A stretch of DNA of 64,000 nucleotides from Phaeodactylibacter xiamenensis. Lineage in GTDB: Bacteria > Bacteroidota > Bacteroidia > Chitinophagales > Saprospiraceae. The stretch covers positions 124,001-188,000 of the forward strand of contig NZ_JPOS01000029.1 in the NCBI RefSeq assembly GCF_000759025.1, written 5' to 3'. The translations under genes were made by a program, and so were the position numbers. The notes beneath the pieces were generated by a model. The model saw only the letters and a program-made list of their open reading frames with translations, was not told where the DNA came from and ran no database searches. This document shows, in pieces, positions 1-64,000 of this stretch. Every line of letters starts with the position of its first letter. The stretch's first letter is position 1.

Positions 1-1
1 C

Positions 2-49
2 AACCTGCGGGTCAACTTTGTAGCTGAGGGTGCACTCGCCAAACGGTAA
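2..49 (+). CDS. 3' end of an unidentified upstream gene (partial)
   Basis: An open frame enters from the left edge and encodes a 15-residue tail (NLRVNFVAEGALAKR) ending at TAA 47-49. A strong terminator-like hairpin begins 23 bases later, as expected for a real gene end. The fragment is too short to assign a family, and the product is unknown. Confidence 0.5.
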   Translation, partial: NLRVNFVAEGALAKR

Positions 50-72
50 ACGTTAGTTTTCTTGGTGAAGGT

Positions 73-107
73 AATGCCGGGTTGAGCCACGCGCTCAGCC
101 CGGCATT
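73..107 (+). terminator. Hairpin terminator after the leftmost gene
   Basis: A 15-bp stem (73-87 with 93-107, one G.T pair) closes a 5-base loop and is followed by an AT-rich ATTTGTT. It lies just downstream of the stop at 47-49. Its right arm also belongs to the repeat that recurs at 2907, where the left arm is missing. Confidence 0.6.
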
Positions 108-196
108 ATTTGTTGGGCAGTAAGCGCACAGGAAAGCTTTGGCCCGCTGGTGCAGAGCTTAAGCTTTGGTCTTTCCAGGCGCTCTGCCCCCGCTTC
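87..196. repeat. Dispersed structured repeat, copy 1
   Basis: Positions 87-120 are identical to 2907-2940 (34 bases), and similarity continues at roughly 80% to about 196. The body contains an imperfect hairpin in which CTGGTGCAGAGCTT pairs with GCGCTCTGCCCCCG. It has no coding potential that I trust. The repeated unit probably includes the terminator's right arm plus an adjacent hairpin module. Confidence 0.6.
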
Positions 197-660
197 GCCC
201 GGCGCACGCTCCGTCCGACGTAGTCGGGTCTTTCGCCGGGCGTACCCTTCCTTGCAGATCAATAGCGCACCGGGTGAATGCCTTGGCTCCGGTATGGGCT
301 TAGTGCACCCGGTGAGCCCTTCAATGACCGACGAAGCAAGTAGAGACGCGAAGTCGTGAAAAGCATAATGCCACAAAACCTTCAGCCCCTTTGCCAACTC
401 TTTCCGCCTACGCTCTTGCAGGTCAAGTTGAGGCCGGCAATGCGCAAAGGCTAAGCCGAGGTTGAAGTCCAGCCAATGGGCCTGATTAAAGAAAGGAATA
501 GCCCGCTATTCCCGCCCTGAAGCCATCGCCAAGCCCTCAACCTTGACCGGAGTCTAAACCCTGGTCATCGCCCGGCAACCATAAAACCCACAGCCCGCCA
601 AAGCCATAGGCAACGGCGGGAAAACGCCACAAAACCCTCTTTCCGCTGCGCACAAGGCGG
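197..660. other. Non-coding stretch with several hairpins
   Basis: I see no supportable gene. The stretch carries inverted repeats: CGCCCGGCG near 197 with CGCCGGGCG near 233, CACCGGGTG near 275 with CACCCGGTG near 307, a tight GGAATAGC/GCTATTCC hairpin at 495-512, and CCCGCC 594 with GGCGGG 615. GCCACAAAACC occurs directly repeated at 370 and 626. It may be remnants of repeats or an unrecognised structured RNA. Confidence 0.4.
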
Positions 661-2208
661 TTACTGAATCACCACCCTTTCCACCCAAACCTGCCCTTCC
701 GATTCCACGCGCAGGGCATACATGCCCGGCGGCAACTCCGGCAACTGTAGCGGTACTTCAGGTGCAGATGGTTTTATTACTGACCACACCGGCTGCCCCT
801 GCAAATTGTAGAGCGTGAAATGTCCGGTGCCCGTGGGCACAGCTCCCGGCCAGGCGACCGTAAGGTGGCGGCAGGCGGGATTGGGGAAGACGGTGACCTC
901 TGGCTCAGCAGGAGATGGGGCCCACTCCTCAGAAGTAACCACATAAGCGCAGGAGTCCAGGCTTGGGCACCCTTGTGCATCGGTGCGGACCAGCCAGCAA
1001 TTTCTGCGCCCGTCTCCGCGCGACTTTCCCCCAACTATCAGATCGCCATTGGGCAGCTCTCCAAAGCGGCCAAATTGCCCGGAAACATTTTCGCCTGACA
1101 AGTCGAAGGGGGGCAGATAGTAACGGGACCACAGGGTATCCCCTTCCGGCGTAAACTTAAACAGCCACCCGGCCAGCTTTTTCGACCCGCCCGCCCAGGT
1201 ACTGTGCTCTCCGGCACTCACAATGTTACCGTCCGAAACCAGTTTTAGCTCCCGGGAGCCTTCCTGTCCATTACCAAACAAATGGGGCGGTCCTGCAGGA
1301 TTAGCCCATTGTACACTATTGACAGGAGAAAGCCTGGCGATAACTGATTGTACCATGGAGAATAACCAGCCATCGGGGTAATACTCTTCAAATACCTCCC
1401 CGAAAGTGATCAGGCTCCCATCCTCCAGGGCAACAATCTGCCGGATCAGCCCCGTTTCAGGATATACCTCCGAGGCCCATTCGGATTGTAGCGTACCATC
1501 GGTTACATTTATCTTGTATATTATGTTATAAAATTGCTCAGACTTTGTGCAACTAATCACTAAGATGGAGTCCCCCTGCATCGTGCCGTCCTGAACGATT
1601 TCCGTGGCACCTTCTTCCCCGTAATACTGCACCCATTGGGTCTCCCCAACTTTATTAATCCGGCGGGCATAGGGGGCGCCGGAACCATCAAGCGCCTTAG
1701 CCGTACCGTACAACAGGTACCCGCCCTCCAGTTCGATGGGCTCTACCACTGTAAAATTGCTGATCGCATTGCTGTCCTGGTATTCGTAGCGGAACTCCTC
1801 CTGCAGATCGCGGTTGAGTTTGACGATGATTGAATTATTCCTGCTAGTCACCGCATTAAACAAATACCCGTCATCTCCGGTCGGGATCAAGCCACCGTAG
1901 AGATAGTCTACTGCAAAGTTATTTATAATGGCAGAGGTCGTCGCTGTATCCGTAATGAAGTTTTGAAGCTGCACTTCATTGGATGGGCCATACCGGGTCA
2001 GTAAGACGCCTATTCTGTCAACCCCATCGGACTCCTCCATGGCTCTGCCAAAACCGATCATCGCCCCATTGTGCCCAACAACCGCATCGATGTAATCATT
2101 GAAATCATACCCAAAATCATCCGCGCGGTTGGCCGGTTGGGCAACAGAAAAGGTATAGAAAAAAAGGGAAAGGGCTCCAAAGAGCCAAATGTTATATGAC
2201 TTTATCAT
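661..2208 (-). CDS. Secreted T9SS-sorted protein with propeller-like body
   Basis: The 515-residue protein has an N-terminal Sec signal (hydrophobic to about residue 23, ending FSVAQ). Its Gly/Asp-rich body of repeated short strands resembles secreted beta-propeller proteins. The C-terminus (from about residue 437, VFPNPACRHLTV onward, then PPGMYALRV) is a type A T9SS sorting domain, so the mature protein should be exported by the type IX system and retained on the surface or released. Its ATG overlaps the stop of the upstream gene as ATGA (2205-2208), so translation is probably coupled. No catalytic motif was recognised. The similar layout of the broken gene at 37677-39258 suggests paralogy. 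Confidence 0.75.
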   Translation of the reverse strand: MIKSYNIWLFGALSLFFYTFSVAQPANRADDFGYDFNDYIDAVVGHNGAMIGFGRAMEESDGVDRIGVLLTRYGPSNEVQLQNFITDTATTSAIINNFAVDYLYGGLIPTGDDGYLFNAVTSRNNSIIVKLNRDLQEEFRYEYQDSNAISNFTVVEPIELEGGYLLYGTAKALDGSGAPYARRINKVGETQWVQYYGEEGATEIVQDGTMQGDSILVISCTKSEQFYNIIYKINVTDGTLQSEWASEVYPETGLIRQIVALEDGSLITFGEVFEEYYPDGWLFSMVQSVIARLSPVNSVQWANPAGPPHLFGNGQEGSRELKLVSDGNIVSAGEHSTWAGGSKKLAGWLFKFTPEGDTLWSRYYLPPFDLSGENVSGQFGRFGELPNGDLIVGGKSRGDGRRNCWLVRTDAQGCPSLDSCAYVVTSEEWAPSPAEPEVTVFPNPACRHLTVAWPGAVPTGTGHFTLYNLQGQPVWSVIKPSAPEVPLQLPELPPGMYALRVESEGQVWVERVVIQ

Positions 2209-2759
2209 GGCTGGTTCTTTAGCTTTAACGCAATACTACTTTTTGGCGCAGTGGGGCTGCAGCAAGTATTAGCCCCCCCTTCATCTGAAATGATATAAAC
2301 GTTCAATGCCTTCTGTATTTCTTCCAATGGTTGCAGCTCTGCCCTCACCTCTCCGAGTTCTTCCGGCAGTTGGGGAGGGCTGCTGAAATCCGGGCCAATG
2401 AAAGAATTATAATACCCATCCCCATCACAATACCCCTGTCCGAAAGGGACAAAGAAAATGCCATGGGCGTTAAACGCATTATTCAAATTTGCCATCCCGG
2501 CCTTTGTTTCATCTTCTAAAATATAGGTGCCATTGTCTGAAGTATTCCACCATGCCTGGCTTGGACTGGCGGCATTTTCATCAATGAAATTGAAGATCAC
2601 CCTTATGGTATAAGTGGAGGGGTCATCTTCATATACTTCCCCGTAAATAAGTCCTGGATAATCTGTGTTCTCTTCCTGGCTGTATAGAATGTCAGCATGA
2701 GCGCATAGCCAAAGGGCAAGCATGGTAAATGCCCAGTATTTGTGTGTGTGTTTAAGCAT
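2205..2759 (-). CDS. Exported protein resembling a truncated M43-type metalloprotease
   Basis: The 184-residue protein has a signal peptide (about residues 1-27, hydrophobic around FTMLALWLCA). The order of elements recalls the N-terminal half of pappalysin-like M43 peptidases: a strand IRVIFNFID, then LNNAFNAHGIFFVPFG, then LNVYIISDEGG. In that family the HExxHxxG zinc motif follows soon after LNVY, but here the frame ends after 26 more residues without it. The stop overlaps the next gene's ATG. It is therefore either a short non-catalytic relative or a gene cut by deletion. The family assignment is an inference from pattern only. Confidence 0.6.
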   Translation of the reverse strand: MLKHTHKYWAFTMLALWLCAHADILYSQEENTDYPGLIYGEVYEDDPSTYTIRVIFNFIDENAASPSQAWWNTSDNGTYILEDETKAGMANLNNAFNAHGIFFVPFGQGYCDGDGYYNSFIGPDFSSPPQLPEELGEVRAELQPLEEIQKALNVYIISDEGGANTCCSPTAPKSSIALKLKNQP

Positions 2760-2906
2760 GGGGTTCGGTTTTTTAGTGGTTAGAGAATGATTGGTAAGGT
2801 ACGATATTAAAAGGACAGATGCAATGTTTAAAAAAGGTAGTATTCCAAATCCATTTAGCTGGTTAACTTTTCATAATGAGCTAGAGCCCAGGCGATATAT
2901 AAGCGG

Positions 2907-3017
2907 CCACGCGCTCAGCCCGGCATTATTTGTTGGGCAGCAAGCGCACAGGATAGCTTTGTCCTGCTGGCGTAGAGCTTAAGCCTGGGCATTTCCGGGA
3001 GCTCTGCTCCAGCTTTT
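2907..3017. repeat. Dispersed structured repeat, copy 2
   Basis: It shares 34 identical bases with 87-120 and about 80% of the next 60. It contains an internal hairpin (CTGGCGTAGAGCTT against GAGCTCTGCTCCAG). The left arm of the hairpin that completes copy 1 is absent here, so the repeat boundary falls inside that terminator. Confidence 0.6.
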
Positions 3018-3056
3018 CTTTGGGAAACCTATCGGAGAGCAGGAAGCTCCCCGACA

Positions 3057-3120
3057 GGAGCTCTATCCTGCTGGAGTAGAGCTTAAGCCCAGGCTTTGCA
3101 ACGAGCTCTGCCCCAGCTTT
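3057..3120. repeat. Degenerate sub-copy of the same repeat
   Basis: The core CCTGCTGGAGTAGAGCTTAA is followed by GAGCTCTGCCCCAGCTTT, repeating the hairpin module of 2957-3017 about 100 bases downstream. The unit forms the same imperfect stem and ends just before the stop of the minus-strand membrane-protein gene. Confidence 0.5.
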
Positions 3121-3125
3121 CCCAA

Positions 3126-3875
3126 TTACTTATTAAGGCGAAAAGTTCGCCGGGAAGGACGCCGCAGCGCCTGCCAGATGCTGTAGACATGCATGGCCAT
3201 ACAGAATGGAAAAATGAAGCTCATCAATGGCACAAAGAGCGGATGGGTCAGAAAAGCGCCGTCTGGTGTAGTGGCAAATAGCTGGTACGGGCTTTGCGGA
3301 AGCGAAACAAGGGCGATAGCCACCAAGTAAAGCAGCGAAAAGAGCCCAAAGGTATTCCAAAGTAGGGTCTCCGGTCTCCGGAACTGCCCCCGGGCGAAGA
3401 ACACATAGCTGCCCATCAGCGCGCTGATGCCCACCACAATATCGTAATTGAACCACAAGAAGGTCAGCTGAGGCGGCACATACCGCCCTGCGTAGCCCAT
3501 CCACAGCAGCAAACTGAGGACTATCCGGATCCCTTGCGCTTTGACGATCCACTGCGGGGGCGTGATGAGAAGGACCTGCCGGAAAAACCGAAAACCAAGC
3601 AGCAGCAGGAAGAAAACGGAAGGGAGCAGGAAAAGGCTAAGCATGGTGAGCACCGGCTCGGCTGTCCCGTACCGGGCGCTACTGGCCATCCCGATACTGA
3701 TCAAAAGCCAAATGCTGAGCGACAAAATGACCAGCCGGCCCGCTTTTTTGCGCTGAGCAGGCGGCTGCTTCAACCGGCTCATGCCAATGCGCAGCGCAGT
3801 ATACAAGCTGCCCAGCAATCCGGCGGTCAGCAGCAGCGTTATCAATTGGCCGATAAGAAATAAGGACTGGCTCAT
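3126..3875 (-). CDS. Multi-pass inner-membrane protein of unknown function
   Basis: Starting at the internal ATG (3875) gives a 249-residue protein, MSQSLFLIGQLITLLLTAG onward, whose first residues already form a membrane helix. The longer upstream start would place charged residues before it without an obvious reason. About six or seven hydrophobic helices are visible, with short basic loops (RLKQPPAQRKKAGR) that suggest cytoplasmic sides, and a basic tail (RRPSRRTFRLNK). I recognise no catalytic motif or named family. It is transcribed divergently from the HD/PycTM gene, with about 150 bases between them. Confidence 0.6.
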   Translation of the reverse strand: MSQSLFLIGQLITLLLTAGLLGSLYTALRIGMSRLKQPPAQRKKAGRLVILSLSIWLLISIGMASSARYGTAEPVLTMLSLFLLPSVFFLLLLGFRFFRQVLLITPPQWIVKAQGIRIVLSLLLWMGYAGRYVPPQLTFLWFNYDIVVGISALMGSYVFFARGQFRRPETLLWNTFGLFSLLYLVAIALVSLPQSPYQLFATTPDGAFLTHPLFVPLMSFIFPFCMAMHVYSIWQALRRPSRRTFRLNK

Positions 3876-4029
3876 ATCAGAATATGGTTGCGGAAGATAG
3901 GCTTTTGACAGCCGATCAAAAAAGAAACCGGGCAAGGATTTTCAAGACCAGCGTAAATCAAGTATTATTGTAAACTTAGCAGGTATCTCAATTTAGCCTG
4001 CTTCATTCACAACCTGAGACTCCTGCTGC

Positions 4030-5235
4030 ATGGACAACAACAAGACAACGTCAGTACTGGAAGCCGCCCGGGCCGATACTCAGGAGCGTTTCCAGGCTGG
4101 TCTGACCACCGACCACCAATACCATAATCAAGGGCATACCGAACGCGTATGCAAAGCGGTGCTGGAGCTGGGGCAGTCAGCAGGGCTTGCAGGGTACCAG
4201 TTGGAAATCCTGGAACTCGCTGCCCTTTTCCACGACCTGGGCTTTACGGAAACCTACGAAGGGCACGAAGCGGTGAGCCGGCAACTGGCCGATCAGTTCT
4301 TATCCAGTCAGGCGTATGAAGAGGAGCGCAAAGCGGAGGTGCTCAACCTGATCGATGTAACGTTCCCGCCAAAGGTGCCACAAACGCAGCTCGAAAAAAT
4401 CATGTGCGATGCTGACCTGAGCAACCTCGGCAGCCCGCATTACTTCGAGTACCTACAGGCTCTTCGCCACGAGTGGAAGACTTTTCTCAACCAGGAGTAC
4501 ACCGATGAAGCCTGGTACAGACTCAACTATAAATTCGTCAAAAACCACCGCTTTTACACCGCTGCGGCTGTAGAAGCCTACGACAAACAATGGAATACTA
4601 ACCGAAAGCAGTTGAAACAGCTCAGAGATGAGCACCGCAGCCCGGCCCTGGGCAATGATAAACCGGCCAAGCCGGAGCAAGCCAAGCTGGCTGGGGCTAT
4701 CAGTGATAGCAAAAGTGCGCAGACCATGTTTAAAACCAGCCTGCGCAACCATCTCGACCTTAGCGCGCTGGCGGACAACAAGGCCAACATCATGTTGAGT
4801 GTGAATGCGCTGATCGTTACCATCGTTATGCCTCTGGCCAGCTCCTACGTCAGCGAGCACCCTCAATTGGTGATCCCGATGCTGGTACTTTTGGTGACAT
4901 GCCTGACCTCTATGATATTTGCGACCCTGGCTACCCGGCCCATCAAGATGAGCGGAGAGACCAGCCGGGAGGCCATTTCCAGCGGCACTTCCAACCTCTT
5001 CTTTTTCGGCAACTTTTTTAAAATGGACTTTCCCGCCTACGAGTCCGGCATGCAGGAGATTGTCTCTGACACTAAAAAACTGGACAGTTCAATTATGCGC
5101 GACTTATACTTTCTGGGGCGGTCGCTGGGCCGAAAGTACCGCCTGCTCAGGATCTGCTATACCATTTTCATGATTGGTATAATCACCACGGTGTTGACCT
5201 ACGGGCTGCTGATATGGATCACTTCTGCTATTTGA
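4030..5235 (+). CDS. HD-domain phosphohydrolase fused to a Pycsar-effector (PycTM) membrane domain
   Basis: This is a two-part protein of 401 residues. Residues 1-195 carry an HD-superfamily metal site: YHNQGH (31-36), FHDLGF (67-72, the HD pair) and CDADLSNLG (126-134). HD enzymes hydrolyse phosphate bonds in nucleotides or related molecules. After a charged linker (about 196-232), MFKTSLRNHLDLSALADNKAN opens a domain of the PycTM/DUF5706 type, with helices near 253-271, 280-299 and 375-396. In Pycsar anti-phage systems, membrane effectors of this type respond to cCMP or cUMP and damage the inner membrane. No nucleotide cyclase lies nearby. The gene converges with and overlaps the next one by 8 bases. 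The domain match is from memory of the family pattern; the role is inferred. Confidence 0.85.
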   Translation: MDNNKTTSVLEAARADTQERFQAGLTTDHQYHNQGHTERVCKAVLELGQSAGLAGYQLEILELAALFHDLGFTETYEGHEAVSRQLADQFLSSQAYEEERKAEVLNLIDVTFPPKVPQTQLEKIMCDADLSNLGSPHYFEYLQALRHEWKTFLNQEYTDEAWYRLNYKFVKNHRFYTAAAVEAYDKQWNTNRKQLKQLRDEHRSPALGNDKPAKPEQAKLAGAISDSKSAQTMFKTSLRNHLDLSALADNKANIMLSVNALIVTIVMPLASSYVSEHPQLVIPMLVLLVTCLTSMIFATLATRPIKMSGETSREAISSGTSNLFFFGNFFKMDFPAYESGMQEIVSDTKKLDSSIMRDLYFLGRSLGRKYRLLRICYTIFMIGIITTVLTYGLLIWITSAI

Positions 5236-6271
5236 TCATATCCCGTGGTGGAGACAGGAATAAGCCCACCCTGAAATAGGGTTGAGGCGAAGTACGGGCA
5301 CGAAAATCGTAGGTGGCATCAAGGGTATTGTCAAAGCGGGCCCGCCTTGGGATGAGGTAGCCTGTTTCAGCGGTAAGCCAAATCCAGGAATAGAGTTTCC
5401 TGTCATAAGTGGCTTTTAGGGCAATCTCGGCATGCCGGAAGTAGTAGGGCGTCATGCCTTGTGTTTCCGGCTGTAGCAGATCAAGAGCGTAAGAACTGCT
5501 CTGGTATTCTACCCCAAATAGCAGGAGATTTGTCGGGGAGAAGTTGTAGCGCATCATGATCTGAACGGGCAATACCGTCTCAATACCCCATTTTTCGCTG
5601 AAAGTTTGGTTGAACACCCCAAATGGAAGAATGGTAGTATTGAAAAAATTGCGCCCAAACATTAACCCAAGACCCCATTCCAGGTCCTCCCGTTCCTTGA
5701 AGCCCACTGCTGCCAGACCACTGTAGGTAGCGTAGCGCGGGTCGAAATTCATCATCTGTTCGTAATCGCCCCGGTAAGAGGTGCGTAGCCGCAAACCACC
5801 GTAGACCCGCTCGTTGAAAGACTTGGTGATGTAGACAGAATATTTATTGGTACGCAGCGCTTTGCCATTAAGCGATTCGAAAAGCTCCTGATTGAAGTAG
5901 CCAATCCGGTCAAAATGGACCGACTCCTGTTGGTATTCATAAACTGCCAATACTTTCAGGCTGGGCGCATTAATGATAGGAATTTTGATTTTAGCACGGA
6001 ACTGCTCAATGTAGTCAATTTCGCTGGCATTGGCACCTTCTATACCGCCGGCGCGGGGCGCAAGGTTTTGATCGCCTACCATGGTGCGCTCAATGAGCAG
6101 GCCGCGGCCGCGAGACTTGTTGACCACCCCGGGGCGGCAGTAAGCCATACCGTCTTTCGTCAGGTCAATATCCTCTTTTTCAATCAGAGACAAAGATTGC
6201 CCATATAGGCTCTGCCAGGAAGCGGCAGATATCACTATGAGTAACCCTATCAAAGAACGATATTTGATCAT
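5228..6271 (-). CDS. Predicted outer-membrane beta-barrel protein, unknown function
   Basis: The 347-residue protein has a signal peptide ending near SLYGQ. After it comes a series of alternating amphipathic strands with aromatic belts (YGGLRLRTSYRG, NLLLFGVEYQSSSY, SWIWLTAETGYLIP, YFRVGLFLSPP), typical of a barrel. No plug, peptidase or OmpA domain is visible. The last 8 bases overlap the 3' end of the convergent HD/PycTM gene. It resembles the uncharacterised barrel families common in Bacteroidota, but I cannot name one firmly. Confidence 0.6.
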   Translation of the reverse strand: MIKYRSLIGLLIVISAASWQSLYGQSLSLIEKEDIDLTKDGMAYCRPGVVNKSRGRGLLIERTMVGDQNLAPRAGGIEGANASEIDYIEQFRAKIKIPIINAPSLKVLAVYEYQQESVHFDRIGYFNQELFESLNGKALRTNKYSVYITKSFNERVYGGLRLRTSYRGDYEQMMNFDPRYATYSGLAAVGFKEREDLEWGLGLMFGRNFFNTTILPFGVFNQTFSEKWGIETVLPVQIMMRYNFSPTNLLLFGVEYQSSSYALDLLQPETQGMTPYYFRHAEIALKATYDRKLYSWIWLTAETGYLIPRRARFDNTLDATYDFRARTSPQPYFRVGLFLSPPRDMIK

Positions 6272-6466
6272 ACTAAACCTGTGTGCTTTTCTTTTTGACG
6301 GCTATTTTGAGAATGGCCACAGCAAAATTAGCAAACGAAATAACGACCTGAAATATTATCAGGTTTGTGCTGTAGCCCCGCCTTCAGAGGTCATCTATTG
6401 CTCTTTTATACAAAAAGAAGTACAGGTTAAATGTTCCTTTTCAGGTGTTAAAGTCTTTTATCGCTA
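6272..6466. other. AT-rich spacer
   Basis: This stretch separates two minus-strand genes and must hold the promoter of the beta-barrel gene and any terminator for the GAF gene. No strong hairpin or gene was seen. Confidence 0.3.
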
Positions 6467-8869
6467 TTAGTATTTTACGGTAAAGCGGAGGGCCCGAAGC
6501 CCCTGTACGCCCTGTAGTTTTCCGATTTTGAGATCCTCAATTTCTTCGGTAATGTACCCTTCGGAAATGAGGTAGTCCGCATATTCGAGGTACTCCTGCT
6601 TATCTTTTTCCTGCAGATAAACAATCGCCACTTTGCCGGCCTGCGTCAGCCGCTCGTCTGTACCTTCGATCAGCGCTTTGTCAATGCGCTTCTTCAGTAT
6701 CTCGTAGCGGACATTGTAGGCTCCATCCACATCAAACTGCTTTTCGTCCATCCGGAAGCGGATCGACAGGGGGTTGGAGTAGGTAAAGATCAGTTGCGCA
6801 GTGGTGAGAGGTACGGGCAAGTCGGTTTGCAGATCCTCTACCAAACGGGTGACTTCGCACATGTCAATAAACTGCCAGAGCCGGAGATTACGCAGGTGCA
6901 TGCGCTTGAAGGTGCCGGTTTTAAGCAGGGACTGCCCGGCGTAGATATCGTACTCCACACCATCCGTCTTATAGCGCTCAAAGTAGTGGGGGACAATTTT
7001 TTGGGCTGCTTCCTGTTGGTCTTCCAGATAACGGGCAATGGTGGAATTGATCATGGATACGCTATCCTCATACTTTCTGCGTTCCTGGTACACGATGCCC
7101 AGGTCGGCATCAATGTAGTTGAAATAGTGGCGGACCTTGGCTTGCAGGGCCGGATACCGGCTCCTGATGTCCTCGAGCACCGGATGGATTTCGTCCTTCA
7201 GCCAGGAAACGATTCTGGACTCGTCGTTGGAGTTGAAATCCTCCAGTACGCCTTTGAGGTTGCGTTCGGCCGCAGCCCGGTATTGATTGAGCAAAGGGTA
7301 GCGGCCCATGCCAATTGCTACATCAAGGAGGTCCAGCAGCAGGTGCAGGTTTTCTGAAAGGTCGGCCTGTATGGCATGGTTCCGCCGGTCAGAGGAGCTT
7401 ACAATATCTGCCTGCGCATAGAGCGGGTGCACATCTCTGAAAGCAATAGGCGGAGCGGTGGCATTCTTGCCCTCAACCTCCCGTTTCTCCAGCAGATTGT
7501 AGGAGGTTTCAATGAATTTCCACTCCACACTCGGGTGGATGGCCGTGTATTGCTCCCGGATGATGGCCTCAATCTGATTGTCGATCTCATCCCGGCTGCG
7601 TTCCACCGCCATACTAAATAAACTGACCAGCTCCCGGAATTTAAGCTCTACAAAGCTGTGCAGTTCGTAGGGCTTGGGCGAGCCGATTTCGAGCAGGCCG
7701 ATGATACGCTCTTTTTTATTCAGCAAAGGCGCAACGATGATACTACGGATCCCCTTTTGGAGCAAGCCTTCTTCGATCGGGGTTTTTTGCTTTATTTTCT
7801 CCAGGTCTTCTACCAGCACTATCTCCCGGTATTTACAGGCTTTCTCATAGATGGAGCCTGCGTTGTCCTCCGCCAGTAAGTCTGCCTGCTCCTCGGCAAG
7901 AAAATCATATCGGATTTTATACTGATGGGCGACCTGATACTCTTTGGGGTAGTCAATCGCCGTAACGCCCATCTGCAAGCCAGGGATGTCAAAGAAGGTT
8001 CGGACAAGGCCTTCCAGCCGGCTGACCTTTTCTTCCTGCACCACAGCATTTCTTTCCAGCATGGAAAACTTAAGCCTGGACAAGGCCTCTTCCTCCGTGA
8101 TATCGATCAGCGTACCGATGGTGAAGCCTTGGAACTCGAAGTTTTCCGGGGGCAGGTACTTCATCCAAAGCTCTACATCGTACACATTGCCTAGCAGCTC
8201 GTTGATCTGTTCCTGGCTGAGCGGTTTTAGCGGCTTTAGCTTTTTTATCCTCATGTAGTCTGTGTCGAGGCGGGTTTTGTAATGCCGCTCCATGCCCGTC
8301 TCCGGGTTGGAAATAGAGATCGACAGGGGCGATCCGATTTTTAGATCGGTACCGTAGTAGGTATTCAGGATGAAGCTGCAGGCGCTGATCACCATAGAGC
8401 AGAAGGTGAAGCCTGGCTTGTGGTTGATGACATACTTGAAATTTTTAGCCCGGATGTGCTCCTCCAGGGCTGGCGTCATGTATATCGGTGCCATTTCGAA
8501 GGGCGCCGACACCTTGATCAGCTGATTTCGGCGCAGGGCAGGAGGGATGACCATCAGCATGAGCAAGTCGATAATATCCTTATGTTTTTCCAGCTGTCTG
8601 CGGTCTTCAATGGGCTGCCATAACTCCGGCGCATCCTTCAGGCGGTCCATGACGAACTGCCCTACCCCTGACTCTACCGGGTTGTCGCTTTCCGCCTTCT
8701 CTTTGATCATCTCCAGCAAAGGAGCCAGGCTGAGCTTGAACCGGAAAGGCATTTTCCCGATATCGAGTTGCTCCAGCACATTCCATTCTTCATCTACAAC
8801 GGCCTGCCGGGCGCGTGGCTGTGTCTTCGGGGGCTTCACAGGTAAGTCGATTTCTTCCATAGTGTGCAA
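6467..8869 (-). CDS. GAF-domain sensory protein, large cytoplasmic
   Basis: The 800-residue soluble protein has no signal peptide or membrane helix. A GAF domain occupies roughly residues 270-440: the segment IVLVEDLEKI, then GIRSIIVAPLLNKKERIIGL and LEIGSPKPYEL, shows the usual small-ligand-binding fold pattern. N- and C-terminal helical regions flank it (for example a heptad-like stretch around SRLEGLVRTFF). No kinase, GGDEF or HTH output domain is apparent, so it is likely a ligand-responsive scaffold or a regulator with an unrecognised output. Long GAF proteins of this layout recur in Bacteroidota. The 195-base gap and the shared strand do not tie it functionally to the barrel gene downstream. 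Confidence 0.7.
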   Translation of the reverse strand: MHTMEEIDLPVKPPKTQPRARQAVVDEEWNVLEQLDIGKMPFRFKLSLAPLLEMIKEKAESDNPVESGVGQFVMDRLKDAPELWQPIEDRRQLEKHKDIIDLLMLMVIPPALRRNQLIKVSAPFEMAPIYMTPALEEHIRAKNFKYVINHKPGFTFCSMVISACSFILNTYYGTDLKIGSPLSISISNPETGMERHYKTRLDTDYMRIKKLKPLKPLSQEQINELLGNVYDVELWMKYLPPENFEFQGFTIGTLIDITEEEALSRLKFSMLERNAVVQEEKVSRLEGLVRTFFDIPGLQMGVTAIDYPKEYQVAHQYKIRYDFLAEEQADLLAEDNAGSIYEKACKYREIVLVEDLEKIKQKTPIEEGLLQKGIRSIIVAPLLNKKERIIGLLEIGSPKPYELHSFVELKFRELVSLFSMAVERSRDEIDNQIEAIIREQYTAIHPSVEWKFIETSYNLLEKREVEGKNATAPPIAFRDVHPLYAQADIVSSSDRRNHAIQADLSENLHLLLDLLDVAIGMGRYPLLNQYRAAAERNLKGVLEDFNSNDESRIVSWLKDEIHPVLEDIRSRYPALQAKVRHYFNYIDADLGIVYQERRKYEDSVSMINSTIARYLEDQQEAAQKIVPHYFERYKTDGVEYDIYAGQSLLKTGTFKRMHLRNLRLWQFIDMCEVTRLVEDLQTDLPVPLTTAQLIFTYSNPLSIRFRMDEKQFDVDGAYNVRYEILKKRIDKALIEGTDERLTQAGKVAIVYLQEKDKQEYLEYADYLISEGYITEEIEDLKIGKLQGVQGLRALRFTVKY

Positions 8870-9106
8870 TGCTTATTCTCCTAGTAAACGTACCACAGGA
8901 GGCTTTGGATGTGGAAAGTAGAGAAACGGGGTGTTTTCCCGATTGAGGTCGCTTGTGGGACTACAAGGAAGCGTCCTGGTTTAACGATGGGTTTACAATC
9001 TTAATATTGGAGTGCGGATAAATTAAGGTTTAATTAAAGCCTCTGATTGTCAGTGGGTTGCAGGTGGTTGGTAACTTGCGTTTTTTCGGAAATCAATTCT
9101 AAACAA
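8870..9106. other. Divergent promoter region
   Basis: This 237-base region lies between two divergent genes and should hold promoters for both. It is AT-rich near 8996-9045. I found no properly spaced TTG/TAnnTTTG pair that I would defend. Confidence 0.3.
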
Positions 9107-10729
9107 ATGAAGAAAATTACACTTACACTCACGACTCTTATGGTGCTGGCATTGCAGTCTGTCAATGCACAAAGCCTAGAGTTTTCCCGCTATATCATGG
9201 CGACTGACACCATCACAGATGAAGGCGTAACCTTCGCTGCTTCTTCTGATGATGCAGAACAGGAGAACGATGCCATTGATGCGCTGTTTGATGACGATAT
9301 TGATGCGGGTTGGGAAGGCGCACCTGAAGACTTTAATATTCTATCCTGCGGTCTCCGTTTCCGCGATATTTGCATCCCGAAAGGAGCTCGTATTGACTCT
9401 GCCTTTATCGTGGTTTATTCACACGAAGCGAAGACTGCCGAAGACGTGGCGGAACTCACTATCTACGGCAATGATGTTGATGATGCCGAAACCTTCACCG
9501 AGGATGCCCTCATCACCGACCGTACTTACACTCAGGAACGCGTAGAATGGACCGTAGCTGAGGAATGGGGCCTGTGGACTGAAGAGCGTACGCCGGACCT
9601 TTCCAATATCGTTCAGGAAATCATTGACCGGGACGGCTGGAACTTTGGCAATTCCCTGGCCTTTATCATCGAGGGGGAAAATCAGGGCCCAAGCGAAGTG
9701 GAGAATGCCCGCGAATTTGAATCTTTTGAGAATATTGCTGACCCTGAAGATGGAGGCGATGGCCAAAACAAGCCGGAGCGTATACCGCAACTGTTCATTT
9801 ATTACACTGTAGAATCCGCAGAACTGCAAATCCCCATCGTAGCTACAGACACGATCACCGATGAAGGCGTAACCTTTGCCGCCTCATCCGATGATGCCGA
9901 GCAGGAAAACGATGCCATTGATGCCTTGTTTGACGATGACATTGATGCCGGCTGGGAAGGAGCGCCCGAAGACTTCAACGTCCTCTCTTGTGGCCTGCGT
10001 TTCCAAAACCTGTGCATCCCCAAAGGTGCCCGTATCGATTCTGCTTTCATTGAAGTCCACTCTCATGAGGCAAAGACTGCTGAAGATGTGGCGGAGCTGA
10101 CTATCTATGGCAATGACGTGGACGATGCTGAAACCTTCACTGAAGACGCCCTCATCACAGATCGTACCTACACCAATGCCGTGGTCGAATGGACCGTGGC
10201 AGAAGAGTGGGGGCTGTGGACTAAGCACCGCACGCCGGATTTATCCAGCATTGTGCAGGAACTTGTAGACCGGGATGGTTGGGATGCTGGAAATGCGATT
10301 GCATTCATTATCGAGGGCCGAAACCAGGGCGCAAGCGAGGTAGAAAATGCCCGTGAATTTGAATCCTACGAAAACATCGCCGATCCAGAAGACGGGGGCG
10401 ACGGTCAAAATAAGCCGGAGCGCGTTCCACGCCTATATGTATACTACTCTTCTCCTAATGTAACATCAGTCCGGGAAGTGTTTACACCTGCTGTTGAGCC
10501 ACTCAAAGTCTTCCCCAACCCGGCAACCGAGATGGTTACCGTAGAATTGGACACAGACGAACCATCGGTTATCCTGTTGTTCAACAGCAACGGGCAGCTG
10601 ATGCGTCAGCACCAAAGTGATTGGGGGCAGCAGCAGCAAATTGACATCGCTGGTTTTGCCAAAGGCATGTATTACCTGCAGGCTCGTCAGAATGGCAAGC
10701 TGTATGCGCAAAAGTTAATCATCGAGTAA
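9107..10729 (+). CDS. Acidic secreted protein with two tandem ~200-aa domains and T9SS sorting tail
   Basis: The ATG at 9107 (MKKITLTLTTLMVLALQSVNA) gives a clean signal peptide, while upstream in-frame codons would spoil it; the mature chain is about 540 residues including the signal. Two near-identical domains follow (roughly residues 30-235 and 240-445). Each starts DTITDEGVTFAASSDDAEQE and contains GLRF..ICIPKGARIDSAFI and TPDLS.IVQE..DRDGW, a pattern seen in repeated beta-sandwich modules of surface proteins. They are very rich in Asp and Glu, which could mean calcium binding. The C-terminal VFPNPATEMVTVEL ... GMYYLQARQNG is a T9SS type A sorting domain. It precedes the TonB receptor and phytase on the same strand, with a hairpin between. 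Confidence 0.8.
   Translation: MKKITLTLTTLMVLALQSVNAQSLEFSRYIMATDTITDEGVTFAASSDDAEQENDAIDALFDDDIDAGWEGAPEDFNILSCGLRFRDICIPKGARIDSAFIVVYSHEAKTAEDVAELTIYGNDVDDAETFTEDALITDRTYTQERVEWTVAEEWGLWTEERTPDLSNIVQEIIDRDGWNFGNSLAFIIEGENQGPSEVENAREFESFENIADPEDGGDGQNKPERIPQLFIYYTVESAELQIPIVATDTITDEGVTFAASSDDAEQENDAIDALFDDDIDAGWEGAPEDFNVLSCGLRFQNLCIPKGARIDSAFIEVHSHEAKTAEDVAELTIYGNDVDDAETFTEDALITDRTYTNAVVEWTVAEEWGLWTKHRTPDLSSIVQELVDRDGWDAGNAIAFIIEGRNQGASEVENAREFESYENIADPEDGGDGQNKPERVPRLYVYYSSPNVTSVREVFTPAVEPLKVFPNPATEMVTVELDTDEPSVILLFNSNGQLMRQHQSDWGQQQQIDIAGFAKGMYYLQARQNGKLYAQKLIIE
9199..9822 (+). repeat. Coding tandem repeat, unit 1
   Basis: This is the first of two ~620-base units of the secreted protein. 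Its opening 45 residues are identical to those of unit 2 while third codon positions differ often, so the duplication is old and the protein has been held constant. Confidence 0.7.
9844..10449 (+). repeat. Coding tandem repeat, unit 2
   Basis: This is the second unit of the same domain. The main replacements are near RFQNLCIPKG (RFRDICIPKG in unit 1) and YTNAVVEWTV (YTQERVEWTV). Changes are mostly synonymous. Confidence 0.7.
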
Positions 10730-10768
10730 GCATTTTCCGGGAGTAGCCATTGGTTATCCTGCTTTCCC

Positions 10769-10803
10769 GCCTGTAGAACCGGCTTTTAGCCGGCTCTACA
10801 GGC
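10769..10803. terminator. Long hairpin between the acidic protein and the TonB receptor
   Basis: A 16-bp stem (10769-10784 with 10788-10803, one mismatch) encloses a three-base loop. No T-run follows on the plus strand, so it may attenuate rather than end transcription, or act as an intergenic palindromic repeat. Confidence 0.5.
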
Positions 10804-10827
10804 ATTGCTGTTTAAATCTATATCCTC

Positions 10828-13719
10828 ATGCGGACACTCATATTTAAAGCATTGCCGGTCGCGCTCTGCCTGCTCTTTAGCGCAGCCCAACTACAGGCAC
10901 AACTGAGCATATCAGGCCGGGTTATTGATGCCAGCAACGGCGAACCCCTCGTCGGTGCAAGTGTAGCGGTAGAAAATACCTCCCTGGGCGAAAACACGGA
11001 CGCCGACGGTCGTTTTTCCATCAAAAATATCGAAAACGCGGATGCCAGGATTGTTGTCACCTACATTGGTTATGAGCCTCAAACCTTATCCCCCAATTTT
11101 GTCTCAGGCAAACCTGTCATCATTCGCCTCAAGCCTTCTTCGGTTGAGCTGGATGAAGTGGTGGTTACCGGAATCGTGGAGGGACAAATCCGGGCAATGG
11201 TTGATATGAAGCAGGCGGAAAACATCAAGAACATCGTTACGGCCGAGCAGATCGTGACGTTTCCAGATCTCAATGCTGCCGAAGTGATGCAACGCATACC
11301 AGGCATCACTTTGCAGAGGGATCAGGGCGAAGGCCGCTTTGTTCAACTCCGTGGCACCCCGCCTGAATTGACCAACTTCAATATCAACGGAGAGCAGGTA
11401 CCCTCTCCCGAAGGCAGCTACCGCTATGTGGGCATGGACATCATTCCTTCCGATCAGATCGAAGCGGTGGAAGTCACCAAAGTGATGACACCCGATATGG
11501 ACGCTGATGGGATCGGTGGTTCCGTCAATATAAAAACCAAAGGGCCACAGGGCGGTAAGCCTCAAATCCGTGCCACCCTGGCCAGCGGCTACAACAACCT
11601 GCGGGAAACGCCCAACTATAATATGCAGTTTTCCTATGGGCAGCGCTACGAAAAGTTGGGGTTCCAGATTACCGGTAGCTTTTTTGAAAACAACCAGGGC
11701 TCCGACAATATCGAGTATAAGTTTGCCAAAGGGCCATTCTTCAATGATGATGATCAGCAGGAAGGACAGGACAACTTCTTTGTGCACTACCGAGAGGCAC
11801 AGCTGCGCCATTATGACATCAAGCGGACCCGGATTAGTGTGGCTCCTACCCTCGATTACAAGTTTAGTGAAGACTCGAAGTTGTATTTGCAAACCATGTA
11901 CAATAGCTTCACGGATAATGAGACCCGTCGCAGGCTGATTTATGACCTGGAAGACCCCCTAAATGCTAATTATTTTCTGTTTGGGGGCATTGACCATGAT
12001 ATTCGGGACCGCATCAAGCAGCAACAGCTGAGTACCATCGCCCTGGGCGGGGAGCATAAAATTGGCCGGGTCACCATAGACTACCAGATGTTTTACGCCC
12101 GGGCCAGTGAGCGGGAGCCCAATCGCCTGGAAGCCCGCTTTGAGAGCCCCGGGCAGGCCATCACGATTGATTTCGATGTATCCGATCCGGACTACCCGCG
12201 TGCGACTTATCCCAACGAGACGAATGCCGCCAATGCAACCGACTACGAAAACTTCGAGCTGGATGAAATGCTGCTGGAAAATACAAATACCCGGGAAGAC
12301 CTGTATACCCCAAGGGTGAATGTCACCATTCCTTATGAATTCAACAACGGGCAAGAGGGCTATTTTAAGTTCGGAGGCAAGATACGTTCCCGGGTAAAAA
12401 CACAGGATATTCGCAGTCAAACCTTTGGAGCTTACCGGGAAGAATCGATTCTTTACCCCGGCACAGGTGATCCATTGAATTTGGTGGCAATAGCCGATGA
12501 CTTCTATGAGGACAATCTGCTCGATCAGGGCTATGTACTGCAAAATATGCCCTCGGCGGACAAGCTTCGGGACTTTTATGAGTTTTTCCCGCAATACTTC
12601 ATCTTCAGCCGCAATGAGACCCGGAAAAATTCCTACAATCAGGATTACGAATACGCTGAGGATATCTACGCGGCCTACGGTATGCTCCGCCATGATATTG
12701 GGCGGCTAATGATCCTGGGCGGCCTGCGTTTTGAGCGTACAGATGTGACCCGCAACCGTGGTTTTGGAGTCATTCTGAACGGTAACCGGTTTATCGGGGT
12801 GGATACCATTGACAACCGTCGGGTCCAGGAGTTTTGGCTGCCTCAAATTCAGTTGAAGTACGGGCTTACGCCAAATGTCAACCTTCGCGCGGCTCTCACT
12901 TATACCTACTCAAGGCCTAACTACGTAGACGTTATTCCTTCCCGCGAGGAAGACCGCAACGAGGTTAGCATTGGTAACCCTGACCTCAACTTCCCCCGCT
13001 CTACCAACGTCGACCTGATGATTGAGCGTTATTACCGCTCTAGTATATTCTCCGGTGGGTTATTCTATAAGCGCATTGATGATTTCGTCTTTTCCTACAA
13101 ACGTTTTGGCCGTGAAGGTGCGCCCGGCTCTGGTAACTTCCCGGTTTTTGAATTTACCAAGCCCCTCAACGGGCAGGATGCGGATGTGCTGGGAGCAGAG
13201 TTCCAGGCACAGTTCAAATTTGATTTCTTCAGTGGCTTTTTCAGCAATTTTGGACTGTTTACCAATTATACTTACACCTATTCCCGTGCTTACCTGCCCC
13301 GCCGGGTGCCTGCCAATTATGCAGAAGCCATTATTATTGATCCGCTGGAGGATGACCTGAGTGACTTCTTTGCGGAAGAAGACCGGGAAGAGATCGAGCT
13401 GCCCGGGCAAGCGGCGCACACGGCCAATGTCGCGTTGTTCTATGATTCCCCAAAATTCTTTGCTCGTCTGACAGCCAACTACCAGGATGATTTTCTCGTG
13501 GAAATCGGGCCGGACCCCGACCTCGACGAATACTATGACGAAGCCTTGCGCCTCGATTTAACCATGAACTACCAGATGAATGATAAGCTGACTTTCTTCG
13601 CAGATTGGATCAACATTACCAATGAGCCCCTTCGCTTCTACCTGGGCACCCCTGATGTTATCAAGCAGCAGGAGTTTTATTCCTGGTGGATGCGCGCGGG
13701 TCTTCGGATTAGTTTATAA
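10828..13719 (+). CDS. TonB-dependent outer-membrane receptor
   Basis: The 963-residue protein has a signal peptide to about residue 25 (SAAQLQAQ). A carboxypeptidase-regulatory-like beta-sandwich (ISGRVIDASNGEPLVGASVA) extends to about residue 110, and DEVVVTGI marks the TonB-box region. The plug (about 125-240, ending GGSVNIKTKGP) and a 22-strand barrel follow to the C-terminus. Such receptors import bound ligands using TonB-ExbBD energy. No SusD partner follows; instead a phytase gene starts 65 bases downstream. Phytase genes beside TonB receptors are known in several aquatic bacteria, so the ligand is plausibly phytate, an inositol phosphate or a linked metal complex. The ligand is inference, the family assignment is firm. 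Confidence 0.9.
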   Translation: MRTLIFKALPVALCLLFSAAQLQAQLSISGRVIDASNGEPLVGASVAVENTSLGENTDADGRFSIKNIENADARIVVTYIGYEPQTLSPNFVSGKPVIIRLKPSSVELDEVVVTGIVEGQIRAMVDMKQAENIKNIVTAEQIVTFPDLNAAEVMQRIPGITLQRDQGEGRFVQLRGTPPELTNFNINGEQVPSPEGSYRYVGMDIIPSDQIEAVEVTKVMTPDMDADGIGGSVNIKTKGPQGGKPQIRATLASGYNNLRETPNYNMQFSYGQRYEKLGFQITGSFFENNQGSDNIEYKFAKGPFFNDDDQQEGQDNFFVHYREAQLRHYDIKRTRISVAPTLDYKFSEDSKLYLQTMYNSFTDNETRRRLIYDLEDPLNANYFLFGGIDHDIRDRIKQQQLSTIALGGEHKIGRVTIDYQMFYARASEREPNRLEARFESPGQAITIDFDVSDPDYPRATYPNETNAANATDYENFELDEMLLENTNTREDLYTPRVNVTIPYEFNNGQEGYFKFGGKIRSRVKTQDIRSQTFGAYREESILYPGTGDPLNLVAIADDFYEDNLLDQGYVLQNMPSADKLRDFYEFFPQYFIFSRNETRKNSYNQDYEYAEDIYAAYGMLRHDIGRLMILGGLRFERTDVTRNRGFGVILNGNRFIGVDTIDNRRVQEFWLPQIQLKYGLTPNVNLRAALTYTYSRPNYVDVIPSREEDRNEVSIGNPDLNFPRSTNVDLMIERYYRSSIFSGGLFYKRIDDFVFSYKRFGREGAPGSGNFPVFEFTKPLNGQDADVLGAEFQAQFKFDFFSGFFSNFGLFTNYTYTYSRAYLPRRVPANYAEAIIIDPLEDDLSDFFAEEDREEIELPGQAAHTANVALFYDSPKFFARLTANYQDDFLVEIGPDPDLDEYYDEALRLDLTMNYQMNDKLTFFADWINITNEPLRFYLGTPDVIKQQEFYSWWMRAGLRISL

Positions 13720-13784
13720 ATAATCATTTGTGCTCTGGAAAGGGTCAAATGATGGGGACAGCCTCCCCGCTAAATAAGATGAAC

Positions 13785-14837
13785 ATGAAAAACCTACTCT
13801 ACCTATTCTTGCTTTTTTGGGTGACCGCTTGCCACGCTCCGACAGAGGAGGTACAAGACAAATCCCATGAAAAAATCGTGCCCACTCTGAAGACTGAGCC
13901 GGTACAATTTGACACGGACGACCCCGCAATCTGGTACAATTCCGACGACCCTGCCCAAAGCCTGGTGCTGGGTACAGACAAGGAAATCGGTGGCGGTTTG
14001 TATGTTTTTGATCTCAAAGGGCGTATTATTGACAGCCTGACCGTTCGAGGGCTGTCCTATCCAAATAATGTTGACGTGGAATACGATGTCCTTCTTAGCG
14101 ATTCTATGACCACAGATGTCGCAGTGACCGTTGAACGGCCTCTTGGACTGGTGCGGATTTTCAGCGTTCCGGAGCTGCAACCGTTGGATGGGGGTGGGAT
14201 ACCTGTCTTTGAAATGGAATCCGACTCTCTAATGCGCCTGCCAATGGGGGTGGCGTTGTACAAAAAGCCGGATACTGGCGAGGTTCACCTGATTGTCAGC
14301 CGTAAGCAAGGGCCTACGGATGGGAATTATCTGGCCCAGTATGCGATCCTGCCAGGCGATTCCAATCAGCTGAAGTTAGAGCTGCTGCGCCAGTTTGGGC
14401 AGTTCTCCGGTGGCGAAAGTGAAATTGAAGCTATTATGGTAGACGATGCCATGGGATATGTCTACTACTCAGACGAAATGAAGGGTATCCGAAAGTATTA
14501 TGCTGACCCTGCTATGGGAGAAGAAGAACTGGCTTTGTTCGGTACCGAAGACTTTAAGGATGATCGGGAGGGCATTGCCCTTTGGCCTACCTCAGATTCA
14601 ACAGGGTATATTGTGGTTTCCAATCAGCAGGACCTAAGTTTTAACGTTTATCCGCGGAACCCGGAACAACATGCCCATCAGCTGCTAACGAATTGGAAGC
14701 TTTCGACCGTAGAAACTGATGGATGTGAATTGCTGGCTAAACCACTGGGGCCGTATTTCCCAAAGGGGGTCTTCATTGCCATGTCTGAAGACACGACTTT
14801 TCATTATTACGATTTGAGAAAACTGGCTATTGAATAA
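13785..14837 (+). CDS. Beta-propeller phytase lipoprotein (3-phytase type)
   Basis: The 350-residue lipoprotein starts at ATG 13785 (MKNLLYLFLLFWVTACHAP) with a lipobox Cys after VTA; ATG 13779 is an equally possible start. The body has the beta-propeller phytase signature: DDPAIWYNSDDPAQSLVLGT, GGLYVFDLKG, YPNNVDVEY, ESEIEAIMVDDAMGYVYYSDE and FGTEDFKDDREGIA. These acidic residues bind calcium and substrate in this family, which releases phosphate from phytate. The protein would sit on the periplasmic or surface membrane face, next to the TonB receptor encoded immediately upstream. Together they form a small phosphate-scavenging unit. No Pho-box-like site was identified. Confidence 0.88.
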   Translation: MKNLLYLFLLFWVTACHAPTEEVQDKSHEKIVPTLKTEPVQFDTDDPAIWYNSDDPAQSLVLGTDKEIGGGLYVFDLKGRIIDSLTVRGLSYPNNVDVEYDVLLSDSMTTDVAVTVERPLGLVRIFSVPELQPLDGGGIPVFEMESDSLMRLPMGVALYKKPDTGEVHLIVSRKQGPTDGNYLAQYAILPGDSNQLKLELLRQFGQFSGGESEIEAIMVDDAMGYVYYSDEMKGIRKYYADPAMGEEELALFGTEDFKDDREGIALWPTSDSTGYIVVSNQQDLSFNVYPRNPEQHAHQLLTNWKLSTVETDGCELLAKPLGPYFPKGVFIAMSEDTTFHYYDLRKLAIE

Positions 14838-14883
14838 CCTGAAAAGTGGGCGCTTTTTCTATATTTAAGCAAACATTGCTGCT

Positions 14884-15798
14884 ATGAAAAAGCGCTTTCT
14901 GTTCAGTCTGAGCCTTCTGTCGGCGATCTGCTTAACGACCTGTACGCGAAAGGTCTCCCTGGAGTGGTCGGCAGAAGAATTTGAAACGTTTATTCTCCCT
15001 CCCGGTGGCGTAGAGATCGCTCCGGGCTTATTCTATGACAGACAGGAAATAACCGTTCGGGACTGGTGGGAGTACCTGCATTGGATACGCGATGTATATG
15101 GTACTAAGTCTGCTGAATTTAAAGCAGCGTTACCCCTGACTTCCGTATGGGGAGTGCCCTATCGATGTTTAGAGCGTTTGGAGAAGGAGTATTTTACCTC
15201 AGGCCCATATGCTAATTTCCCAATAGTTGGGGTGAGCCGTGCCCAGGCTGTAGCTTACGCAAAATGGCGGGCGGACCGAATACTGGAACTGATTTTACGC
15301 CACTTTGAGGCAATTCCTTTTCATCCGGATCCGGGGCCTCGCAATCATTTTACGATAGAGCGCTATTTATCCGGAAAATACCGTCGGTGTGCGCCCCACC
15401 CCGCGCTCGCCCGCTACATTCACTACCGGCTCCCTTCTGAAGAAGACTGGAAAAAAGCCAAAGCTTACAACGAAGAAGTCCTGAGGCGTTATCAGAAAGA
15501 ATGCCAGCTGGATTGTGAAGAGCCCGTTAACGCCGGGCAAAATCCCTGTACACAGGAGAGAGTTATAAGGCTTCCTGTGGCGAGCGCCGGCTCGGGGATT
15601 TTGCCGGATAGCCTCAAGTATATCCGGCACCTAAGCGGCAATGTAGCAGAATGGTCAGCCACTCCGGGCGTTACCCTGGGAGGAAGTTGGTTTCATAAGC
15701 CTGCTGACGTTGCTCAGTATGTTTTGTTCCGGGCTGATAAACCTAATGCCTGGACCGGTTTCCGGTTAGTGGCGGAGTACCGTGAAGTGGGATACTGA
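14884..15798 (+). CDS. FGE/sulfatase-modifying-factor-like lipoprotein (GldJ/GldK-like fold)
   Basis: The 304-residue protein has a lipoprotein signal (SAICLTTC, Cys near residue 20). The rest follows the formylglycine-generating-enzyme fold: GGVEIAPGLFYDRQEITVRDW, FPIVGVSRAQAVAYAKW, YRLPSEEDWKKA, HLSGNVAEWSA, GGSWFHKPADV and TGFRLVAEY. In Bacteroidota this fold includes the gliding/T9SS lipoproteins GldJ and GldK as well as true FGEs. I do not see an obvious paired-Cys active site, so a structural or binding role is more likely than catalysis. It lies 168 bases upstream of the small precursor and MNIO genes on the same strand, so a link to that locus is possible but unproven. Confidence 0.75.
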   Translation: MKKRFLFSLSLLSAICLTTCTRKVSLEWSAEEFETFILPPGGVEIAPGLFYDRQEITVRDWWEYLHWIRDVYGTKSAEFKAALPLTSVWGVPYRCLERLEKEYFTSGPYANFPIVGVSRAQAVAYAKWRADRILELILRHFEAIPFHPDPGPRNHFTIERYLSGKYRRCAPHPALARYIHYRLPSEEDWKKAKAYNEEVLRRYQKECQLDCEEPVNAGQNPCTQERVIRLPVASAGSGILPDSLKYIRHLSGNVAEWSATPGVTLGGSWFHKPADVAQYVLFRADKPNAWTGFRLVAEYREVGY

Positions 15799-15966
15799 TC
15801 ATTAGGGGGCGGGTTGAATCGAACCAGCACAAATTGAATAATTTGAAAAAAAACGGTGCGCACTCCCAACCCTTTTGCCCTTCCCCTACATCTGTACCCC
15901 CGGAAGCCTGCCACAGCAGGTCGTTCCCCTGAAATCACCTGACTTAATTTTTAAAACCTTTTGACC
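15799..15966 (+). promoter_or_regulatory. Leader region of the precursor/MNIO locus
   Basis: This 168-base leader contains a small hairpin at 15907-15920 (CCTGC, loop CACA, GCAGG) with an outer GGAA/TTCC pairing (15902-15927). A TACATCTG close to the phylum -7 consensus sits at 15887-15894 but lacks a well-spaced TTG. The presence of a leader suggests that the two-gene unit has its own promoter. Confidence 0.35.
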
Positions 15967-16161
15967 ATGAAAGTATCCAAATCATTGCTTCAAGCCATCG
16001 CGCTGGGGGTTGCCCTGGGCAGCAGCGCCACATCTTGTATGCTGCTTGACAATTCCGATGAGGTCAAGCCCGACACCGAAAAGGCAGCCGAAGATGACCG
16101 CTGCCCAACGGATGATGGCGACAAGCCCTGGTACAATTGCCCGGCTTGCGGAATGGGCTAA
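15967..16161 (+). CDS. Small Cys-containing precursor-like lipoprotein (candidate RiPP substrate)
   Basis: The 64-residue product starts at ATG 15967. Residues 1-25 form a signal peptide with a lipobox-like SSATSC. An acidic linker follows (SDEVKPDTEKAAEDD), then a short Cys-rich tail: RCPTDDGDKPWYNCPACGMG. Two nucleotides separate its stop from the start of a DUF692/MNIO enzyme gene. Substrates of MNIO enzymes are short peptides with Cys cores, and some (bufferins) carry a Sec signal as here. The tail recalls precursors of the chryseobasin (ChrA) group described from Bacteroidota, as I remember them. I therefore read this as the modified peptide, with CPAC and the upstream Cys as likely sites. 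The chemistry and the role (metal binding?) are inferred. Confidence 0.75.
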   Translation: MKVSKSLLQAIALGVALGSSATSCMLLDNSDEVKPDTEKAAEDDRCPTDDGDKPWYNCPACGMG

Positions 16162-16163
16162 GT

Positions 16164-17315
16164 ATGGAATATTCCGGTTTACAGCGCCCACGCGCTACCC
16201 TCGCTTGTAATTTGGACACCAACCTGCTGCGGGCCGCTCACCCTTTGCTCACAGCAGGGCAGGTGGAGGCATTGGAGTGGTCCTTCGATGCCCTTTTTTC
16301 GTTTCCGGAAATACCGGACTGGTTTACCGCCCTCATCCAGGCCTACAGCGAGGAGGGGCGGCTTGTGGGCCATGGGGTCTTTTTCTCACTCTTTTCCGGC
16401 CGGTGGAGTGCGGAGCAGCAGCAATGGCTCGACCGCCTCAAGGCACTTTCTGAAGTGTACCGGTTTGATCATGTGACGGAGCATTTTGGCTTCATGACTG
16501 GTGCGGATTTTCACAAGGGGGCACCCCTGGGTATACCTTTCACACCTCAAACCCTGCAGCTTGGCCGGGACCGTCTCCAACGCATCAGCGCAGCAGCTGG
16601 CTGTCCGGTGGGATTGGAAAACCTCGCTTTCGCCTATACACTCGATGAAGTGAAGCGCCACGGCGACTTTCTGGAGCAATTACTGGAACCAATCAATGGA
16701 TTTATCATTTTGGACCTCCATAATCTGTACTGCCAGCTCCACAACTTCCGTCAATCGGCGGAGGAACTGCTCCGGCTGATGCCCCTGCATCGGGTGCGGG
16801 AAATACACCTCTCCGGTGGTAGTTGGGAACCGGCAGCAGGGCAGCGCAATCGGCAAATCCGGCGGGATACCCACGATGGAACGGTGCCTCAGGCGGTATT
16901 TGACTTGTTAGAAAAAGCCCTCCCGAAGTGCCCGAATTTGAAGTATGTCGTTTTGGAACAGCTCGGAGGGGCACTGGAAACACCGGAACAGCAGCGGGCT
17001 TTTCAAGCTGACTTTCGCACCATGCACGGCATACTGAAACGCCAAAACCATTCAGGGAAAACGTCCGCCCCGGCCAACGATTTCCAACCACCAGCTTTCA
17101 CCCCGTCGGCTACGCCCCGGTCTGATGAAGCCCTGCACCAACAGCAGCAGGCCTTATCAGAAATACTGGAAAATGCAGCAAGCCTGAGGGATGCCCGCAC
17201 ACAATTGTCCGCTTCGCCTCTGGCAGAGACGGCCTGGAACGTCGAAAACTGGGAAGACGATATGCTGGAAACCGCTAGGCGGATTGCTCAGAAATGGAAG
17301 GGCGGTTGGGGCTAA
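16164..17315 (+). CDS. DUF692-family multinuclear iron oxidase (MNIO) with C-terminal extension
   Basis: The 383-residue enzyme (ATG 16164, two bases after the precursor stop) has the DUF692/MNIO TIM-barrel landmarks in order: HGVFFSLFS, VTEHFGFM, VGLENLAF, ILDLHNLYCQ, REIHLSGGSW, RRDTHDGTVPQAVFDLL and VVLEQLGGALE. Conserved His/Glu/Asp residues in these motifs bind two or three irons in MbnB, TglH and ChrH, which oxidise Cys (or other) residues of a peptide. Homologs usually work with a separate partner protein (MbnC, TglI, ChrI types). None is encoded here. Instead residues from about 300 form a Pro-rich linker plus a helical region (HQQQQALSEILENAASLRDA ... WEDDMLETARRIAQKWKG), possibly a fused partner-like segment. 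The end overlaps the convergent SDR gene by 41 bases. Confidence 0.87.
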   Translation: MEYSGLQRPRATLACNLDTNLLRAAHPLLTAGQVEALEWSFDALFSFPEIPDWFTALIQAYSEEGRLVGHGVFFSLFSGRWSAEQQQWLDRLKALSEVYRFDHVTEHFGFMTGADFHKGAPLGIPFTPQTLQLGRDRLQRISAAAGCPVGLENLAFAYTLDEVKRHGDFLEQLLEPINGFIILDLHNLYCQLHNFRQSAEELLRLMPLHRVREIHLSGGSWEPAAGQRNRQIRRDTHDGTVPQAVFDLLEKALPKCPNLKYVVLEQLGGALETPEQQRAFQADFRTMHGILKRQNHSGKTSAPANDFQPPAFTPSATPRSDEALHQQQQALSEILENAASLRDARTQLSASPLAETAWNVENWEDDMLETARRIAQKWKGGWG

Positions 17316-18324
17316 GGCGCACCGCTTGCTGGCCTTTTGACTGCCGGTAAGCTTCGGCCGTCTCCCGGATGGTCTGAGCGATGGGCGTGTACGTAAAATC
17401 GAAGTGCTGCAGCGATTTCTGATTGTCGTAGTAGAACACCCAGCTCGAATTCCGGGCAGTTTCCCGGGTAAGGAAGGGGCGCTTGCCGGTCAGTTTAGCT
17501 TGCAGCCAGGCCAGGCGCCAGGATAAACCGCGCAGGATTTTTCCGACCTTGTACTTAGGCGGATTTACGCTCAGTGCTTCTGCCACTTCCGTTAGCAATT
17601 GCTTATAAGGGTAGTGCTCCGCATTGAGGATGAAGCGCTCGTTTTTGATATCGCTTTCCATCAGCCGGACCATATACCAGGCTACATCCCGTACGTCCAC
17701 CAGGCCAGTCGTACCTACAGGATAAAAAGGGAAGCCTTCGTCGACCATAGAGAAGAAATGTGCCGGGCCGCTTTCCCAAAAACCACTTCCGAGCACAATG
17801 GAAGGATTGACTACAGCAATATCCAGCCCTTCGGCAAAGCCGCGCCACACCTCCATCTCGCCCTGATATTTGCTGACCGCATACCGGGTATTGAAGGGGC
17901 TGCGCTCCCACTTGGCGGTTTCGGTGATGGTAATGCCCTGCTTGGTCCGGCCCAGGGCCGCAATTGAACTTACGTACAGCAATTTCCTTATCCCCAGCTT
18001 AAGCGCTGTATTCACCACGTTGGCCGTACCGGTGATATTGACGGTGCGCAGGTGCCGGGCATCAGCCGGATCAAAGGAGACGACAGCCGCACAGTGAAAA
18101 ATATAGTCACAGCCCTCCATCGCTCGTTCCAGCGCGAAAATATCCAGGATATCGCCGTCAACCCATTCTACTTTCTCCGCCAGGTCATCCACCAAGTCCA
18201 TTGGGCTGCCCGGCCGGCGGAAGGCCCGGATACGGTCAAAGCCATCCACCAGGAGCTGTTGCAGCAGATGAGAACCGATAAATCCGGTGGCACCGGTGAT
18301 GAGTATGGAGCTGTTTTTATCCAT
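17275..18324 (-). CDS. NAD(P)-dependent epimerase/reductase of the extended SDR family
   Basis: The 349-residue protein has the Rossmann motif GATGFIGSHLLQQL at residue 10, the VSSIAALG serine and YAVSKYQGEMEV (Tyr/Lys pair) of extended short-chain dehydrogenases. The layout is like dihydroflavonol reductase or 3-beta-HSD-type NAD-dependent epimerase/dehydratases. The substrate cannot be read from sequence. It follows anmK directly on the minus strand (adjacent at 18324/18325), so it is likely co-transcribed. Its last 41 bases overlap the convergent MNIO gene. Confidence 0.85.
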   Translation of the reverse strand: MDKNSSILITGATGFIGSHLLQQLLVDGFDRIRAFRRPGSPMDLVDDLAEKVEWVDGDILDIFALERAMEGCDYIFHCAAVVSFDPADARHLRTVNITGTANVVNTALKLGIRKLLYVSSIAALGRTKQGITITETAKWERSPFNTRYAVSKYQGEMEVWRGFAEGLDIAVVNPSIVLGSGFWESGPAHFFSMVDEGFPFYPVGTTGLVDVRDVAWYMVRLMESDIKNERFILNAEHYPYKQLLTEVAEALSVNPPKYKVGKILRGLSWRLAWLQAKLTGKRPFLTRETARNSSWVFYYDNQKSLQHFDFTYTPIAQTIRETAEAYRQSKGQQAVRLSPNRPSISEQSA

Positions 18325-19443
18325 TTAGCGGTTATGCGTTTTGGGCGGTGTATGCAGCCCGCCACCGCAGCTTGGTGCAGTACTGCCAGTAGCTGTAGGC
18401 AGGGTGTTGGGCAGGCTTTCCAGGCGCAGTGCTCCCATGAGGGCCATCAAAATGGCTTCTTTGTATTCGATAATTAGGGGTGAAGGCACTTCTACAGCTA
18501 AGGAACGGTTTTTTTCGCACTTCTCGCGGATGCACTCCACCAGGAATGTATTGAAAGCCCCCCCACCGGTAAGCAGTATGGTATGAGGCTCAGGTTGCAG
18601 TTTGGCTTTTTTCGCTATAGCGCTGATGCTATCGTCAACACTTTGTGCAATTTGCCAGCAGGCGGTGTGCAGGCGGTCTGCCACAGAAGCCGGGTAATCC
18701 GTGTAGAGGGGGAGCAGTTGTTCCTGTACCCAGTCGTTGCCCAGCGATTTTGGGAAGTCCGCCTGATGATAAGGTAGAGCCATCGCTTGGTCCAGCAAGT
18801 CAGGTAGCAGTGCTCCCGTTCGGGCTATGGAACCTCCTTTGTCGTAAGGCTGCCCGGCTTCCTCTGCCAGGGCATTGAGCACCTGATTCGCCCCGCTGCA
18901 ATCAAAGGCCACATAACCTTGCTCCGTTCGGGCGCTGATATTGGCAATGCCGCCCAGGTTTAGCATAAAGGTCTGCTCAGGAAACAAGTACTGGTCCGCA
19001 ACAGGGGCTATAGGTGCACCCTGACCGCCAAGTGCAACGTCCTGCATACGGAAGTTGTCGATAGCGGGGCGCCCGGTGATTGCCGCGATGGCCGCGCCGT
19101 CCCCGATTTGTGTGGAAACGCCGGATTCCGGAAAGTGGAAAATCGTGTGCCCATGGGAAGCGATAGCATCAGCTTCTACAGCCTGTGCCTCCAGAAAAGC
19201 CTTCGCCTGCTCCCCCAGGAGCTGCCCGAACTGGGCGTGAGCTACCGCCAGCTCCCGGGCAGTACCAGCGGGGAGTGCGCGTAGCCGCCGAACCCAGTCC
19301 TCCGGGAAAGGGCGGGCTTCACATGCAAGGGCTTCCCAATGCTGAAGTGCCTGGCCATTGAACTCAAAGGTGCAAAGCGCCAAATCCAGCCCATCCAGAG
19401 AGCTACCAGACATTATGCCGAGTATGGTGTGCCTATTCCCCAA
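18325..19443 (-). CDS. anmK: Anhydro-N-acetylmuramic acid kinase
   Basis: The 372-residue enzyme phosphorylates and opens 1,6-anhydro-MurNAc for cell-wall recycling. The family N-terminus ILGIMSGSSLDGLDLAL is present, as are VAFDCSGANQVLNALAEEAG (catalytic Asp region), YDKGG and ILLTGGGAFNTFL (sugar/ATP site). The start is TTG at 19443; the first ATG (19413) would remove the beta-strand before MSGSSLDG, and a stop lies just upstream of the TTG, so TTG is preferred. This makes it overlap the end of the cytochrome gene by 11 bases. Downstream lies the SDR gene. Confidence 0.9.
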   Translation of the reverse strand: MGNRHTILGIMSGSSLDGLDLALCTFEFNGQALQHWEALACEARPFPEDWVRRLRALPAGTARELAVAHAQFGQLLGEQAKAFLEAQAVEADAIASHGHTIFHFPESGVSTQIGDGAAIAAITGRPAIDNFRMQDVALGGQGAPIAPVADQYLFPEQTFMLNLGGIANISARTEQGYVAFDCSGANQVLNALAEEAGQPYDKGGSIARTGALLPDLLDQAMALPYHQADFPKSLGNDWVQEQLLPLYTDYPASVADRLHTACWQIAQSVDDSISAIAKKAKLQPEPHTILLTGGGAFNTFLVECIREKCEKNRSLAVEVPSPLIIEYKEAILMALMGALRLESLPNTLPTATGSTAPSCGGGLHTPPKTHNR

Positions 19444-19777
19444 GCTTCATGGTGTATTTGGCGACTGCCTTGATTTCTTTCTCGTCCAGCAGTGCTTCGA
19501 AGGCGGTCATGGCTTTGCGGCCGTTGGTAATGACGTTGATGCGCTCTTCCAGGGTGAGTGCCGATTCCTGCAGGTTGTAAGCACCGCTTGCACCCATATC
19601 CCCATATAGGCCATGGCAGGTGACGCAGTATTGCTTGTAGATCTTCTCACCATCTGGTTTGGCTACAGCTGCTACAGCTTTTGCACCGGCGCTGGAGTTG
19701 CTTTCAGCAGGAGCACTACTGCCACCACAGGCGTAGACGAATGCGGCAATAGCTATAAATACCAATCCTTTTCTCAT
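19433..19777 (-). CDS. c-type cytochrome lipoprotein
   Basis: The protein is 114 residues from ATG 19777, with a lipoprotein signal (AIAAFVYACGG). After an Ala/Ser linker, KIYKQYCVTCHGLYGDMG supplies a single CxxCH heme site, and MGASGAYNL and AMTAF give a possible distal Met. The ending VAKYTMKL is the usual C-terminal helix of small class I cytochromes. It would transfer electrons in the periplasm, anchored to a membrane. Its stop overlaps the anmK start by 11 bases. No oxidase genes are near. Confidence 0.85.
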   Translation of the reverse strand: MRKGLVFIAIAAFVYACGGSSAPAESNSSAGAKAVAAVAKPDGEKIYKQYCVTCHGLYGDMGASGAYNLQESALTLEERINVITNGRKAMTAFEALLDEKEIKAVAKYTMKLGE

Positions 19778-19876
19778 TGATCTTATTTTTTGGCAAATTA
19801 ACAAAATAGAGTGGGGTAGGTTGGTACCTGGAACGGGTTTATGGAAAAATGAGCACCTGGCAGGGCGGTATTCAGG

Positions 19877-20260
19877 TTACAGCACATACCTTTGGTATAG
19901 TCTTTCGAGTACCGCTTCGGGATCGTGGCATAAGCCGGGGTGGGTAGGAGAACTCTGAATAATCGTGCTTCTGGCGGCCACCAGCCACCGGAAACGGGAG
20001 GCCATGTCAAGTTCGCCAATCTTGCCGCCCTGCCGCCCTCCCGCGCATACTGCTTCCCAGGCGTGCAGGTAGCGATGGATCATGGATACGTCAATTTCCT
20101 TTGAGAAGGCCCTGACCTTTGCCTCATCTATCTGGAACCTGATGCCCAGGAACTTCTTCCGTTTGGAAAACAAAATGACGCCAATGTTCAGGAACTCCTC
20201 CCGCTCTACTTTGGGCACCAGCCTGACCACCGCGTATTCGTAGGTTACTCTATTTTGCAT
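19877..20260 (-). CDS. DUF3037 protein paired with a HipA-like kinase
   Basis: The 127-residue cytoplasmic protein matches the DUF3037 pattern: YEYAVVRLVPKVEREEFLNIGVILF near the start, RFQIDEAKVRAF, and a C-terminal RSTIIQSSPTHPGLCHDPE. DUF3037 genes commonly sit beside a HipA-like kinase gene, as here: the kinase ORF overlaps it by 11 bases on the same strand. The function is not known. A role as partner, regulator or antitoxin is an inference from conserved pairing. Confidence 0.85.
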   Translation of the reverse strand: MQNRVTYEYAVVRLVPKVEREEFLNIGVILFSKRKKFLGIRFQIDEAKVRAFSKEIDVSMIHRYLHAWEAVCAGGRQGGKIGELDMASRFRWLVAARSTIIQSSPTHPGLCHDPEAVLERLYQRYVL

Positions 20261-21029
20261 CTAAAGCTTCTTTGGCCAGTACATCAATTTTATCCAGTTT
20301 AGCGTTCAGGAATTCCTGGTAAGCGCTTCTTTTCTCGCCGGGCGTGAGTTCCATATCTTCTTCTGTCAGCCATTCTTCGGGGATGACGGAAATGATTTCG
20401 GTGATTTTTGCTTTGTCGATGGCTTCCCGGATATCCAGGGATGCCTCAGGCAGGTGGTTGGCTTTTGCCAAAAGGACATGGTCTTTCACATTGGGGAAAG
20501 TCCGGGGGAGGTAATCACGCCAGTTTTTCCAGTTGTGGTGGAAGTAGAGGCTGGCACCGTGGTCAATTAGCCATAGCTCCCTGTTCCAATTGAGCAGGTT
20601 GGTGTTCTTTGCAGTCCGGTCGATATTATTGATCAGGCTGTCCAGCAAAACCACCTTGGAAGCGGAATAGGAATCCGCCTCGGACACCAGGGGGTCGTAG
20701 GTGATGGCCCCGGAAAGGAAGTGCAGACCCAGGTTGAGCCCAACGCTAAACTTCAGCAAATCCTGGATTTCCTCGTCTGGTTCCGTCTTGCTGAACGAGT
20801 CGTCGAGGTTCATGAAAACCACCTCCGGCACATTCAGCCCGATCGCTTTAGCCAGCAGCCCTCCGATAAGCTCTGCAATCAGGGCTTTTTTGCCCTGTCC
20901 GGCCCCCCGGAATTTCAGGACGTACAGAAACTCGTCATCGGCTTCCACAATAGCGGGCAAAGAGCCGCCTTCCCTCAGGGGCTTCAGGTATTGCACCACA
21001 TCAACGGTTCTCACTTCTATATTACTCAT
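20250..21029 (-). CDS. HipA-like serine/threonine kinase family protein
   Basis: From ATG 21029 (MSNIEVRTVDVVQYLKPLR) the protein has 259 residues, shorter than full HipA (about 440). It keeps the kinase core: EFLYVLKFRGAGQGKKALIAE (Lys and Glu of the ATP site), LLDSLINNIDRTAKNTNLL (catalytic Asp and Asn loop) and LWLIDHGASLYFHHNW (the Asp of the DFG-like motif). The HipA N-terminal subdomain and HipB antitoxin are absent. Instead a DUF3037 gene overlaps its 3' end by 11 bases. The pair is probably one functional unit, of toxin-antitoxin or signalling type. Longer starts upstream would add a Ser/Arg-rich stretch without support. Confidence 0.83.
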   Translation of the reverse strand: MSNIEVRTVDVVQYLKPLREGGSLPAIVEADDEFLYVLKFRGAGQGKKALIAELIGGLLAKAIGLNVPEVVFMNLDDSFSKTEPDEEIQDLLKFSVGLNLGLHFLSGAITYDPLVSEADSYSASKVVLLDSLINNIDRTAKNTNLLNWNRELWLIDHGASLYFHHNWKNWRDYLPRTFPNVKDHVLLAKANHLPEASLDIREAIDKAKITEIISVIPEEWLTEEDMELTPGEKRSAYQEFLNAKLDKIDVLAKEALDAK

Positions 21030-21332
21030 GTCCTGTTTAGGGTTTGTGCTGGCTGTGCGCCCGCTTGTCCTGCTTTTCCGGGTGATCAATCGCTCAGCCA
21101 CAGATTTTCAGGGCTCCAAAGATACGGGGAAAAGGAAATAAAAGTAAATCCAACTGTGGAAGGGGGCCCTGTAAGGTATCCGTCTTTAAGACCCTGATAA
21201 ATGTCACCCTGAACAGTGATCTTTTTCACACGAGCCTGGGCAACAATTGCCTAACTTATGGTAGGATCTAACCCGTCCTGATTCCTTAACCGAAGCCACT
21301 GCCTGTGCAGCTGCGCGACCAAATTGCAAGCC
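21030..21332. other. Divergent intergenic region
   Basis: This is about 300 bases between the HipA-like gene (minus) and the first stress protein gene (plus). It holds no gene that I support. It should contain both promoters, but none is clear. Confidence 0.3.
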
Positions 21333-22214
21333 ATGAGAACCATACTCAGCCCTACCGATTTTTCCCTTTGTGCCCGGTACGCGACAGATGCCGCTGCGCA
21401 ACTCGCCCGCCGGCTTGATGCCCAGCTTCATTTACTGCATTGCATGAACCTGCCTGATGGCTGGGATGACTGGAGTGAGCAACAACGCTCTATGCGCCCG
21501 GATATACAGCAGATGGTGGCAAATGCTCAGCTGCAATTGCAGGATTTGAGCAATGCTTACCCCAATTTGGAGGTAAAGGCCACCGTTTGCAGTGGCGCCC
21601 TGCCCAAGTCTGTGGCGGAGTACGTGGAACACGCTGCGGCAGACCTCGTAGTCATGGGTTCCCACGGTGCAAGTGGCAAGAATGAATACTTCATCGGTTC
21701 CAACACCCAGAAAGTGGTGCGGGAAGTGCACTGCCCGGTATTGGTGGTCAAGGAGCCGCTTGAGCACATCAATTTCGATAAGGTGGTCTTCGCGTCCTCC
21801 TTCCACCAAAAGGAGCGGGAGGCTTTCCTGAAGTTCAAGGAGTTTGTCAAGCCTTTTGTACCGGAGATTCATCTGGTGGAAATCCACACCTCTTCTTTCT
21901 TCGATCCTCCTTACATTCTAAGCCGGCAAGCCATGGAAGAATTCAGGGGACTGTGCGCGCCCTTCCGGTGTGAGACGCATGTGTTCCGCAACTTCAGTGT
22001 AGACCGGGGCGTACGGGCGTTCGCTGAAAAGATCGGGGCTGGCCTGATTGGTATTTCCAATCACCACCGTCATCCGTTGCGGCGTATGCTCAGCGGCAGC
22101 AACGTGGAGGCTTTGGTCAATCACTCTGACATCCCCGTGCTGAGTGTGGACTATATGGATGAAATAGATACGCCGGCACCGATAGAAAGAAAACAACAAC
22201 AATTATCCTTTTGA
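21333..22214 (+). CDS. Universal stress protein, two UspA domains
   Basis: The 293-residue cytoplasmic protein starts at ATG 21333 (MRTILSPTDFSLCARYATDA). The first UspA domain ends with VMGSHGASGKNEYFIGSNTQ, carrying the G-2x-G-9x-G(S/T) ATP-binding motif, then CPVLVVK. The second domain (about 150-280) has a less complete motif (GISNHHRHPLRRMLSGSNVE) and may not bind nucleotide. A second two-domain Usp gene follows 58 bases downstream on the same strand, so the two are probably co-regulated under stress or growth arrest. A hairpin lies between them. Confidence 0.85.
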   Translation: MRTILSPTDFSLCARYATDAAAQLARRLDAQLHLLHCMNLPDGWDDWSEQQRSMRPDIQQMVANAQLQLQDLSNAYPNLEVKATVCSGALPKSVAEYVEHAAADLVVMGSHGASGKNEYFIGSNTQKVVREVHCPVLVVKEPLEHINFDKVVFASSFHQKEREAFLKFKEFVKPFVPEIHLVEIHTSSFFDPPYILSRQAMEEFRGLCAPFRCETHVFRNFSVDRGVRAFAEKIGAGLIGISNHHRHPLRRMLSGSNVEALVNHSDIPVLSVDYMDEIDTPAPIERKQQQLSF

Positions 22215-22223
22215 TTTCATAAA

Positions 22224-22253
22224 GCCAGGCGGGGGAAGGTCCTTCTGCCTGGC
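22224..22253 (+). terminator. Hairpin between the two stress-protein genes
   Basis: GCCAGGC (22224-22230) pairs with GCCTGGC (22247-22253), and inner G/C-rich bases extend the stem. The following GCTTTAAAAAAAG gives only a weak T-run, so it may attenuate rather than terminate. Confidence 0.4.
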
Positions 22254-22272
22254 GCTTTAAAAAAAGTAGCCG

Positions 22273-23085
22273 ATGCGCCATAATATTCTCTTTCCAACCG
22301 ATTTCTCTCCGGCAGCTCACCATGCCTTTCAGTACGCGCTGCTGCTAGCTGACAAGTTGGATACAGCTCTTGACCTCATGAGTGTTTACCACCTGCCAGT
22401 TGGCGATACAAGCCGTGTAGCTCCTCATCAGGTAGATAGCCTCCTGAGGGAAAAACGAGCGGAGGTGATGCAACACCTGGGAGAACTGGCGGAGGAAGCC
22501 CCTGCCAATCGTATTGGGCAGTTGCGGGCAGATTATGGCCTGTTTGTATATCAGGAGATCATTGATGTCGCCGGAAGAGGTGGGCATCAGCTTATTGTGA
22601 TGGGTACGAAAGGGGAGCGCAGCCCCGTACAGCAGATGATGGGCAGCGTTACCACCCATACCCTCATGAATGCGCCCTGCCCGGTAATCGCTGTGCCGCA
22701 GAGTGCACCGGTGCGCCCCATTAGTCATATCGCCTATGCCACGGACTTCGAGCCAAAGGATGAAAAAGCAGTGGCGAATCTGACGGAGCTGGCGGCCAGA
22801 CTTAAAGCGAAAGTCCATTTCGTACATGTGGACAGGGAGGTGGATGCTGCCAAAACAGAAGCCTATAAAATGGTGGATCAGTACCCGCTTCCTTTCTCCG
22901 ATTTCACAGTAGTGGCTAATCCCAACCCTGCTGAGGGCATCAATGCCTTTATCGCTGAGCGGGACATAGATGCACTGGCGTTGTTCGTTCCCAACCGCCG
23001 CCTGCTGGAACGCCTCTTCCATCGTAGCTTTACGAAGCAGATGGCTTTCCATACAAAGGTGCCTTTATTGGTTTTCAGGGGCTGA
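22273..23085 (+). CDS. Universal stress protein, two UspA domains
   Basis: The 270-residue protein is a second UspA tandem. Domain 1 starts MRHNILFPTDFSPAAHHAF and ends with VMGTKGERSPVQQMMGSVTT and CPVIAVP, the nucleotide-binding motif in partial form. Domain 2 begins SHIAYATDFEPKDEKA; its C-terminal part ALFVPNRRLLERLFHRSFTK lacks the glycine motif. It lies next to another Usp gene on the same strand. No partner kinase or transporter is adjacent. Confidence 0.85.
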   Translation: MRHNILFPTDFSPAAHHAFQYALLLADKLDTALDLMSVYHLPVGDTSRVAPHQVDSLLREKRAEVMQHLGELAEEAPANRIGQLRADYGLFVYQEIIDVAGRGGHQLIVMGTKGERSPVQQMMGSVTTHTLMNAPCPVIAVPQSAPVRPISHIAYATDFEPKDEKAVANLTELAARLKAKVHFVHVDREVDAAKTEAYKMVDQYPLPFSDFTVVANPNPAEGINAFIAERDIDALALFVPNRRLLERLFHRSFTKQMAFHTKVPLLVFRG

Positions 23086-23340
23086 CCCATCGGGTTTCCT
23101 TGTTTTTGGCACGGTTATTGCAATTGACAGAGTGGTTAATTAAGGTCAAAAATTAGGATTACGATTTGTTTGAAAATGCCCGCCTTTGTGTGGGCTTTTT
23201 TTTTGGGTTGTACTGAGGGTTTCACGCAGCGTTCGCGAAGGATGGCGCAAAGTACGCAGCGTTTCCTGATTAGGGCCGTTAACTTGGCGCTCTTTGCGAA
23301 GCCCTTCTTCCCTTTTGCGCTTAAACTCGAAAGCGTCTCC
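23086..23340. other. Convergent intergenic region with terminator
   Basis: This 255-base gap separates convergent genes. It carries a terminator at 23178-23204 and then a low-complexity GCGCAAAG/ACGCAGCG stretch (23220-23330), typical of degenerate intergenic repeats in this phylum. No gene is supported. Confidence 0.4.
23178..23204 (+). terminator. Rho-independent terminator after the second stress protein
   Basis: GCCCGC (23178-23183) pairs with GTGGGC (23190-23195) over a six-base loop. A run of nine or ten T follows. The stem is short, but the T-run is strong. Confidence 0.65.
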
Positions 23341-25170
23341 TTAAAACGCCTGCAGCTCCACCAGTTTCTGGTACTCCCCGTCCTTCTGCAACAGGCTTTC
23401 GTGCGTACCCCGCTCCATGATTTGCCCGTCCCGCATTACAATGATCTCATCCGCGTGCTGTATGGTAGACAGGCGGTGAGCAATAACGATGGAGGTCCGG
23501 TTTTTCATCAGCTCAAGCAGGGCTTTCTGGACTAATTTCTCGGATTCGGAATCCAAGGCAGAGGTCGCTTCGTCCAGAATAAGTATAGGTGGGTTTTTCA
23601 GAATGGCGCGGGCAATTGTAAGCCGTTGCCGCTGCCCCCCGCTCAGTTTGCTGCCCCGGTCCCCGATATTGGTATGGTAACCCTGCTCGGAAGCCAGGAT
23701 GAAGTCGTGCGCGTTGGCTGCCCGGGCGGCAGCTTCCACCTGTTCTTGCGTGACCCCCTCCATGCCGAAGACGATGTTGTTGTAAATGCTGTCATTGAAG
23801 AGAATGGCTTCCTGAGACACAATGCCCATGAGGCTGCGCAGGTCGCGAAGGCGGTATTGGCGGATATTCTGTCCGTCCAGGAGAATCTCTCCTTCCTCCA
23901 CGTCGTAAAACCGGGGGAGTAGGTCAGCCAGGGTTGACTTCCCTGCCCCGGAGGCACCCACCAGCGCCACCACTTTGCCCTTGGGAAGGCTCAGGTTGAT
24001 ATTTTGTAGCACAGGGCCCTCATCGTTGCGGTAAGCGAAGGTGACGTTACGGTATTCTATACTGTGCCGGAAGCCCGCAAGGGGGAGAGCATCGGGTGCA
24101 TCTTTGATGTTGACAGGAGCATCAAGCAGGGCTTCCATGCGGCGCATAGCTCCCACGCCTTTTTGGACGTTGTAAACAGCCTTTGATAATTTCTTGGCCG
24201 GGTCAATGACGTTATAGAAGGCAAAAATGAACGTCAGGAAAGTCTCCGCATCCAGCTGTCCGCTAAAGACCTGACGGGAGCCATACCACAGCAGGACTGC
24301 CACCGTGCCAATGCCCAGGAATTCTGAAAGTGGAGAAGCCAGGTCGCGCCTCCACAGCAGGCGGGTGAGCGAATGCCGGTAGCCATCATTCTCTTTCCGG
24401 AATTTTTCTTTTTGATAGTGCTCGGCATTGAACCCTTTGATGATCCGCAGCCCGCCCAGGCCTTCATCAAGTATGGCGACGAGGTTGCCAAGTCGGTCCT
24501 GTACATCCGCTGATTTTTTCTTGAGCCGCCGGCCAATACCACCGATCACCACGCCCGTGAAGATCATCAGCAGAAAGACAAAACCTGTAAGTGCCGGGCT
24601 TACATATACCATGAACCCCAACGCCCCTATGATGATGAGGGGCTCCCGGAATACGGCTTCCAGCACATTGAGAATGCTCCATTCCACTTCCTGTACGTCG
24701 CTCGTCATGCGGGACATCAGGTCGCCTTTGCGCTCCTCGCTGAAGTAGGCCAGGGGGAGGGTCATCACCTTATCGTACATTTGCGCGCGCAGGTCGCGGA
24801 TGATACCGTTGCGAACCGGTGCCATGAAGAAAAGGGATAGGTACCGGAATAGGTTTTTGAGCAGGAAAACCGATAAAATAGCCACGCAGACGAAGACCAG
24901 TGCAGCTTCCTTACCCTGCTCCACAATCAGCTGACTGATGTAATAGTTGAAGGAGGCCGTGGCGCTTTCGATATCCCAGCCAAAAGTGGGCTTGTCCATA
25001 ACCAGCTCCCGCCGGTCAAAGAGGATCTCCAGGAAAGGGACCAGCAAGGGGATGCTCAGGGCTGTGAACAGCGCTGTCATAATATTGCTGAAAATATTGA
25101 GCCCTACATACGCTTTATAGTTGCGCATGTAGCCGAGCAATCGCCAAAAGCTGCTGCGTTCTTTTTTCAT
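23341..25170 (-). CDS. MsbA-like ABC exporter (fused permease-ATPase)
   Basis: The 609-residue half-transporter has six N-terminal membrane helices (about residues 20-320) and one C-terminal ATPase domain. The latter has Walker A GASGAGKSTLADLLPRF, the Q-loop in MGIVSQEAILFNDS, signature LSGGQRQRL, Walker B ILILDEATSALDSESE and the H-loop in IVIAHRLSTI. This pattern matches the lipid A/phospholipid flippase MsbA and related multidrug exporters. The lipid A biosynthetic genes at 52-55 kb give a plausible substrate, though they are not linked. It follows a lipoprotein gene (16 bases between ORFs) and the acc operon on the minus strand. Confidence 0.85.
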   Translation of the reverse strand: MKKERSSFWRLLGYMRNYKAYVGLNIFSNIMTALFTALSIPLLVPFLEILFDRRELVMDKPTFGWDIESATASFNYYISQLIVEQGKEAALVFVCVAILSVFLLKNLFRYLSLFFMAPVRNGIIRDLRAQMYDKVMTLPLAYFSEERKGDLMSRMTSDVQEVEWSILNVLEAVFREPLIIIGALGFMVYVSPALTGFVFLLMIFTGVVIGGIGRRLKKKSADVQDRLGNLVAILDEGLGGLRIIKGFNAEHYQKEKFRKENDGYRHSLTRLLWRRDLASPLSEFLGIGTVAVLLWYGSRQVFSGQLDAETFLTFIFAFYNVIDPAKKLSKAVYNVQKGVGAMRRMEALLDAPVNIKDAPDALPLAGFRHSIEYRNVTFAYRNDEGPVLQNINLSLPKGKVVALVGASGAGKSTLADLLPRFYDVEEGEILLDGQNIRQYRLRDLRSLMGIVSQEAILFNDSIYNNIVFGMEGVTQEQVEAAARAANAHDFILASEQGYHTNIGDRGSKLSGGQRQRLTIARAILKNPPILILDEATSALDSESEKLVQKALLELMKNRTSIVIAHRLSTIQHADEIIVMRDGQIMERGTHESLLQKDGEYQKLVELQAF

Positions 25171-25186
25171 AGTGAGTTTGGTGTGC

Positions 25187-25837
25187 CTATTCTACGGGTT
25201 CCAGGCGATAGCTGGTTTCTCCTTTTTTCAGGGCGTAGGTTATCATTTGAGGATTGCCGTTGCGCTGACCGTTTTGAGGCGTGGAGAACTTCCGGAGCAG
25301 AGCCGTTTCCGTAAGTTCGAACGTTTCAACCCCTTCGCGGCCCCGTTGGTTGGCAGTGTTTTCTGCTTCCGCCATGTAAATCTGCCCGTAGGAGCGGTTG
25401 CGGTAGGAAGCAAAGGCATATACTTCTTTGGTACCATCGTCCGTGCGGGTAAAGATGTAAACCTCCGGGTAGCTATCCTGGTTGAGGTCGGCAAGTTGAG
25501 CGCGTACCACTGCACCGTTGATTTCCATTTTGGTCTCCTCATTGCGCACGCTCATACCTTCTGTATTCAGGGTGAAATAATTTGAGCTGCTGTTAGGGGA
25601 TTCCACGATGAAGGAAACAGTACCTTCCGTTAGTTTTTCTTCAAAAGGGCCGGTAGCCGGAGGTGCCGATTGCCGGGTCATTTCGGCGGGCTCAGGGGCA
25701 GAGGCTTCATTGGAGGTGCTTTCGGTTGCGGTGGGGGTTTCGGTTGCGGTGGAGGCTTCGCCCGAAGCTTCGGAACTGCCGCCACAGCTGCAAACTGCAA
25801 AGGACAGGGCAAGTAAAAGCAGGAAAATGGATCTCAT
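25187..25837 (-). CDS. Predicted lipoprotein of unknown function
   Basis: The 216-residue protein has a lipobox signal (LALSFAVCSCGGSS). A low-complexity Ser/Ala/Thr/Glu linker (about residues 24-60) follows, with repeats of TATE-like units. The folded C-terminal part (from about residue 65) has TVSFIVESPNSSSNYFTLN and QLADLNQDSYPEVYIFTR, a short DxNxD-like acidic motif that may bind calcium. No named family was recognised. It lies just before the MsbA-like gene on the same strand and may be co-transcribed. Confidence 0.65.
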   Translation of the reverse strand: MRSIFLLLLALSFAVCSCGGSSEASGEASTATETPTATESTSNEASAPEPAEMTRQSAPPATGPFEEKLTEGTVSFIVESPNSSSNYFTLNTEGMSVRNEETKMEINGAVVRAQLADLNQDSYPEVYIFTRTDDGTKEVYAFASYRNRSYGQIYMAEAENTANQRGREGVETFELTETALLRKFSTPQNGQRNGNPQMITYALKKGETSYRLEPVE

Positions 25838-25864
25838 AGTGCGATGTTTTGGTCTGTAAATAAG

Positions 25865-25906
25865 AACAGGCTTGCCGGGCTTATTATTTTCCCAGGCAAA
25901 CCTGTT
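25865..25906 (-). terminator. Hairpin after the acc operon
   Basis: AACAGGCTTGCCGGG (25865-25879) pairs with CCCAGGCAAACCTGTT (25891-25906). It sits immediately downstream (minus strand) of accC. A T-rich stretch follows on the minus strand, and TTGTTTT on the other strand, so it may work in both directions. Confidence 0.6.
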
Positions 25907-25933
25907 GTTTTGTAGTAGGGGGTAGGCAGTTGC

Positions 25934-27295
25934 CTACTTCTTTTTCTTAGGCTCCTCGGGCTTCAGTTCAAAGTCGTTAAGGAAGCCGGTGTGGAAGTCA
26001 CCGTTGCGGAAACGCTCATCCTTCATCAGTTGCTGATGGAAAGGGACGGTGGTCTTCACGCCTTCAATGATGAATTCATCTAGTGCACGCTCCATTTTCT
26101 TGATACACTCTTCGCGGGTTGGAGCCCGGCAAATGAGCTTGGCAATCATGGAATCATAATAAGGTGGAATGGTATAGCCAGCGTATACGCTTGTGTCCAC
26201 CCGAACGCCATGCCCTTTAGAGCTGTGGAAAGACGCAATTTTGCCCGGGCTTGGACGGAAGCCATTGAAGGGGTCTTCTGCATTGATCCGGCACTCCATA
26301 GCATGCGCATTGGGATAATAGTTGCCCCCTTTGATGAGCTCACCCGCTGCGATTTTGATCTGTTCCTTGATCAGGTCATGGTCGATTACCTCTTCTGTGA
26401 CCGGGTGCTCTACCTGAATCCGGGTATTCATTTCCATGAAGTAGAAGTTCCGGTATTTGTCTACGAGGAACTCCACGGTGCCCACGCCTTCGTACTTGAT
26501 AGCTTCTCCTGCTTTTACAGCCGCATCGCCCATTTTCTCCCGGAGCTCATCGGTCATAAAAGGAGAGGGGCATTCCTCCACCAGTTTTTGGTGGCGGCGC
26601 TGAATAGAGCAGTCCCGTTCGGAAAGGTGGACGACTTTGCCTTTTTGGTCACCAGCAATCTGGAATTCGATATGACGGGGCTCTTCGATGAACTTTTCGA
26701 TGTAGATGCCATCGTTGCCAAATGCCGCTTTCGCTTCCTGACGGGCACGGTCCCAGTTAGGCTCAAACTCCTTTTCTTCCCAGACAATCCGCATCCCTTT
26801 ACCGCCACCGCCGGCAGTAGCCTTCAGGATGACCGGATAGCCGATATCTTTAGCGATTTTGAGGCCGGATTTGGTATCCTTGACCAGCCCATCGGAGCCG
26901 GGGATGACCGGGACTCCTGCTTTGATCATGGTCTCTTTGGCCGTGATTTTGTCCCCCATTTTGCGGATTTGTGCAGGGGTGGGTCCAATAAATTTGATAC
27001 CGTATTCGGCGCAAACTTCGGCAAAATCAGCATTTTCAGCTAGGAATCCGTAGCCTGGGTGTACCGCATCGGCGTTGGTGATTTCTACCGCAGCCATAAT
27101 TCTTGGTACGCTCAGGTAAGACTCGGCAGAGGCAGGCGGGCCAATGCAGACCGCTTCATCAGCGAAGCGCACGTGCAGGCTTTCCTTGTCGGCAGTTGAA
27201 TAGACCGCCACCGTTTTGATGCCCATTTCCCGACAGGTGCGAATGATTCGCAGGGCAATCTCGCCACGGTTGGCTATGAGTACTTTTTCAAACAT
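25934..27295 (-). CDS. accC: Acetyl-CoA carboxylase, biotin carboxylase subunit
   Basis: The 453-residue enzyme carboxylates biotin on BCCP with ATP and bicarbonate. It starts at ATG 27295 ([20 protein letters not shown]), the standard family beginning; the longer upstream start adds nine unneeded residues. The motifs are [35 protein letters not shown] (ATP-grasp glycine loop), [20 protein letters not shown] and [17 protein letters not shown] Lys-rich tail (PEEPKKKK) ends the protein. It follows accB (68 bases between) in a fatty-acid operon with efp and fabH. Confidence 0.95.
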
Positions 27296-27363
27296 AAAAC
27301 CATTCAATTGGATGAGCAGCAAAGGGCTATTGCCCTTGCAGCGATAGGTGTTTCAAACAGCAA

Positions 27364-27930
27364 CTAGCCCTTAGGGTCAACCAGGAACAGTACCTGATCA
27401 TACTCTACCGGCTGTGCATCTTCAACCATTACCTTAACGATCTTGCCGGCAATTTCGGACTCGATCTCGTTGAAGAGTTTCATAGCTTCCACGATGCAAA
27501 CGACCTGCCCAACCTCAATCGCGTCACCCACTTTTACATAAGGCGGCTTTTCCGGGCTGGAAGAACGGTAGAAAGTACCGACAATCGGAGACCGGACTTC
27601 CAGGTAGTTGGAATCCTCTGCTTTGGCCTCACTGGCTGGTGCTTCTGCTTTGGCAGGCTCTGCCTGTGGCTTTGGTGCCGGAGGCGCAGGAGCAGGCTGT
27701 GGCGCCTGCGGGTAAGGCTGCTGCACGGGCGGAGACATCTGAATGATCGGTGCGGTAGGCTGAGGAGCAGAAGGAGCCGGTGCTGTGCCGGAAGCATAGT
27801 CCCTGGGCTTAGCCTTCTGATGCTTGTTGGTCCGGATGGAAAGCTCAAACTCTCCGTCCTTCATTTTAAATTCGGTCAGGTTGGATTTGTTGATGAGCTT
27901 CACCAACTCTTGGATGTCCTTAAAAGTCAT
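27364..27930 (-). CDS. accB: Acetyl-CoA carboxylase, biotin carboxyl carrier protein
   Basis: The 188-residue carrier has an N-terminal helical region ([15 protein letters not shown]), a long Pro/Ala-rich hinge (about residues 45-115) and the biotinyl domain at the C-terminus. The biotinylated Lys lies in [12 protein letters not shown], with the flanking [19 protein letters not shown]. It carries carboxyl groups between the AccC and carboxyltransferase steps. The stop of efp is 5 bases upstream, so the two are transcribed together. Confidence 0.95.
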
Positions 27931-27935
27931 AGGTG

Positions 27936-28502
27936 TTATTGTTTTACGCGTTCCATGTAAGCGCCGGTTTCAACCTCAATCTTCACTTTGTCGCCCTGAT
28001 TGATAAACAGAGGGACCCGAACTTCCGCACCGGTTTCAACGGTAGCTGGCTTCAGGGTGTTGGTGGCTGTATCGCCCTTAACACCAGGCTCTGTGTAGGT
28101 GACTTCCAGAATGATGTACTGAGGCATCTCCATGGTCAGCGGCACCTCGCGGTCTGCGTGATAGATCACGTCTACTTCCATGCCTTCTTTAAGGAAATGG
28201 GCATGCTCTACGATATTGTCGCTAAGCGCAACCTGCTCATAGGTTTCATTATTCATGAAGTGGTAACCCATGTCGTCGCTGTAAAGATACTGGAATTTGC
28301 GGCGCTCCACACGCACTTCGTCCACTTTGTGACCGGCAGAGAAAGTATTATCCAAAACCTTTCCGGAAGTCAGGCTTTTGATTTTTGTACGTACGAATGC
28401 CGCACCTTTTCCTGGCTTAACGTGTTGAAACTCAATAATGGTGAAGATATCATTATTGAAGTCAATGCACATGCCTTTTCGGATGTCAGAAGTTGTAGCC
28501 AT
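27936..28502 (-). CDS. efp: Translation elongation factor P
   Basis: The 188-residue EF-P has the usual three beta-barrel domains. It rescues ribosomes stalled at polyproline. Domain I carries [10 protein letters not shown], placing the tip Lys that is often modified in this protein family (Lys32-34 position). The ending [24 protein letters not shown] is typical. It lies in the efp-accB-accC cluster with fabH upstream; efp near fatty-acid genes is a common arrangement in bacteria. Several proteins in the window carry long Pro-rich stretches that would rely on EF-P, for example the gene at 32584. Confidence 0.95.
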
Positions 28503-28627
28503 TTGCTATAGCTTGCGTTTTTATTTGGTATTCAAATTGCGATGCAAAGATAGAAAAATCCAAGGACTTGAAACGAGGCCTTAAGCAGGAGGTCTCCTGC
28601 CGGGCAGAAGGCTCGGTGCTATTCGGC

Positions 28628-29617
28628 TTAGTAAGCCCACTTGATATAGATTGCTCCCCAGGTGAAGCCGCCCCCGAATGCGGTCAGGATGATGTTGTCC
28701 CCTTTCTGAAGCTGATCTTCCCAGTCCCACAGGCAGAGCGGCAGGGTGGCAGCAGTCGTATTGCCGTATTTCTGTATGTTAACCATCACCCGCTCCATCG
28801 GGAAGTCCGCCATGCGGGCTACCGTCTCGATGATACGCTTGTTGGCCTGATGAGGGACCAGCCAGGCAATATCGTCATTCGTTAGGTTATTGCGGACCAT
28901 TACCTGAGTGACCACATCTGACATGCCGGATACGGCAGCTTTAAACACCGGGCGGCCATTCTGAAAGACAAAGTGCTCCCGGTTGGCCACCGTTTCGGCG
29001 GTCGCCGGATAACGGGAACCTCCTGCTTTCTGATGCAGATAAACCCGGCCGGAGCCATCGCTCTTAAGCAGGGAGTCCATCACGCCAACCGGCTCCTCTG
29101 TAGCTTCCAGCATCACGGCACCGGCACCATCACCAAAGATGACGCAGGTTGTCCGGTCTGTATAGTCTACAATGGAAGACATCTTGTCTGCCCCAATGAC
29201 GACTACTTTTTTGTGCGCACCAGCCTCGATGAAGCGGGCGGCGGTAGTCAGGGCATAGAGGAAGCCAGAGCAGGCGGCATGGATATCGTAGCAAAAAGCA
29301 TTTTTCATGCCGGTTTCGTCAGCGATGATATTTGCCGTGTCCGGGAAAACCATATCAGGGGTAACGGTGGCACAAATGACAAGCTCTACCTCGCCGGGAT
29401 CGGTATTGGTCTTTTCAAGCAGCCCCTTTACGGCTTCAATGCCCATTACCGAAGTGCCTTGCCCTTCCCCCTTTAGGATATGCCGCTGCTCAATGCCGGT
29501 GCGGGTGCGTATCCACTCGTCGTTCGTGTCGACTATGGTTTCCAGTTCGGCGTTGGTCAGGATGTAGTCCGGCAAATATCCCTGAACGCCGGTAATGGCA
29601 GCTTGTGTTTTTGCCAT
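28628..29617 (-). CDS. fabH: Beta-ketoacyl-ACP synthase III
   Basis: The 329-residue condensing enzyme joins acetyl-CoA to malonyl-ACP to start fatty-acid synthesis. The catalytic triad is present: Cys in [15 protein letters not shown], His in [10 protein letters not shown] and Asn in [11 protein letters not shown]. The GAGAVMLEA strand and the final [15 protein letters not shown] are family landmarks. It starts the minus-strand order fabH-efp-accB-accC. A perfect 19-bp palindrome lies 161 bases upstream of its start. plsX and rpmF, usual neighbours elsewhere, are not beside it. Confidence 0.94.
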
Positions 29618-29883
29618 AGTTCCTTGGTAGATTGTAATCCTTGATGTACGCCCGGGTTTTGAAAAGCTGGCAACCGTTTAAAAGAGCCGTATTTCATGCG
29701 CTTTTGCCTTCAGCTTCGTCAATGACCCATGGGATTTATCAAAGATTGGTAATTGTTGCTAATCCGTTTTGTTGTCATGGCCCTTAGTAAGGGCCACTCC
29801 TAAAATGGGCAGCAAGGTAGGAAAATCTTGGGGATCAGGCAATTTATTGAATCAGAGTAAACCGGTTAAGGCGTTTTCCTCCT
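29618..29883. other. Intergenic region upstream of fabH
   Basis: This 266-base stretch has no gene. It contains the palindrome at 29778-29796 and probably the fabH operon promoter. AT-rich DNA at 29737-29775 is a candidate, but no clear TAnnTTTG pair was found. Confidence 0.3.
29778..29796. promoter_or_regulatory. 19-bp palindrome upstream of fabH
   Basis: TGGCCCTTA G TAAGGGCCA is a perfect inverted repeat with a one-base centre. It lies 161 bases before the fabH start and 87 bases after the symporter stop (both minus strand). No T-run follows, so an operator is more likely than a terminator. A fatty-acid repressor site is a guess. Confidence 0.4.
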
Positions 29884-31359
29884 TTAAGCTTCTTCCGAAA
29901 TTGCCCAAAGCCCGGCAAAGGTCAGCAAGCCATTGAGGGCGATAATGAGGAAGCCAAACTGGAAGCCCATGAAGAGCACCTCAGAGTTGGCGTTTAGCAC
30001 GTAAGATAACACAGGGGCAGCAACACAAACCGGGATGACTAAACGTGGGTTCACCCGGCGGTTGGTGAGCAGCCCGAAGGTAAATAATCCGAGAATCGGA
30101 CCGTAGGTATACCCGGCTGCCTTGAACAGCTGACTGATAACATCCTTATTATTCAGGGCATTGAAAACGACGATAATGATCAGCAGCAGTACGGAGAAGC
30201 CAATATGTACATAAAGGCGGGTGCGTTGCTTGTCTTGTTCTGATGCATCGCTCTTTTCAAAATTCAGAAAATCCACGCAAAAGGAGGTCGTCAGCGCAGT
30301 GAGTGCGGAGTCTGCACTTGAGTAAGCCGCAGCAATGAGGCCCAAGACAAAAAAGATGCCTACCGCTGCCGGCAGGTGGTTGAGCGCAATCATTGGAAAG
30401 AGCTCATCGGTCCGCTCAGGTATATCGATCCCAATACTTGCAGCGTAGATGTACAGCAGTGCTCCCAGAGAAAGAAACAGGAACTTTGCCACCACCAGTA
30501 CACTGCTGAATACATACATGTTTTTCTGGGCATCGCCAATATTGCGGCAGCTCAGGTTCTTCTGCATCATATCCTGATCGAGGCCTGTCATCACGATGGT
30601 AATGAGCGCTCCGCTGATGAACTGTTTGAAGAAGTTGTTGGGGTCATTCCAGCCTCCTTCAAAGAAAAACATCTGAGAATAATCGCTGGAGCGTACCATG
30701 GCGACCATGCCCCCGATATCGGTTTCCATAGCTTTGCCAATGAATATGATGGTAAGGACAACCGCCGAGATCATGGCCACAGTTTGCAGGGTGTCTGTCC
30801 ACACGATGGTATTGATGCCCCCTTTAAAAGTGTAAACCCAGATCAGCACAATCGTTACGGCAACGGTTGCGAAAAAAGGCACGCCGAAGGGGCCCAGCAC
30901 AAAGGCCTGCAGCACAATAGCCACGAGGTAAAGCCGAAAGGCAGCGCCTATGGTACGGGAAAGCAGGAAGTAAGCGGCACCGGTTTTATAAGCTTCCAGC
31001 CCCAGCCGCTCTTCCAGGTAACCATATATAGAGGTCAGATTCTTTTTGTAGTACAGCGGCAGGAGCACCTGGGCAATGACTACATAGCCTAGAATATAAC
31101 CAAAGACCATCTGCATGTAGGAGAACGCCTGGTTTTCTCCCCCGGCACCCACTACGCCCGGTATGGATATGAAGGTGACGCCTGAGAGCGTTGCCCCGAT
31201 CATCCCGATGGCCACAAGCGGCCAGGGAGAGTTGCGCCCCGCCAGGAAAAACTCAGCATTCCCTGCTTTGCGGCCGGTGAAATACGAAACGGAAATCAGC
31301 ACTAAAAAATAAAGGGCGATGATCCCGAGTATGATAGTTGGCGTCAGTTGACTTAGCAT
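29884..31359 (-). CDS. Sodium/solute symporter (SSS family)
   Basis: A protein of 491 residues from ATG 31359 (MLSQLTPTIILGIIALYFLV), preferred over the GTG at 31383 because no family member needs the extra residues. About 13 membrane helices are visible. Family landmarks include SYFTGRKAGNAEFFLAGRNSPWP, LSGVTFISIPG, GGINTIVWTDTLQ and AAYSSADSALTALTTSFCVD (the Na2-site Ser region). It is an SSS-type transporter using Na+ to import an unknown solute (sugar, amino acid or vitamin). It stands alone, upstream of a palindromic repeat region. Confidence 0.9.
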   Translation of the reverse strand: MLSQLTPTIILGIIALYFLVLISVSYFTGRKAGNAEFFLAGRNSPWPLVAIGMIGATLSGVTFISIPGVVGAGGENQAFSYMQMVFGYILGYVVIAQVLLPLYYKKNLTSIYGYLEERLGLEAYKTGAAYFLLSRTIGAAFRLYLVAIVLQAFVLGPFGVPFFATVAVTIVLIWVYTFKGGINTIVWTDTLQTVAMISAVVLTIIFIGKAMETDIGGMVAMVRSSDYSQMFFFEGGWNDPNNFFKQFISGALITIVMTGLDQDMMQKNLSCRNIGDAQKNMYVFSSVLVVAKFLFLSLGALLYIYAASIGIDIPERTDELFPMIALNHLPAAVGIFFVLGLIAAAYSSADSALTALTTSFCVDFLNFEKSDASEQDKQRTRLYVHIGFSVLLLIIIVVFNALNNKDVISQLFKAAGYTYGPILGLFTFGLLTNRRVNPRLVIPVCVAAPVLSYVLNANSEVLFMGFQFGFLIIALNGLLTFAGLWAISEEA

Positions 31360-31817
31360 AGGTTTTATCTTGGTGGCTTCCACTTGCTTACAGCAGCCCG
31401 GTCCGGATTAATAGTCGTTACCGTTTTTAAAAATGAGCCCCTGGTTTTCCTTGATCCAGGACGTCTAACCGGGGCCGTCTTTAGTCTAAGACTATGTTGG
31501 GATTTCACCCTTTGGGCTGCATTTGCCAAATTTTATCCTGAACTTCGTTGCTCTTCAGTCGCTTAGCTTAGGCTAGGCTCCTTCATCCCGCCTTGTTCAG
31601 AATAAAATTTGACTACATTCGCTCCAAAAGCGAATTCCCAACATAGTCTAACAAGTGGGTCTGGCACGGCAAATATAGCAGATTCTCGGACAAATGGAAG
31701 ACCGGAGTAATGGGGGAACGATCATTGCAGCCCGGGAAGTATAAAGTGGGAATTGAAACGCGGGGGCGCATCAGGTTCCTGAATAGAAAGTGTATATTTG
31801 ACCAAAAGCCTGAAACT
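31360..31817. other. Long intergenic region with palindromic element A
   Basis: It separates divergent genes. The centre is occupied by a 166-bp long palindrome (31486-31651). A TATATTTG (31793-31800) lies 17 bases before the FKBP gene and fits the -7 element of this phylum, but the expected TTG 19 bases upstream is missing. Confidence 0.4.
31486..31651 (-). repeat. Long palindromic element A (covarying-arm family)
   Basis: This is a 166-bp imperfect inverted repeat flanked by CTAA on both sides. The arms are GACTATGTTGGG (left) and CCCAACATAGT (right), and pairing continues at about 75% for some 55 bases. On the minus strand the interior reads AAGGCGGGATG ... GGAGCCTAGCCTAAGCTAAG ... CAACGAAG. 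The apex matches element C and the two inner blocks match element B, though the terminal arms of A, B and C are unrelated. Size and spacing (AAGGC 57-59 bases from the end) are shared by all. Confidence 0.75.
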
Positions 31818-32411
31818 ATGCAACGTCTGGCCTTACTCTTCTTCCTGGCGGTTGCCCTGGCCAATTGTTCTGGGGGAGGTAGTACCGGAAATGATGAACA
31901 AACCCGGGAGCCGCCTCCCGGTAATGCGCCCGTGGTGAATGAAGACGAAGCTATTATGCAGCTGTCGGCCTACCTGATCGGAGAGCCCGCTACGCTGGCA
32001 GAACAACAGCAAAATGCGATTGTGAACTATGCGATTGATGAGATTATCCCACTACAGCGGACCCGCTCCGGCTTGTTTTACAGGATACTGGACCCGGGCA
32101 ACGGGCAGCCGCTGGAATGGGGCGATTACCTCAGTGCCCATTACAAAGGTTACCTGCTTGATGGCAGGGTTTTTGATTCTTCCTACCGGAAAGGCCGCCC
32201 AATGAAGTTTTACATTGGCAATATGATTGACGGCTGGAACGAAGGGCTGCAACTGGTAAAAGAAGGCGGGCGTATTCAGCTCTTTGTGCCTTCTCATCTG
32301 GGCTATAAGGAGCGGGGAGTGCCTGATGGTAAGGATGGCTATCTCATTCCGCCCGATACGCCCCTGGTCTTTGAAGTGGAAGTGTTGGGACTGGAAGAAA
32401 AGCCAGACTGA
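31818..32411 (+). CDS. FKBP-type peptidyl-prolyl isomerase lipoprotein
   Basis: The 197-residue lipoprotein starts at ATG 31818 (MQRLALLFFLAVALANCSGG; lipobox Cys after ALAN). A Gly/Pro linker is followed by a helical region and an FKBP domain (about residues 85-195): GDYLSAHYKGYLLDGRVFDSS, GNMIDGWNEGLQLVKEGGRIQ, GYLIPPDTPLVFEVEVLGLE. The usual YG pair near the loop is here LGYKERGVP. It would assist folding of exported proteins at the membrane. The upstream TATATTTG may be its -7 element. Confidence 0.88.
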   Translation: MQRLALLFFLAVALANCSGGGSTGNDEQTREPPPGNAPVVNEDEAIMQLSAYLIGEPATLAEQQQNAIVNYAIDEIIPLQRTRSGLFYRILDPGNGQPLEWGDYLSAHYKGYLLDGRVFDSSYRKGRPMKFYIGNMIDGWNEGLQLVKEGGRIQLFVPSHLGYKERGVPDGKDGYLIPPDTPLVFEVEVLGLEEKPD

Positions 32412-32450
32412 TCTTTTTCAACGAAGCTTAAGGGGGGGGCGGACAAACAA

Positions 32451-32480
32451 TTGCCAGCTTCACCCGATTCTTTATATTAG
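32451..32480 (+). promoter_or_regulatory. Bacteroidota-type promoter for the Pro-rich gene
   Basis: TTG (32451-32453), 19 bases, then TATATTAG (32473-32480) fits the phylum consensus TTG-N19-TAnnTTTG with one change. It precedes the gene start (32584) by about 100 bases. The spacing is exact, which makes this the best promoter in the window. Confidence 0.5.
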
Positions 32481-32583
32481 AGTGTTTGTCTGAACGAAGG
32501 GCATTGCCTGACAAAACCAGGCGCGTTGCATTAGCCAGCGTTTTCAGACAAGTTTAGGAAACTACTTAACCGGAAAGCAATCT

Positions 32584-33369
32584 ATGGACCTTAGACAAGC
32601 GAAAATTACACTGGAAAAAATCAATGATCTTTTCCACAGCCTCGAAAGAGATGCTTCTAATGTTTCGTTAATTGAACGAGACCTGATGCGGGGCTATATC
32701 CAGCAGTTTTATGAGCACTTTATTAGCGGGGCCACTGCTCCCAGTAGCGTAGCAGAAGAACCCGTTCGGGAAAAAGCACCGGTACGCCGGAACTACACGC
32801 CGCCCCGGATCATCGAAATTCCGGATGCGCCGCGTGACAATTACAGTGCGCCAAAGCCTGACCCTACCCGCCGGCCCAATCCGCAGCCGCAACCCCGCCC
32901 GGAGCCCCGCCCTCAGCCCAAGCCAGAGCCGGAGCCCAAACCTGATCCCCGGCCAACCCCGCCACCGCCACCAAAGCCTGAGCCAGACCCGGAGCCGCAG
33001 AAACCCGAACCCGTTAAGGTTGCTGAACCAGTAGCTCCAGCCGCCCCCCGGCAGGATATCCCCGCCAACCTGAAGCATCTTTTTGCTTTCAAGGAAGCCA
33101 CTGAGTTGTCGGAAAAGTTGAGCGAGCGGCCTGTTCACGATCTGACCAAAGCTCTCGCCATTAACGACCGCCTGCTCTACATGAATGAGCTCTTTGGCCG
33201 CGACCTCAATGCCCTGAACGACACGCTGGGCCGCCTCAATCAAATGAACAGCATGGATGAAGCACGGGACCTGATTGTCCAAATGGCACAACGCTACGAC
33301 TGGGGCGCTGACGAAAAAGAGGACACCGCCCGCGATTTTATCCGCTTGGTCCGCCGGAAGTATCAATAA
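32584..33369 (+). CDS. Cytoplasmic protein with long Pro-rich hinge, unknown function
   Basis: The 261-residue protein has no signal peptide. Residues 1-45 form an amphipathic helical start (DLRQAKITLEKINDLFHSL). A hinge of alternating Pro with Arg/Lys/Glu/Gln follows (about 80-140, such as RPNPQPQPRPEPRPQPKPEP), and then a compact helical domain (about 160-261: DIPANLKHLFAFKEA, DLTKALAINDRLLYMNELFG, RDFIRLVRRKYQ). The C-terminal domain recurs in Bacteroidota proteins of unknown role. It is likely an extended linker protein joining two partners. pfkA follows. Confidence 0.6.
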   Translation: MDLRQAKITLEKINDLFHSLERDASNVSLIERDLMRGYIQQFYEHFISGATAPSSVAEEPVREKAPVRRNYTPPRIIEIPDAPRDNYSAPKPDPTRRPNPQPQPRPEPRPQPKPEPEPKPDPRPTPPPPPKPEPDPEPQKPEPVKVAEPVAPAAPRQDIPANLKHLFAFKEATELSEKLSERPVHDLTKALAINDRLLYMNELFGRDLNALNDTLGRLNQMNSMDEARDLIVQMAQRYDWGADEKEDTARDFIRLVRRKYQ

Positions 33370-33448
33370 AGGTGCCCTTTGACGAAAGTCATTACTTGGT
33401 GTTTGCCTTACACTTACTTTCGTGCCAAACCAGAAACATGATCAGACC

Positions 33449-34417
33449 ATGAAAAAAATAGCTGTTTTTACTTCCGGAGGCGATGCGCCTGGCATGAATG
33501 CCTGTGTTCGGGCGGTTGTGCGTACGACTTTGCGGCACGATCATCAGGCTGTAGGTATCCGCAGGGGCTATCAGGGAATGATAGAAGGTGACTTTTGGGC
33601 AATGGAAGCCCATTCCGTGAGCAACATCATTCAGCTGGGAGGTACTATCCTTCGGTCTGCCCGCAGCCAGGATTTTCGTACCCCTGAGGGAAGGGCCAAA
33701 GCTTACGCCAATCTGCGTGCCAACGATATCGACGGGATTGTGGCGATTGGTGGCGATGGCAGCTTCACTGGTGCCCGCATCTTTATGGAAGAATACCCCG
33801 ATATCCACATGGTAGGGTGCCCGGGCACGATCGACAACGACTTGTACGGGACTGACTATACGATTGGCTACGATACTGCCATCAATACCGCAATGAACGC
33901 CATTGACAACATTAAGGATACCGCCAATGCTCATGACCGCCTGTTTTTTGTAGAGGTAATGGGGCGGGATGCAGGTTTCATAGCCATGAATGTCGGTCTG
34001 GCCACAGGCGCAGAAGCCGTGCTGGTACCAGAGAGCAAAACCGATGTCAATAACCTGATCGATACCCTCAACAGCAACTACAGCAACAAGAAAAATTCCA
34101 GCATCGTAGTGGTGGCGGAAGGCGATGAAAGCGGCGGCGCTTTTAAGCTCGCGGAGGAGGTAAAGAAACACTGCCCTTACGAAACCAAAGTCACGATCCT
34201 GGGACACCTGCAACGGGGCGGCCGCCCAACCTGTATGGACCGGGTGCGGTCTAGCCGTATGGGCGTTGCTGCAGTCAATGCCCTTCTGGAAGGAAAGTCA
34301 GGAGTCATGATTGGCGAAATCAATGGAGAAATTGTGCATACCCCCTTCGAACAGGCCATCAAGTATCACAATGAGATCAACCCAATGCTGCTGGAAATGG
34401 TTGATATACTATCCTGA
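33449..34417 (+). CDS. pfkA: 6-phosphofructokinase
   Basis: The 322-residue glycolytic enzyme converts fructose-6-phosphate plus ATP to the 1,6-bisphosphate. Start ATG 33449 (MKKIAVFTSGGDAPGMNACV). Motifs: GIVAIGGDGSFTGARIF (ATP site), VGCPGTIDNDL (catalytic Asp), FFVEVMGRDAGFIAMN, HLQRGGRPTCMDRV. The GGDGS form indicates the ATP-dependent type. The gene sits 79 bases after the Pro-rich gene, and TACTTTCG (33415-33422) may be its -7 element. Fifteen bases separate it from the rhomboid gene downstream. Confidence 0.95.
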   Translation: MKKIAVFTSGGDAPGMNACVRAVVRTTLRHDHQAVGIRRGYQGMIEGDFWAMEAHSVSNIIQLGGTILRSARSQDFRTPEGRAKAYANLRANDIDGIVAIGGDGSFTGARIFMEEYPDIHMVGCPGTIDNDLYGTDYTIGYDTAINTAMNAIDNIKDTANAHDRLFFVEVMGRDAGFIAMNVGLATGAEAVLVPESKTDVNNLIDTLNSNYSNKKNSSIVVVAEGDESGGAFKLAEEVKKHCPYETKVTILGHLQRGGRPTCMDRVRSSRMGVAAVNALLEGKSGVMIGEINGEIVHTPFEQAIKYHNEINPMLLEMVDILS

Positions 34418-34432
34418 TCAAAAATTTAAGCC

Positions 34433-35161
34433 ATGAGTACTGCCCTGGATCGTGCCTCCCGCAATTTCAAAAGCGCCCTCAAAATCGCGCTGTGGACGGT
34501 GGGCATCATCTGGGGCATCCATTTGCTGCAGGTCCTGACCGGCGCTGATTTTGGTACGATGGGGATCTACCCCCGCCGCCAATTCGGGCTTAAGGGGATT
34601 CTTTTTGCGCCTCTGTTGCATTCGGGCTGGAAGCACCTGCTTGCGAATACGCCCCCTCTTTTTGTGCTGACCGGCATACTCTTCTTTTTCTACCGCCGGG
34701 TAGCTGTCGCCAGCTTTACCACGATTTACATTTTGACCGGGCTTGCCGTCTGGAGCTTTGCGCGGCCCGATGCCTTTCATATTGGTGCCAGCGGCGTGGT
34801 GTACGGTCTGGTGGCTTTTGTGTTTTGGACCGGCATTTTCCGGCGCAATATCCGTTCTATTGTATTGTCTCTGATCGTGGTAGTCTACTACGGAGGCATG
34901 TTTGCCGGTATTCTGCCAACGGATGAGCGGGTATCCTGGGAGAGCCACCTCTTTGGTGCCCTGGTCGGCATCTTTGTCGCTTTTTGGTTCAAGAACCGCA
35001 TAGAGCCCGAGGAAAAACGCCCCACCTGGTCCTGGGAACGGGAAGGAGAAGCCGAAAAGCGTTTCTTTTTGGAGCGCGACGCCTTCGACAAGACCAAGGC
35101 CGAGCGCGAACGTGAACGGGACGAAGGCAATGATAGCTGGTTCTCCACCCGAAGCTGGTAA
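34433..35161 (+). CDS. Rhomboid-family intramembrane serine protease
   Basis: The 242-residue membrane protein has about six helices. Catalytic elements: WKHLLANTPPLF (the oxyanion-hole His/Asn region), HIGASGVVYGLVAF (Ser in GASG) and WESHLFGALVG (catalytic His). These match the family that cuts transmembrane substrates. The C-terminal tail (EEKRPTWSWEREGEAEKRFF) is charged and likely cytoplasmic. It follows pfkA closely and overlaps with a methyltransferase start 2 bases on, so all three are likely co-transcribed. Confidence 0.9.
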   Translation: MSTALDRASRNFKSALKIALWTVGIIWGIHLLQVLTGADFGTMGIYPRRQFGLKGILFAPLLHSGWKHLLANTPPLFVLTGILFFFYRRVAVASFTTIYILTGLAVWSFARPDAFHIGASGVVYGLVAFVFWTGIFRRNIRSIVLSLIVVVYYGGMFAGILPTDERVSWESHLFGALVGIFVAFWFKNRIEPEEKRPTWSWEREGEAEKRFFLERDAFDKTKAERERERDEGNDSWFSTRSW

Positions 35162-35163
35162 GT

Positions 35164-35829
35164 ATGAGCCGTTCAAACGCCAAACAACCGGACACCTTAT
35201 ATACCAGGCTTTTCGCTAAGCTGTACAATCCCGTCATGGAAAAGCTGGAAGCCCGCCTGTTGATGGATATGCGACGGGCTTTGCTCACGCAGGCACGGGG
35301 CAGGGTGCTGGAGGTTGGGGCTGGGACAGGTGTGAATTTTCCACTCTACGACCCTGCCACTCAGGTACTGGCTATCGAACCCGCACAGGCGATGGCTGAA
35401 CAGGCGGCAACTGTCCTTCAGCAACTGAATGCTTCGCATATTCAATTACTGGAAGCCGGTGTTGGCGATGCCGAAGTGAGCGCTCAGTTGGGCGAAGGTA
35501 GCCTTGATACTATTGTCAGTACGCTTGTGCTGTGTACTATTCCTGATCTGGAGCAAGCCCTGAAGCACTTCCGCAAATGGTTGCGCCCCGGCGGTCAGCT
35601 ACTGGTCCTGGAGCACATTCACGACGACCGTCAACCGCAACGCTGGATACAATCGGCCGTAACGCCGGTCTGGAAGCACCTGGCAGAAGGCTGTTACCTC
35701 AACCGCCGCACCGATGAATTGCTCAAAGATTATGGCTTTGCAGTGGAAACAGAGGATTATCACTACACGCGATGGGTGCCTTTTTACAGCGCGGTGCTGC
35801 GGATGGAAGAGAAAGAGAAAAATGGGTAA
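35164..35829 (+). CDS. Class I SAM-dependent methyltransferase
   Basis: The 221-residue protein has the SAM-binding glycine loop GRVLEVGAGTGVNFPLYD (motif I) and the acidic strand TQVLAIEPAQAM. DTIVSTLVLCTIPDLEQALK and GGQLLVLEHIHDD complete the methyltransferase type 11 fold. The substrate is unknown; N-terminal and C-terminal features resemble the METTL7-type group. It begins 2 bases after the rhomboid stop, giving a tight pfkA-rhomboid-methyltransferase run. Confidence 0.85.
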   Translation: MSRSNAKQPDTLYTRLFAKLYNPVMEKLEARLLMDMRRALLTQARGRVLEVGAGTGVNFPLYDPATQVLAIEPAQAMAEQAATVLQQLNASHIQLLEAGVGDAEVSAQLGEGSLDTIVSTLVLCTIPDLEQALKHFRKWLRPGGQLLVLEHIHDDRQPQRWIQSAVTPVWKHLAEGCYLNRRTDELLKDYGFAVETEDYHYTRWVPFYSAVLRMEEKEKNG

Positions 35830-36247
35830 ACGCTAAAAAAATGCCATCCGGGCATCAACTCCGGGCAGCTGTTGCCAAAGTTATAATTGGAAGCCTTGCT
35901 CACTGAAAAGGCAGTAACAAATGCCGGATTTTATTGCGCTCAGAATTTTTGTCCTGATTTTTTTTCGTTTTTAAAATATTGAGACTGTGCTTTGCGATGC
36001 TTTAGTTAAAACCGTGTGGTTCAAGCAGTTTTGTTAATATTTATTTTGTAATTCCGGTTAAATTTGTGTTAAAGGAAGCAAAAAAATCAGGGCCGCACTC
36101 GCATTTGTCCTGAGATGCCCTTATCTTTGAATTGTTATTATCCGAGTCACGGACAATTTTTCAACAAAATCACAGGTCTATAGAAAGTAACTTCTACACT
36201 AAAAGAATTGCGACATAATATCCCATAACGCTAATTTGATTTTAGTT
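35830..36247. other. Long leader/intergenic before the sigma factor
   Basis: This 418-base stretch has no gene. It contains AT-rich DNA and two sequences matching the -7 element (TAAATTTG 36059-36066 and TATCTTTG 36122-36129), neither with a TTG at the usual 19-base distance. The length suggests a regulated promoter or structured leader. Confidence 0.35.
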
Positions 36248-36829
36248 ATGCAAGTTACACCACTGAACGACCAACAGTTGATCACCAATTATTTGTCCGG
36301 CGACGAAAGAGCTTTCGAAGAATTGCTCTCCCGCCACAAACAACGGATTTACACTTCCATCTATCTTTTCGTCAAAGACCAAAGCTTGGCTGAGGATATC
36401 TTTCAGGAAGTCTTCATAAAAATTATCGACACCCTGCGCAAGGGCAAATACAACCACGAGGGCAAATTCCTGCAGTGGGCACTCCGTATTTCCTACAACA
36501 TGTGCGTGGACTACTTCCGCCGCAACAAGCGCCGCCCAAAGGTGTCTCCAACCGAAACCTTCGATATTTTTGATGTGCTGCAGTCTTCTGAGCGCAACGC
36601 TGAGCAAGGCATCATCCGAAGTCAGACCCACGATAAAGTGCGGGCACTGGTGGATATGCTGCCGCCTGAGCAGCGCGAGGTGGTCATCCTGCGCCACTAT
36701 GCTGACATGAGCTTCAAGGAAATCGCCAAGCTGACCCGGGTGAGCATCAACACCGCCCTGGGCCGCATGCGCTATGCGCTGATCAATATTCGCAAATTAG
36801 TAGAAGAGCGCGAAATCGTATTACAGTAG
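36248..36829 (+). CDS. RNA polymerase ECF-type sigma factor
   Basis: The 193-residue protein starts at ATG 36248 (MQVTPLNDQQLITNYLSGDE). Region 2 is LLSRHKQRIYTSIYLFVKD ... DIFQEVFIKIIDTLRKG, and region 4 is LVDMLPPEQREVVILRHYADM with a helix-turn-helix SFKEIAKLTRVSINTALGRMR. This matches the ECF sigma-70 family. No anti-sigma gene is adjacent, so its control must be otherwise. A strong terminator follows 90 bases downstream, so it is monocistronic. Confidence 0.92.
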   Translation: MQVTPLNDQQLITNYLSGDERAFEELLSRHKQRIYTSIYLFVKDQSLAEDIFQEVFIKIIDTLRKGKYNHEGKFLQWALRISYNMCVDYFRRNKRRPKVSPTETFDIFDVLQSSERNAEQGIIRSQTHDKVRALVDMLPPEQREVVILRHYADMSFKEIAKLTRVSINTALGRMRYALINIRKLVEEREIVLQ

Positions 36830-36918
36830 TAACTGCATAAAAAAACTACCACTGTCCCGGCGGATAGCCGGGGCACCAATTCTCCTCACGCCTGAAAATC
36901 CGTAAACCAAAAATTGGA

Positions 36919-36947
36919 AGCCGGTAGCTTTGCTGCCGGCTTTTTTT
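36919..36947 (+). terminator. Rho-independent terminator of the sigma factor gene
   Basis: AGCCGGTAGC (36919-36928), loop TTT, GCTGCCGGCT (36932-36941) and then seven T in a row. This is a classical intrinsic terminator 90 bases after the stop. Confidence 0.85.
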
Positions 36948-37103
36948 GGCTTTTAGAGGAAGGCTTGCCTAGCCATGTAAAATTTGGGCATTAGCTTTTT
37001 TGTAGATAAATAGCTGTTTTATTGTATTTTTGAACTATTTAATCTGGGCATTGTTGATTTTTTTGTTATCATATTTCTATTTTAAGAATTAGTCATTTTA
37101 TGA

Positions 37104-37127
37104 ACTACCAACTACCAACTACCAACT
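37104..37127 (+). repeat. Heptanucleotide tandem repeat (ACTACCA)x3 plus ACT
   Basis: Three perfect 7-base units (37104-37124) plus three more bases lie directly after an ATG at 37100-37102. That ATG reads out of frame into a stop at this copy number. One extra unit would place it in frame with the secreted protein gene downstream, giving a signal peptide starting MNYQLPTTNYQLLRIVSGLT. Confidence 0.7.
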
Positions 37128-37146
37128 GCTTAGAATAGTTTCCGGA

Positions 37147-37680
37147 TTGACATTGTTAATTTGTGTTTTGGTTTCAGGTCATTCTCAGGTTTTATCGGGC
37201 TTTGTTTTTCCATCCACGGATAGGTCACAATTCCTACTTTCTTCAGCCCAACGGACTGAGTTGTCTTCTAAAGTAGACTCCATGCGTGTCATTCAAATAG
37301 ATGTACAATTTTTGAAATCTATGGTTAACACATTTGAGGTGTGCGCGCCCGGAGGGACTAATTTGAAGCGACAGGACAACAATGGCATCGCAGGTCAGAA
37401 AAGAGGTAAAGTAAATGCAGTACTTGAAATGGCGGAATTGGATGAAGTAATGTTTCAAATACACCCCAACCCGGTTAAAGAATGGTTGATAGTTGAATCT
37501 TCAGCACCTATCGAACAGATTATTATTTACAATACTTCAGGCCAGGAGGTATACCGGAAAGATTGGCGAGGTATTTTACAGGGGCCGCTCTCCGTTACGG
37601 GTTGGCCAACTGGAATGTACTGCCTGCAGGCAAGAGCCGCCAATCAGGTTATTAGCCAAACCTTTATCGTTGCCCAATGA
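37147..37680 (+). CDS. Small secreted protein with T9SS sorting domain (start uncertain, possibly phase variable)
   Basis: The frame encodes a signal-like stretch (LTLLICVLVSGHSQ), a short Ser-rich part and a T9SS type A sorting domain from about residue 105 (MFQIHPNPVKEWLIVESS, TGMYCLQARAANQ). The listed start is TTG 37147; the frame is open from 37093 but has no ATG. The upstream ATG at 37100 is two bases out of phase, with a 7-base repeat between them; adding one unit would fix this. With so short a body it may be a decayed gene or a small exported cargo. The stop overlaps the next gene's ATG. Confidence 0.55.
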   Translation: MTLLICVLVSGHSQVLSGFVFPSTDRSQFLLSSAQRTELSSKVDSMRVIQIDVQFLKSMVNTFEVCAPGGTNLKRQDNNGIAGQKRGKVNAVLEMAELDEVMFQIHPNPVKEWLIVESSAPIEQIIIYNTSGQEVYRKDWRGILQGPLSVTGWPTGMYCLQARAANQVISQTFIVAQ

Positions 37681-39258
37681 ATCGACTGCAAGAATACCTG
37701 CCCTGTCTGATATGCTGTGGCCTTGCCCTGCTGTCGAGTCTGTCATTGGCTGCTCAGCCGGACTCTTTGTGGAGCGTGGCGCTTTATGGTGAGAAAGGTT
37801 CATTTGGGCATCAATTTATTGAAGGCATTGATGGTAACATTTATTGGGAGGGGGGAATGAATAGCAAGTTGGGAGACTTCACAGGTAATACGAAGGATGA
37901 GGATGGGATTTTCCTTGCAAAAATCTCTCCATCCGGAGAAAAAGTCTGGATTAATACTTTTAACGATGGCTACCGTGAAATTAGGAGGCCTGGCAGCCGC
38001 CCCTGATGGGGGCGTAATACTAACAGGCTGGCGGCAGGTGGAAGGAAATCAGAAAGACCTGTGGGTGGCCTGGTATGATCCGGATGGCAGGTTAGTTTGG
38101 GAAAGGACATTTGGAGGGCCGCAGGATGATACAGGCAGTAGCATTTTTCTTTCCGGCAATGGGCAAATCATTATCACGGGAGGCACTGAAGGCAGTGGGG
38201 GAGATGTAAGCAATCATTATGGTGACCGGGATGTTTGGCTGGTGGCACTTGATCTGAATGGGAATCTAAAGTGGGAGCGTACCATCGGTGGCAGTGGAAC
38301 AGATTTGGGGAGCCACCTTATTGAATTCCGGCAGGGCTACATTCTGGTGGGCTCTTCCGATTCTCCGGATGGGCATATTTCTGCTCCGCGTGGTGATTTC
38401 GACATCTGGCTAGTGGAATTGGATGGAGAAGGACAGTATATGCGGGATTATTCTTTTGGTGGTTCAGGGCATGATGCGGCATTTAGATTAATTCCAATTA
38501 CTGACGGTGGGTTTATGTTAGGTGGTAATACCGACTCGAAGGATCAGCAGATATTTCACTATAAGGGTGGACCTAACAATATTTGGGTCGCAGAGCTAGA
38601 CTCAAATTTTAGCTTAGAGTGGAGCCGGACTTTTGGTGGCAGCCGTGGGGCTACTGGCATCGGGATGTTTCAGACAATAGCCAATACCTTTATCGTAGGG
38701 AGTAGGTCACTTTCACAAGACGGAGATATTACTTCTGACCCTCCGGAAAACAATCCGTTTCTGTATGGCGGTGGGTGGCTATTTGAATTTGGCGATTACG
38801 GTGAAATACTTTGGGATGTAAAGTTTGCTGTAGGCGACTTAGGCAATAATGGCTTTATCCGTGATATTGCCCCTGCGTCTGATGGAGGCTTTTATATTGG
38901 GCGTAACCGCCTAAATGTATTAGAGGGGACCTTTAATGATTATTTCCACGCATGGCTAACGAAATTCGGCCCGCCATTCCCAAAATACCGGGAACAATCA
39001 GTTTGTCCCGAATGGCTCCTTTACCCCAATCCACTGACTGGAAGGCAGGTACAACTACGCTGGCCTGAAGCTTTGACTTTTGACGGTGAAATCCGGGTCA
39101 TTGATGTTTTGGGCAGGATAGTCCATAGGCAAGATGCCTACTTTGGCGGGCTGGAAGGGCAATTTGAGCTGCCAGCTTTCCTGCCTGCCGGGCAGTATGT
39201 CGTTCAGTTGCGCAGTGAAGGCAAGGTCTGTCCCGAGCCATTGATTATTGCGGAGTAG
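37677..39258 (+). pseudogene. Secreted propeller-like T9SS protein, frameshifted
   Basis: ATG 37677 (ATGA overlap with the previous stop) opens a signal peptide (MNRLQEYLPCLICCGLALLS) followed by a body ending ...KVWINTFNDGYREI, then the frame runs into RRPGSRP and a stop at 38006. One base away (skip one nucleotide in 37977-37984) the other frame reads GGLAAAPDGGVILTGW and continues to 39258. That second part has Gly/Asp-rich propeller-like repeats (GDRDVWLVALDLNGNLKW and similar) and ends with a T9SS sorting domain (LLYPNPLTGRQVQLRW ... AGQYVVQLRSEG). Repaired, it would be about 526 residues, like the intact paralog at 661-2208. Either a real loss of function or an assembly error. Confidence 0.75.
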
Positions 39259-39450
39259 CGTTGGCGTAAAGCAAAATTCCCCATCCACACAACCCTAGCC
39301 TCCCTCCGCTGTTCTATACTGATACTGACGATTAAGTGGTTTGCCAGTGCAAACCAGCTTAATGTCAGCACCTATGCTGTGAAATGGTTCAGCTTCTTTG
39401 CGCTGTACCATTTCAAAAAGCATAGGAGTGAAAAACTTCAACCTGCATCT

Positions 39451-42303
39451 ATGTCCAAAAAAGCGACTACGCCAACGCTTGACAAGCCTAGTGAACAGAA
39501 CCTCAAAGAGGCGATCCGGATCAAGGGCGCCCGGGCGAACAACCTCAAGAATGTCAGCCTCGATATCCCTAAGAATCAACTGGTGGTCGTGACCGGCGTG
39601 TCCGGTTCCGGCAAGTCTTCCATCACTATGGATACGCTCTACGCCGAGGGGCAGCGCCGCTACGTGGAAAGCCTGTCGAGCTACGCCCGGCAGTTCCTGA
39701 TGCGGATGAAAAAGCCCGATGTGGACTACATCAAAGGCATTTGCCCGGCCATTGCGATTGAGCAGAAGGTCAGCACCAGCAATGCCCGCTCCACAGTAGG
39801 CACGCTTACCGAGATTTATGATTACCTGCGCATCCTTTACGCACGGGTGGGGCGCACCTATTCCCCGGTCTCCGGTGCGGAGGTCCGCAAGCACGAAGTC
39901 AGTGATGTGGTGGACTACATCAACCGCTTTGAGGAGGGCACCAAGGTGCAGTTGTTTATCCCGCTGCCCTACAAATACAAAGACCGCCTGGTGAAACAAG
40001 AAGTGGAACTGCTGCTGCAAAAAGGCTATACCCGCCTGCAGGTGGAAGGCGATTTGCAGTACGCGGAAGACCTGCTGGAATCCGGCGCGGCTTACCTGGA
40101 CAAAAAGCTGGGCGATATCAAAGACAAAGGCATCCGCATTCTGATTGACCGCTTTGTGGTTAAGCAAGAGGATGAAGAAAACAACAAGCGCATCGCTGAC
40201 TCTGTCCAAACGGCCTTCTACGAATCAGAAGGGGAGTGCATTGTCGATATCATGGGCAGGGAGGAACAAGACTTCAACAACCGCTTTGAGCTTGATGGGG
40301 TATCCTTCCTGGAGCCTACACCACAGCTGTTCAATTTTAACAACCCCTACGGTGCCTGCCCTACCTGCGAGGGCTTCAGCAAAGTCATGGGCATAGATGA
40401 AGGCAAGGTGGTACCTGATCAAACCAAATCTGTCTACGAGCAAGCCATCGCCTGCTGGCGGGGCGAGAAATATGGGCGCTGGCTGGACCAGTTACTGGAA
40501 ACCGCCCACCACTTCGACTTTCCGGTGCATACCCCATATCAGGATCTTACCAAAGCCGAGCGCCGCCTTCTCTGGAAAGGCAATCAGTACTTCGATGGCA
40601 TCAACGACTTCTTTGCCGAGCTGGAGCAAAAGATGTACAAGATTCAGAACCGCGTCATGATGGCCCGCTACCGGGGCAGAGCGACCTGTCCCACCTGTGA
40701 GGGCGGCCGACTGCGGGAGGAAGCGACTTACGTGAAAATCCAGGACCGCCCCATTACTGATCTGGTAGAGATGCCGGTGGATGAACTTCTGGACCACCTG
40801 CGTAGCCTGGAACTCAGTGAGCACGACCAAAAAATTGCCAAGCGGCTGCTGCTGGAAATCAATAACCGCCTGCAGTTTATGAGCGATGTGGGGCTAAGCT
40901 ATCTGACTTTGGGGCGGCTTTCTGCTACCCTGAGCGGTGGAGAAACCCAGCGGATTAACCTCACCCGTACCCTGGGCAGTAATCTCACGAGCTCCATGTA
41001 CATTCTGGACGAGCCCAGTGTAGGGCTGCACCCGCGGGACACTAACCGCCTGGTGCGCGTGCTGCGCTCCCTGCGCGACCTTGGTAATACGGTCATCGTA
41101 GTGGAGCACGAGGAAGACATTATCGAAAGTGCGGACTACCTCATCGATATTGGCCCGGCAGCAGGTATCCACGGTGGGGAAGTGGTCTTTGCCGGTCCCT
41201 ACGAAGGCATTTACTCCGAGGCGACGGAAAGCCTGACAACCAAGTACATGAGCGGCCGTATGAGCATACCGGTGCCTGCCCACCGCCGCAAGTCGGCTAA
41301 CTACATTGAGGTACAGGGCGCCCGGCAGCATAATCTGAAGAACATCACCGCCCGCTTCCCGCTAAACACCTTAACGGTGGTCACCGGCGTTTCCGGCTCA
41401 GGCAAGACCACGCTGGTCAAGCAGATTCTGTACCCCGCTCTGAAGAAGCATTTGGGCGAAAGCTACTCCCAAGCCCCCGGGCAGTTCGATCAGCTGGCGG
41501 GCAGTGTGGATACCATCACGCAGGTAGAAATGGTGAGCCAAAGCCCGATTGGGAAATCCTCTCGCTCCAATCCGGTCACCTACGTAAAGGCCTACGATGG
41601 GATCAGAAAACTGATGGCCGATCAGCAATTGTCTAAAATACGTGGCTTCAAGCCCAAGCATTTTTCCTTTAATGTGGATGCCGGGCGCTGCGATACCTGC
41701 AAAGGGGAGGGCGAACAGGTGGTGGAAATGCAGTTCCTGGCCGATGTACGCCTGGAGTGCGAAGCCTGTGGCGGCAAGCGGTTCAAGCAGGAAGTGTTGG
41801 ATGTGCAGTACAAAGGCAAAAGCATTTACGATATCCTGGAGCTGAGCGTGGAGGAAGCGTTGGAATTTTTCGAAGAGGAAAAAGACGTAGTCAGCAAGCT
41901 GCAGCCGCTCTATGATGTGGGGCTGGGGTATGTCCACCTGGGGCAGTCCTCAAGCACCCTTTCCGGGGGAGAAGCGCAGCGGGTCAAGCTGGCCTCCTTC
42001 CTGACGCGGGAACGGGCCAACGAGCACATCCTGTTCATTTTTGACGAGCCTACCACCGGTCTGCATTTTCATGATATCCGCAAGCTGCTGGATGCCATGA
42101 ATGCGCTCGTGGAGAACGGGCATACCGTCATGGTCGTGGAGCACAATATGGAGGTGATCAAAAATGCCGACTGGGTTGTGGACCTGGGCCCCGGCGGCGG
42201 CAAAGAGGGTGGCGATCTGGTCTTTCAGGGCACGCCTGAGGAGTTGGCAGAAGTGGAGGCCTCGTATACCGGGCAGTTCCTAAAGCCTAAGTTGGAAGTG
42301 TAA
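39451..42303 (+). CDS. uvrA: Excinuclease ABC subunit A
   Basis: The 950-residue DNA-damage scanner starts at ATG 39451 (MSKKATTPTLDKPSEQ); the earlier in-frame ATG adds a 24-residue extension that is not conserved. Two ATPase modules are seen: GVSGSGKSSITMDTLYAEG and GVSGSGKTTLVKQIL (Walker A), with signature LSGGETQRINLT and LSGGEAQRVKLA. Zn-binding parts are present (CPTCEGFSKVMG, CPTCEGGRLREEA, CDTCKGEGEQVVE plus ECEACGGKRF). It works with UvrB and UvrC; uvrC is encoded at 46.97 kb on the same strand. Confidence 0.96.
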   Translation: MSKKATTPTLDKPSEQNLKEAIRIKGARANNLKNVSLDIPKNQLVVVTGVSGSGKSSITMDTLYAEGQRRYVESLSSYARQFLMRMKKPDVDYIKGICPAIAIEQKVSTSNARSTVGTLTEIYDYLRILYARVGRTYSPVSGAEVRKHEVSDVVDYINRFEEGTKVQLFIPLPYKYKDRLVKQEVELLLQKGYTRLQVEGDLQYAEDLLESGAAYLDKKLGDIKDKGIRILIDRFVVKQEDEENNKRIADSVQTAFYESEGECIVDIMGREEQDFNNRFELDGVSFLEPTPQLFNFNNPYGACPTCEGFSKVMGIDEGKVVPDQTKSVYEQAIACWRGEKYGRWLDQLLETAHHFDFPVHTPYQDLTKAERRLLWKGNQYFDGINDFFAELEQKMYKIQNRVMMARYRGRATCPTCEGGRLREEATYVKIQDRPITDLVEMPVDELLDHLRSLELSEHDQKIAKRLLLEINNRLQFMSDVGLSYLTLGRLSATLSGGETQRINLTRTLGSNLTSSMYILDEPSVGLHPRDTNRLVRVLRSLRDLGNTVIVVEHEEDIIESADYLIDIGPAAGIHGGEVVFAGPYEGIYSEATESLTTKYMSGRMSIPVPAHRRKSANYIEVQGARQHNLKNITARFPLNTLTVVTGVSGSGKTTLVKQILYPALKKHLGESYSQAPGQFDQLAGSVDTITQVEMVSQSPIGKSSRSNPVTYVKAYDGIRKLMADQQLSKIRGFKPKHFSFNVDAGRCDTCKGEGEQVVEMQFLADVRLECEACGGKRFKQEVLDVQYKGKSIYDILELSVEEALEFFEEEKDVVSKLQPLYDVGLGYVHLGQSSSTLSGGEAQRVKLASFLTRERANEHILFIFDEPTTGLHFHDIRKLLDAMNALVENGHTVMVVEHNMEVIKNADWVVDLGPGGGKEGGDLVFQGTPEELAEVEASYTGQFLKPKLEV

Positions 42304-42341
42304 AATTTGCTACCTTCACCATCTGAAAAAAACCAACAAAC

Positions 42342-43088
42342 ATGGGACTATTAGATGGAAAAGTAGCGCTGGTGACCGGGGGCTCCCGCGGTATTGGTGC
42401 TGCTATTGTTCGCCGGTTTGCGGAGCAGGGCGCTAATGTGGCATTTACCTACCGTTCCTCTGCGGAACAAGCCAACGCACTGGCTGCCGAGCTGGAACAA
42501 CTGGGCGTAACGGCAAAAGCCTACCAATCAGACGCATCCGATTATGAGGCCGCAGAAAATCTGGCTAAGGAAGTGCTGGAAGCGTTCGGGCAAGTGGATA
42601 TCCTGGTCAACAACGCTGGCATCACCAAAGACACCCTGATGCTCCGCATGACGGAAGCCCACTGGGACGATGTGATCCAAACCAACCTGAAGTCGATCTT
42701 CAACCTCACCAAGCACCTCATTCGCCCAATGATGAAAAACCGTGGTGGCTCGATCATCAATATGAGCTCTATCGTAGGGATGACGGGCAACGCCGGGCAG
42801 GCCAACTACGCCGCCTCCAAAGCGGGTATTATTGGCTTCACGAAGTCTATTGCCAAGGAGATGGGCTCGCGCAACATCCGCTGCAATGCGATTGCGCCCG
42901 GCTTCATCGAAACGGACATGACAGAGAGCCTCGACGAGAAGGTCAGGGAAGGCTACCTGCAAAACATCCCGATGAACCGCCTCGGCAAAGCCGAAGAAGT
43001 AGCTGATGTGTGTGTATTCCTGGGTTCTGATTTGTCTACCTACCTGTCCGGGCAAGTCATCAGTGTCTGTGGAGCACTGAATACATAG
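42342..43088 (+). CDS. fabG: 3-oxoacyl-ACP reductase
   Basis: The 248-residue SDR enzyme reduces beta-ketoacyl-ACP in fatty-acid elongation. NADPH loop VTGGSRGIGAAIVRRF, NNAGITKDTL, the catalytic Ser in GSIINMSSIVG, YAASKAGIIGFTKSI (Tyr/Lys) and the C-terminal GLY-like YLSGQVISVCGAL match FabG closely. It stands alone, far from fabH and acc, with a terminator 38 bases downstream. Confidence 0.93.
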   Translation: MGLLDGKVALVTGGSRGIGAAIVRRFAEQGANVAFTYRSSAEQANALAAELEQLGVTAKAYQSDASDYEAAENLAKEVLEAFGQVDILVNNAGITKDTLMLRMTEAHWDDVIQTNLKSIFNLTKHLIRPMMKNRGGSIINMSSIVGMTGNAGQANYAASKAGIIGFTKSIAKEMGSRNIRCNAIAPGFIETDMTESLDEKVREGYLQNIPMNRLGKAEEVADVCVFLGSDLSTYLSGQVISVCGALNT

Positions 43089-43126
43089 CAGTACAGGGCT
43101 TCCCTGTGTGAAGAAAAGCGAAAAGT

Positions 43127-43155
43127 AGCCGGGGGGTAAGCCCCCGGCTTTTTTT
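43127..43155 (+). terminator. Rho-independent terminator after fabG
   Basis: AGCCGGGGG (43127-43135), loop GTAAG, CCCCCGGCT (43141-43149) and a run of seven T. A strong intrinsic terminator. Confidence 0.85.
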
Positions 43156-43225
43156 AAGCAAATCGTGACAAACTTTCGTGAATCTTATGGGGAGTCTCAA
43201 TCTGTGTGTTAAGGCACCGAACCCA

Positions 43226-43546
43226 TCATTCTTTATACAAGGCGGCAAGCGCCTGTACAGATTTACGGGTTTGGAATAGCTGACGTGCATTAATGGTGTA
43301 ATGGCAGCCAAGAATGTCATCGTGGCGGTGGACAGCCTTGGACAAGCAAAGCTTTTCCAGTTGCGTTTCCAGTATTTCTGTGTTATACTGAGTGTGCAGG
43401 GCGATGTCCATCAGCTTGCTTTTCCCGTTTTTCCGGAGGTATTCCAGAATGCGGGAAGAGACAGGACGCTCAAGGGTTTCCAAGACTTCAATAGCTCGGT
43501 CAAGTTTGTTTGTGCTTACGGTTTTGATAGTGTTCCATGTGTGCAT
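43226..43546 (-). CDS. Small winged-helix transcription regulator (ArsR/MarR-like)
   Basis: The 106-residue protein starts at ATG 43546 (MHTWNTIKTVSTNKLDRAIE). A wHTH is visible: SSRILEYLRKNGKSKLMDIALHT with a second helix NTEILETQLEKLCLSKAVH and the wing DDILGCHYTINA. No Cys metal site or ligand domain is present. It is isolated, convergent with fabG. Its target is unknown. Confidence 0.75.
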   Translation of the reverse strand: MHTWNTIKTVSTNKLDRAIEVLETLERPVSSRILEYLRKNGKSKLMDIALHTQYNTEILETQLEKLCLSKAVHRHDDILGCHYTINARQLFQTRKSVQALAALYKE

Positions 43547-44186
43547 GGGTGAAAACTTTAGACAGTTCCACAATAAGGTTTCAATAAGTAGTGTGCATAG
43601 CTCCTGTAACCTGATCGCTCATACTGGCTTAAATGAGCATGTATGCAGGCCAGTCTTTCCAAAAGGTTGCCCCATGAAAAGAACGGAGTACATCCAGTTT
43701 GATGCTACAACGCATGGCTGTAGCCTGGTACAGTGTGTAAATGAAGTTGGTGTTGTGATTGGTGTGTAGTAGCCGTTTGCTTAGTGTGGGATGGGGGGAG
43801 AAGACTGTTCAGTAGGTTTGTTGTAACAAATCTAAAAGTAAGATTTTAAATATCCTAAGTTTTTGAATTAAAAAATTTCTATATACGAGTTTTTGTTCCC
43901 GGATATTTAACTGCTTTGGGGGGCATTTCACTACTTCCGGGCACACAAAAGATGTGCACAAAAGCAGTGCTTTCAAAATGTCAGGGGATGTGTTAGCGTG
44001 CTTATTTGTTGAAGGGTAGTGGATGGACAGCGTAGGAGGGAACGACCTGTCCGTTTGGGTTGCGTATTGATACGCCAATTACATGGCTTTGTTACATCTC
44101 ATCGGTAAAAAGTGGCCAGTTTTTTTTCTGGCGTCTGTATTTTTGAGCAGTGAAAAGTTATTTAACCACTCAAAACACAACGACTG
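43547..44186. other. Long intergenic region, no firm gene
   Basis: This 640-base region lies between the wHTH gene (minus) and the peptidase gene (plus). A 31-codon frame (43674-43769, MKRTEYIQFDATTHGCSLVQ) exists but has no supporting features. AT-rich DNA at 43803-43900 and 44100-44180 may hold promoters. A reverse-strand frame (43809-44078) has no family or clear start. Confidence 0.4.
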
Positions 44187-44384
44187 ATGCCTATTCGAAT
44201 GGAAAAAGATGACCCGCAGCCATCGCGGGGCAATAACGGTAACGGAGGCGGAAAAGGGAATTTTCTGATCCGGTTACTACCGCTCATCATCATGTTCCTG
44301 GTGCGCCGTCCAAAGCTGATTATTCCTGCCCTGCTAGTGGTCTGTCAAGTGTTAATTTATGGGTTGAGTGGGAGGGAATTTTGA
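44187..44384 (+). pseudogene. N-terminal fragment of the split C1 peptidase (membrane anchor)
   Basis: Residues encode a Gly/Asn-rich start (MPIRMEKDDPQPSRGNNGNG) and a hydrophobic helix ending RRPKLIIPALLV. The last 15 codons come from the palindromic element B1 and end in its stop. Across the insert the same frame resumes as VGAVWYFFFGGSEMLSGGYA, which would complete the helix. The original gene thus ran through, and this piece is the cut-off anchor. Confidence 0.8.
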
Positions 44385-44502
44385 GGCTAATCAAGGCGGA
44401 TGTTCCCGCGCATAGCAGCGCTACGTAAGGGGTTATCCAACGAAGAGTAGCCTCAAAAGTCGCCGCAGGCAACCCCTAGTTTTAGCCTTGACAGACCACT
44501 AG
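44334..44502 (+). mobile_element. Palindromic element B1 (169 bp with CTAG flanks) inside the peptidase gene
   Basis: The ends are CTAGTGGTCTGTCAAG and CTTGACAGACCACTAG, perfectly inverted. It differs from B2 (50232-50400) at one of 169 bases (G in GGGAGGGAAT versus C). CTAG at both ends fits a 4-bp YTAR-type target duplication; removing one CTAG and the 161-bp core rejoins the peptidase frame exactly (165 bases = 55 codons). The element carries no gene, so a transposase in trans is implied. Confidence 0.85.
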
Positions 44503-44540
44503 TAGGTGCAGTATGGTACTTTTTCTTCGGCGGCAGTGAA

Positions 44541-45899
44541 ATGCTTAGCGGAGGGTACGCGGCACCGGACCCCGATCAGGCTGCAGCCTTTTCTATTGGG
44601 GCAACGCTCGATCCCAATGAGTATGATAAAGCTCAGGTATTTGAGCCCGTTAGCTATGGCTTCGGTGCGCAGTCCGGGTTGCCTTCCAAAGCATCACTGG
44701 AGCAATATGCCCCTACCCGCCGGCATCAGGGGAAACAGGGCTCTTGTGTAGGATGGGCGAGTGCCTACGCAGCAGGTAGTATCCTCCAGGCTCAGTCTAC
44801 CGGGCAGCCCGCAGACCGGGTGGCATTCAGCCCTGCCTATCTGTACAATCAAATCGCACTTTCCGGCTGTCAGGGGGCCTACATGAACACGGCTATGAAA
44901 GCCATGATGCAGTACGGCAATCTGCCCTTTAGCGAATTTAACTACGATGAGCGGACGTGCGCCAAAGAACCGTCCAGCCAGCAAAAGCAGGCCGGGCAGC
45001 GCTACCGCATCCGTGGCTACGACCGCCTGTCGGTGGGCGCTTCCAATTACAAAACGGACCTCAACGGCATCAAGCAACATATTGCCCAGGGCTACCCTGT
45101 GGTCATCGGTATGATGGTCGGCGGCACCTTCATGCAGAATATGATGGGGCAGCCGCTTTGGAAACCCTCTCAGCGCGACTATGGCATGCGTGGCTACGGC
45201 GGCCATGCGATGTGCGTTATTGGCTACGATGACAACTACGAAGGGGGCGCTTTCCAGATTATGAATTCCTGGGGCTCGCAGTGGGGCGATGATGGTATGG
45301 CCTGGGTGCGCTACCGGGATTTTGACCACTTTAACAAGGAAGCCTACGCCATCTACCCACAACCTTCCGCTGCGGATTCAAAGCGCATGGCAGTGGAGTT
45401 TGGCCTTTACGATACAGAAGCAAAGCAAACCCTGAAGCTGGAGCGCAGGGACGATATGACTTTCCGTGCCCAGCCCATTCAGAAAGGCGATAAATTTAAG
45501 GTGTTGATTGCCAATTCGGTGGAATGTTACACTTACGTCTTTGGACAGGAAACGGACGGCTCCAGCTATGTGCTCTTCCCATACACGCCTAAACATTCGG
45601 CTTACTGTGGCGTGACCGGTACCCGCCTTTTCCCACGGGATTATTCCATGGTGGCAGATAAGGTTGGCAGTCAGGACCAGATCGCTATTGTGGTGAGTAA
45701 AAAGGAACTCAACTTTGAGGATTTCAATCAACGCATCAACCGCAGTAATGGCAACACCTATGCCGCTAAGCTCCGGGATGCACTGGGCAATGAGCGCTCC
45801 CGTCAGGTGGAATTCAAATCAAGTGCGAATGTCGCTTTCGAGGCCAATACCGAAAGTGCCAGCGCGGTGGGCATGGTCATCGAAATCCCGAAACAATAG
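44541..45899 (+). CDS. Papain-like (C1A) cysteine peptidase with DUF4384-like C-terminal domain, separated from its anchor
   Basis: The remaining frame from ATG 44541 (MLSGGYAAPDPDQAAAFSIG) encodes 452 residues. Catalytic sites: HQGKQGSCVGWASAYAAG (Cys), GYGGHAMCVIGYDDNY (His) and FQIMNSWGSQWGDDGMAWVRY (Asn). The second half (about 290-430: KGDKFKVLIANSVECYTYVF, SSYVLFPYTPKHSA) looks like DUF4384, often fused to peptidases or kinases. The frame is open upstream to the element and would continue the membrane helix VGAVWYFFFGG. After the insertion the enzyme would lack an anchor or export signal. Whether it is still made is unknown. Confidence 0.82.
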   Translation: MLSGGYAAPDPDQAAAFSIGATLDPNEYDKAQVFEPVSYGFGAQSGLPSKASLEQYAPTRRHQGKQGSCVGWASAYAAGSILQAQSTGQPADRVAFSPAYLYNQIALSGCQGAYMNTAMKAMMQYGNLPFSEFNYDERTCAKEPSSQQKQAGQRYRIRGYDRLSVGASNYKTDLNGIKQHIAQGYPVVIGMMVGGTFMQNMMGQPLWKPSQRDYGMRGYGGHAMCVIGYDDNYEGGAFQIMNSWGSQWGDDGMAWVRYRDFDHFNKEAYAIYPQPSAADSKRMAVEFGLYDTEAKQTLKLERRDDMTFRAQPIQKGDKFKVLIANSVECYTYVFGQETDGSSYVLFPYTPKHSAYCGVTGTRLFPRDYSMVADKVGSQDQIAIVVSKKELNFEDFNQRINRSNGNTYAAKLRDALGNERSRQVEFKSSANVAFEANTESASAVGMVIEIPKQ

Positions 45900-46062
45900 A
45901 CTTGATGCGTCGGGTCAGTGTAGTGGGAAAAATGAGCTATTTTCAACCACGCGAAGGCTTTTTTTAGGAGCTTAGCCTGAGCTAAGTGACTGAAAAAAGG
46001 CATAGCGTGGGAAGGAAAGAGCCATTTTAACCCTGCAATGATCCCCGACGCATCAAGTCTAA
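45896..46062 (+). repeat. Long palindromic element C (same family as A and B)
   Basis: A 167-bp inverted repeat starts inside the peptidase stop codon: ATAG ACTTGATGCGTCGGG at the left, CCCGACGCATCAAGT CTAA at the right. The interior AAGGC (59 bases from the end) and apex AGGAGCTTAGCCTGAGCTAAG match element A, while the arms do not match A or B. The left flank (ATAG) is not an exact copy of the right flank (CTAA). Confidence 0.7.
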
Positions 46063-46063
46063 C

Positions 46064-46098
46064 AAAAAAGCACCGTGCCTGGGAATAGGCAACGGTGC
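46064..46098 (-). terminator. Terminator of the minus-strand beta-barrel gene
   Basis: Reading minus, GCACCGTTGCC pairs with GGCACGGTGC (46098-46070) with a small bulge, and six T follow (46069-46064). It ends transcription of the gene at 46174-46770. Confidence 0.7.
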
Positions 46099-46173
46099 AA
46101 GTGTCAAACATTTGGGAAATTTGGGGGTGGGTGGCTTGGACAGCTACCCACGCTCAGTTGTTCATAGCATAGC

Positions 46174-46770
46174 TTAAAACTTAATTCCCACACTTAAACT
46201 CAGGACATTATTGCCTCCTTCCGCATTAGCGAAGAAGTCGTCCAGGCCTATTTCGTAGTTCAGGTCAGCCGTGAGGAACAGGAAATTGACCCCTACGCCC
46301 ACGTTAGCGCCCCAGGTGAAGCTGTTGAGGTCTTCCTTGTTGAAGTCGATGCCGTTTTTCTCATCCACACCTAGTATGTAAGTTGGGGTGACACCGCCCC
46401 GGGCCTGAATGCCAATCAGCCCGTTGTCGCCGGTCAGGCGCAGCCCAATGTTTAGCGGGGCTTTCAGTGCCTGAATGGTGGTCTCATCGGAAAAAGCGAT
46501 GTCATCGGGGTGCTCTACGCCTTCCACGAGGCGGGCAGTGAAGTTGTAGTAGTGCAGTCCCGGTTGCAGGTAGAGGGCTTTGTCGCCCATGCGCAGGTCA
46601 ACGCCCGCGTTCCAGCCCACTCGGGTCTCAGCGGTGATGTCCTGCAGCTTGGCTTCCACGCCGGAGAAGTTGACACCGACTTTTGGGTTGATTTGGGTTT
46701 GGGCCGTAGCGGCAACGCTGGGAATCAGTGCAGCAACCGCGATGAATAGGATTTTGGCAGATGATTTCAT
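46174..46770 (-). CDS. Outer-membrane beta-barrel protein (OMP_b-brl_2-like)
   Basis: The 198-residue protein has a signal peptide (MKSSAKILFIAVAALIPSVA, cut near ATAQ) and an eight-strand barrel: NPKVGVNFSGVEA, GWNAGVDLRMG, LYLQPGLHYYNF, NIGLRLTG, NVGVGVNFLFLTADLNYEIGL, VLSLSVGIKF. The final Phe-ending strand is typical of porin-like Bacteroidota proteins. The role is unknown; the size suits PorT-like or small structural barrels. A terminator follows. Confidence 0.8.
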   Translation of the reverse strand: MKSSAKILFIAVAALIPSVAATAQTQINPKVGVNFSGVEAKLQDITAETRVGWNAGVDLRMGDKALYLQPGLHYYNFTARLVEGVEHPDDIAFSDETTIQALKAPLNIGLRLTGDNGLIGIQARGGVTPTYILGVDEKNGIDFNKEDLNSFTWGANVGVGVNFLFLTADLNYEIGLDDFFANAEGGNNVLSLSVGIKF

Positions 46771-46970
46771 GGCTTATCTCTTGTTGTTGTGAGGGAATAA
46801 CGCCCCCTGTTTTGCGATTCGTACCTGCTATGCGTTAAAGTGGCGTTAACCAGCGCTTGTTTTTCCTAAGGAAATTCACTTTTACTCCAAAAACATCAGT
46901 CAGCGTAGAACCTACCCATGCCCAAATTGATTATTTTGGTGACTTCACTGCGGGAAACTACAAGCATTGC

Positions 46971-48785
46971 ATGACCACAACAGACTTCAAGGCCATTTCT
47001 GATACCATCCCCCGGCAGCCCGGGGTGTACCGGTTTATCGATGAGGAGGATACCATATTGTATGTGGGCAAGGCTAAGAACCTGCGCAACCGGGTCTCTT
47101 CTTACTTCGGGCAGCGCAAGGACCGCGCCCACCGCACCCGCGTGATGGTGAAAAATGCCCGCCGCATTGAATTCACCGTGGTAGAAACCGAAGCGGATGC
47201 CCTTCTGCTGGAGAACACCCTCATCAAAAAGCATCAGCCCCGGTACAATGTGATGCTGCGGGACGACAAGAGCTACTCTTACATCTGCATTAAAAAGGAG
47301 CGGTTCCCCCGGGTGTTCATTACCCGGAGAGTGGTCCGGGATGGTTCCACCTACTTCGGCCCTTACACCAGCAAGGGACGGCTGAATATCATCCTCGAAC
47401 TCATCAAGCGGCTGTTTCCCCTGCGGACCTGCAGTTACAATTTATCTGCTGAGAATATCGAAGCGGGCAAGTTCAAGGTTTGCCTGGAGTACCACATCAA
47501 AAACTGCATGGGCCCCTGCGAAGCTCTGGAGAGCGAGGAAGCTTACAACGAAAAGATCGATCAGGTCCGCAATATCCTGAAAGGCAACTTCGGGGCGGTA
47601 AAGCAACACTTCAAGGGGGTGATGGAGCAGCATGCCGAAAACCTGGAGTTCGAGAAAGCCCAGCGTATCAAGGAAAAACTGACAGCTTTCGAAGACTATC
47701 AGGCGAAGTCTACGGTGGTAAGCACCACCATCCGGGATGTGGATGTCTTCTCCGTGGCCTCCGAAGAGAAAGAGGCCTTTGTCAATTACATCAAGGTGGT
47801 GAATGGCGCCATCATCCACACGCACACGCAGGAGCTGGTCAAAAACCTGGACGACGACGATGAAGCGGGCCTGTTGCAATATGCCATCCCGGTCATCCGG
47901 GAGCGGTTCAACAGTATTGCCACGGAGATTATCCTGCCTCAGGATATCCCTTTGGAGGATGAAACCCTGCAGGTTACTGTGCCCAAGATCGGTGATAAGC
48001 GGCGCCTGCTTGACTTGTCCGAGAAGAATCTGAAGTACTACATGCTGCAGCGGCATAAGCAAAAGGCTTCAGCCAAACGCAAGCAAACATCCGCGGAGCG
48101 AATCCTGCGCACGATGCAGTCCGATTTGGGTATGGACGCCCTGCCCCTGCACATCGAATGTTTCGACAACTCCAATATGCAGGGCAGCTATCCGGTTTCT
48201 TCCTGTGTGGTATTCAAAAATGCCAAGCCCAGCAAAAAAGACTACCGGCACTATAACATCAAGACGGTGGTTGGCCCGGATGACTTTGCGTCTATGCGTG
48301 AAGTCGTGCACCGCCGCTACCGCCGGCTGCTGGAAGAGGGGGAGTCGCTACCGCAACTTATCATCATTGACGGAGGCAAGGGGCAACTCTCTGCTGCCGT
48401 GGAAAGCCTGAAGACACTTGGTATTCTCGAAAAAGTAACCATCGTCGGTATTGCCAAGCGGCTGGAGGAAATCTACTTTCCGGGAGATTCTGTACCCCTG
48501 TACATCAACAAAAAGTCAGAGTCTTTAAAAATCATACAGCAGGCACGGGACGAAGCCCACCGGTTTGCCATTACGTTCCACCGCAACAAGCGTTCTCAAA
48601 ACTTCACCGGTTCTGAGCTCACTAAAATTCCCGGTATTGGAGAGAAAACGGCGCAGAAGTTGCTGGCGCATTTCGGCTCCGTAAAGCGGGTGAAGGAAGC
48701 CCGTGCTTCCCAGCTCGCCGAGGTGGCCGGGCTGAATGTAGCCAAGAAAGTTAAGACCTACTTTGCCGATGCAGGCGCAGAATGA
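46971..48785 (+). CDS. uvrC: Excinuclease ABC subunit C
   Basis: The 604-residue nuclease of nucleotide excision repair starts at ATG 46971 (MTTTDFKAISDTIPRQ); the earlier ATG 46857 adds a non-homologous 38 residues. The GIY-YIG domain (PGVYRFIDEEDTILYVGKAKN) makes the 3' cut. The UVR segment (AVKQHFKGVMEQHAENLEFEKA) binds UvrB. The RNase H-like endonuclease (IECFDNSNMQGSYPVSSCVV, LIIIDGGKGQLSAAVESL) makes the 5' cut, and tandem HhH motifs end the chain (LTKIPGIGEKTAQKLLAHFG). uvrA is 4.7 kb upstream. Confidence 0.96.
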   Translation: MTTTDFKAISDTIPRQPGVYRFIDEEDTILYVGKAKNLRNRVSSYFGQRKDRAHRTRVMVKNARRIEFTVVETEADALLLENTLIKKHQPRYNVMLRDDKSYSYICIKKERFPRVFITRRVVRDGSTYFGPYTSKGRLNIILELIKRLFPLRTCSYNLSAENIEAGKFKVCLEYHIKNCMGPCEALESEEAYNEKIDQVRNILKGNFGAVKQHFKGVMEQHAENLEFEKAQRIKEKLTAFEDYQAKSTVVSTTIRDVDVFSVASEEKEAFVNYIKVVNGAIIHTHTQELVKNLDDDDEAGLLQYAIPVIRERFNSIATEIILPQDIPLEDETLQVTVPKIGDKRRLLDLSEKNLKYYMLQRHKQKASAKRKQTSAERILRTMQSDLGMDALPLHIECFDNSNMQGSYPVSSCVVFKNAKPSKKDYRHYNIKTVVGPDDFASMREVVHRRYRRLLEEGESLPQLIIIDGGKGQLSAAVESLKTLGILEKVTIVGIAKRLEEIYFPGDSVPLYINKKSESLKIIQQARDEAHRFAITFHRNKRSQNFTGSELTKIPGIGEKTAQKLLAHFGSVKRVKEARASQLAEVAGLNVAKKVKTYFADAGAE

Positions 48786-48895
48786 TAACTTAGTGACGGA
48801 GAAAATTGCATCATTTATCCTGCCTGCCCGTGAGGCCACGGCCGAACAGGCAGGTTCATCAAATCACTTAGTACCTCCAAACCCAAAAGAATACC

Positions 48896-50128
48896 ATGTC
48901 TGAGACCATCATTATCGGAGCCGGACTGGCGGGCCTTACCGCCGCCAACTATCTTCACCAAAAAGGAAAGCCCTTTCTATTGCTCGAAGCCTCCGGTCAG
49001 GTGGGCGGACGGGTGAAAACCACTGAAAAGCAAGGCTTTTTGCTGGACCACGGCTTTCAGGTGCTGGCCACCGCCTATCCGGAAGCCCGTGCCCTGCTCG
49101 ATTACAAAAAGCTGGATTTGAAACCGTTTCTGCCGGGCGCTATGCTCCTGCAACCGGATGGCAGCCGCGACCGCATTGGCGATCCGCTCCGCGACTGGAG
49201 CAGCCTGTTGCCTACCCTGTTTGCCAAAGCAGGCGGGCTGGGGAGCAAATTTGGTATTCTGCAACTTCGCAACCGCCTAAAGGAAATGCCGCTGGAGGCC
49301 ATCTTCAAGCAACCGGAAATGACCACCGCTGAGGCCCTGGAAAAAGAATACGGTTTTGACAGCCGTATGGTAAGCCGGTTCTTCAAGCCCTTTTACAGCG
49401 GGATTTTTCTGGAAAAAGAGCTTGCTACGAGCCGCCGGATGTTTGACTTTGTATTCAAAATGTTTGCGGAAGGGGCAGTCGCAGTGCCGGACAAGGGCAT
49501 GCAGCAGATTCCACTTCAGCTTGCCGCCAATTTGCCGGAGGACAGTATCCGCCTGAATTGTAAAGTGGAAAAAGTGGAAGGCCATCAGGTTTCTCTGGAA
49601 AACGGAGAAGTGCTGAGCGCTAAAAACATCGTGCTGGCTACTGAAGCTACCGGTCTGGTGCGGGAGTACCTGCCGCTGGTGAATACCGCATACCAAACAA
49701 CCACGCACCTGCATTTTATCACGAGCCATACGCCGGTTCAACAGCCGTTGATTGCATTGAATACGAGGAGCGGCGACCTGGTCAATAGCATTACGCCGAT
49801 CAGTCAGGTAGCACAGGGGTATGCGCCTTCTGGCAAAACCTTGTTGTCCGTGTCAATTGTAGGCAAGACGGATTTGGATGATGTAAGCCTGGCGGGCAAA
49901 GTACGGGGCGAGTTGCAGCATTGGTTTGGGCAATCGGTCAACGAATGGGATTTACTGGATATCCGAGAAGTCACCTACGCCCTCCCTGCGCAGCGGCATG
50001 TGCAGCACGATGCGGATTTGTCGATTGGTGAAGGGCTTTACGCTATCGGGGACCACCTCCTGAATGGCTCCATCAATGCGGCTATGCGGACCGGGCGGTT
50101 GGTGGCGGAGGAAATTTCAGGGGACTGA
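48896..50128 (+). CDS. FAD-dependent oxidoreductase (amine oxidase/protoporphyrinogen oxidase-like)
   Basis: The 410-residue protein begins with IIIGAGLAGLTAANYLHQKG (dinucleotide-binding GxGxxG) and LLLEASGQVGGRVKTTEKQG, typical of the flavin amine-oxidase superfamily. ALPAQRHVQHDADLSIGEG and LYAIGDHLLNGSINAAMRTG complete the FAD site. It resembles carotenoid or porphyrin desaturase/oxidase relatives; the substrate is unknown. There is no neighbour that would define the pathway; uvrC precedes it and element B2 follows. Confidence 0.85.
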   Translation: MSETIIIGAGLAGLTAANYLHQKGKPFLLLEASGQVGGRVKTTEKQGFLLDHGFQVLATAYPEARALLDYKKLDLKPFLPGAMLLQPDGSRDRIGDPLRDWSSLLPTLFAKAGGLGSKFGILQLRNRLKEMPLEAIFKQPEMTTAEALEKEYGFDSRMVSRFFKPFYSGIFLEKELATSRRMFDFVFKMFAEGAVAVPDKGMQQIPLQLAANLPEDSIRLNCKVEKVEGHQVSLENGEVLSAKNIVLATEATGLVREYLPLVNTAYQTTTHLHFITSHTPVQQPLIALNTRSGDLVNSITPISQVAQGYAPSGKTLLSVSIVGKTDLDDVSLAGKVRGELQHWFGQSVNEWDLLDIREVTYALPAQRHVQHDADLSIGEGLYAIGDHLLNGSINAAMRTGRLVAEEISGD

Positions 50129-50231
50129 GGGTGATACTTGTCAATTCGGCTGCACTATCAGCGCAAAAACAAAACAACTCTGGCAGTCCTTTACCTGCCA
50201 GAGCTGTCCGTTTTTTGCCTAAGAAAGCCTG

Positions 50232-50400
50232 CTAGTGGTCTGTCAAGTGTTAATTTATGGGTTGAGTGGGAGCGAATTTTGAGGCTAATCAAGGCGGATG
50301 TTCCCGCGCATAGCAGCGCTACGTAAGGGGTTATCCAACGAAGAGTAGCCTCAAAAGTCGCCGCAGGCAACCCCTAGTTTTAGCCTTGACAGACCACTAG
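50232..50400 (+). mobile_element. Palindromic element B2 (169 bp with CTAG flanks)
   Basis: It is identical to B1 except one base and has the same CTAG ends. The right CTAG (50397-50400) contains the stop codon of the minus-strand FAS1 gene (TAG read from 50399 down), so the insertion sits exactly at that gene's end without changing it. It lies between the FAD oxidoreductase and FAS1 genes. Confidence 0.85.
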
Positions 50401-51398
50401 GGCATGACAACCGCATCAATTGCATGGATGATACCATTAGATGCATTAACGTCAGTAGCAATTACCGTAGCGGTATTGCCCTGTGCATCAGTAAGGACCA
50501 CTTTCCCGTCCTGAATGGAAGCAGTGAGTTCTGCACCATTGACAGTGGTAATGGTGTAGGTGCCTTCCTCCGCATTTTGAATAGCGTTGGTAAGGGTAGC
50601 TGCATCCACCTTGTCGGCTACAACGTGGTAAGTCAGTATTCCCGAGAGCTGATCCTTATTCTCAGCTTCCAACAGGGACTCTACGGTGCCTTCGGGCAGC
50701 GCAGCAAAGGCATCATCGACCGGTGCAAAAACAGTAAATGGGCCTTCGCCTTGTAAGGTCTCCACTAAGCCTGCGGCTTTTACGGCAGCAACCAACGTAG
50801 CGAATTGCTCATTATCCATGGCTACGCCAACGATATCAGCAGGCCCCAGAAGGGCAGCAGGGTTTACGCCACCCGGTAGCAGTACCGCATCAATAGTGTG
50901 AATGACGCCATTCGAAGCCATAAGGTCAGCTCCGGTTACATTTGCTGTGTTTCCCTGTACATCAGCAAGCTTGACGGCATCCCCTTCAAGAGTGGCTATA
51001 AGGGCAGCGCCGTTGAGTGTTTCTACGGTATAGCCTTCTGTAGCCATGCTTAGTGCTTCCTTGATCTCGGTTGCTGTTAGCTTAGAGGCGGCGACGTGAT
51101 AGCGGAGAATGGCAGTTAAAGCGTCCTTGTTTTCGGGCTTTAGCAAGGCTTCAAGAACGTCTTCGGGAAGGGCCTCAAAGGCTGCATTGGTTGGCGCAAA
51201 GACCGTGAAAGGGCCCTCGCCTTCTAATGCAGAAGCCAACTCGGCAGCCCCCAGGGCTTCGACTAAAGTGCTTACATTTTCGTTACCGGAAGCGACTTCC
51301 ACGATGTTCTCAGTTGGAGCGGGCTCCCCACAGGCAAAGGTGAATACTGCCAGAACGCTCGTCAAAAACAAAGCATTAAGGCTGAAATGGGTTTTCAT
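50397..51398 (-). CDS. Lipoprotein with two fasciclin (FAS1) domains
   Basis: The 333-residue lipoprotein has a lipobox (VLAVFTFACGEP). Two FAS1 domains follow (about 35-175 and 185-333), each with the conserved GPFTVFAPTNAAFEALPE or GPFTVFAPVDDAFAALPE strand-helix and YHVVADKV/YHVAASKL then ASNGVIHTIDAVLLP or ASNGIIHAIDAVVMP. FAS1 proteins mediate adhesion at surfaces. The stop codon is within the CTAG at the edge of palindromic element B2. The two domains share strong similarity, suggesting internal duplication. Confidence 0.9.
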   Translation of the reverse strand: MKTHFSLNALFLTSVLAVFTFACGEPAPTENIVEVASGNENVSTLVEALGAAELASALEGEGPFTVFAPTNAAFEALPEDVLEALLKPENKDALTAILRYHVAASKLTATEIKEALSMATEGYTVETLNGAALIATLEGDAVKLADVQGNTANVTGADLMASNGVIHTIDAVLLPGGVNPAALLGPADIVGVAMDNEQFATLVAAVKAAGLVETLQGEGPFTVFAPVDDAFAALPEGTVESLLEAENKDQLSGILTYHVVADKVDAATLTNAIQNAEEGTYTITTVNGAELTASIQDGKVVLTDAQGNTATVIATDVNASNGIIHAIDAVVMP

Positions 51399-51529
51399 AA
51401 TGTACTTGGATTGTGTGATTGGAATAGTTTACTAATGACAAAGCTGATTTGCTTTGCCTGCGGAACAGCAAGAAGCAAGTTTTGTTGCAGAATTAGGTCA
51501 GGAAGGAGCTGAAAATCAGCAGGAAAGCA

Positions 51530-52150
51530 TTAGTGCTTATACTGTGGTATATCGATATGATACTCGCAAAAATCAAAATCGACCTCCACATTGGAGGCAA
51601 TGACGAGGGTGCGGCCGGCGGTGTACTGCTCGATGAGCTGCCGGTACCACTGTACCCCTTCGGTGTCGAGGTTGGTGGTGGGCTCGTCAAGTAGCAGGTA
51701 AGGGGTGTCGGAAAGAATCGCCAGGGCAAGTTTCAGCCGCTGCTTCATGCCCGATGAGAAGTTGCGAATGGGCTTGCGGCGGGCTTTCTTGAAACCGAGA
51801 ATGCGATAGATGTCATCAGATTGCAATTGCCCCTGAAAGGGCTTGAACCGTTGGTGAAAGTCGAGTGCTTCGATCAGGGTAAGCTCTTCGATCAGTTCGA
51901 TATAGGGAGCAGCATAAGCCAGGTGTTGGTAGACCTCGCTGACAGGAACCGGCTTATCGTTGAGCGTGAATTGGATTTTTCCTTTGGAAGGCGTCAGGTG
52001 GCCGGAAAGCATCTTCATCAGGGTGGACTTCCCTGAGCCGTTAGGTCCGGTGATAGCATAGCGCTGTGCCGGGTGGATGGTCAGCGCCACGCCTCTCATG
52101 ATCCATTCCATTTTGTAGCGCTTACCTACGCCCGCTAATTCAATCTTCAT
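51530..52150 (-). CDS. ABC transporter ATPase subunit
   Basis: The 206-residue ATPase has Walker A ITGPNGSGKSTLMKMLSGHL, signature FSSGMKQRLKLALAIL, Walker B YLLLDEPTTNLDTEG and the closing region IASNVEVDFDFCE in place of the usual H-loop His. The size is near CcmA or lipoprotein-release ATPases. Its permease is not adjacent. The start overlaps lpxA by 11 bases, and the gene is last in the lipid A run, so a role in envelope transport is plausible but unproven. Confidence 0.75.
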   Translation of the reverse strand: MKIELAGVGKRYKMEWIMRGVALTIHPAQRYAITGPNGSGKSTLMKMLSGHLTPSKGKIQFTLNDKPVPVSEVYQHLAYAAPYIELIEELTLIEALDFHQRFKPFQGQLQSDDIYRILGFKKARRKPIRNFSSGMKQRLKLALAILSDTPYLLLDEPTTNLDTEGVQWYRQLIEQYTAGRTLVIASNVEVDFDFCEYHIDIPQYKH

Positions 52151-52958
52151 CCGGATTTTTTCCGTTCAGTTGCTGAAAGCCCCGCATAATGCCCGGGTCG
52201 GCGCTCTTAATGAAGTCCAGGATGGCATCGCGCTCGTCGGTAGGCTCCAGGGAGTCTTCGATAATCTCCAGTGCATGAGAGGTACTGTACCCTTTGACAA
52301 AGAGGATGCGGTAAATCTCCTGTATTTCGTTGATTTTCTCTGCGTTAAACTGCCGCCGCCTAAGCCCGATGCTGTTCACGCCTGCGTAGGAAAGAGGCTC
52401 CCGGGCCGCTTTTACGAAAGGCGGCACATGCTTGCGCACCAAAGATCCCCCGGCAATAAAGCTATGCTTGCCAATGTGGATAAACTGCTGCACGGCCACC
52501 AGGCCTTCCAAAATAGCGTAATCTCCCACTTGTACATGGCCGGCCAGGTTGACGTTATTGGCCAGAATGACGTTGTCGCCCAGTATGCAATCGTGTGCAA
52601 CATGAGCGTACGCCATCAGCAGGCAGTTTTGGCCTACTTTGGTGGTATTAGCGTAAGAGGTGCCCCGGTTGATCGTCACATACTCCCTTACGGTAGTATT
52701 GTCGCCAATCTCGGCGGTGGTTTTTTCGCCTTTGAATTTCAGGTCCTGTGGGATGCCGGCAATGACAGCCCCCGGAAAAATCCTGCAGTTTTTACCAATC
52801 CGTGCGCCTTCAAAAATGGTGACAGAAGGGCCAATCCAGGTGCCATCGCCAATTTCAACATCTCTGTCAATATAAGCGAAGGGGCCAATCATGACATTTT
52901 TCCCAATCTTAGCTTCCGGATGAATGTAGGGTACGGCGTTGCTATTGTTCGTATTCAT
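52140..52958 (-). CDS. lpxA: Acyl-ACP-UDP-N-acetylglucosamine O-acyltransferase
   Basis: The 272-residue left-handed beta-helix enzyme adds the first acyl chain to UDP-GlcNAc in lipid A synthesis. Hexapeptide repeats (IGKNVMIGPFAYIDRDVEIG, IGKNCRIFPGAVI) and the active-site His in LLMAYAHVAHDCILGDNV are clear, with the C-terminal helices RRRQFNAEKINEIQEIYRIL. It lies one base after lpxC-fabZ and overlaps the ABC ATPase gene. Confidence 0.93.
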   Translation of the reverse strand: MNTNNSNAVPYIHPEAKIGKNVMIGPFAYIDRDVEIGDGTWIGPSVTIFEGARIGKNCRIFPGAVIAGIPQDLKFKGEKTTAEIGDNTTVREYVTINRGTSYANTTKVGQNCLLMAYAHVAHDCILGDNVILANNVNLAGHVQVGDYAILEGLVAVQQFIHIGKHSFIAGGSLVRKHVPPFVKAAREPLSYAGVNSIGLRRRQFNAEKINEIQEIYRILFVKGYSTSHALEIIEDSLEPTDERDAILDFIKSADPGIMRGFQQLNGKNPDED

Positions 52959-52959
52959 C

Positions 52960-54354
52960 TTATGAGCGCTTAACGATTTGAGCAGTCAGTTCGGCCTCCG
53001 ATACAATTTTATTGCCTACATAGGCAGTGGCTTGCATCTGGCAGATTCCCCGGCGGATAGGGGCCATGAGTTCCATCTTGAACAGGACCGTATCGCCCGG
53101 GACGACTTTGTTTTTAAATTTAGCGTTCTCGATCTTCAGGAAGTAGGTGTCCCAGTTGCCGGGATCATCTACGGTTGACAAAGCCAGGATGCCGCCGGTC
53201 TGCGCCATAGCTTCGATTTGCAGTACGCCGGGCATTACCGGGTTGTTGGGGAAGTGCCCCTGAAAGAAGCCTTCATTGAAGGTAATGTTCTTGACACCAA
53301 CCACGTGGGTGTCTGATAACTCGATGATCTTGTCAACGAGCAGAAACGGAAAGCGGTGGGGAAGCCAGGCAGCGATCTTCACGGAATCAAACAGCGGTTC
53401 TGCATCGGGGTCGTAATTGGGCTTGCCTTTGAGCTTTCGCTTTTCGACCAATACCTTTTTGAGCACTCTCGTAAATTCGATATTGGGTGTATGCCCCGGT
53501 TTGGTAGCCAGAATTTTCCCTTTGATTGGCATGCCCAGCAGGGAAATATCGCCTACCACGTCGAGCAGCTTATGCCGGGCAGGCTCGTTTTTGAATTGTA
53601 GCTTCAGGGTATTCAGGATGCCATCGTCGTAGTCAACAGTGACACTGGGTTTACCCAGTTTTTCAGCCAGACGGTCCAGCTCGTCCTGCTCCACTTTACG
53701 GTCTACAATCACAATGGCGTTATCTAAATCGCCCCCCTTAATCAGGTTCTGCTCGAACAAAAATTCCAGTTCGTGCAGGAAGACAAAAGTCCGGCAGGGC
53801 GCAATTTCCTTGGCATAGTCCGTAGTGCCATTCAGGTGGGCGTACTGCTGGCCCAGTACGTTGGAGTTGAAGTCAATCATAGCGACCACTTCAAAGCCAT
53901 CGTGCGGTAATGCGACCAGTTCGGAGCCGGTGGCTTCGTCTTTGTAGAAAATGGGCTCCTCGACTACAAAGTACTCCCGGGCTTTGTCCTGTGGTTCAAT
54001 ACCTGCTTTCTGCAGCGCTTTCACAAAAGGGCCGGCACTGCCATCCAGGATAGGGACTTCCGGGCCATCCAGCTGAATGAGGACATTATCAACGCCCAGT
54101 CCGGAGAGGGCAGACAGGACATGCTCTACGGTATGGACTTCGGCCTGGCCTACTTTTATGGTCGTACCCCGCTGAGTGGAAACAACGCGGTTGATGTCTG
54201 CACTCAGGACAGGTTCTTTTTCCATGTCTATGCGCTGGAACTTATAGCCATGGTCAACCGGAGCCGGGTGGAAAGTCAGCTTCACAGTTTTGCCGGTATG
54301 AAGGCCAACGCCTTCCACACTGACAGTATTCTTGATCGTATGTTGTTGCTCCAT
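52960..54354 (-). CDS. lpxC-fabZ: Bifunctional UDP-3-O-acyl-GlcNAc deacetylase / 3-hydroxyacyl-ACP dehydratase
   Basis: The 464-residue fusion joins LpxC (residues 1-300) to FabZ (about 315-464). LpxC: VHTVEHVLSALSGLGVDNVL (zinc His), LDGSAGPFV and PARHKLLDVVGDISLLG (second His, Asp). It deacetylates the lipid A precursor. FabZ: HRFPFLLVDKIIEL and GHFPNNPVMPGVLQIEAMAQ (catalytic His/Glu) dehydrates beta-hydroxyacyl-ACP. The fusion is typical of Bacteroidota. It is flanked by lpxD upstream and lpxA downstream, joining lipid A and fatty-acid flow in one protein. Confidence 0.94.
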   Translation of the reverse strand: MEQQHTIKNTVSVEGVGLHTGKTVKLTFHPAPVDHGYKFQRIDMEKEPVLSADINRVVSTQRGTTIKVGQAEVHTVEHVLSALSGLGVDNVLIQLDGPEVPILDGSAGPFVKALQKAGIEPQDKAREYFVVEEPIFYKDEATGSELVALPHDGFEVVAMIDFNSNVLGQQYAHLNGTTDYAKEIAPCRTFVFLHELEFLFEQNLIKGGDLDNAIVIVDRKVEQDELDRLAEKLGKPSVTVDYDDGILNTLKLQFKNEPARHKLLDVVGDISLLGMPIKGKILATKPGHTPNIEFTRVLKKVLVEKRKLKGKPNYDPDAEPLFDSVKIAAWLPHRFPFLLVDKIIELSDTHVVGVKNITFNEGFFQGHFPNNPVMPGVLQIEAMAQTGGILALSTVDDPGNWDTYFLKIENAKFKNKVVPGDTVLFKMELMAPIRRGICQMQATAYVGNKIVSEAELTAQIVKRS

Positions 54355-54423
54355 AAGAGTTTTAGTCAGCTGAAATTTTCTGCAAAGATAGGATTTTCGC
54401 GGATAGTACTGTTAAATACGGCT

Positions 54424-55473
54424 CTATTGGTCCGCTTCTGGCGCCTTCAGGGTTGCCAGCTCCCGCTCCATCCGGCTGATGGTTTTGTAGAGTTCAGGCA
54501 GCTTTTTGAAGACGGAGTGAGAGCGGATGAAATCCCGGTAAGGGATAATCGGGGAGCCAAACCAAGCCTGATTAGGTTCTTTTATGTTTCCGGCGATGCC
54601 GCTCTGCGCTTGTATCTGTGAGCCATCTGCAATTTCTACATGTCCGGAAAAACCTACCTGCCCGCCAATACGGCAATATTGGCCAATTTTGGTGCTGCCG
54701 GCAATGCCGCTTTGTGCAGCGATCACGGTATGAGCACCGATTTCCACATTATGCCCGACCTGTATCAGGTTATCGAGCTTTACGCCTTCCCGGATGATGG
54801 TGCTGCCCATTGTGGCCCGGTCGATGGTGGTATTGGCACCAATTTCGACCTCATCTTCGATGACGACATTGCCGACGTGGACAATCTTTTCGTAGCTCCG
54901 GTCTTCTCTTGGGGCAAACCCAAAGCCATCGCTGCCGATCACCGCGTTGGCATGAATGATGCAATTCCGGCCCACCTCGCAGCGGTCCAGGATTCGGGCA
55001 CCAGGATAGATCAGTGTATTCGGGCCGATTTTGGCGCCTTTGCCGATATAGGCCTGCCCCATGATGATCGCACCCTCTCCAACCTGAGCCCCAGCCTCCA
55101 CGATTACAGCGGCGCCAATGCTCACCTGATTGCCGAGCATGGCTTCATCGCTAATTACAGCCGTTTCAGAAATGCCGGGCGCTGGCTTTGCCTGTTGCCC
55201 AAACTGTTGCAGCAAGCGGGCAATAGAGGCGTACACGTCGTCCACCCGTATCAGGGTAGCGGATACGGGTGACTTGGGTGCAAAGTCTTTACTCACGAGC
55301 AGTACGGACGCGGTTGTCGTGTAGGCATACGATTCGTACTTCGGATTGCCGAGAAATGAGATGGTACCCTCTCCTCCTTCCTCAATTTTGCTGGGCTGGC
55401 TGACGGTTATATCGGGATTACCCTCGAGGGAGCCTCCCAGAAAATGTGCGAGTTCTCTTGCTGTAATTTGCAT
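54424..55473 (-). CDS. lpxD: UDP-3-O-(3-hydroxyacyl)-glucosamine N-acyltransferase
   Basis: The 349-residue enzyme adds the N-linked acyl chain in lipid A synthesis. The N-terminal uridine-binding part (MQITARELAHFLGGSLEGNP, ISFLGNPKYESYAYTTTAS) is followed by a left-handed beta-helix of hexapeptide repeats (ANTTIDRATMGSTIIREGVK) and the active-site His in LIQVGHNVEIGAHTVIAAQ. A C-terminal helix (SVFKKLPELYKTISRMEREL) completes it. It heads the minus-strand run lpxD, lpxC-fabZ, lpxA, ATPase. Confidence 0.93.
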   Translation of the reverse strand: MQITARELAHFLGGSLEGNPDITVSQPSKIEEGGEGTISFLGNPKYESYAYTTTASVLLVSKDFAPKSPVSATLIRVDDVYASIARLLQQFGQQAKPAPGISETAVISDEAMLGNQVSIGAAVIVEAGAQVGEGAIIMGQAYIGKGAKIGPNTLIYPGARILDRCEVGRNCIIHANAVIGSDGFGFAPREDRSYEKIVHVGNVVIEDEVEIGANTTIDRATMGSTIIREGVKLDNLIQVGHNVEIGAHTVIAAQSGIAGSTKIGQYCRIGGQVGFSGHVEIADGSQIQAQSGIAGNIKEPNQAWFGSPIIPYRDFIRSHSVFKKLPELYKTISRMERELATLKAPEADQ

Positions 55474-55679
55474 CCCGCAAAGGTAATAAAAAGGCAGAAA
55501 TGGCAGATACCTGTGCGTGGGATTTGAATAGGTAGTTTGGATATACGGTAGTGTCAGGGACGAAAGTAAAAACAGGCGCAGGATATCCGGAAGTCTTCAT
55601 TCTAAAGTAAGTAATCTTGCAGGGAACTAAATCTGCCGGAAAAGCCTTATCTTAGGGTGGAAAGCAACTGTAAAACAAT

Positions 55680-56282
55680 ATGACCTGGGAAGTCCCATTG
55701 AAACAAATGACTGCGGAGGAACTAGCCCGCTTGCAAGCTCGGTATCCGGATGCAAAAGTTCGGATTGAAACGGCGGAAGGACAGGGCAATGAGGGTATGG
55801 ACGAAGAGAAGTTTTGGTCTGTTATTGATATGCTGGATTGGTCGCAGGAAGAAAGCGGCAAAGTACTGGAGCCTGCCATTCTTAAGTTAGGAGAGTACAC
55901 TAAAGAAGCTATATGCCAGTTTCAGGAAATACTTTCTACAAAATTATTTGATCTGGATGCCAAACGCTTCGCAGAAGAACTGGGTAGTAACGCCTGGCCA
56001 CCCGATGAGGAGCACGGGCGTTATTTTTCGGTTGATGATTTCCTCTATTCCCGGTGTGCGGTTGTTGCCAATGGAAAGCGCTTTTATGAATCTGTAATCA
56101 GGGATCCGTCCCGTATACCTAAAGAGTTTACCTTCGAGCCTCTCTTGTACCTGGCAGACCGGGCATGGAGCCGAAAGACAGGGGAACCACTGGATTGTTT
56201 TCCGACGCTTAGTTCTGAGACCTTTAGCAACGCGCAAGGTTGGCCCGGGGTGAAATTACCGCCAAGACGGATTAAACGATAG
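55680..56282 (+). CDS. DUF4240 protein next to a toxin-like gene
   Basis: The 200-residue cytoplasmic protein carries the DUF4240 pattern: EEKFWSVIDMLDWSQEES, LFDLDAKRFAEELGSNAW, FSVDDFLYSRCAVVANGKRF and FEPLLYLADRAWSRKTGE. About 40 residues precede the domain. It starts 207 bases from the divergent lpxD gene, and a small gene follows 6 bases after its stop. DUF4240 proteins occur in settings with polymorphic toxins, so this may be an immunity-type partner, but that is inferred. Confidence 0.75.
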   Translation: MTWEVPLKQMTAEELARLQARYPDAKVRIETAEGQGNEGMDEEKFWSVIDMLDWSQEESGKVLEPAILKLGEYTKEAICQFQEILSTKLFDLDAKRFAEELGSNAWPPDEEHGRYFSVDDFLYSRCAVVANGKRFYESVIRDPSRIPKEFTFEPLLYLADRAWSRKTGEPLDCFPTLSSETFSNAQGWPGVKLPPRRIKR

Positions 56283-56288
56283 TGCGCT

Positions 56289-56603
56289 ATGGCCAGGCAT
56301 GGCAATGAAAATTCAAACCTTGCTGAACACCATCTTTACGAAATCAGAGATCGTGAGTTCAATGATGTATACAAATATGGAATTTGTGGGGACTCACTGT
56401 TGGAAGATGGGAGTTCTCCCAGAGCTTTACGCCAAGTCAAAGAGTTGAACAGAGCAGTTAGGTGGTTGCGTTTCTTCCATAAGGTTATTGTCCGGGGAAT
56501 TGCTGGCCGCGTAAAAGCTAAAAAGTTAGAAAGTGAGTATATTGATCAGCATAAAGCCCGGTTCGGACATGTGCCACCGGGCAATGATGCATTTGAAGAA
56601 TAA
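56289..56603 (+). CDS. Small protein resembling a GIY-YIG/URI-type polymorphic-toxin tip
   Basis: The 104-residue protein has HLYEIRDREFNDVYKYGICG (a Y-x-YGI-like strand), SPRALRQVKELNRAVRWLRF and GRVKAKKLESEYIDQHKARF with HVPPGN at the end. The Y-x-YG, R, E order resembles URI/GIY-YIG nuclease toxins that form C-terminal tips of larger exported proteins. No signal peptide, repeat or T9SS/T6SS delivery domain is attached, so here it is an orphan tip or a stand-alone gene. It is co-directional with the DUF4240 gene 6 bases upstream. Confidence 0.6.
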   Translation: MARHGNENSNLAEHHLYEIRDREFNDVYKYGICGDSLLEDGSSPRALRQVKELNRAVRWLRFFHKVIVRGIAGRVKAKKLESEYIDQHKARFGHVPPGNDAFEE

Positions 56604-56608
56604 TTGAT

Positions 56609-56872
56609 TCAGGGATTGTTTTCTTTCTGAAAAAAACGTTCCACCTTATCCTCAAACCGCTGCAATCGCCCTTTCTCATCCTTCTTCCGCAGCCAGTTCA
56701 TCACCCGCCCCAGAAACGGGACTTTGTGATGTAAAAGATAAGAGCCGACAAATACGCCTACGTAGCCCAGGGGGATGACTGGGAACAGCATAGCCACTGC
56801 GCCTATGACCAGGATGATACTGCCATAGACCACGCGGGCGTATTTGAAGGTAAAAAGGCTTTTAAATTTCAT
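56609..56872 (-). CDS. Small membrane protein, two helices
   Basis: The 87-residue protein begins MKFKSLFTFKYARVVYGSII and has two adjacent membrane segments (ARVVYGSIILVIGAVAMLFP and PLGYVGVFVGSYLLHHKV) followed by a charged, Lys/Arg-rich cytoplasmic tail (NWLRKKDEKGRLQRFEDKVE). It looks like small YbaN/PGPGW-type proteins, without a firm family. It converges with the toxin-like gene (5 bases between stops). Confidence 0.6.
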   Translation of the reverse strand: MKFKSLFTFKYARVVYGSIILVIGAVAMLFPVIPLGYVGVFVGSYLLHHKVPFLGRVMNWLRKKDEKGRLQRFEDKVERFFQKENNP

Positions 56873-56917
56873 ACCACCTTTTCAAAGCATGGGTCTGGGG
56901 GGATGTTCATTGTTGTC

Positions 56918-57468
56918 TTACTCCACCCGCTCAAACACATCCCGCCCAAACGAAAAGTCGACCACTTTGCCGTCCTCCACACCAAAACAGATGACCATGC
57001 CGGAGCCCGGCGCCATTTCCACAAATTCGTGGGCAGTGCTGACTTGCTTTTCATAGGATTGCCGAACGGCAGCAGTGGGGAAGGGGCCTTGCTCCGGTGC
57101 AAGATAGTACGACAAAAACCGGGCGGCGTCTTCTCCCGTCGTCATCAGCCCACCGGCAGCGTGCATGGTGGCATCGACTTTTCTCAGGTAAACAGGCAGC
57201 AATTTGTCCTGGTGCAAGCCATCGTAGGGTAAGGCCTCATTCGGTGTGCTGACTTTTGATGCATAGGCGGTCGTATGATTCATATCCAAAGGGTCAAATA
57301 TCTTTTCCTGCAACAAATCACGCCAGCTTATGCCTGGCTCAACCCGATCAGGTGGTCCGTGGCGGCCAGGGTTTGCTCGATGAATTGGGTGAGCCGCTCT
57401 GCTTTATTGGTTTGGGCCGTGAGCGAAACGGTGCAAAGGCAAAAAAGAATCAGTGGGGTGAATTTCAT
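56918..57468 (-). pseudogene. Serine hydrolase (class C beta-lactamase-like) with internal deletion
   Basis: The start ATG 57468 gives a signal peptide (MKFTPLILFCLCTVSLTAQT) and a first helix (RLTQFIEQTLAATDHLIGLS), then a stop. In another frame the same DNA continues with GISWRDLLQEKIFDPLDMNH and the C-terminal part: HAAGGLMTTGEDAARFLSYY, SGMVICFGVEDGKVVDFSF. This is the typical PBP4/beta-lactamase end (PL.M..T, AAGGL.st..D). The middle, with the SxxK nucleophile, is absent, probably a deletion of about 150 residues with a frameshift at the junction near 57325-57335. It cannot be catalytic. Confidence 0.75.
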
Positions 57469-57514
57469 GTTGATGGTTTATTCTTTTAATTGATGCGTTG
57501 AAGAACATTTGCCC

Positions 57515-58813
57515 CTATAAATTTCGGGCATGCCGCTTCGTTTTGCCTACGTGGTACATCCGCTGCGGATAAAATACCATCTGTATGAAGTTGAATTCCA
57601 GTTGGTCCACCCGGGCTTTTCCGCCAGCGACACTATTGATTTCCAGCTTAGGATAGTAGCGCAGATTCGTGCGCAATACCCAGGTCTCCAAGGGGGAAGG
57701 CAGGATATCCCACCCAAAAATCAGCCCCGGCTGTATGCCTTCCGTTCGGACCACTTCACCTACTTGTATATTGCCTTCAAAGTCGCCCATTGCCCAGCGG
57801 TCATAGGAAAGCGACAAGCCCAGGAAGGGCACAAACCCATTGTAATCCAGCAAAAACTTGTAGCCTTCCAAAGCTACTGATCGCCGTCGCAGGATTTGCT
57901 GATAGCCGAAGCTGCCTACCCGGCTGTCGTAGTCGCGGTAGGCTACCCCCATATGTACGCCGTAGCGGTGGAACAGATAGCCCAGCCCAAGGTCAAGGTT
58001 GAGCGCGGTTTTGTGTTCGGGCAGCGACTGCCGCACGAAGTCTTCAAATGCAGGCCGGCGGAGAAAAATACCAGCACTTCCACCAATGCCCACTGAGAGG
58101 CTGTTGAGCTTGCCGGCGGATTGCAGCGTTTCCTCGAGGGCGTAAGTGCTGCCATCTTTCAACCCGGGTTCCTCCCGCAGGGTGGTGTCGAAATAGTGGG
58201 AAAGGCCTAGACTGAGTTGCCAGGGCGGTAGTTCCAGGCTGACCGGCGTCCGGGAATCAATGTAGAATTCCTTTTCAGAAGACAGGATGTAGGTGGCTTT
58301 CAGTGTCGCCTGCCAGTTTCGGCTGCCGAAGGATAGGCCGGCTTCCGGGTAAAAAGTAAGCCAGCCATCGGTCCTGTCCTGCCCATTCTGCTCATAAGTA
58401 AGGTTGTGCCCGACGTAGGTACCCTCGATGAAGGGGCGGAGCTTGCCAAACTCCATGCGCCAGGGGTAAAAATGGGCGCCCAGGTCTGCAAATTGCTGCC
58501 TTTGGATTTTAGTGTTGGGGGCGATTTCTTGCGTTCTGCTTACCGGCAGGTCGAAGTGCATCACAAAGTTGAGGTGCCCCCAGAAGTGCAGCCCGCCAAT
58601 ACTGATTTGTGGGGTGCCAAAAGCAGGAAAGGTACCGGACTCCAGACCATCCGGCCCCTGCAAGAAGAGCTTCCCGCCCTCCGGCTGATAACGGTAGTGC
58701 AACCCCACATGGGTTTGTGCAAACCGGTGCTGGGTTTGTTCTTTCAGGTACACCTGCGCCTTCATGGAGAGGCTGCAAAGCCATGCCAGGGCAAAAAGTA
58801 AGGTCGTTTTCAT
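57515..58813 (-). CDS. Predicted outer-membrane protein, unknown function
   Basis: The 432-residue protein has a signal peptide (LCSLSMKAQ) and a body of alternating strands with aromatic edges (THVGLHYRYQPEGGKLFLQG, HFYPWRMEFGKLRPFIEG, LNLDLGLGYLFHRYGVHMGV, YDRWAMGDFEG, WVLRTNLRYYPKLEINSV), suggesting a beta-barrel. No plug or named family was recognised. It lies between the hydrolase remnant and the LytTR regulator on the minus strand. Confidence 0.55.
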   Translation of the reverse strand: MKTTLLFALAWLCSLSMKAQVYLKEQTQHRFAQTHVGLHYRYQPEGGKLFLQGPDGLESGTFPAFGTPQISIGGLHFWGHLNFVMHFDLPVSRTQEIAPNTKIQRQQFADLGAHFYPWRMEFGKLRPFIEGTYVGHNLTYEQNGQDRTDGWLTFYPEAGLSFGSRNWQATLKATYILSSEKEFYIDSRTPVSLELPPWQLSLGLSHYFDTTLREEPGLKDGSTYALEETLQSAGKLNSLSVGIGGSAGIFLRRPAFEDFVRQSLPEHKTALNLDLGLGYLFHRYGVHMGVAYRDYDSRVGSFGYQQILRRRSVALEGYKFLLDYNGFVPFLGLSLSYDRWAMGDFEGNIQVGEVVRTEGIQPGLIFGWDILPSPLETWVLRTNLRYYPKLEINSVAGGKARVDQLEFNFIQMVFYPQRMYHVGKTKRHARNL

Positions 58814-58905
58814 CGCGTTCGTGATTTTGGCGCAAAAGACTAGTATAATCCGGGTTTTTGCAACTCAAAGGGACGAACGGGAGAATGCCGGGATGAACGG
58901 GAAGC

Positions 58906-59790
58906 CTATGTTTTTCCGATGATTGCCATAACAGGTGCGGCCTTGCTGCGGGCTACCGGGACCGTCTGCTCGGTTCCTTCCAGGACCAGCTCATAATTCC
59001 GGGCATTGCCCTTCACCTGACGGATGAGCTGCTGGTTAGCCAGATAGCTGCGGTGGCATTGGATGAAATGGCCTTCGGGCAGGGTTTCCTGCAGCACCTT
59101 AAGGCGATTGCGGAGGAGCTCCCGCCGGGGCTGCCGGGTTTCGTCCAGAAAGTGCACTTCAGCGTAGTTGCCGGCCGCCTGCAAAAAGAGGATGCGCTCA
59201 GCAGGGAGTTGGAGGACGGGCTTGCCATTTTCATCCGTAAGGGAAACTAAGTGCTCAATTGGTGCTGCTTCCGGTTGGTCCAATTGCCGGGTGTACTGTT
59301 CGGCTTGTTTAAGATGGCGTTTCAGCAATCTGTTCTGGTCTCGGGCGATGAAGATCAGGATGGGAACCAGCGCAATAAGGGCTGTATTCAAAAGCACCTT
59401 AAAGGCTTGCTTCAGGCTAAGCAGTGCTATGATATTATGAGCATGAAGGATGCCCCCTACTGCAACGGCTATCAGTAATGTGGTAAAGAGCGTCAGAATC
59501 AGCTCATGCTTTACCATCCACTGATCTGCCGGCTCAAAGTTGGGGAACAGGCGGTACAGTAGCCACCAGTTCAGGCATATGAAGAAGATGACAGCTGCTG
59601 AGATTTCCAAGCTAACGAGCAATAGTGCAGCAGAGGAAAGCTGGTAAAACCCAAAGGGCTCGAAAAACCAAAGCACTGCAAAAGTGATGGCCCCGAAGCC
59701 TAAAGCCTGCCGGAATATTGCCCATGGGCGGTCCTCCCAGTAATGCGGGCGACTGAGGTATTGTTTGAGTTGTGCCCATCCGTTGCTCAT
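58906..59790 (-). CDS. LytTR-type membrane-anchored DNA-binding regulator
   Basis: The 294-residue protein has four N-terminal membrane helices (about residues 20-150, e.g. ALGFGAITFAVLWFFEPFGF, LILTLFTTLLIAVAVGGILH) and a C-terminal LytTR domain (about 195-290: EHLVSLTDENGKPVLQLPAERILFLQ, HFIQCHRSYLANQQLIRQVKG). LytTR domains bind DNA at direct repeats. The regulator therefore sits in the inner membrane and contacts DNA directly. Its ATG overlaps the preceding gene's stop as ATGA (59787-59790), so it is translationally coupled to the AraC-TPR regulator. Confidence 0.88.
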   Translation of the reverse strand: MSNGWAQLKQYLSRPHYWEDRPWAIFRQALGFGAITFAVLWFFEPFGFYQLSSAALLLVSLEISAAVIFFICLNWWLLYRLFPNFEPADQWMVKHELILTLFTTLLIAVAVGGILHAHNIIALLSLKQAFKVLLNTALIALVPILIFIARDQNRLLKRHLKQAEQYTRQLDQPEAAPIEHLVSLTDENGKPVLQLPAERILFLQAAGNYAEVHFLDETRQPRRELLRNRLKVLQETLPEGHFIQCHRSYLANQQLIRQVKGNARNYELVLEGTEQTVPVARSKAAPVMAIIGKT

Positions 59791-61583
59791 GCCTGCTGCT
59801 GTTTTTTGACCCAGGCGCGGGGCGTCATCCCCGTCGATTTTTTGAAGTAAGCGTTGAAGACGGTTTTAGAGTTGAAGCCACTTTCGTAAGCCAGCCCAAG
59901 GAGTGTCAGGTGGCTGTTGGCGGGGTCAAGGGCCAGCCGTTGGAATTGCTTCAGGCGAAAGGCGTTGATGTAGGCATTGAAGTTTTGCCCGACATGCTCA
60001 TTGAGCAGCCACGACAGCTTATTGGCCGTGAGGTTGAGGCGTTCGGCCAGCTGGCGGAGCGAAAGGTCGGCATTTTGGTAGGCCCCTTCGGTTTCCATCA
60101 GTTGTTGAAGCTGGGCGAGCAAAGCCGGTATTTCTGCTTCGTCTATGAGGTTCCTGCTGCCTGCTGGTTCTGTTTTGTCTCCTTCTGTGGCAGGAGGGAG
60201 GCGGTTGGGCGCAAAGACTTGCTGTAGCAATTGCTGAAAAACAGGTGCGCTGTGCAGGGGCTTCAGCAAAGGGAGGTGTGCGAAATTGACATATTGTCCG
60301 ATACAGCGGCTCGTCATGGCTTTCAGATGGTCCAGGGCAGATGCGGTGGCACCAAAATGGGTTTGCAGGAACAAATCCCAGGTGAACAGATAGATATCCC
60401 TTTCTGACTTGGGCGTTTGGATCAGCCGGGCGGCATCGCTTTTTGTAATCTGGTCATGCAGGAGCTGATAGAGTGTGCGGCATTCCTCCGGGCACTCCAC
60501 CAAACGATTGCTTTGCAAAAAGGCTTCCAGTGTTTTGGGGCGGTTTAGGAGGATGAGGCAGAGCTGTTTGAGCCCAATAGCATGGGTGAAATTGGGGGCG
60601 ATCTGCAGTGCCGCTTCGGCAGCAGCCAGTGCCGCCTCGTAATCGCCCGTCAGGTAGCGGATATTAGCCAGCGTGAAGTGGTGGTTGGGCGATAGTGGGT
60701 TGAGGGTCAGAATATGCTGCGCGTGCTCCTCTGCCAGGTCAAAATAGCCGATGGCGGTGTAAAGCTCGGCCAGCCCCTCCTCCGCTTCGGTATTGGAAGG
60801 GTTGATGGCGAGTGCTTTGAGGTAGGCTGCCGCTCCGCCTTTGAAGTCCCACCGGCCCCAGAACAGCAGAGTGCCCTGACTGAAATAGCCGAGATCAGAA
60901 TGCTGGTCCAGCTCAAACCCGCGTTGCAGGTAGTGCTCGGCGGTATCCAGTAGCCCGGGCATGCCGCCGAAAGAGGCCCGCATGGCAAAGCAGTAGCTGA
61001 TGCCAAAGTAAGGGAGCGCAAACTTGGGATCAATCGCGATGCAATCCTGATAGTATTGAATGGCGTTGGTGATGCCCTCATTATCCCATTTCAGGTGGTT
61101 ATAGCGGGCTTTGAGGTAAAGATCGTAGGCTTTGATGTTTTGCGTGGGCGCCTGCACCAGGTGGTCCTGCACTTCGAAGTGGCCGTAATGCTCGCGGATT
61201 TGGTCGGCAATGAGCAGGCTAATCTCGTCCTGCAGTTCAAAGATATCCGCCAGTTGCCGGTCGAAGCGGTGGGCCCAGAGATGGGCTCCATCTTCGGCAT
61301 TAACCAGTTGAGAGGTGATGCGCACTTTATTGCCGGACTTGCGGACGCTGCCCTCCAAGAGGTTGGCTACGCCCAGTTGCCGCCCGATTTCCCGGATATC
61401 TGCAGGTTTATTCTTGTAAGCAAAAGCGGAGGTCCGGGCAGTCACTTTCAGCCCCTTGATTTTAGTCAGGGCATTAATGATCTCTTCGGTAATGCCATCG
61501 CTGAAGTACTCGTTTTCGGGGTCTGCACTCCGGTTGACAAAAGGCAGGACAGCGATAGAAGCAGAAATGGGTTGGGCAGTCAT
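59787..61583 (-). CDS. AraC-family regulator with FlgO-like N-domain and TPR repeats
   Basis: The 598-residue protein begins with a FlgO/adenylate-cyclase-associated-like domain (SIAVLPFVNRSADPENEYFS, ITEEIINALTKIKGLKVTAR, VANLLEGSVRKSGNKVRITS). TPR-like helices follow (about 165-340: YYQDCIAIDPKFALPYFGIS, LAELYTAIGYFDLAEEHAQH, YEAALAAAEAALQIAP). The C-terminus (about 495-598) is an AraC HTH: LNAYINAFRLKQFQRLALD is replaced here by FNAYINAFRLKQFQRLALD, then LGLAYESGFNSKTVFNAYFK and TGMTPRAWVKK. It is coupled to the LytTR regulator. It is a one-protein sensor-regulator; the signal is unknown. Confidence 0.85.
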   Translation of the reverse strand: MTAQPISASIAVLPFVNRSADPENEYFSDGITEEIINALTKIKGLKVTARTSAFAYKNKPADIREIGRQLGVANLLEGSVRKSGNKVRITSQLVNAEDGAHLWAHRFDRQLADIFELQDEISLLIADQIREHYGHFEVQDHLVQAPTQNIKAYDLYLKARYNHLKWDNEGITNAIQYYQDCIAIDPKFALPYFGISYCFAMRASFGGMPGLLDTAEHYLQRGFELDQHSDLGYFSQGTLLFWGRWDFKGGAAAYLKALAINPSNTEAEEGLAELYTAIGYFDLAEEHAQHILTLNPLSPNHHFTLANIRYLTGDYEAALAAAEAALQIAPNFTHAIGLKQLCLILLNRPKTLEAFLQSNRLVECPEECRTLYQLLHDQITKSDAARLIQTPKSERDIYLFTWDLFLQTHFGATASALDHLKAMTSRCIGQYVNFAHLPLLKPLHSAPVFQQLLQQVFAPNRLPPATEGDKTEPAGSRNLIDEAEIPALLAQLQQLMETEGAYQNADLSLRQLAERLNLTANKLSWLLNEHVGQNFNAYINAFRLKQFQRLALDPANSHLTLLGLAYESGFNSKTVFNAYFKKSTGMTPRAWVKKQQQA

Positions 61584-61733
61584 TTTTCAAATGGGTTCGG
61601 GGCAAAAGTACAGGATTCTGGTTGAATGGGGCCAAGATTACCAGGCTTTACGGCCAACCTTTTGGCTCATCCGATATTCTTATCCCGTAATCTGATGTAT
61701 ATTACCGGTCAAGAACCAATCATTACTACTGCT

Positions 61734-63023
61734 ATGCGACTTTTCTTTACACTTGTCTTTGCCTGCCTTGCCTTTGCCCTGAAGGCGCAGGTGCCTGCTC
61801 CCGCTCCGGCTCAGGCGCAGCCCGTTTACGTCACCGGTGCCACGGCTCATGTGGGCAACGGGGAAGCTATTGAAAATGCGGTCATTGCTTTCGCCAACGG
61901 TAAAATTACCTTTGTGGGCACGGCTGCTGAAGCCGCTGGTCAAAACTGGGCCGGGCATCAGCAAATTGAAGCCAACGGACAGCATATTTACCCCGGCTTT
62001 ATCGCCACGGCCACCAATTTGGGGCTGGTGGATATCAGCGCCGTACGGGCGACCCGCGATTACGACGAGACCGGTACGATGAACCCCAGTGTCCGCAGCC
62101 TGATTGCTTACAATACCGATTCTCCGGTGACGCCCACAGTGCGTTCCCAAGGGGTACTGCTGGCACAGATTGCACCATCCGGTGGGCGCGTTTCGGGTAT
62201 TTCCAGTATTGTGCAGCTCGATGCCTGGAACTGGGAGGATGCGGCTTACGCTGCTGACGATGGACTGTACATCAACTGGCCATCCCTTTTCAGCTACAGC
62301 TGGAAGGATAGGCGCTACAGCAAAAACGACGATTATACCGAGGATGTGGAAGCGCTGCGCGACTTCTTTAAGGAAGCCCAGGCCTACAATCAACGTAAAG
62401 ACCGCGAGCAGCCCAACCTCAAGCTCGAAGCCATGGCCCCGGTGCTGAGCGGTGAGCGTAAGGTTTACATCCGTGCACAGGAGGCTAAGGAAATCCTCCA
62501 TGCCGTACGCTTTGCGCAAAATTTCGAATTGAACCTGGTCATTGTGGAAGGGCGGGATGCCTGGATGGTTGCCGATGCGTTGAAGGAGGCTGAAGTGCCG
62601 GTCATCCTCAGTTCCACTCAAAGCCTGCCCGCCCGGGTGGACGCGGACATTGATCAGCCCTTCAAAACGCCCACCCAACTGCAGGAAGCCGGCGTGCTGT
62701 ATGGGTTTGGCCACGAAGGGTACTGGCAGCAGCGCAACCTGGCTTTTCAGGCCGGGCAGTCGGTGGGTTATGGGCTGGACTACGAGCAGGCTGTGGCCGG
62801 ACTAACGGGCAATCTGGCAAAGATTCTGGGCATCGACGACCGTACCGGCACCCTGGAAGCCGGCAAGGACGCTAATCTGTTCATCAGCCGGGGCGATGCC
62901 CTTGATGTACGCACGAGCGAAGTGCTGCACGCCTTTATTCAGGGGCGCAAGATCAATCTGGACAATCAGCAAAAGGTACTCTACCGTAAATTCCGGGACA
63001 AGTACGAACAGGGCGGCCGTTAA
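61734..63023 (+). CDS. Secreted amidohydrolase-family protein lacking metal ligands
   Basis: The 429-residue protein starts at ATG 61734 (MRLFFTLVFACLAFALKAQ, signal peptide). The amidohydrolase core is clear: YVTGATAHVGNGEAIENAVI at the start, HIYPGFIATATNLGLVDISA, ALKEAEVPVILSSTQ, TGNLAKILGIDDRTGTLEAGKDANLFI at the end. However, the HxH site after PGFI is replaced by TATNLG, and the later metal His residues are not evident. In Bacteroidota such non-metal members often sit next to a metal-binding partner; none is visible here. It may be a binding or regulatory subunit. Longer starts would remove the signal peptide from the N-terminus. Confidence 0.8.
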   Translation: MRLFFTLVFACLAFALKAQVPAPAPAQAQPVYVTGATAHVGNGEAIENAVIAFANGKITFVGTAAEAAGQNWAGHQQIEANGQHIYPGFIATATNLGLVDISAVRATRDYDETGTMNPSVRSLIAYNTDSPVTPTVRSQGVLLAQIAPSGGRVSGISSIVQLDAWNWEDAAYAADDGLYINWPSLFSYSWKDRRYSKNDDYTEDVEALRDFFKEAQAYNQRKDREQPNLKLEAMAPVLSGERKVYIRAQEAKEILHAVRFAQNFELNLVIVEGRDAWMVADALKEAEVPVILSSTQSLPARVDADIDQPFKTPTQLQEAGVLYGFGHEGYWQQRNLAFQAGQSVGYGLDYEQAVAGLTGNLAKILGIDDRTGTLEAGKDANLFISRGDALDVRTSEVLHAFIQGRKINLDNQQKVLYRKFRDKYEQGGR

Positions 63024-63208
63024 TGTTGTCCTAAATCCGCAATGATGGCCGGTGCAGGGCGTTACCTGTAAGTAAGACTAACGTCTAAATTCCAGAAATA
63101 CATGGGGGTTAAGCAACTTATCGCCCCCGTTTGTACGTTGTGTGTATTGGAGCGGCTGGCATCAGCTTAGCCTGCTTAACCGCTCCTGAATCACTGAACT
63201 GTAACAAT

Positions 63209-63844
63209 ATGAAAAATATACTCCTGACCTTCGCCGCATCCCTGTTTTTCCTCGGCCTTTCCGCTCAGGAAACGAGTGGCTCTGTAACCATCAACGGGCA
63301 GCGCCTGCCTTACATGATCGATGCCTGTGGCGACACCCTGATTATGGCAACGCTTGATGATGTCTCCGTCTCTTCCATGCGGGAGTTTGACAACCGGGAG
63401 GACTACCTCAAGTACCGCCGCTACCGCCGTTATGCTGCTGTGGTGTACCCCTATGCTGTAGAGGCCATCAAGCTGTTCCGGGAAGTGGAATACGCGACTG
63501 AGCACATGAAAGACAGGGAGCAACGCCGCTATATCCGTCAGCTGCACCGTGACCTCAAGCGCGAATTTACGGACCCCCTCAAGGGGCTGACCAAGACACA
63601 GGGTATGATCCTGATAGAGATGATCGAACGTGAGCTCGACACGCCGCTTTTTGAACTCATCAAGGACCTCCGCAATGGTCTTACCGCTTCCTATTGGAAT
63701 ACGATGGGCAGCCTTTTTGGCCATGACATAAAGGAAGGGTATGTGGAAGGGAAAGACCCCATCCTCGACTCCGTACTCCGCGATATGAACATCAGCTACG
63801 AGATTCCGGCCAGCCGCCCGGGCGGAGCTGTGGGGGGAGAGTAG
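63209..63844 (+). CDS. DUF4294 exported protein
   Basis: The 211-residue protein starts at ATG 63209 (MKNILLTFAASLFFLGLSAQ) with a signal peptide. It has the DUF4294 pattern: DTLIMATLDDVSVSSMREFD, YLKYRRYRRYAAVVYPYAVE, REQRRYIRQLHRDLKREFTD, LTKTQGMILIEMIERELDTP and LRNGLTASYWNTMGSLFGHD. The family is widespread in Bacteroidota, function unknown, probably periplasmic. A strong bidirectional terminator follows. Confidence 0.88.
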   Translation: MKNILLTFAASLFFLGLSAQETSGSVTINGQRLPYMIDACGDTLIMATLDDVSVSSMREFDNREDYLKYRRYRRYAAVVYPYAVEAIKLFREVEYATEHMKDREQRRYIRQLHRDLKREFTDPLKGLTKTQGMILIEMIERELDTPLFELIKDLRNGLTASYWNTMGSLFGHDIKEGYVEGKDPILDSVLRDMNISYEIPASRPGGAVGGE

Positions 63845-63886
63845 CACGCAGTGAGGTCAGCGTATTATGCGGGCAAACATACAATG

Positions 63887-63930
63887 GCCCCGGCAAAGGC
63901 AATGCAAACCTTTACCGGGGCTGTTTTTTT
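63887..63930. terminator. Bidirectional terminator between convergent genes
   Basis: GCCCCGGCAAAGG (63887-63899) pairs with CCTTTACCGGGGC (63909-63921), followed on the plus strand by TGTTTTTTT. It separates the DUF4294 gene from the minus-strand gene entering from the right edge. Confidence 0.8.
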
Positions 63931-64000
63931 AGAACTTTATACCGAAATACAGATTGGGCTCAAACAGGAAGTAATTCCGCCATTTGTCGTCCAGGGCTTT
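63929..64000 (-). CDS. C-terminal end of a beta-barrel outer-membrane protein (partial)
   Basis: The minus strand carries KALDDKWRNYFLFEPNLYFG IKF followed by a TAA at 63931-63929. A Phe-ending final strand (NLYFGIKF) is typical of outer-membrane barrel proteins and TonB receptors. The rest lies beyond the window. Confidence 0.6.
   Translation of the reverse strand, partial: KALDDKWRNYFLFEPNLYFGIKF

Follow-up and report, generated by a model that had tools for sequence, protein, structure and literature searches.

A 64,000-nucleotide stretch of the Phaeodactylibacter xiamenensis genome (the window) carries a small precursor gene followed by a MNIO gene, which we assign, with a probability of roughly 0.92, as a minimal gene pair for a DAG-RiPP of the DybA/DybH type. 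From this two-gene unit, the cell probably makes a short peptide that is anchored by lipid and in which an iron enzyme has converted the tail into a ring. Chryseobasin-like 'DAG-RiPPs' were described in a 2025 preprint (PMC12636315) for DybA/DybH of Dyadobacter crusticola DSM 16708, in which DybH converts CPACGMG to a macrocycle and a hydantoin with a mass change of -4 Da, as established by mass spectrometry and NMR, and DybA is lipidated after modification to carry a triacylated N-terminal Cys. According to the same source, the Bacteroidota branch combines precursors that carry a lipobox Cys and terminate in CPxCGxG with a MNIO that has a C-terminal helical domain, and has no partner protein. 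The gene pair itself, its conservation and co-occurrence, the sequence motifs and iron ligands of its products, and matches to Lgt and LspA in the genome can all be observed, as described below.

The precursor gene was delimited by open reading frame (ORF) analysis and translation, with an ATG at 15967, a stop at 16159-16161, and the tail RCPTDDGDKPWYNCPACGMG. A gap of 2 bases separates this stop from the ATG of the MNIO gene at 16164, and the MNIO stop is located at 17313-17315 (Table 1). The peptide consists, in order, of MKVSKSLLQAIALGVALGSSATSC, a 33-residue linker, and CPACGMG. The original prediction had been a 64-aa Cys-containing lipoprotein with a 383-aa DUF692 protein 2 bases downstream, and the ORF reading confirmed both the coordinates and the tail; the motifs EHFGF, ENLAF, DLHNLY, HLSGG, and DTHDG, which had been named for the enzyme, were all found in it, and the FGE-fold lipoprotein that had been placed upstream of the pair was recovered with PF03781.

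Table 1. Coordinates of the gene pair, its predicted elements, and the flanking genes in the window.
Feature	Coordinates	Strand	Basis or remark
TonB-dependent receptor	10828-13719		TIGR01782, 469.4 bits (cut-off 310)
Phytase-domain gene	13728-14837		PF02333, 112.5 bits
FGE-fold lipoprotein	14884-15798		PF03781, 44.6 bits (cut-off 23.3)
DybA/ChrA-like RiPP precursor, 64 aa	15967-16161	+	Lipoprotein signal, linker, and CPACGMG core; NF050125 (ChrA_rel_RiPP)
Signal peptide, residues 1-23 (MKVSK, then a hydrophobic run; SATS precedes the Cys)	15967-16035	+	Predicted; lipobox rule satisfied
Lipobox Cys24, predicted diacylglyceryl anchor	16036-16038	+	Aligned with DybA Cys23
Extra Cys46 between anchor and core (RCPTDDG)	16102-16104	+	Present also in nearest relative (L013)
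CPACGMG core, residues 58-64, C-terminus	16138-16158	+	Tail-motif searches
ChrH/DybH-subfamily MNIO (DUF692), 383 aa	16164-17315	+	PF05114, NF050165, DybH comparison, TglH ligands
MNIO C-terminal extension, residues ~300-383	17061-17312	+	Alignment A1 and DybH comparison; located where ChrH-family enzymes are reported to have a helical bundle
SDR gene	17275-18324	-	Convergent; overlaps MNIO 3' end by 41 bases

The precursor was compared with the NCBIfam model NF050125 ('chryseobasin-related MNIO class RiPP peptide'), which it matched with 65.5 bits against a curated cut-off of 40. Across 395 genomes of the phylum, this model matched seven at E <= 0.001, just three of them above the cut-off. 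Three of the four matches below the cut-off came from genomes without this MNIO (G441, G516, and G268) and mainly covered the signal part of longer frames, and a genome of this sample that has both the enzyme and the tail motif (G395) was missed at the same threshold. NF050125 is a narrow model and makes a poor census, and the case for co-occurrence therefore rests on the tail pattern. The lipoprotein signal was evaluated with two rules. The strict lipobox rule, a PROSITE-type pattern, was passed by the window peptide; 36 of the 48 nearest precursors passed and 12 failed, compared with 72 passes among 9600 shuffled sequences. A looser rule accepted any Cys among residues 18-30 that follows A, S, T, G, or P; of the nearest precursors scored (L061 was unscored), the failures were those of L092 and L093, which are taken to be of the Chryseobacterium type, and a second, farther copy at L060 failed too. 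The assembly contains two matches each to the Lgt and LspA families. Between the peptide genes of the window and of L013, 11 codon differences are synonymous and 6 non-synonymous, with none falling within the seven tail codons.

The enzyme was identified as a MNIO with PF05114 (MbnB_TglH_ChrH), which it matched with 106.2 bits (cut-off 25) and to which it is the single match in the 7.87-Mb assembly at E <= 0.001. Its best NCBIfam model is NF050165 (MNIO_ChrH), for which the score of 367.9 bits lies under the equivalog cut-off of 600; this model was matched by all 32 enzymes of alignment A1, which comprises 32 of the 49 enzymes compared, at E <= 1e-20. The iron ligands of TglH (H71, H107, E151, D184, N187, H216, D229, H231, and E258; PMC10880893) have equivalents at 9/9 positions in the window enzyme (H70, H107, E152, D184, N187, H215, D235, H237, and E265, counted by eye in the alignment), and all nine positions are invariant in alignment A1. 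Identity is 94% to the MNIO of L013, 58% over 373 aligned positions to DybH of D. crusticola DSM 16708 (locus L016), and 39% to the enzyme of L092. Residues from about 300 to 383 align with the DybH extension in a comparison of sequences only. The L016 precursor is 50 aa long, which fits the numbering used in PMC12636315 (Met26/Asp27, A46). Four relatives (G586, G139, G608, and G658) have one stop inside the MNIO match, and their frames were taken to the first stop, giving 372, 370, 391, and 370 aa, respectively.

Having proposed that the MNIO acts on the lipoprotein before its export and anchoring, the original prediction called for a count of how often the two genes occur together. In a sample of 396 genomes from the order, this MNIO was found in 38 (E <= 1e-30), and the DNA pattern for CP[AG]CGMG followed by a stop gave 35 matches distributed over 32 genomes, against 0 for the reversed pattern used as a control. 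The strict tail motif was thus present in 32 of the 38 MNIO genomes versus 0 of the 358 others, where the figure of 358 presumes that the MNIO and motif searches covered one and the same set of 396 genomes (the two sets agree in selection and size, and all 38 MNIO genomes appear in the motif table). The remaining six MNIO genomes have variant tails, such as CPACGLG. When the window peptide was used as a protein query, 7 of 198 genomes of the order were matched, and the MNIO was present in all seven. The sample also contained another genome of this genus (G640), in which both the MNIO and the strict tail motif were missing; the pair is therefore patchy within the genus.

For a closer comparison, 49 loci were assembled from 37 relatives of the order sample, 3 of the phylum sample, 8 named loci, and the window. 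The original prediction would have been refuted by a small gene absent beside DUF692 homologues or by cysteines that vary among relatives; instead, a peptide ending in CxxCGxG is encoded upstream of the MNIO and on the same strand in 48 of the 49 loci, and the tail is exactly CPACGMG in 39 of these 48 precursors. Measured from the peptide stop to where the enzyme match begins, which need not coincide with the start codon, the gap never exceeds 648 bases and is <=79 bases for 43 of these 48 precursors. Together with the genome counts, this adjacency agrees with the lipoprotein as the likely substrate. That the MNIO instead acts on another protein is extremely improbable: no point in its favor was found, it is at odds with the co-occurrence of peptide and MNIO across loci and genomes, and a DNA pattern search for CPxCGxG plus a TRR stop, which also lets TGG through, found no further candidate substrate in the assembly besides the window gene. 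This own-assembly count alone proves nothing, because the control likewise gave one match. Among 40 MNIO-bearing relatives, the same pattern gave 57 matches against 2 for the control, of which 44 are at MNIO loci and 13 elsewhere, 3 of the latter ending in TGG and having no stop. Matches away from the MNIO were noted in G586 (C23), G692 (C3), G706 (C14), G630 (C60 and C86), and G674 (C1 and C2), as well as at G735:C1:985934, G669:C1:5435859, and G705:C1:7567370; these could be chance occurrences or further substrates acted on in trans.

Several loci depart from the common arrangement. L094 is the sole locus of the 49 without a CxxCGxG peptide; its upstream frame ends in GACGMG, with one Cys in the tail. 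The frames of this locus (123-371, 401-1279, and 1272-1529) include a 292-aa MNIO that lacks the C-terminal extension and, after it, an 85-aa frame with a weak match to the L072 extension (E 7e-4, from one comparison). L094 resembles the split MelH/MelHc arrangement of Cyanobacteria reported in PMC12636315, and its contig may be mis-binned. Tandem precursors with the same kind of tail are encoded upstream of the MNIO in L014, L055, L060, L062, L065, and L087. In L084, a divergent lipoprotein-like frame ending in CITCGRG precedes the usual precursor and is roughly 1 kb upstream of the MNIO (6645-6972, on the MNIO strand), possibly representing a second substrate type.

The window pair shares with DybA/DybH the two-gene unit, a lipobox Cys at position 23/24, the CPACGMG end, and a ChrH-like MNIO with a C-terminal extension and no partner gene, in addition to the enzyme identity given above; it differs from DybA in its longer linker and in the extra Cys46. 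With chryseobasin (ChrA/ChrH of Chryseobacterium, PMC10214503) it shares the core motif and the MNIO subfamily. However, the signal of ChrA is of the signal peptidase I type and lacks a lipobox Cys, the chryseobasin product is S-methylated, and the Chryseobacterium cluster contains chrI, chrE, and chrP (PMC10214503, PMC12636315), kinds of genes for which there were no Pfam matches among the six neighboring genes scanned around the window pair. Assignment to chryseobasin in the narrow sense, with the enzyme as a ChrH equivalog, was rejected on the sub-cut-off NF050165 score, the lipobox Cys, and the other Pfam matches of the flanking genes. Lipidated bufferins and oxazolins, such as NedA, are likewise MNIO-modified peptides with lipoprotein signals, but have other core motifs and chemistry as well as a partner protein (PMC12636315, PMC12452194). 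A bufferin, oxazolin, or aminopyruvatide type was dismissed, as the NCBIfam scores of the window enzyme are far below the cut-offs (87.8 versus 310 for BufB and 74.2 versus 360 for HvfB). The original prediction had left the choice between a variant of the chryseobasin type and a new class; the former stands, and the latter is rejected on the NF050125 match and the description of DybA/DybH. Its expectation that a lipidated MNIO product would be unusual did not hold, and the novelty it saw is removed, because PMC12636315 had already described the same kind of product.

The chemistry and lipidation proposed for the window pair are carried over from the characterized DybA/DybH ortholog. The 64-aa precursor would be made in the cytoplasm, where the MNIO would by itself recognize the C-terminal CPACGMG and, with Fe and O2, take four electrons, such that Cys58 would become linked to the former Cys61 in a macrocycle and a hydantoin would be formed (-4 Da). 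S-methylation of the core is probably absent, and an unmethylated -4 Da product is expected because the enzyme is close to DybH. If the enzyme additionally S-methylated its substrate as ChrH does, for +10 Da overall, the product would be a lipidated chryseobasin core. The common motif and subfamily, the 39% identity to the L092 enzyme, and an Archangium pair reported to give a mixture (PMC12636315) speak for such an activity, yet the greater similarity of the enzyme to DybH and the unmethylated products of the Dyadobacter, Chitinophaga, and Hymenobacter pairs (PMC12636315) make it improbable. After formation of the predicted unmethylated product, the modified peptide would be exported, Lgt would add diacylglycerol to Cys24, and LspA would cut before this residue, leaving the peptide membrane-anchored, possibly in the outer membrane, and carrying the ring at its free end.

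The genomic context was then examined by clustering the frames of at least 90 aa encoded within 6 to ~9 kb on each side of the pair in the 49 loci, neighborhoods that are often cut by contig ends. Besides the MNIO, every gene family is confined to 4 or fewer of the 49 neighborhoods, and precursor and MNIO therefore most likely make up the whole functional unit, as in PMC12636315. The FGE-fold lipoprotein, which shows partial similarity to the gliding lipoproteins GldJ/GldK far below their cut-offs, clusters with L013 only, and thus accompanies the pair at 2 of 49 loci; it was rejected as part of the cluster and is probably unrelated to the pair. The phytase and TonB receptor genes, perhaps a phosphate-scavenging pair, were also rejected, as they are absent from the 6 kb upstream in L013 despite the 94% identity of the MNIOs. 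The neighboring genes gave no clue to the biological role of the peptide.

A feature that varies among the precursors is the presence of further Cys residues between the anchor and the tail. One to four such residues were found in 21 of 23 genomes of the window's own family (f1, perhaps Saprospiraceae; window included), in all three genomes of family f12, and in both L013 and L014, versus none in the 11 genomes of family f20, most of which cluster with the named Chitinophagaceae on the enzyme tree, none in the six other named loci (L015-L020), and none in L092 and L093. These counts leave out L061, whose precursor frame is truncated by the end of the contig, and a second, far frame in L073, which has no ATG and ends in CPACGRG. 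The pattern C-x2-3-C-x2-4-H was matched by 10 precursors in 9 loci, nine of the ten conforming by eye to C-x3-C-x2-[DEN]-H. On the enzyme tree, from which L094 was omitted for want of a CxxCGxG peptide and in which L061 was entered as without an extra Cys, the label required 7 changes compared with a mean of 16.1 after shuffling, with 20 of the 45 inner branches open. A single clean gain is not supported, because the tree is poorly resolved and seven changes are needed.

The lineage distribution, the recurring Cys/His pattern, and the clustering on the tree raise the tentative possibility that Cys46 and the C-x3-C-x2-[DEN]-H of relatives are functional in a lineage sub-variant, as a metal or disulfide site with the ring or as the site of a second modification. 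Against this reading, the number and position of the residues vary, two f1 genomes have none, the window has the single extra Cys46 without the His pattern (although it is kept in L013), and DybH modified just the CPACGMG motif of DybA, a peptide that itself has no such Cys (PMC12636315). It is rather unlikely that the f1 and f12 peptides form a membrane-tethered thiol- or metal-binding sub-class in which either the ring thiol and linker Cys act jointly or a further modification is introduced by the MNIO. No description of a sub-class with extra Cys was found in the abstract, introduction, results, and discussion of the DAG-RiPP preprint PMC12636315; 'Saprospir' does not appear in its main text, and no paper in the collection searched combines 'MNIO' and 'Saprospir'. 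The window pair, read as a DybA/DybH-type DAG-RiPP unit, adds an ortholog and a clean co-occurrence result (32/38 versus 0/358), and the lineage-linked pattern of extra Cys residues leads to a concrete functional hypothesis, that these peptides may carry out thiol or metal chemistry at the membrane.
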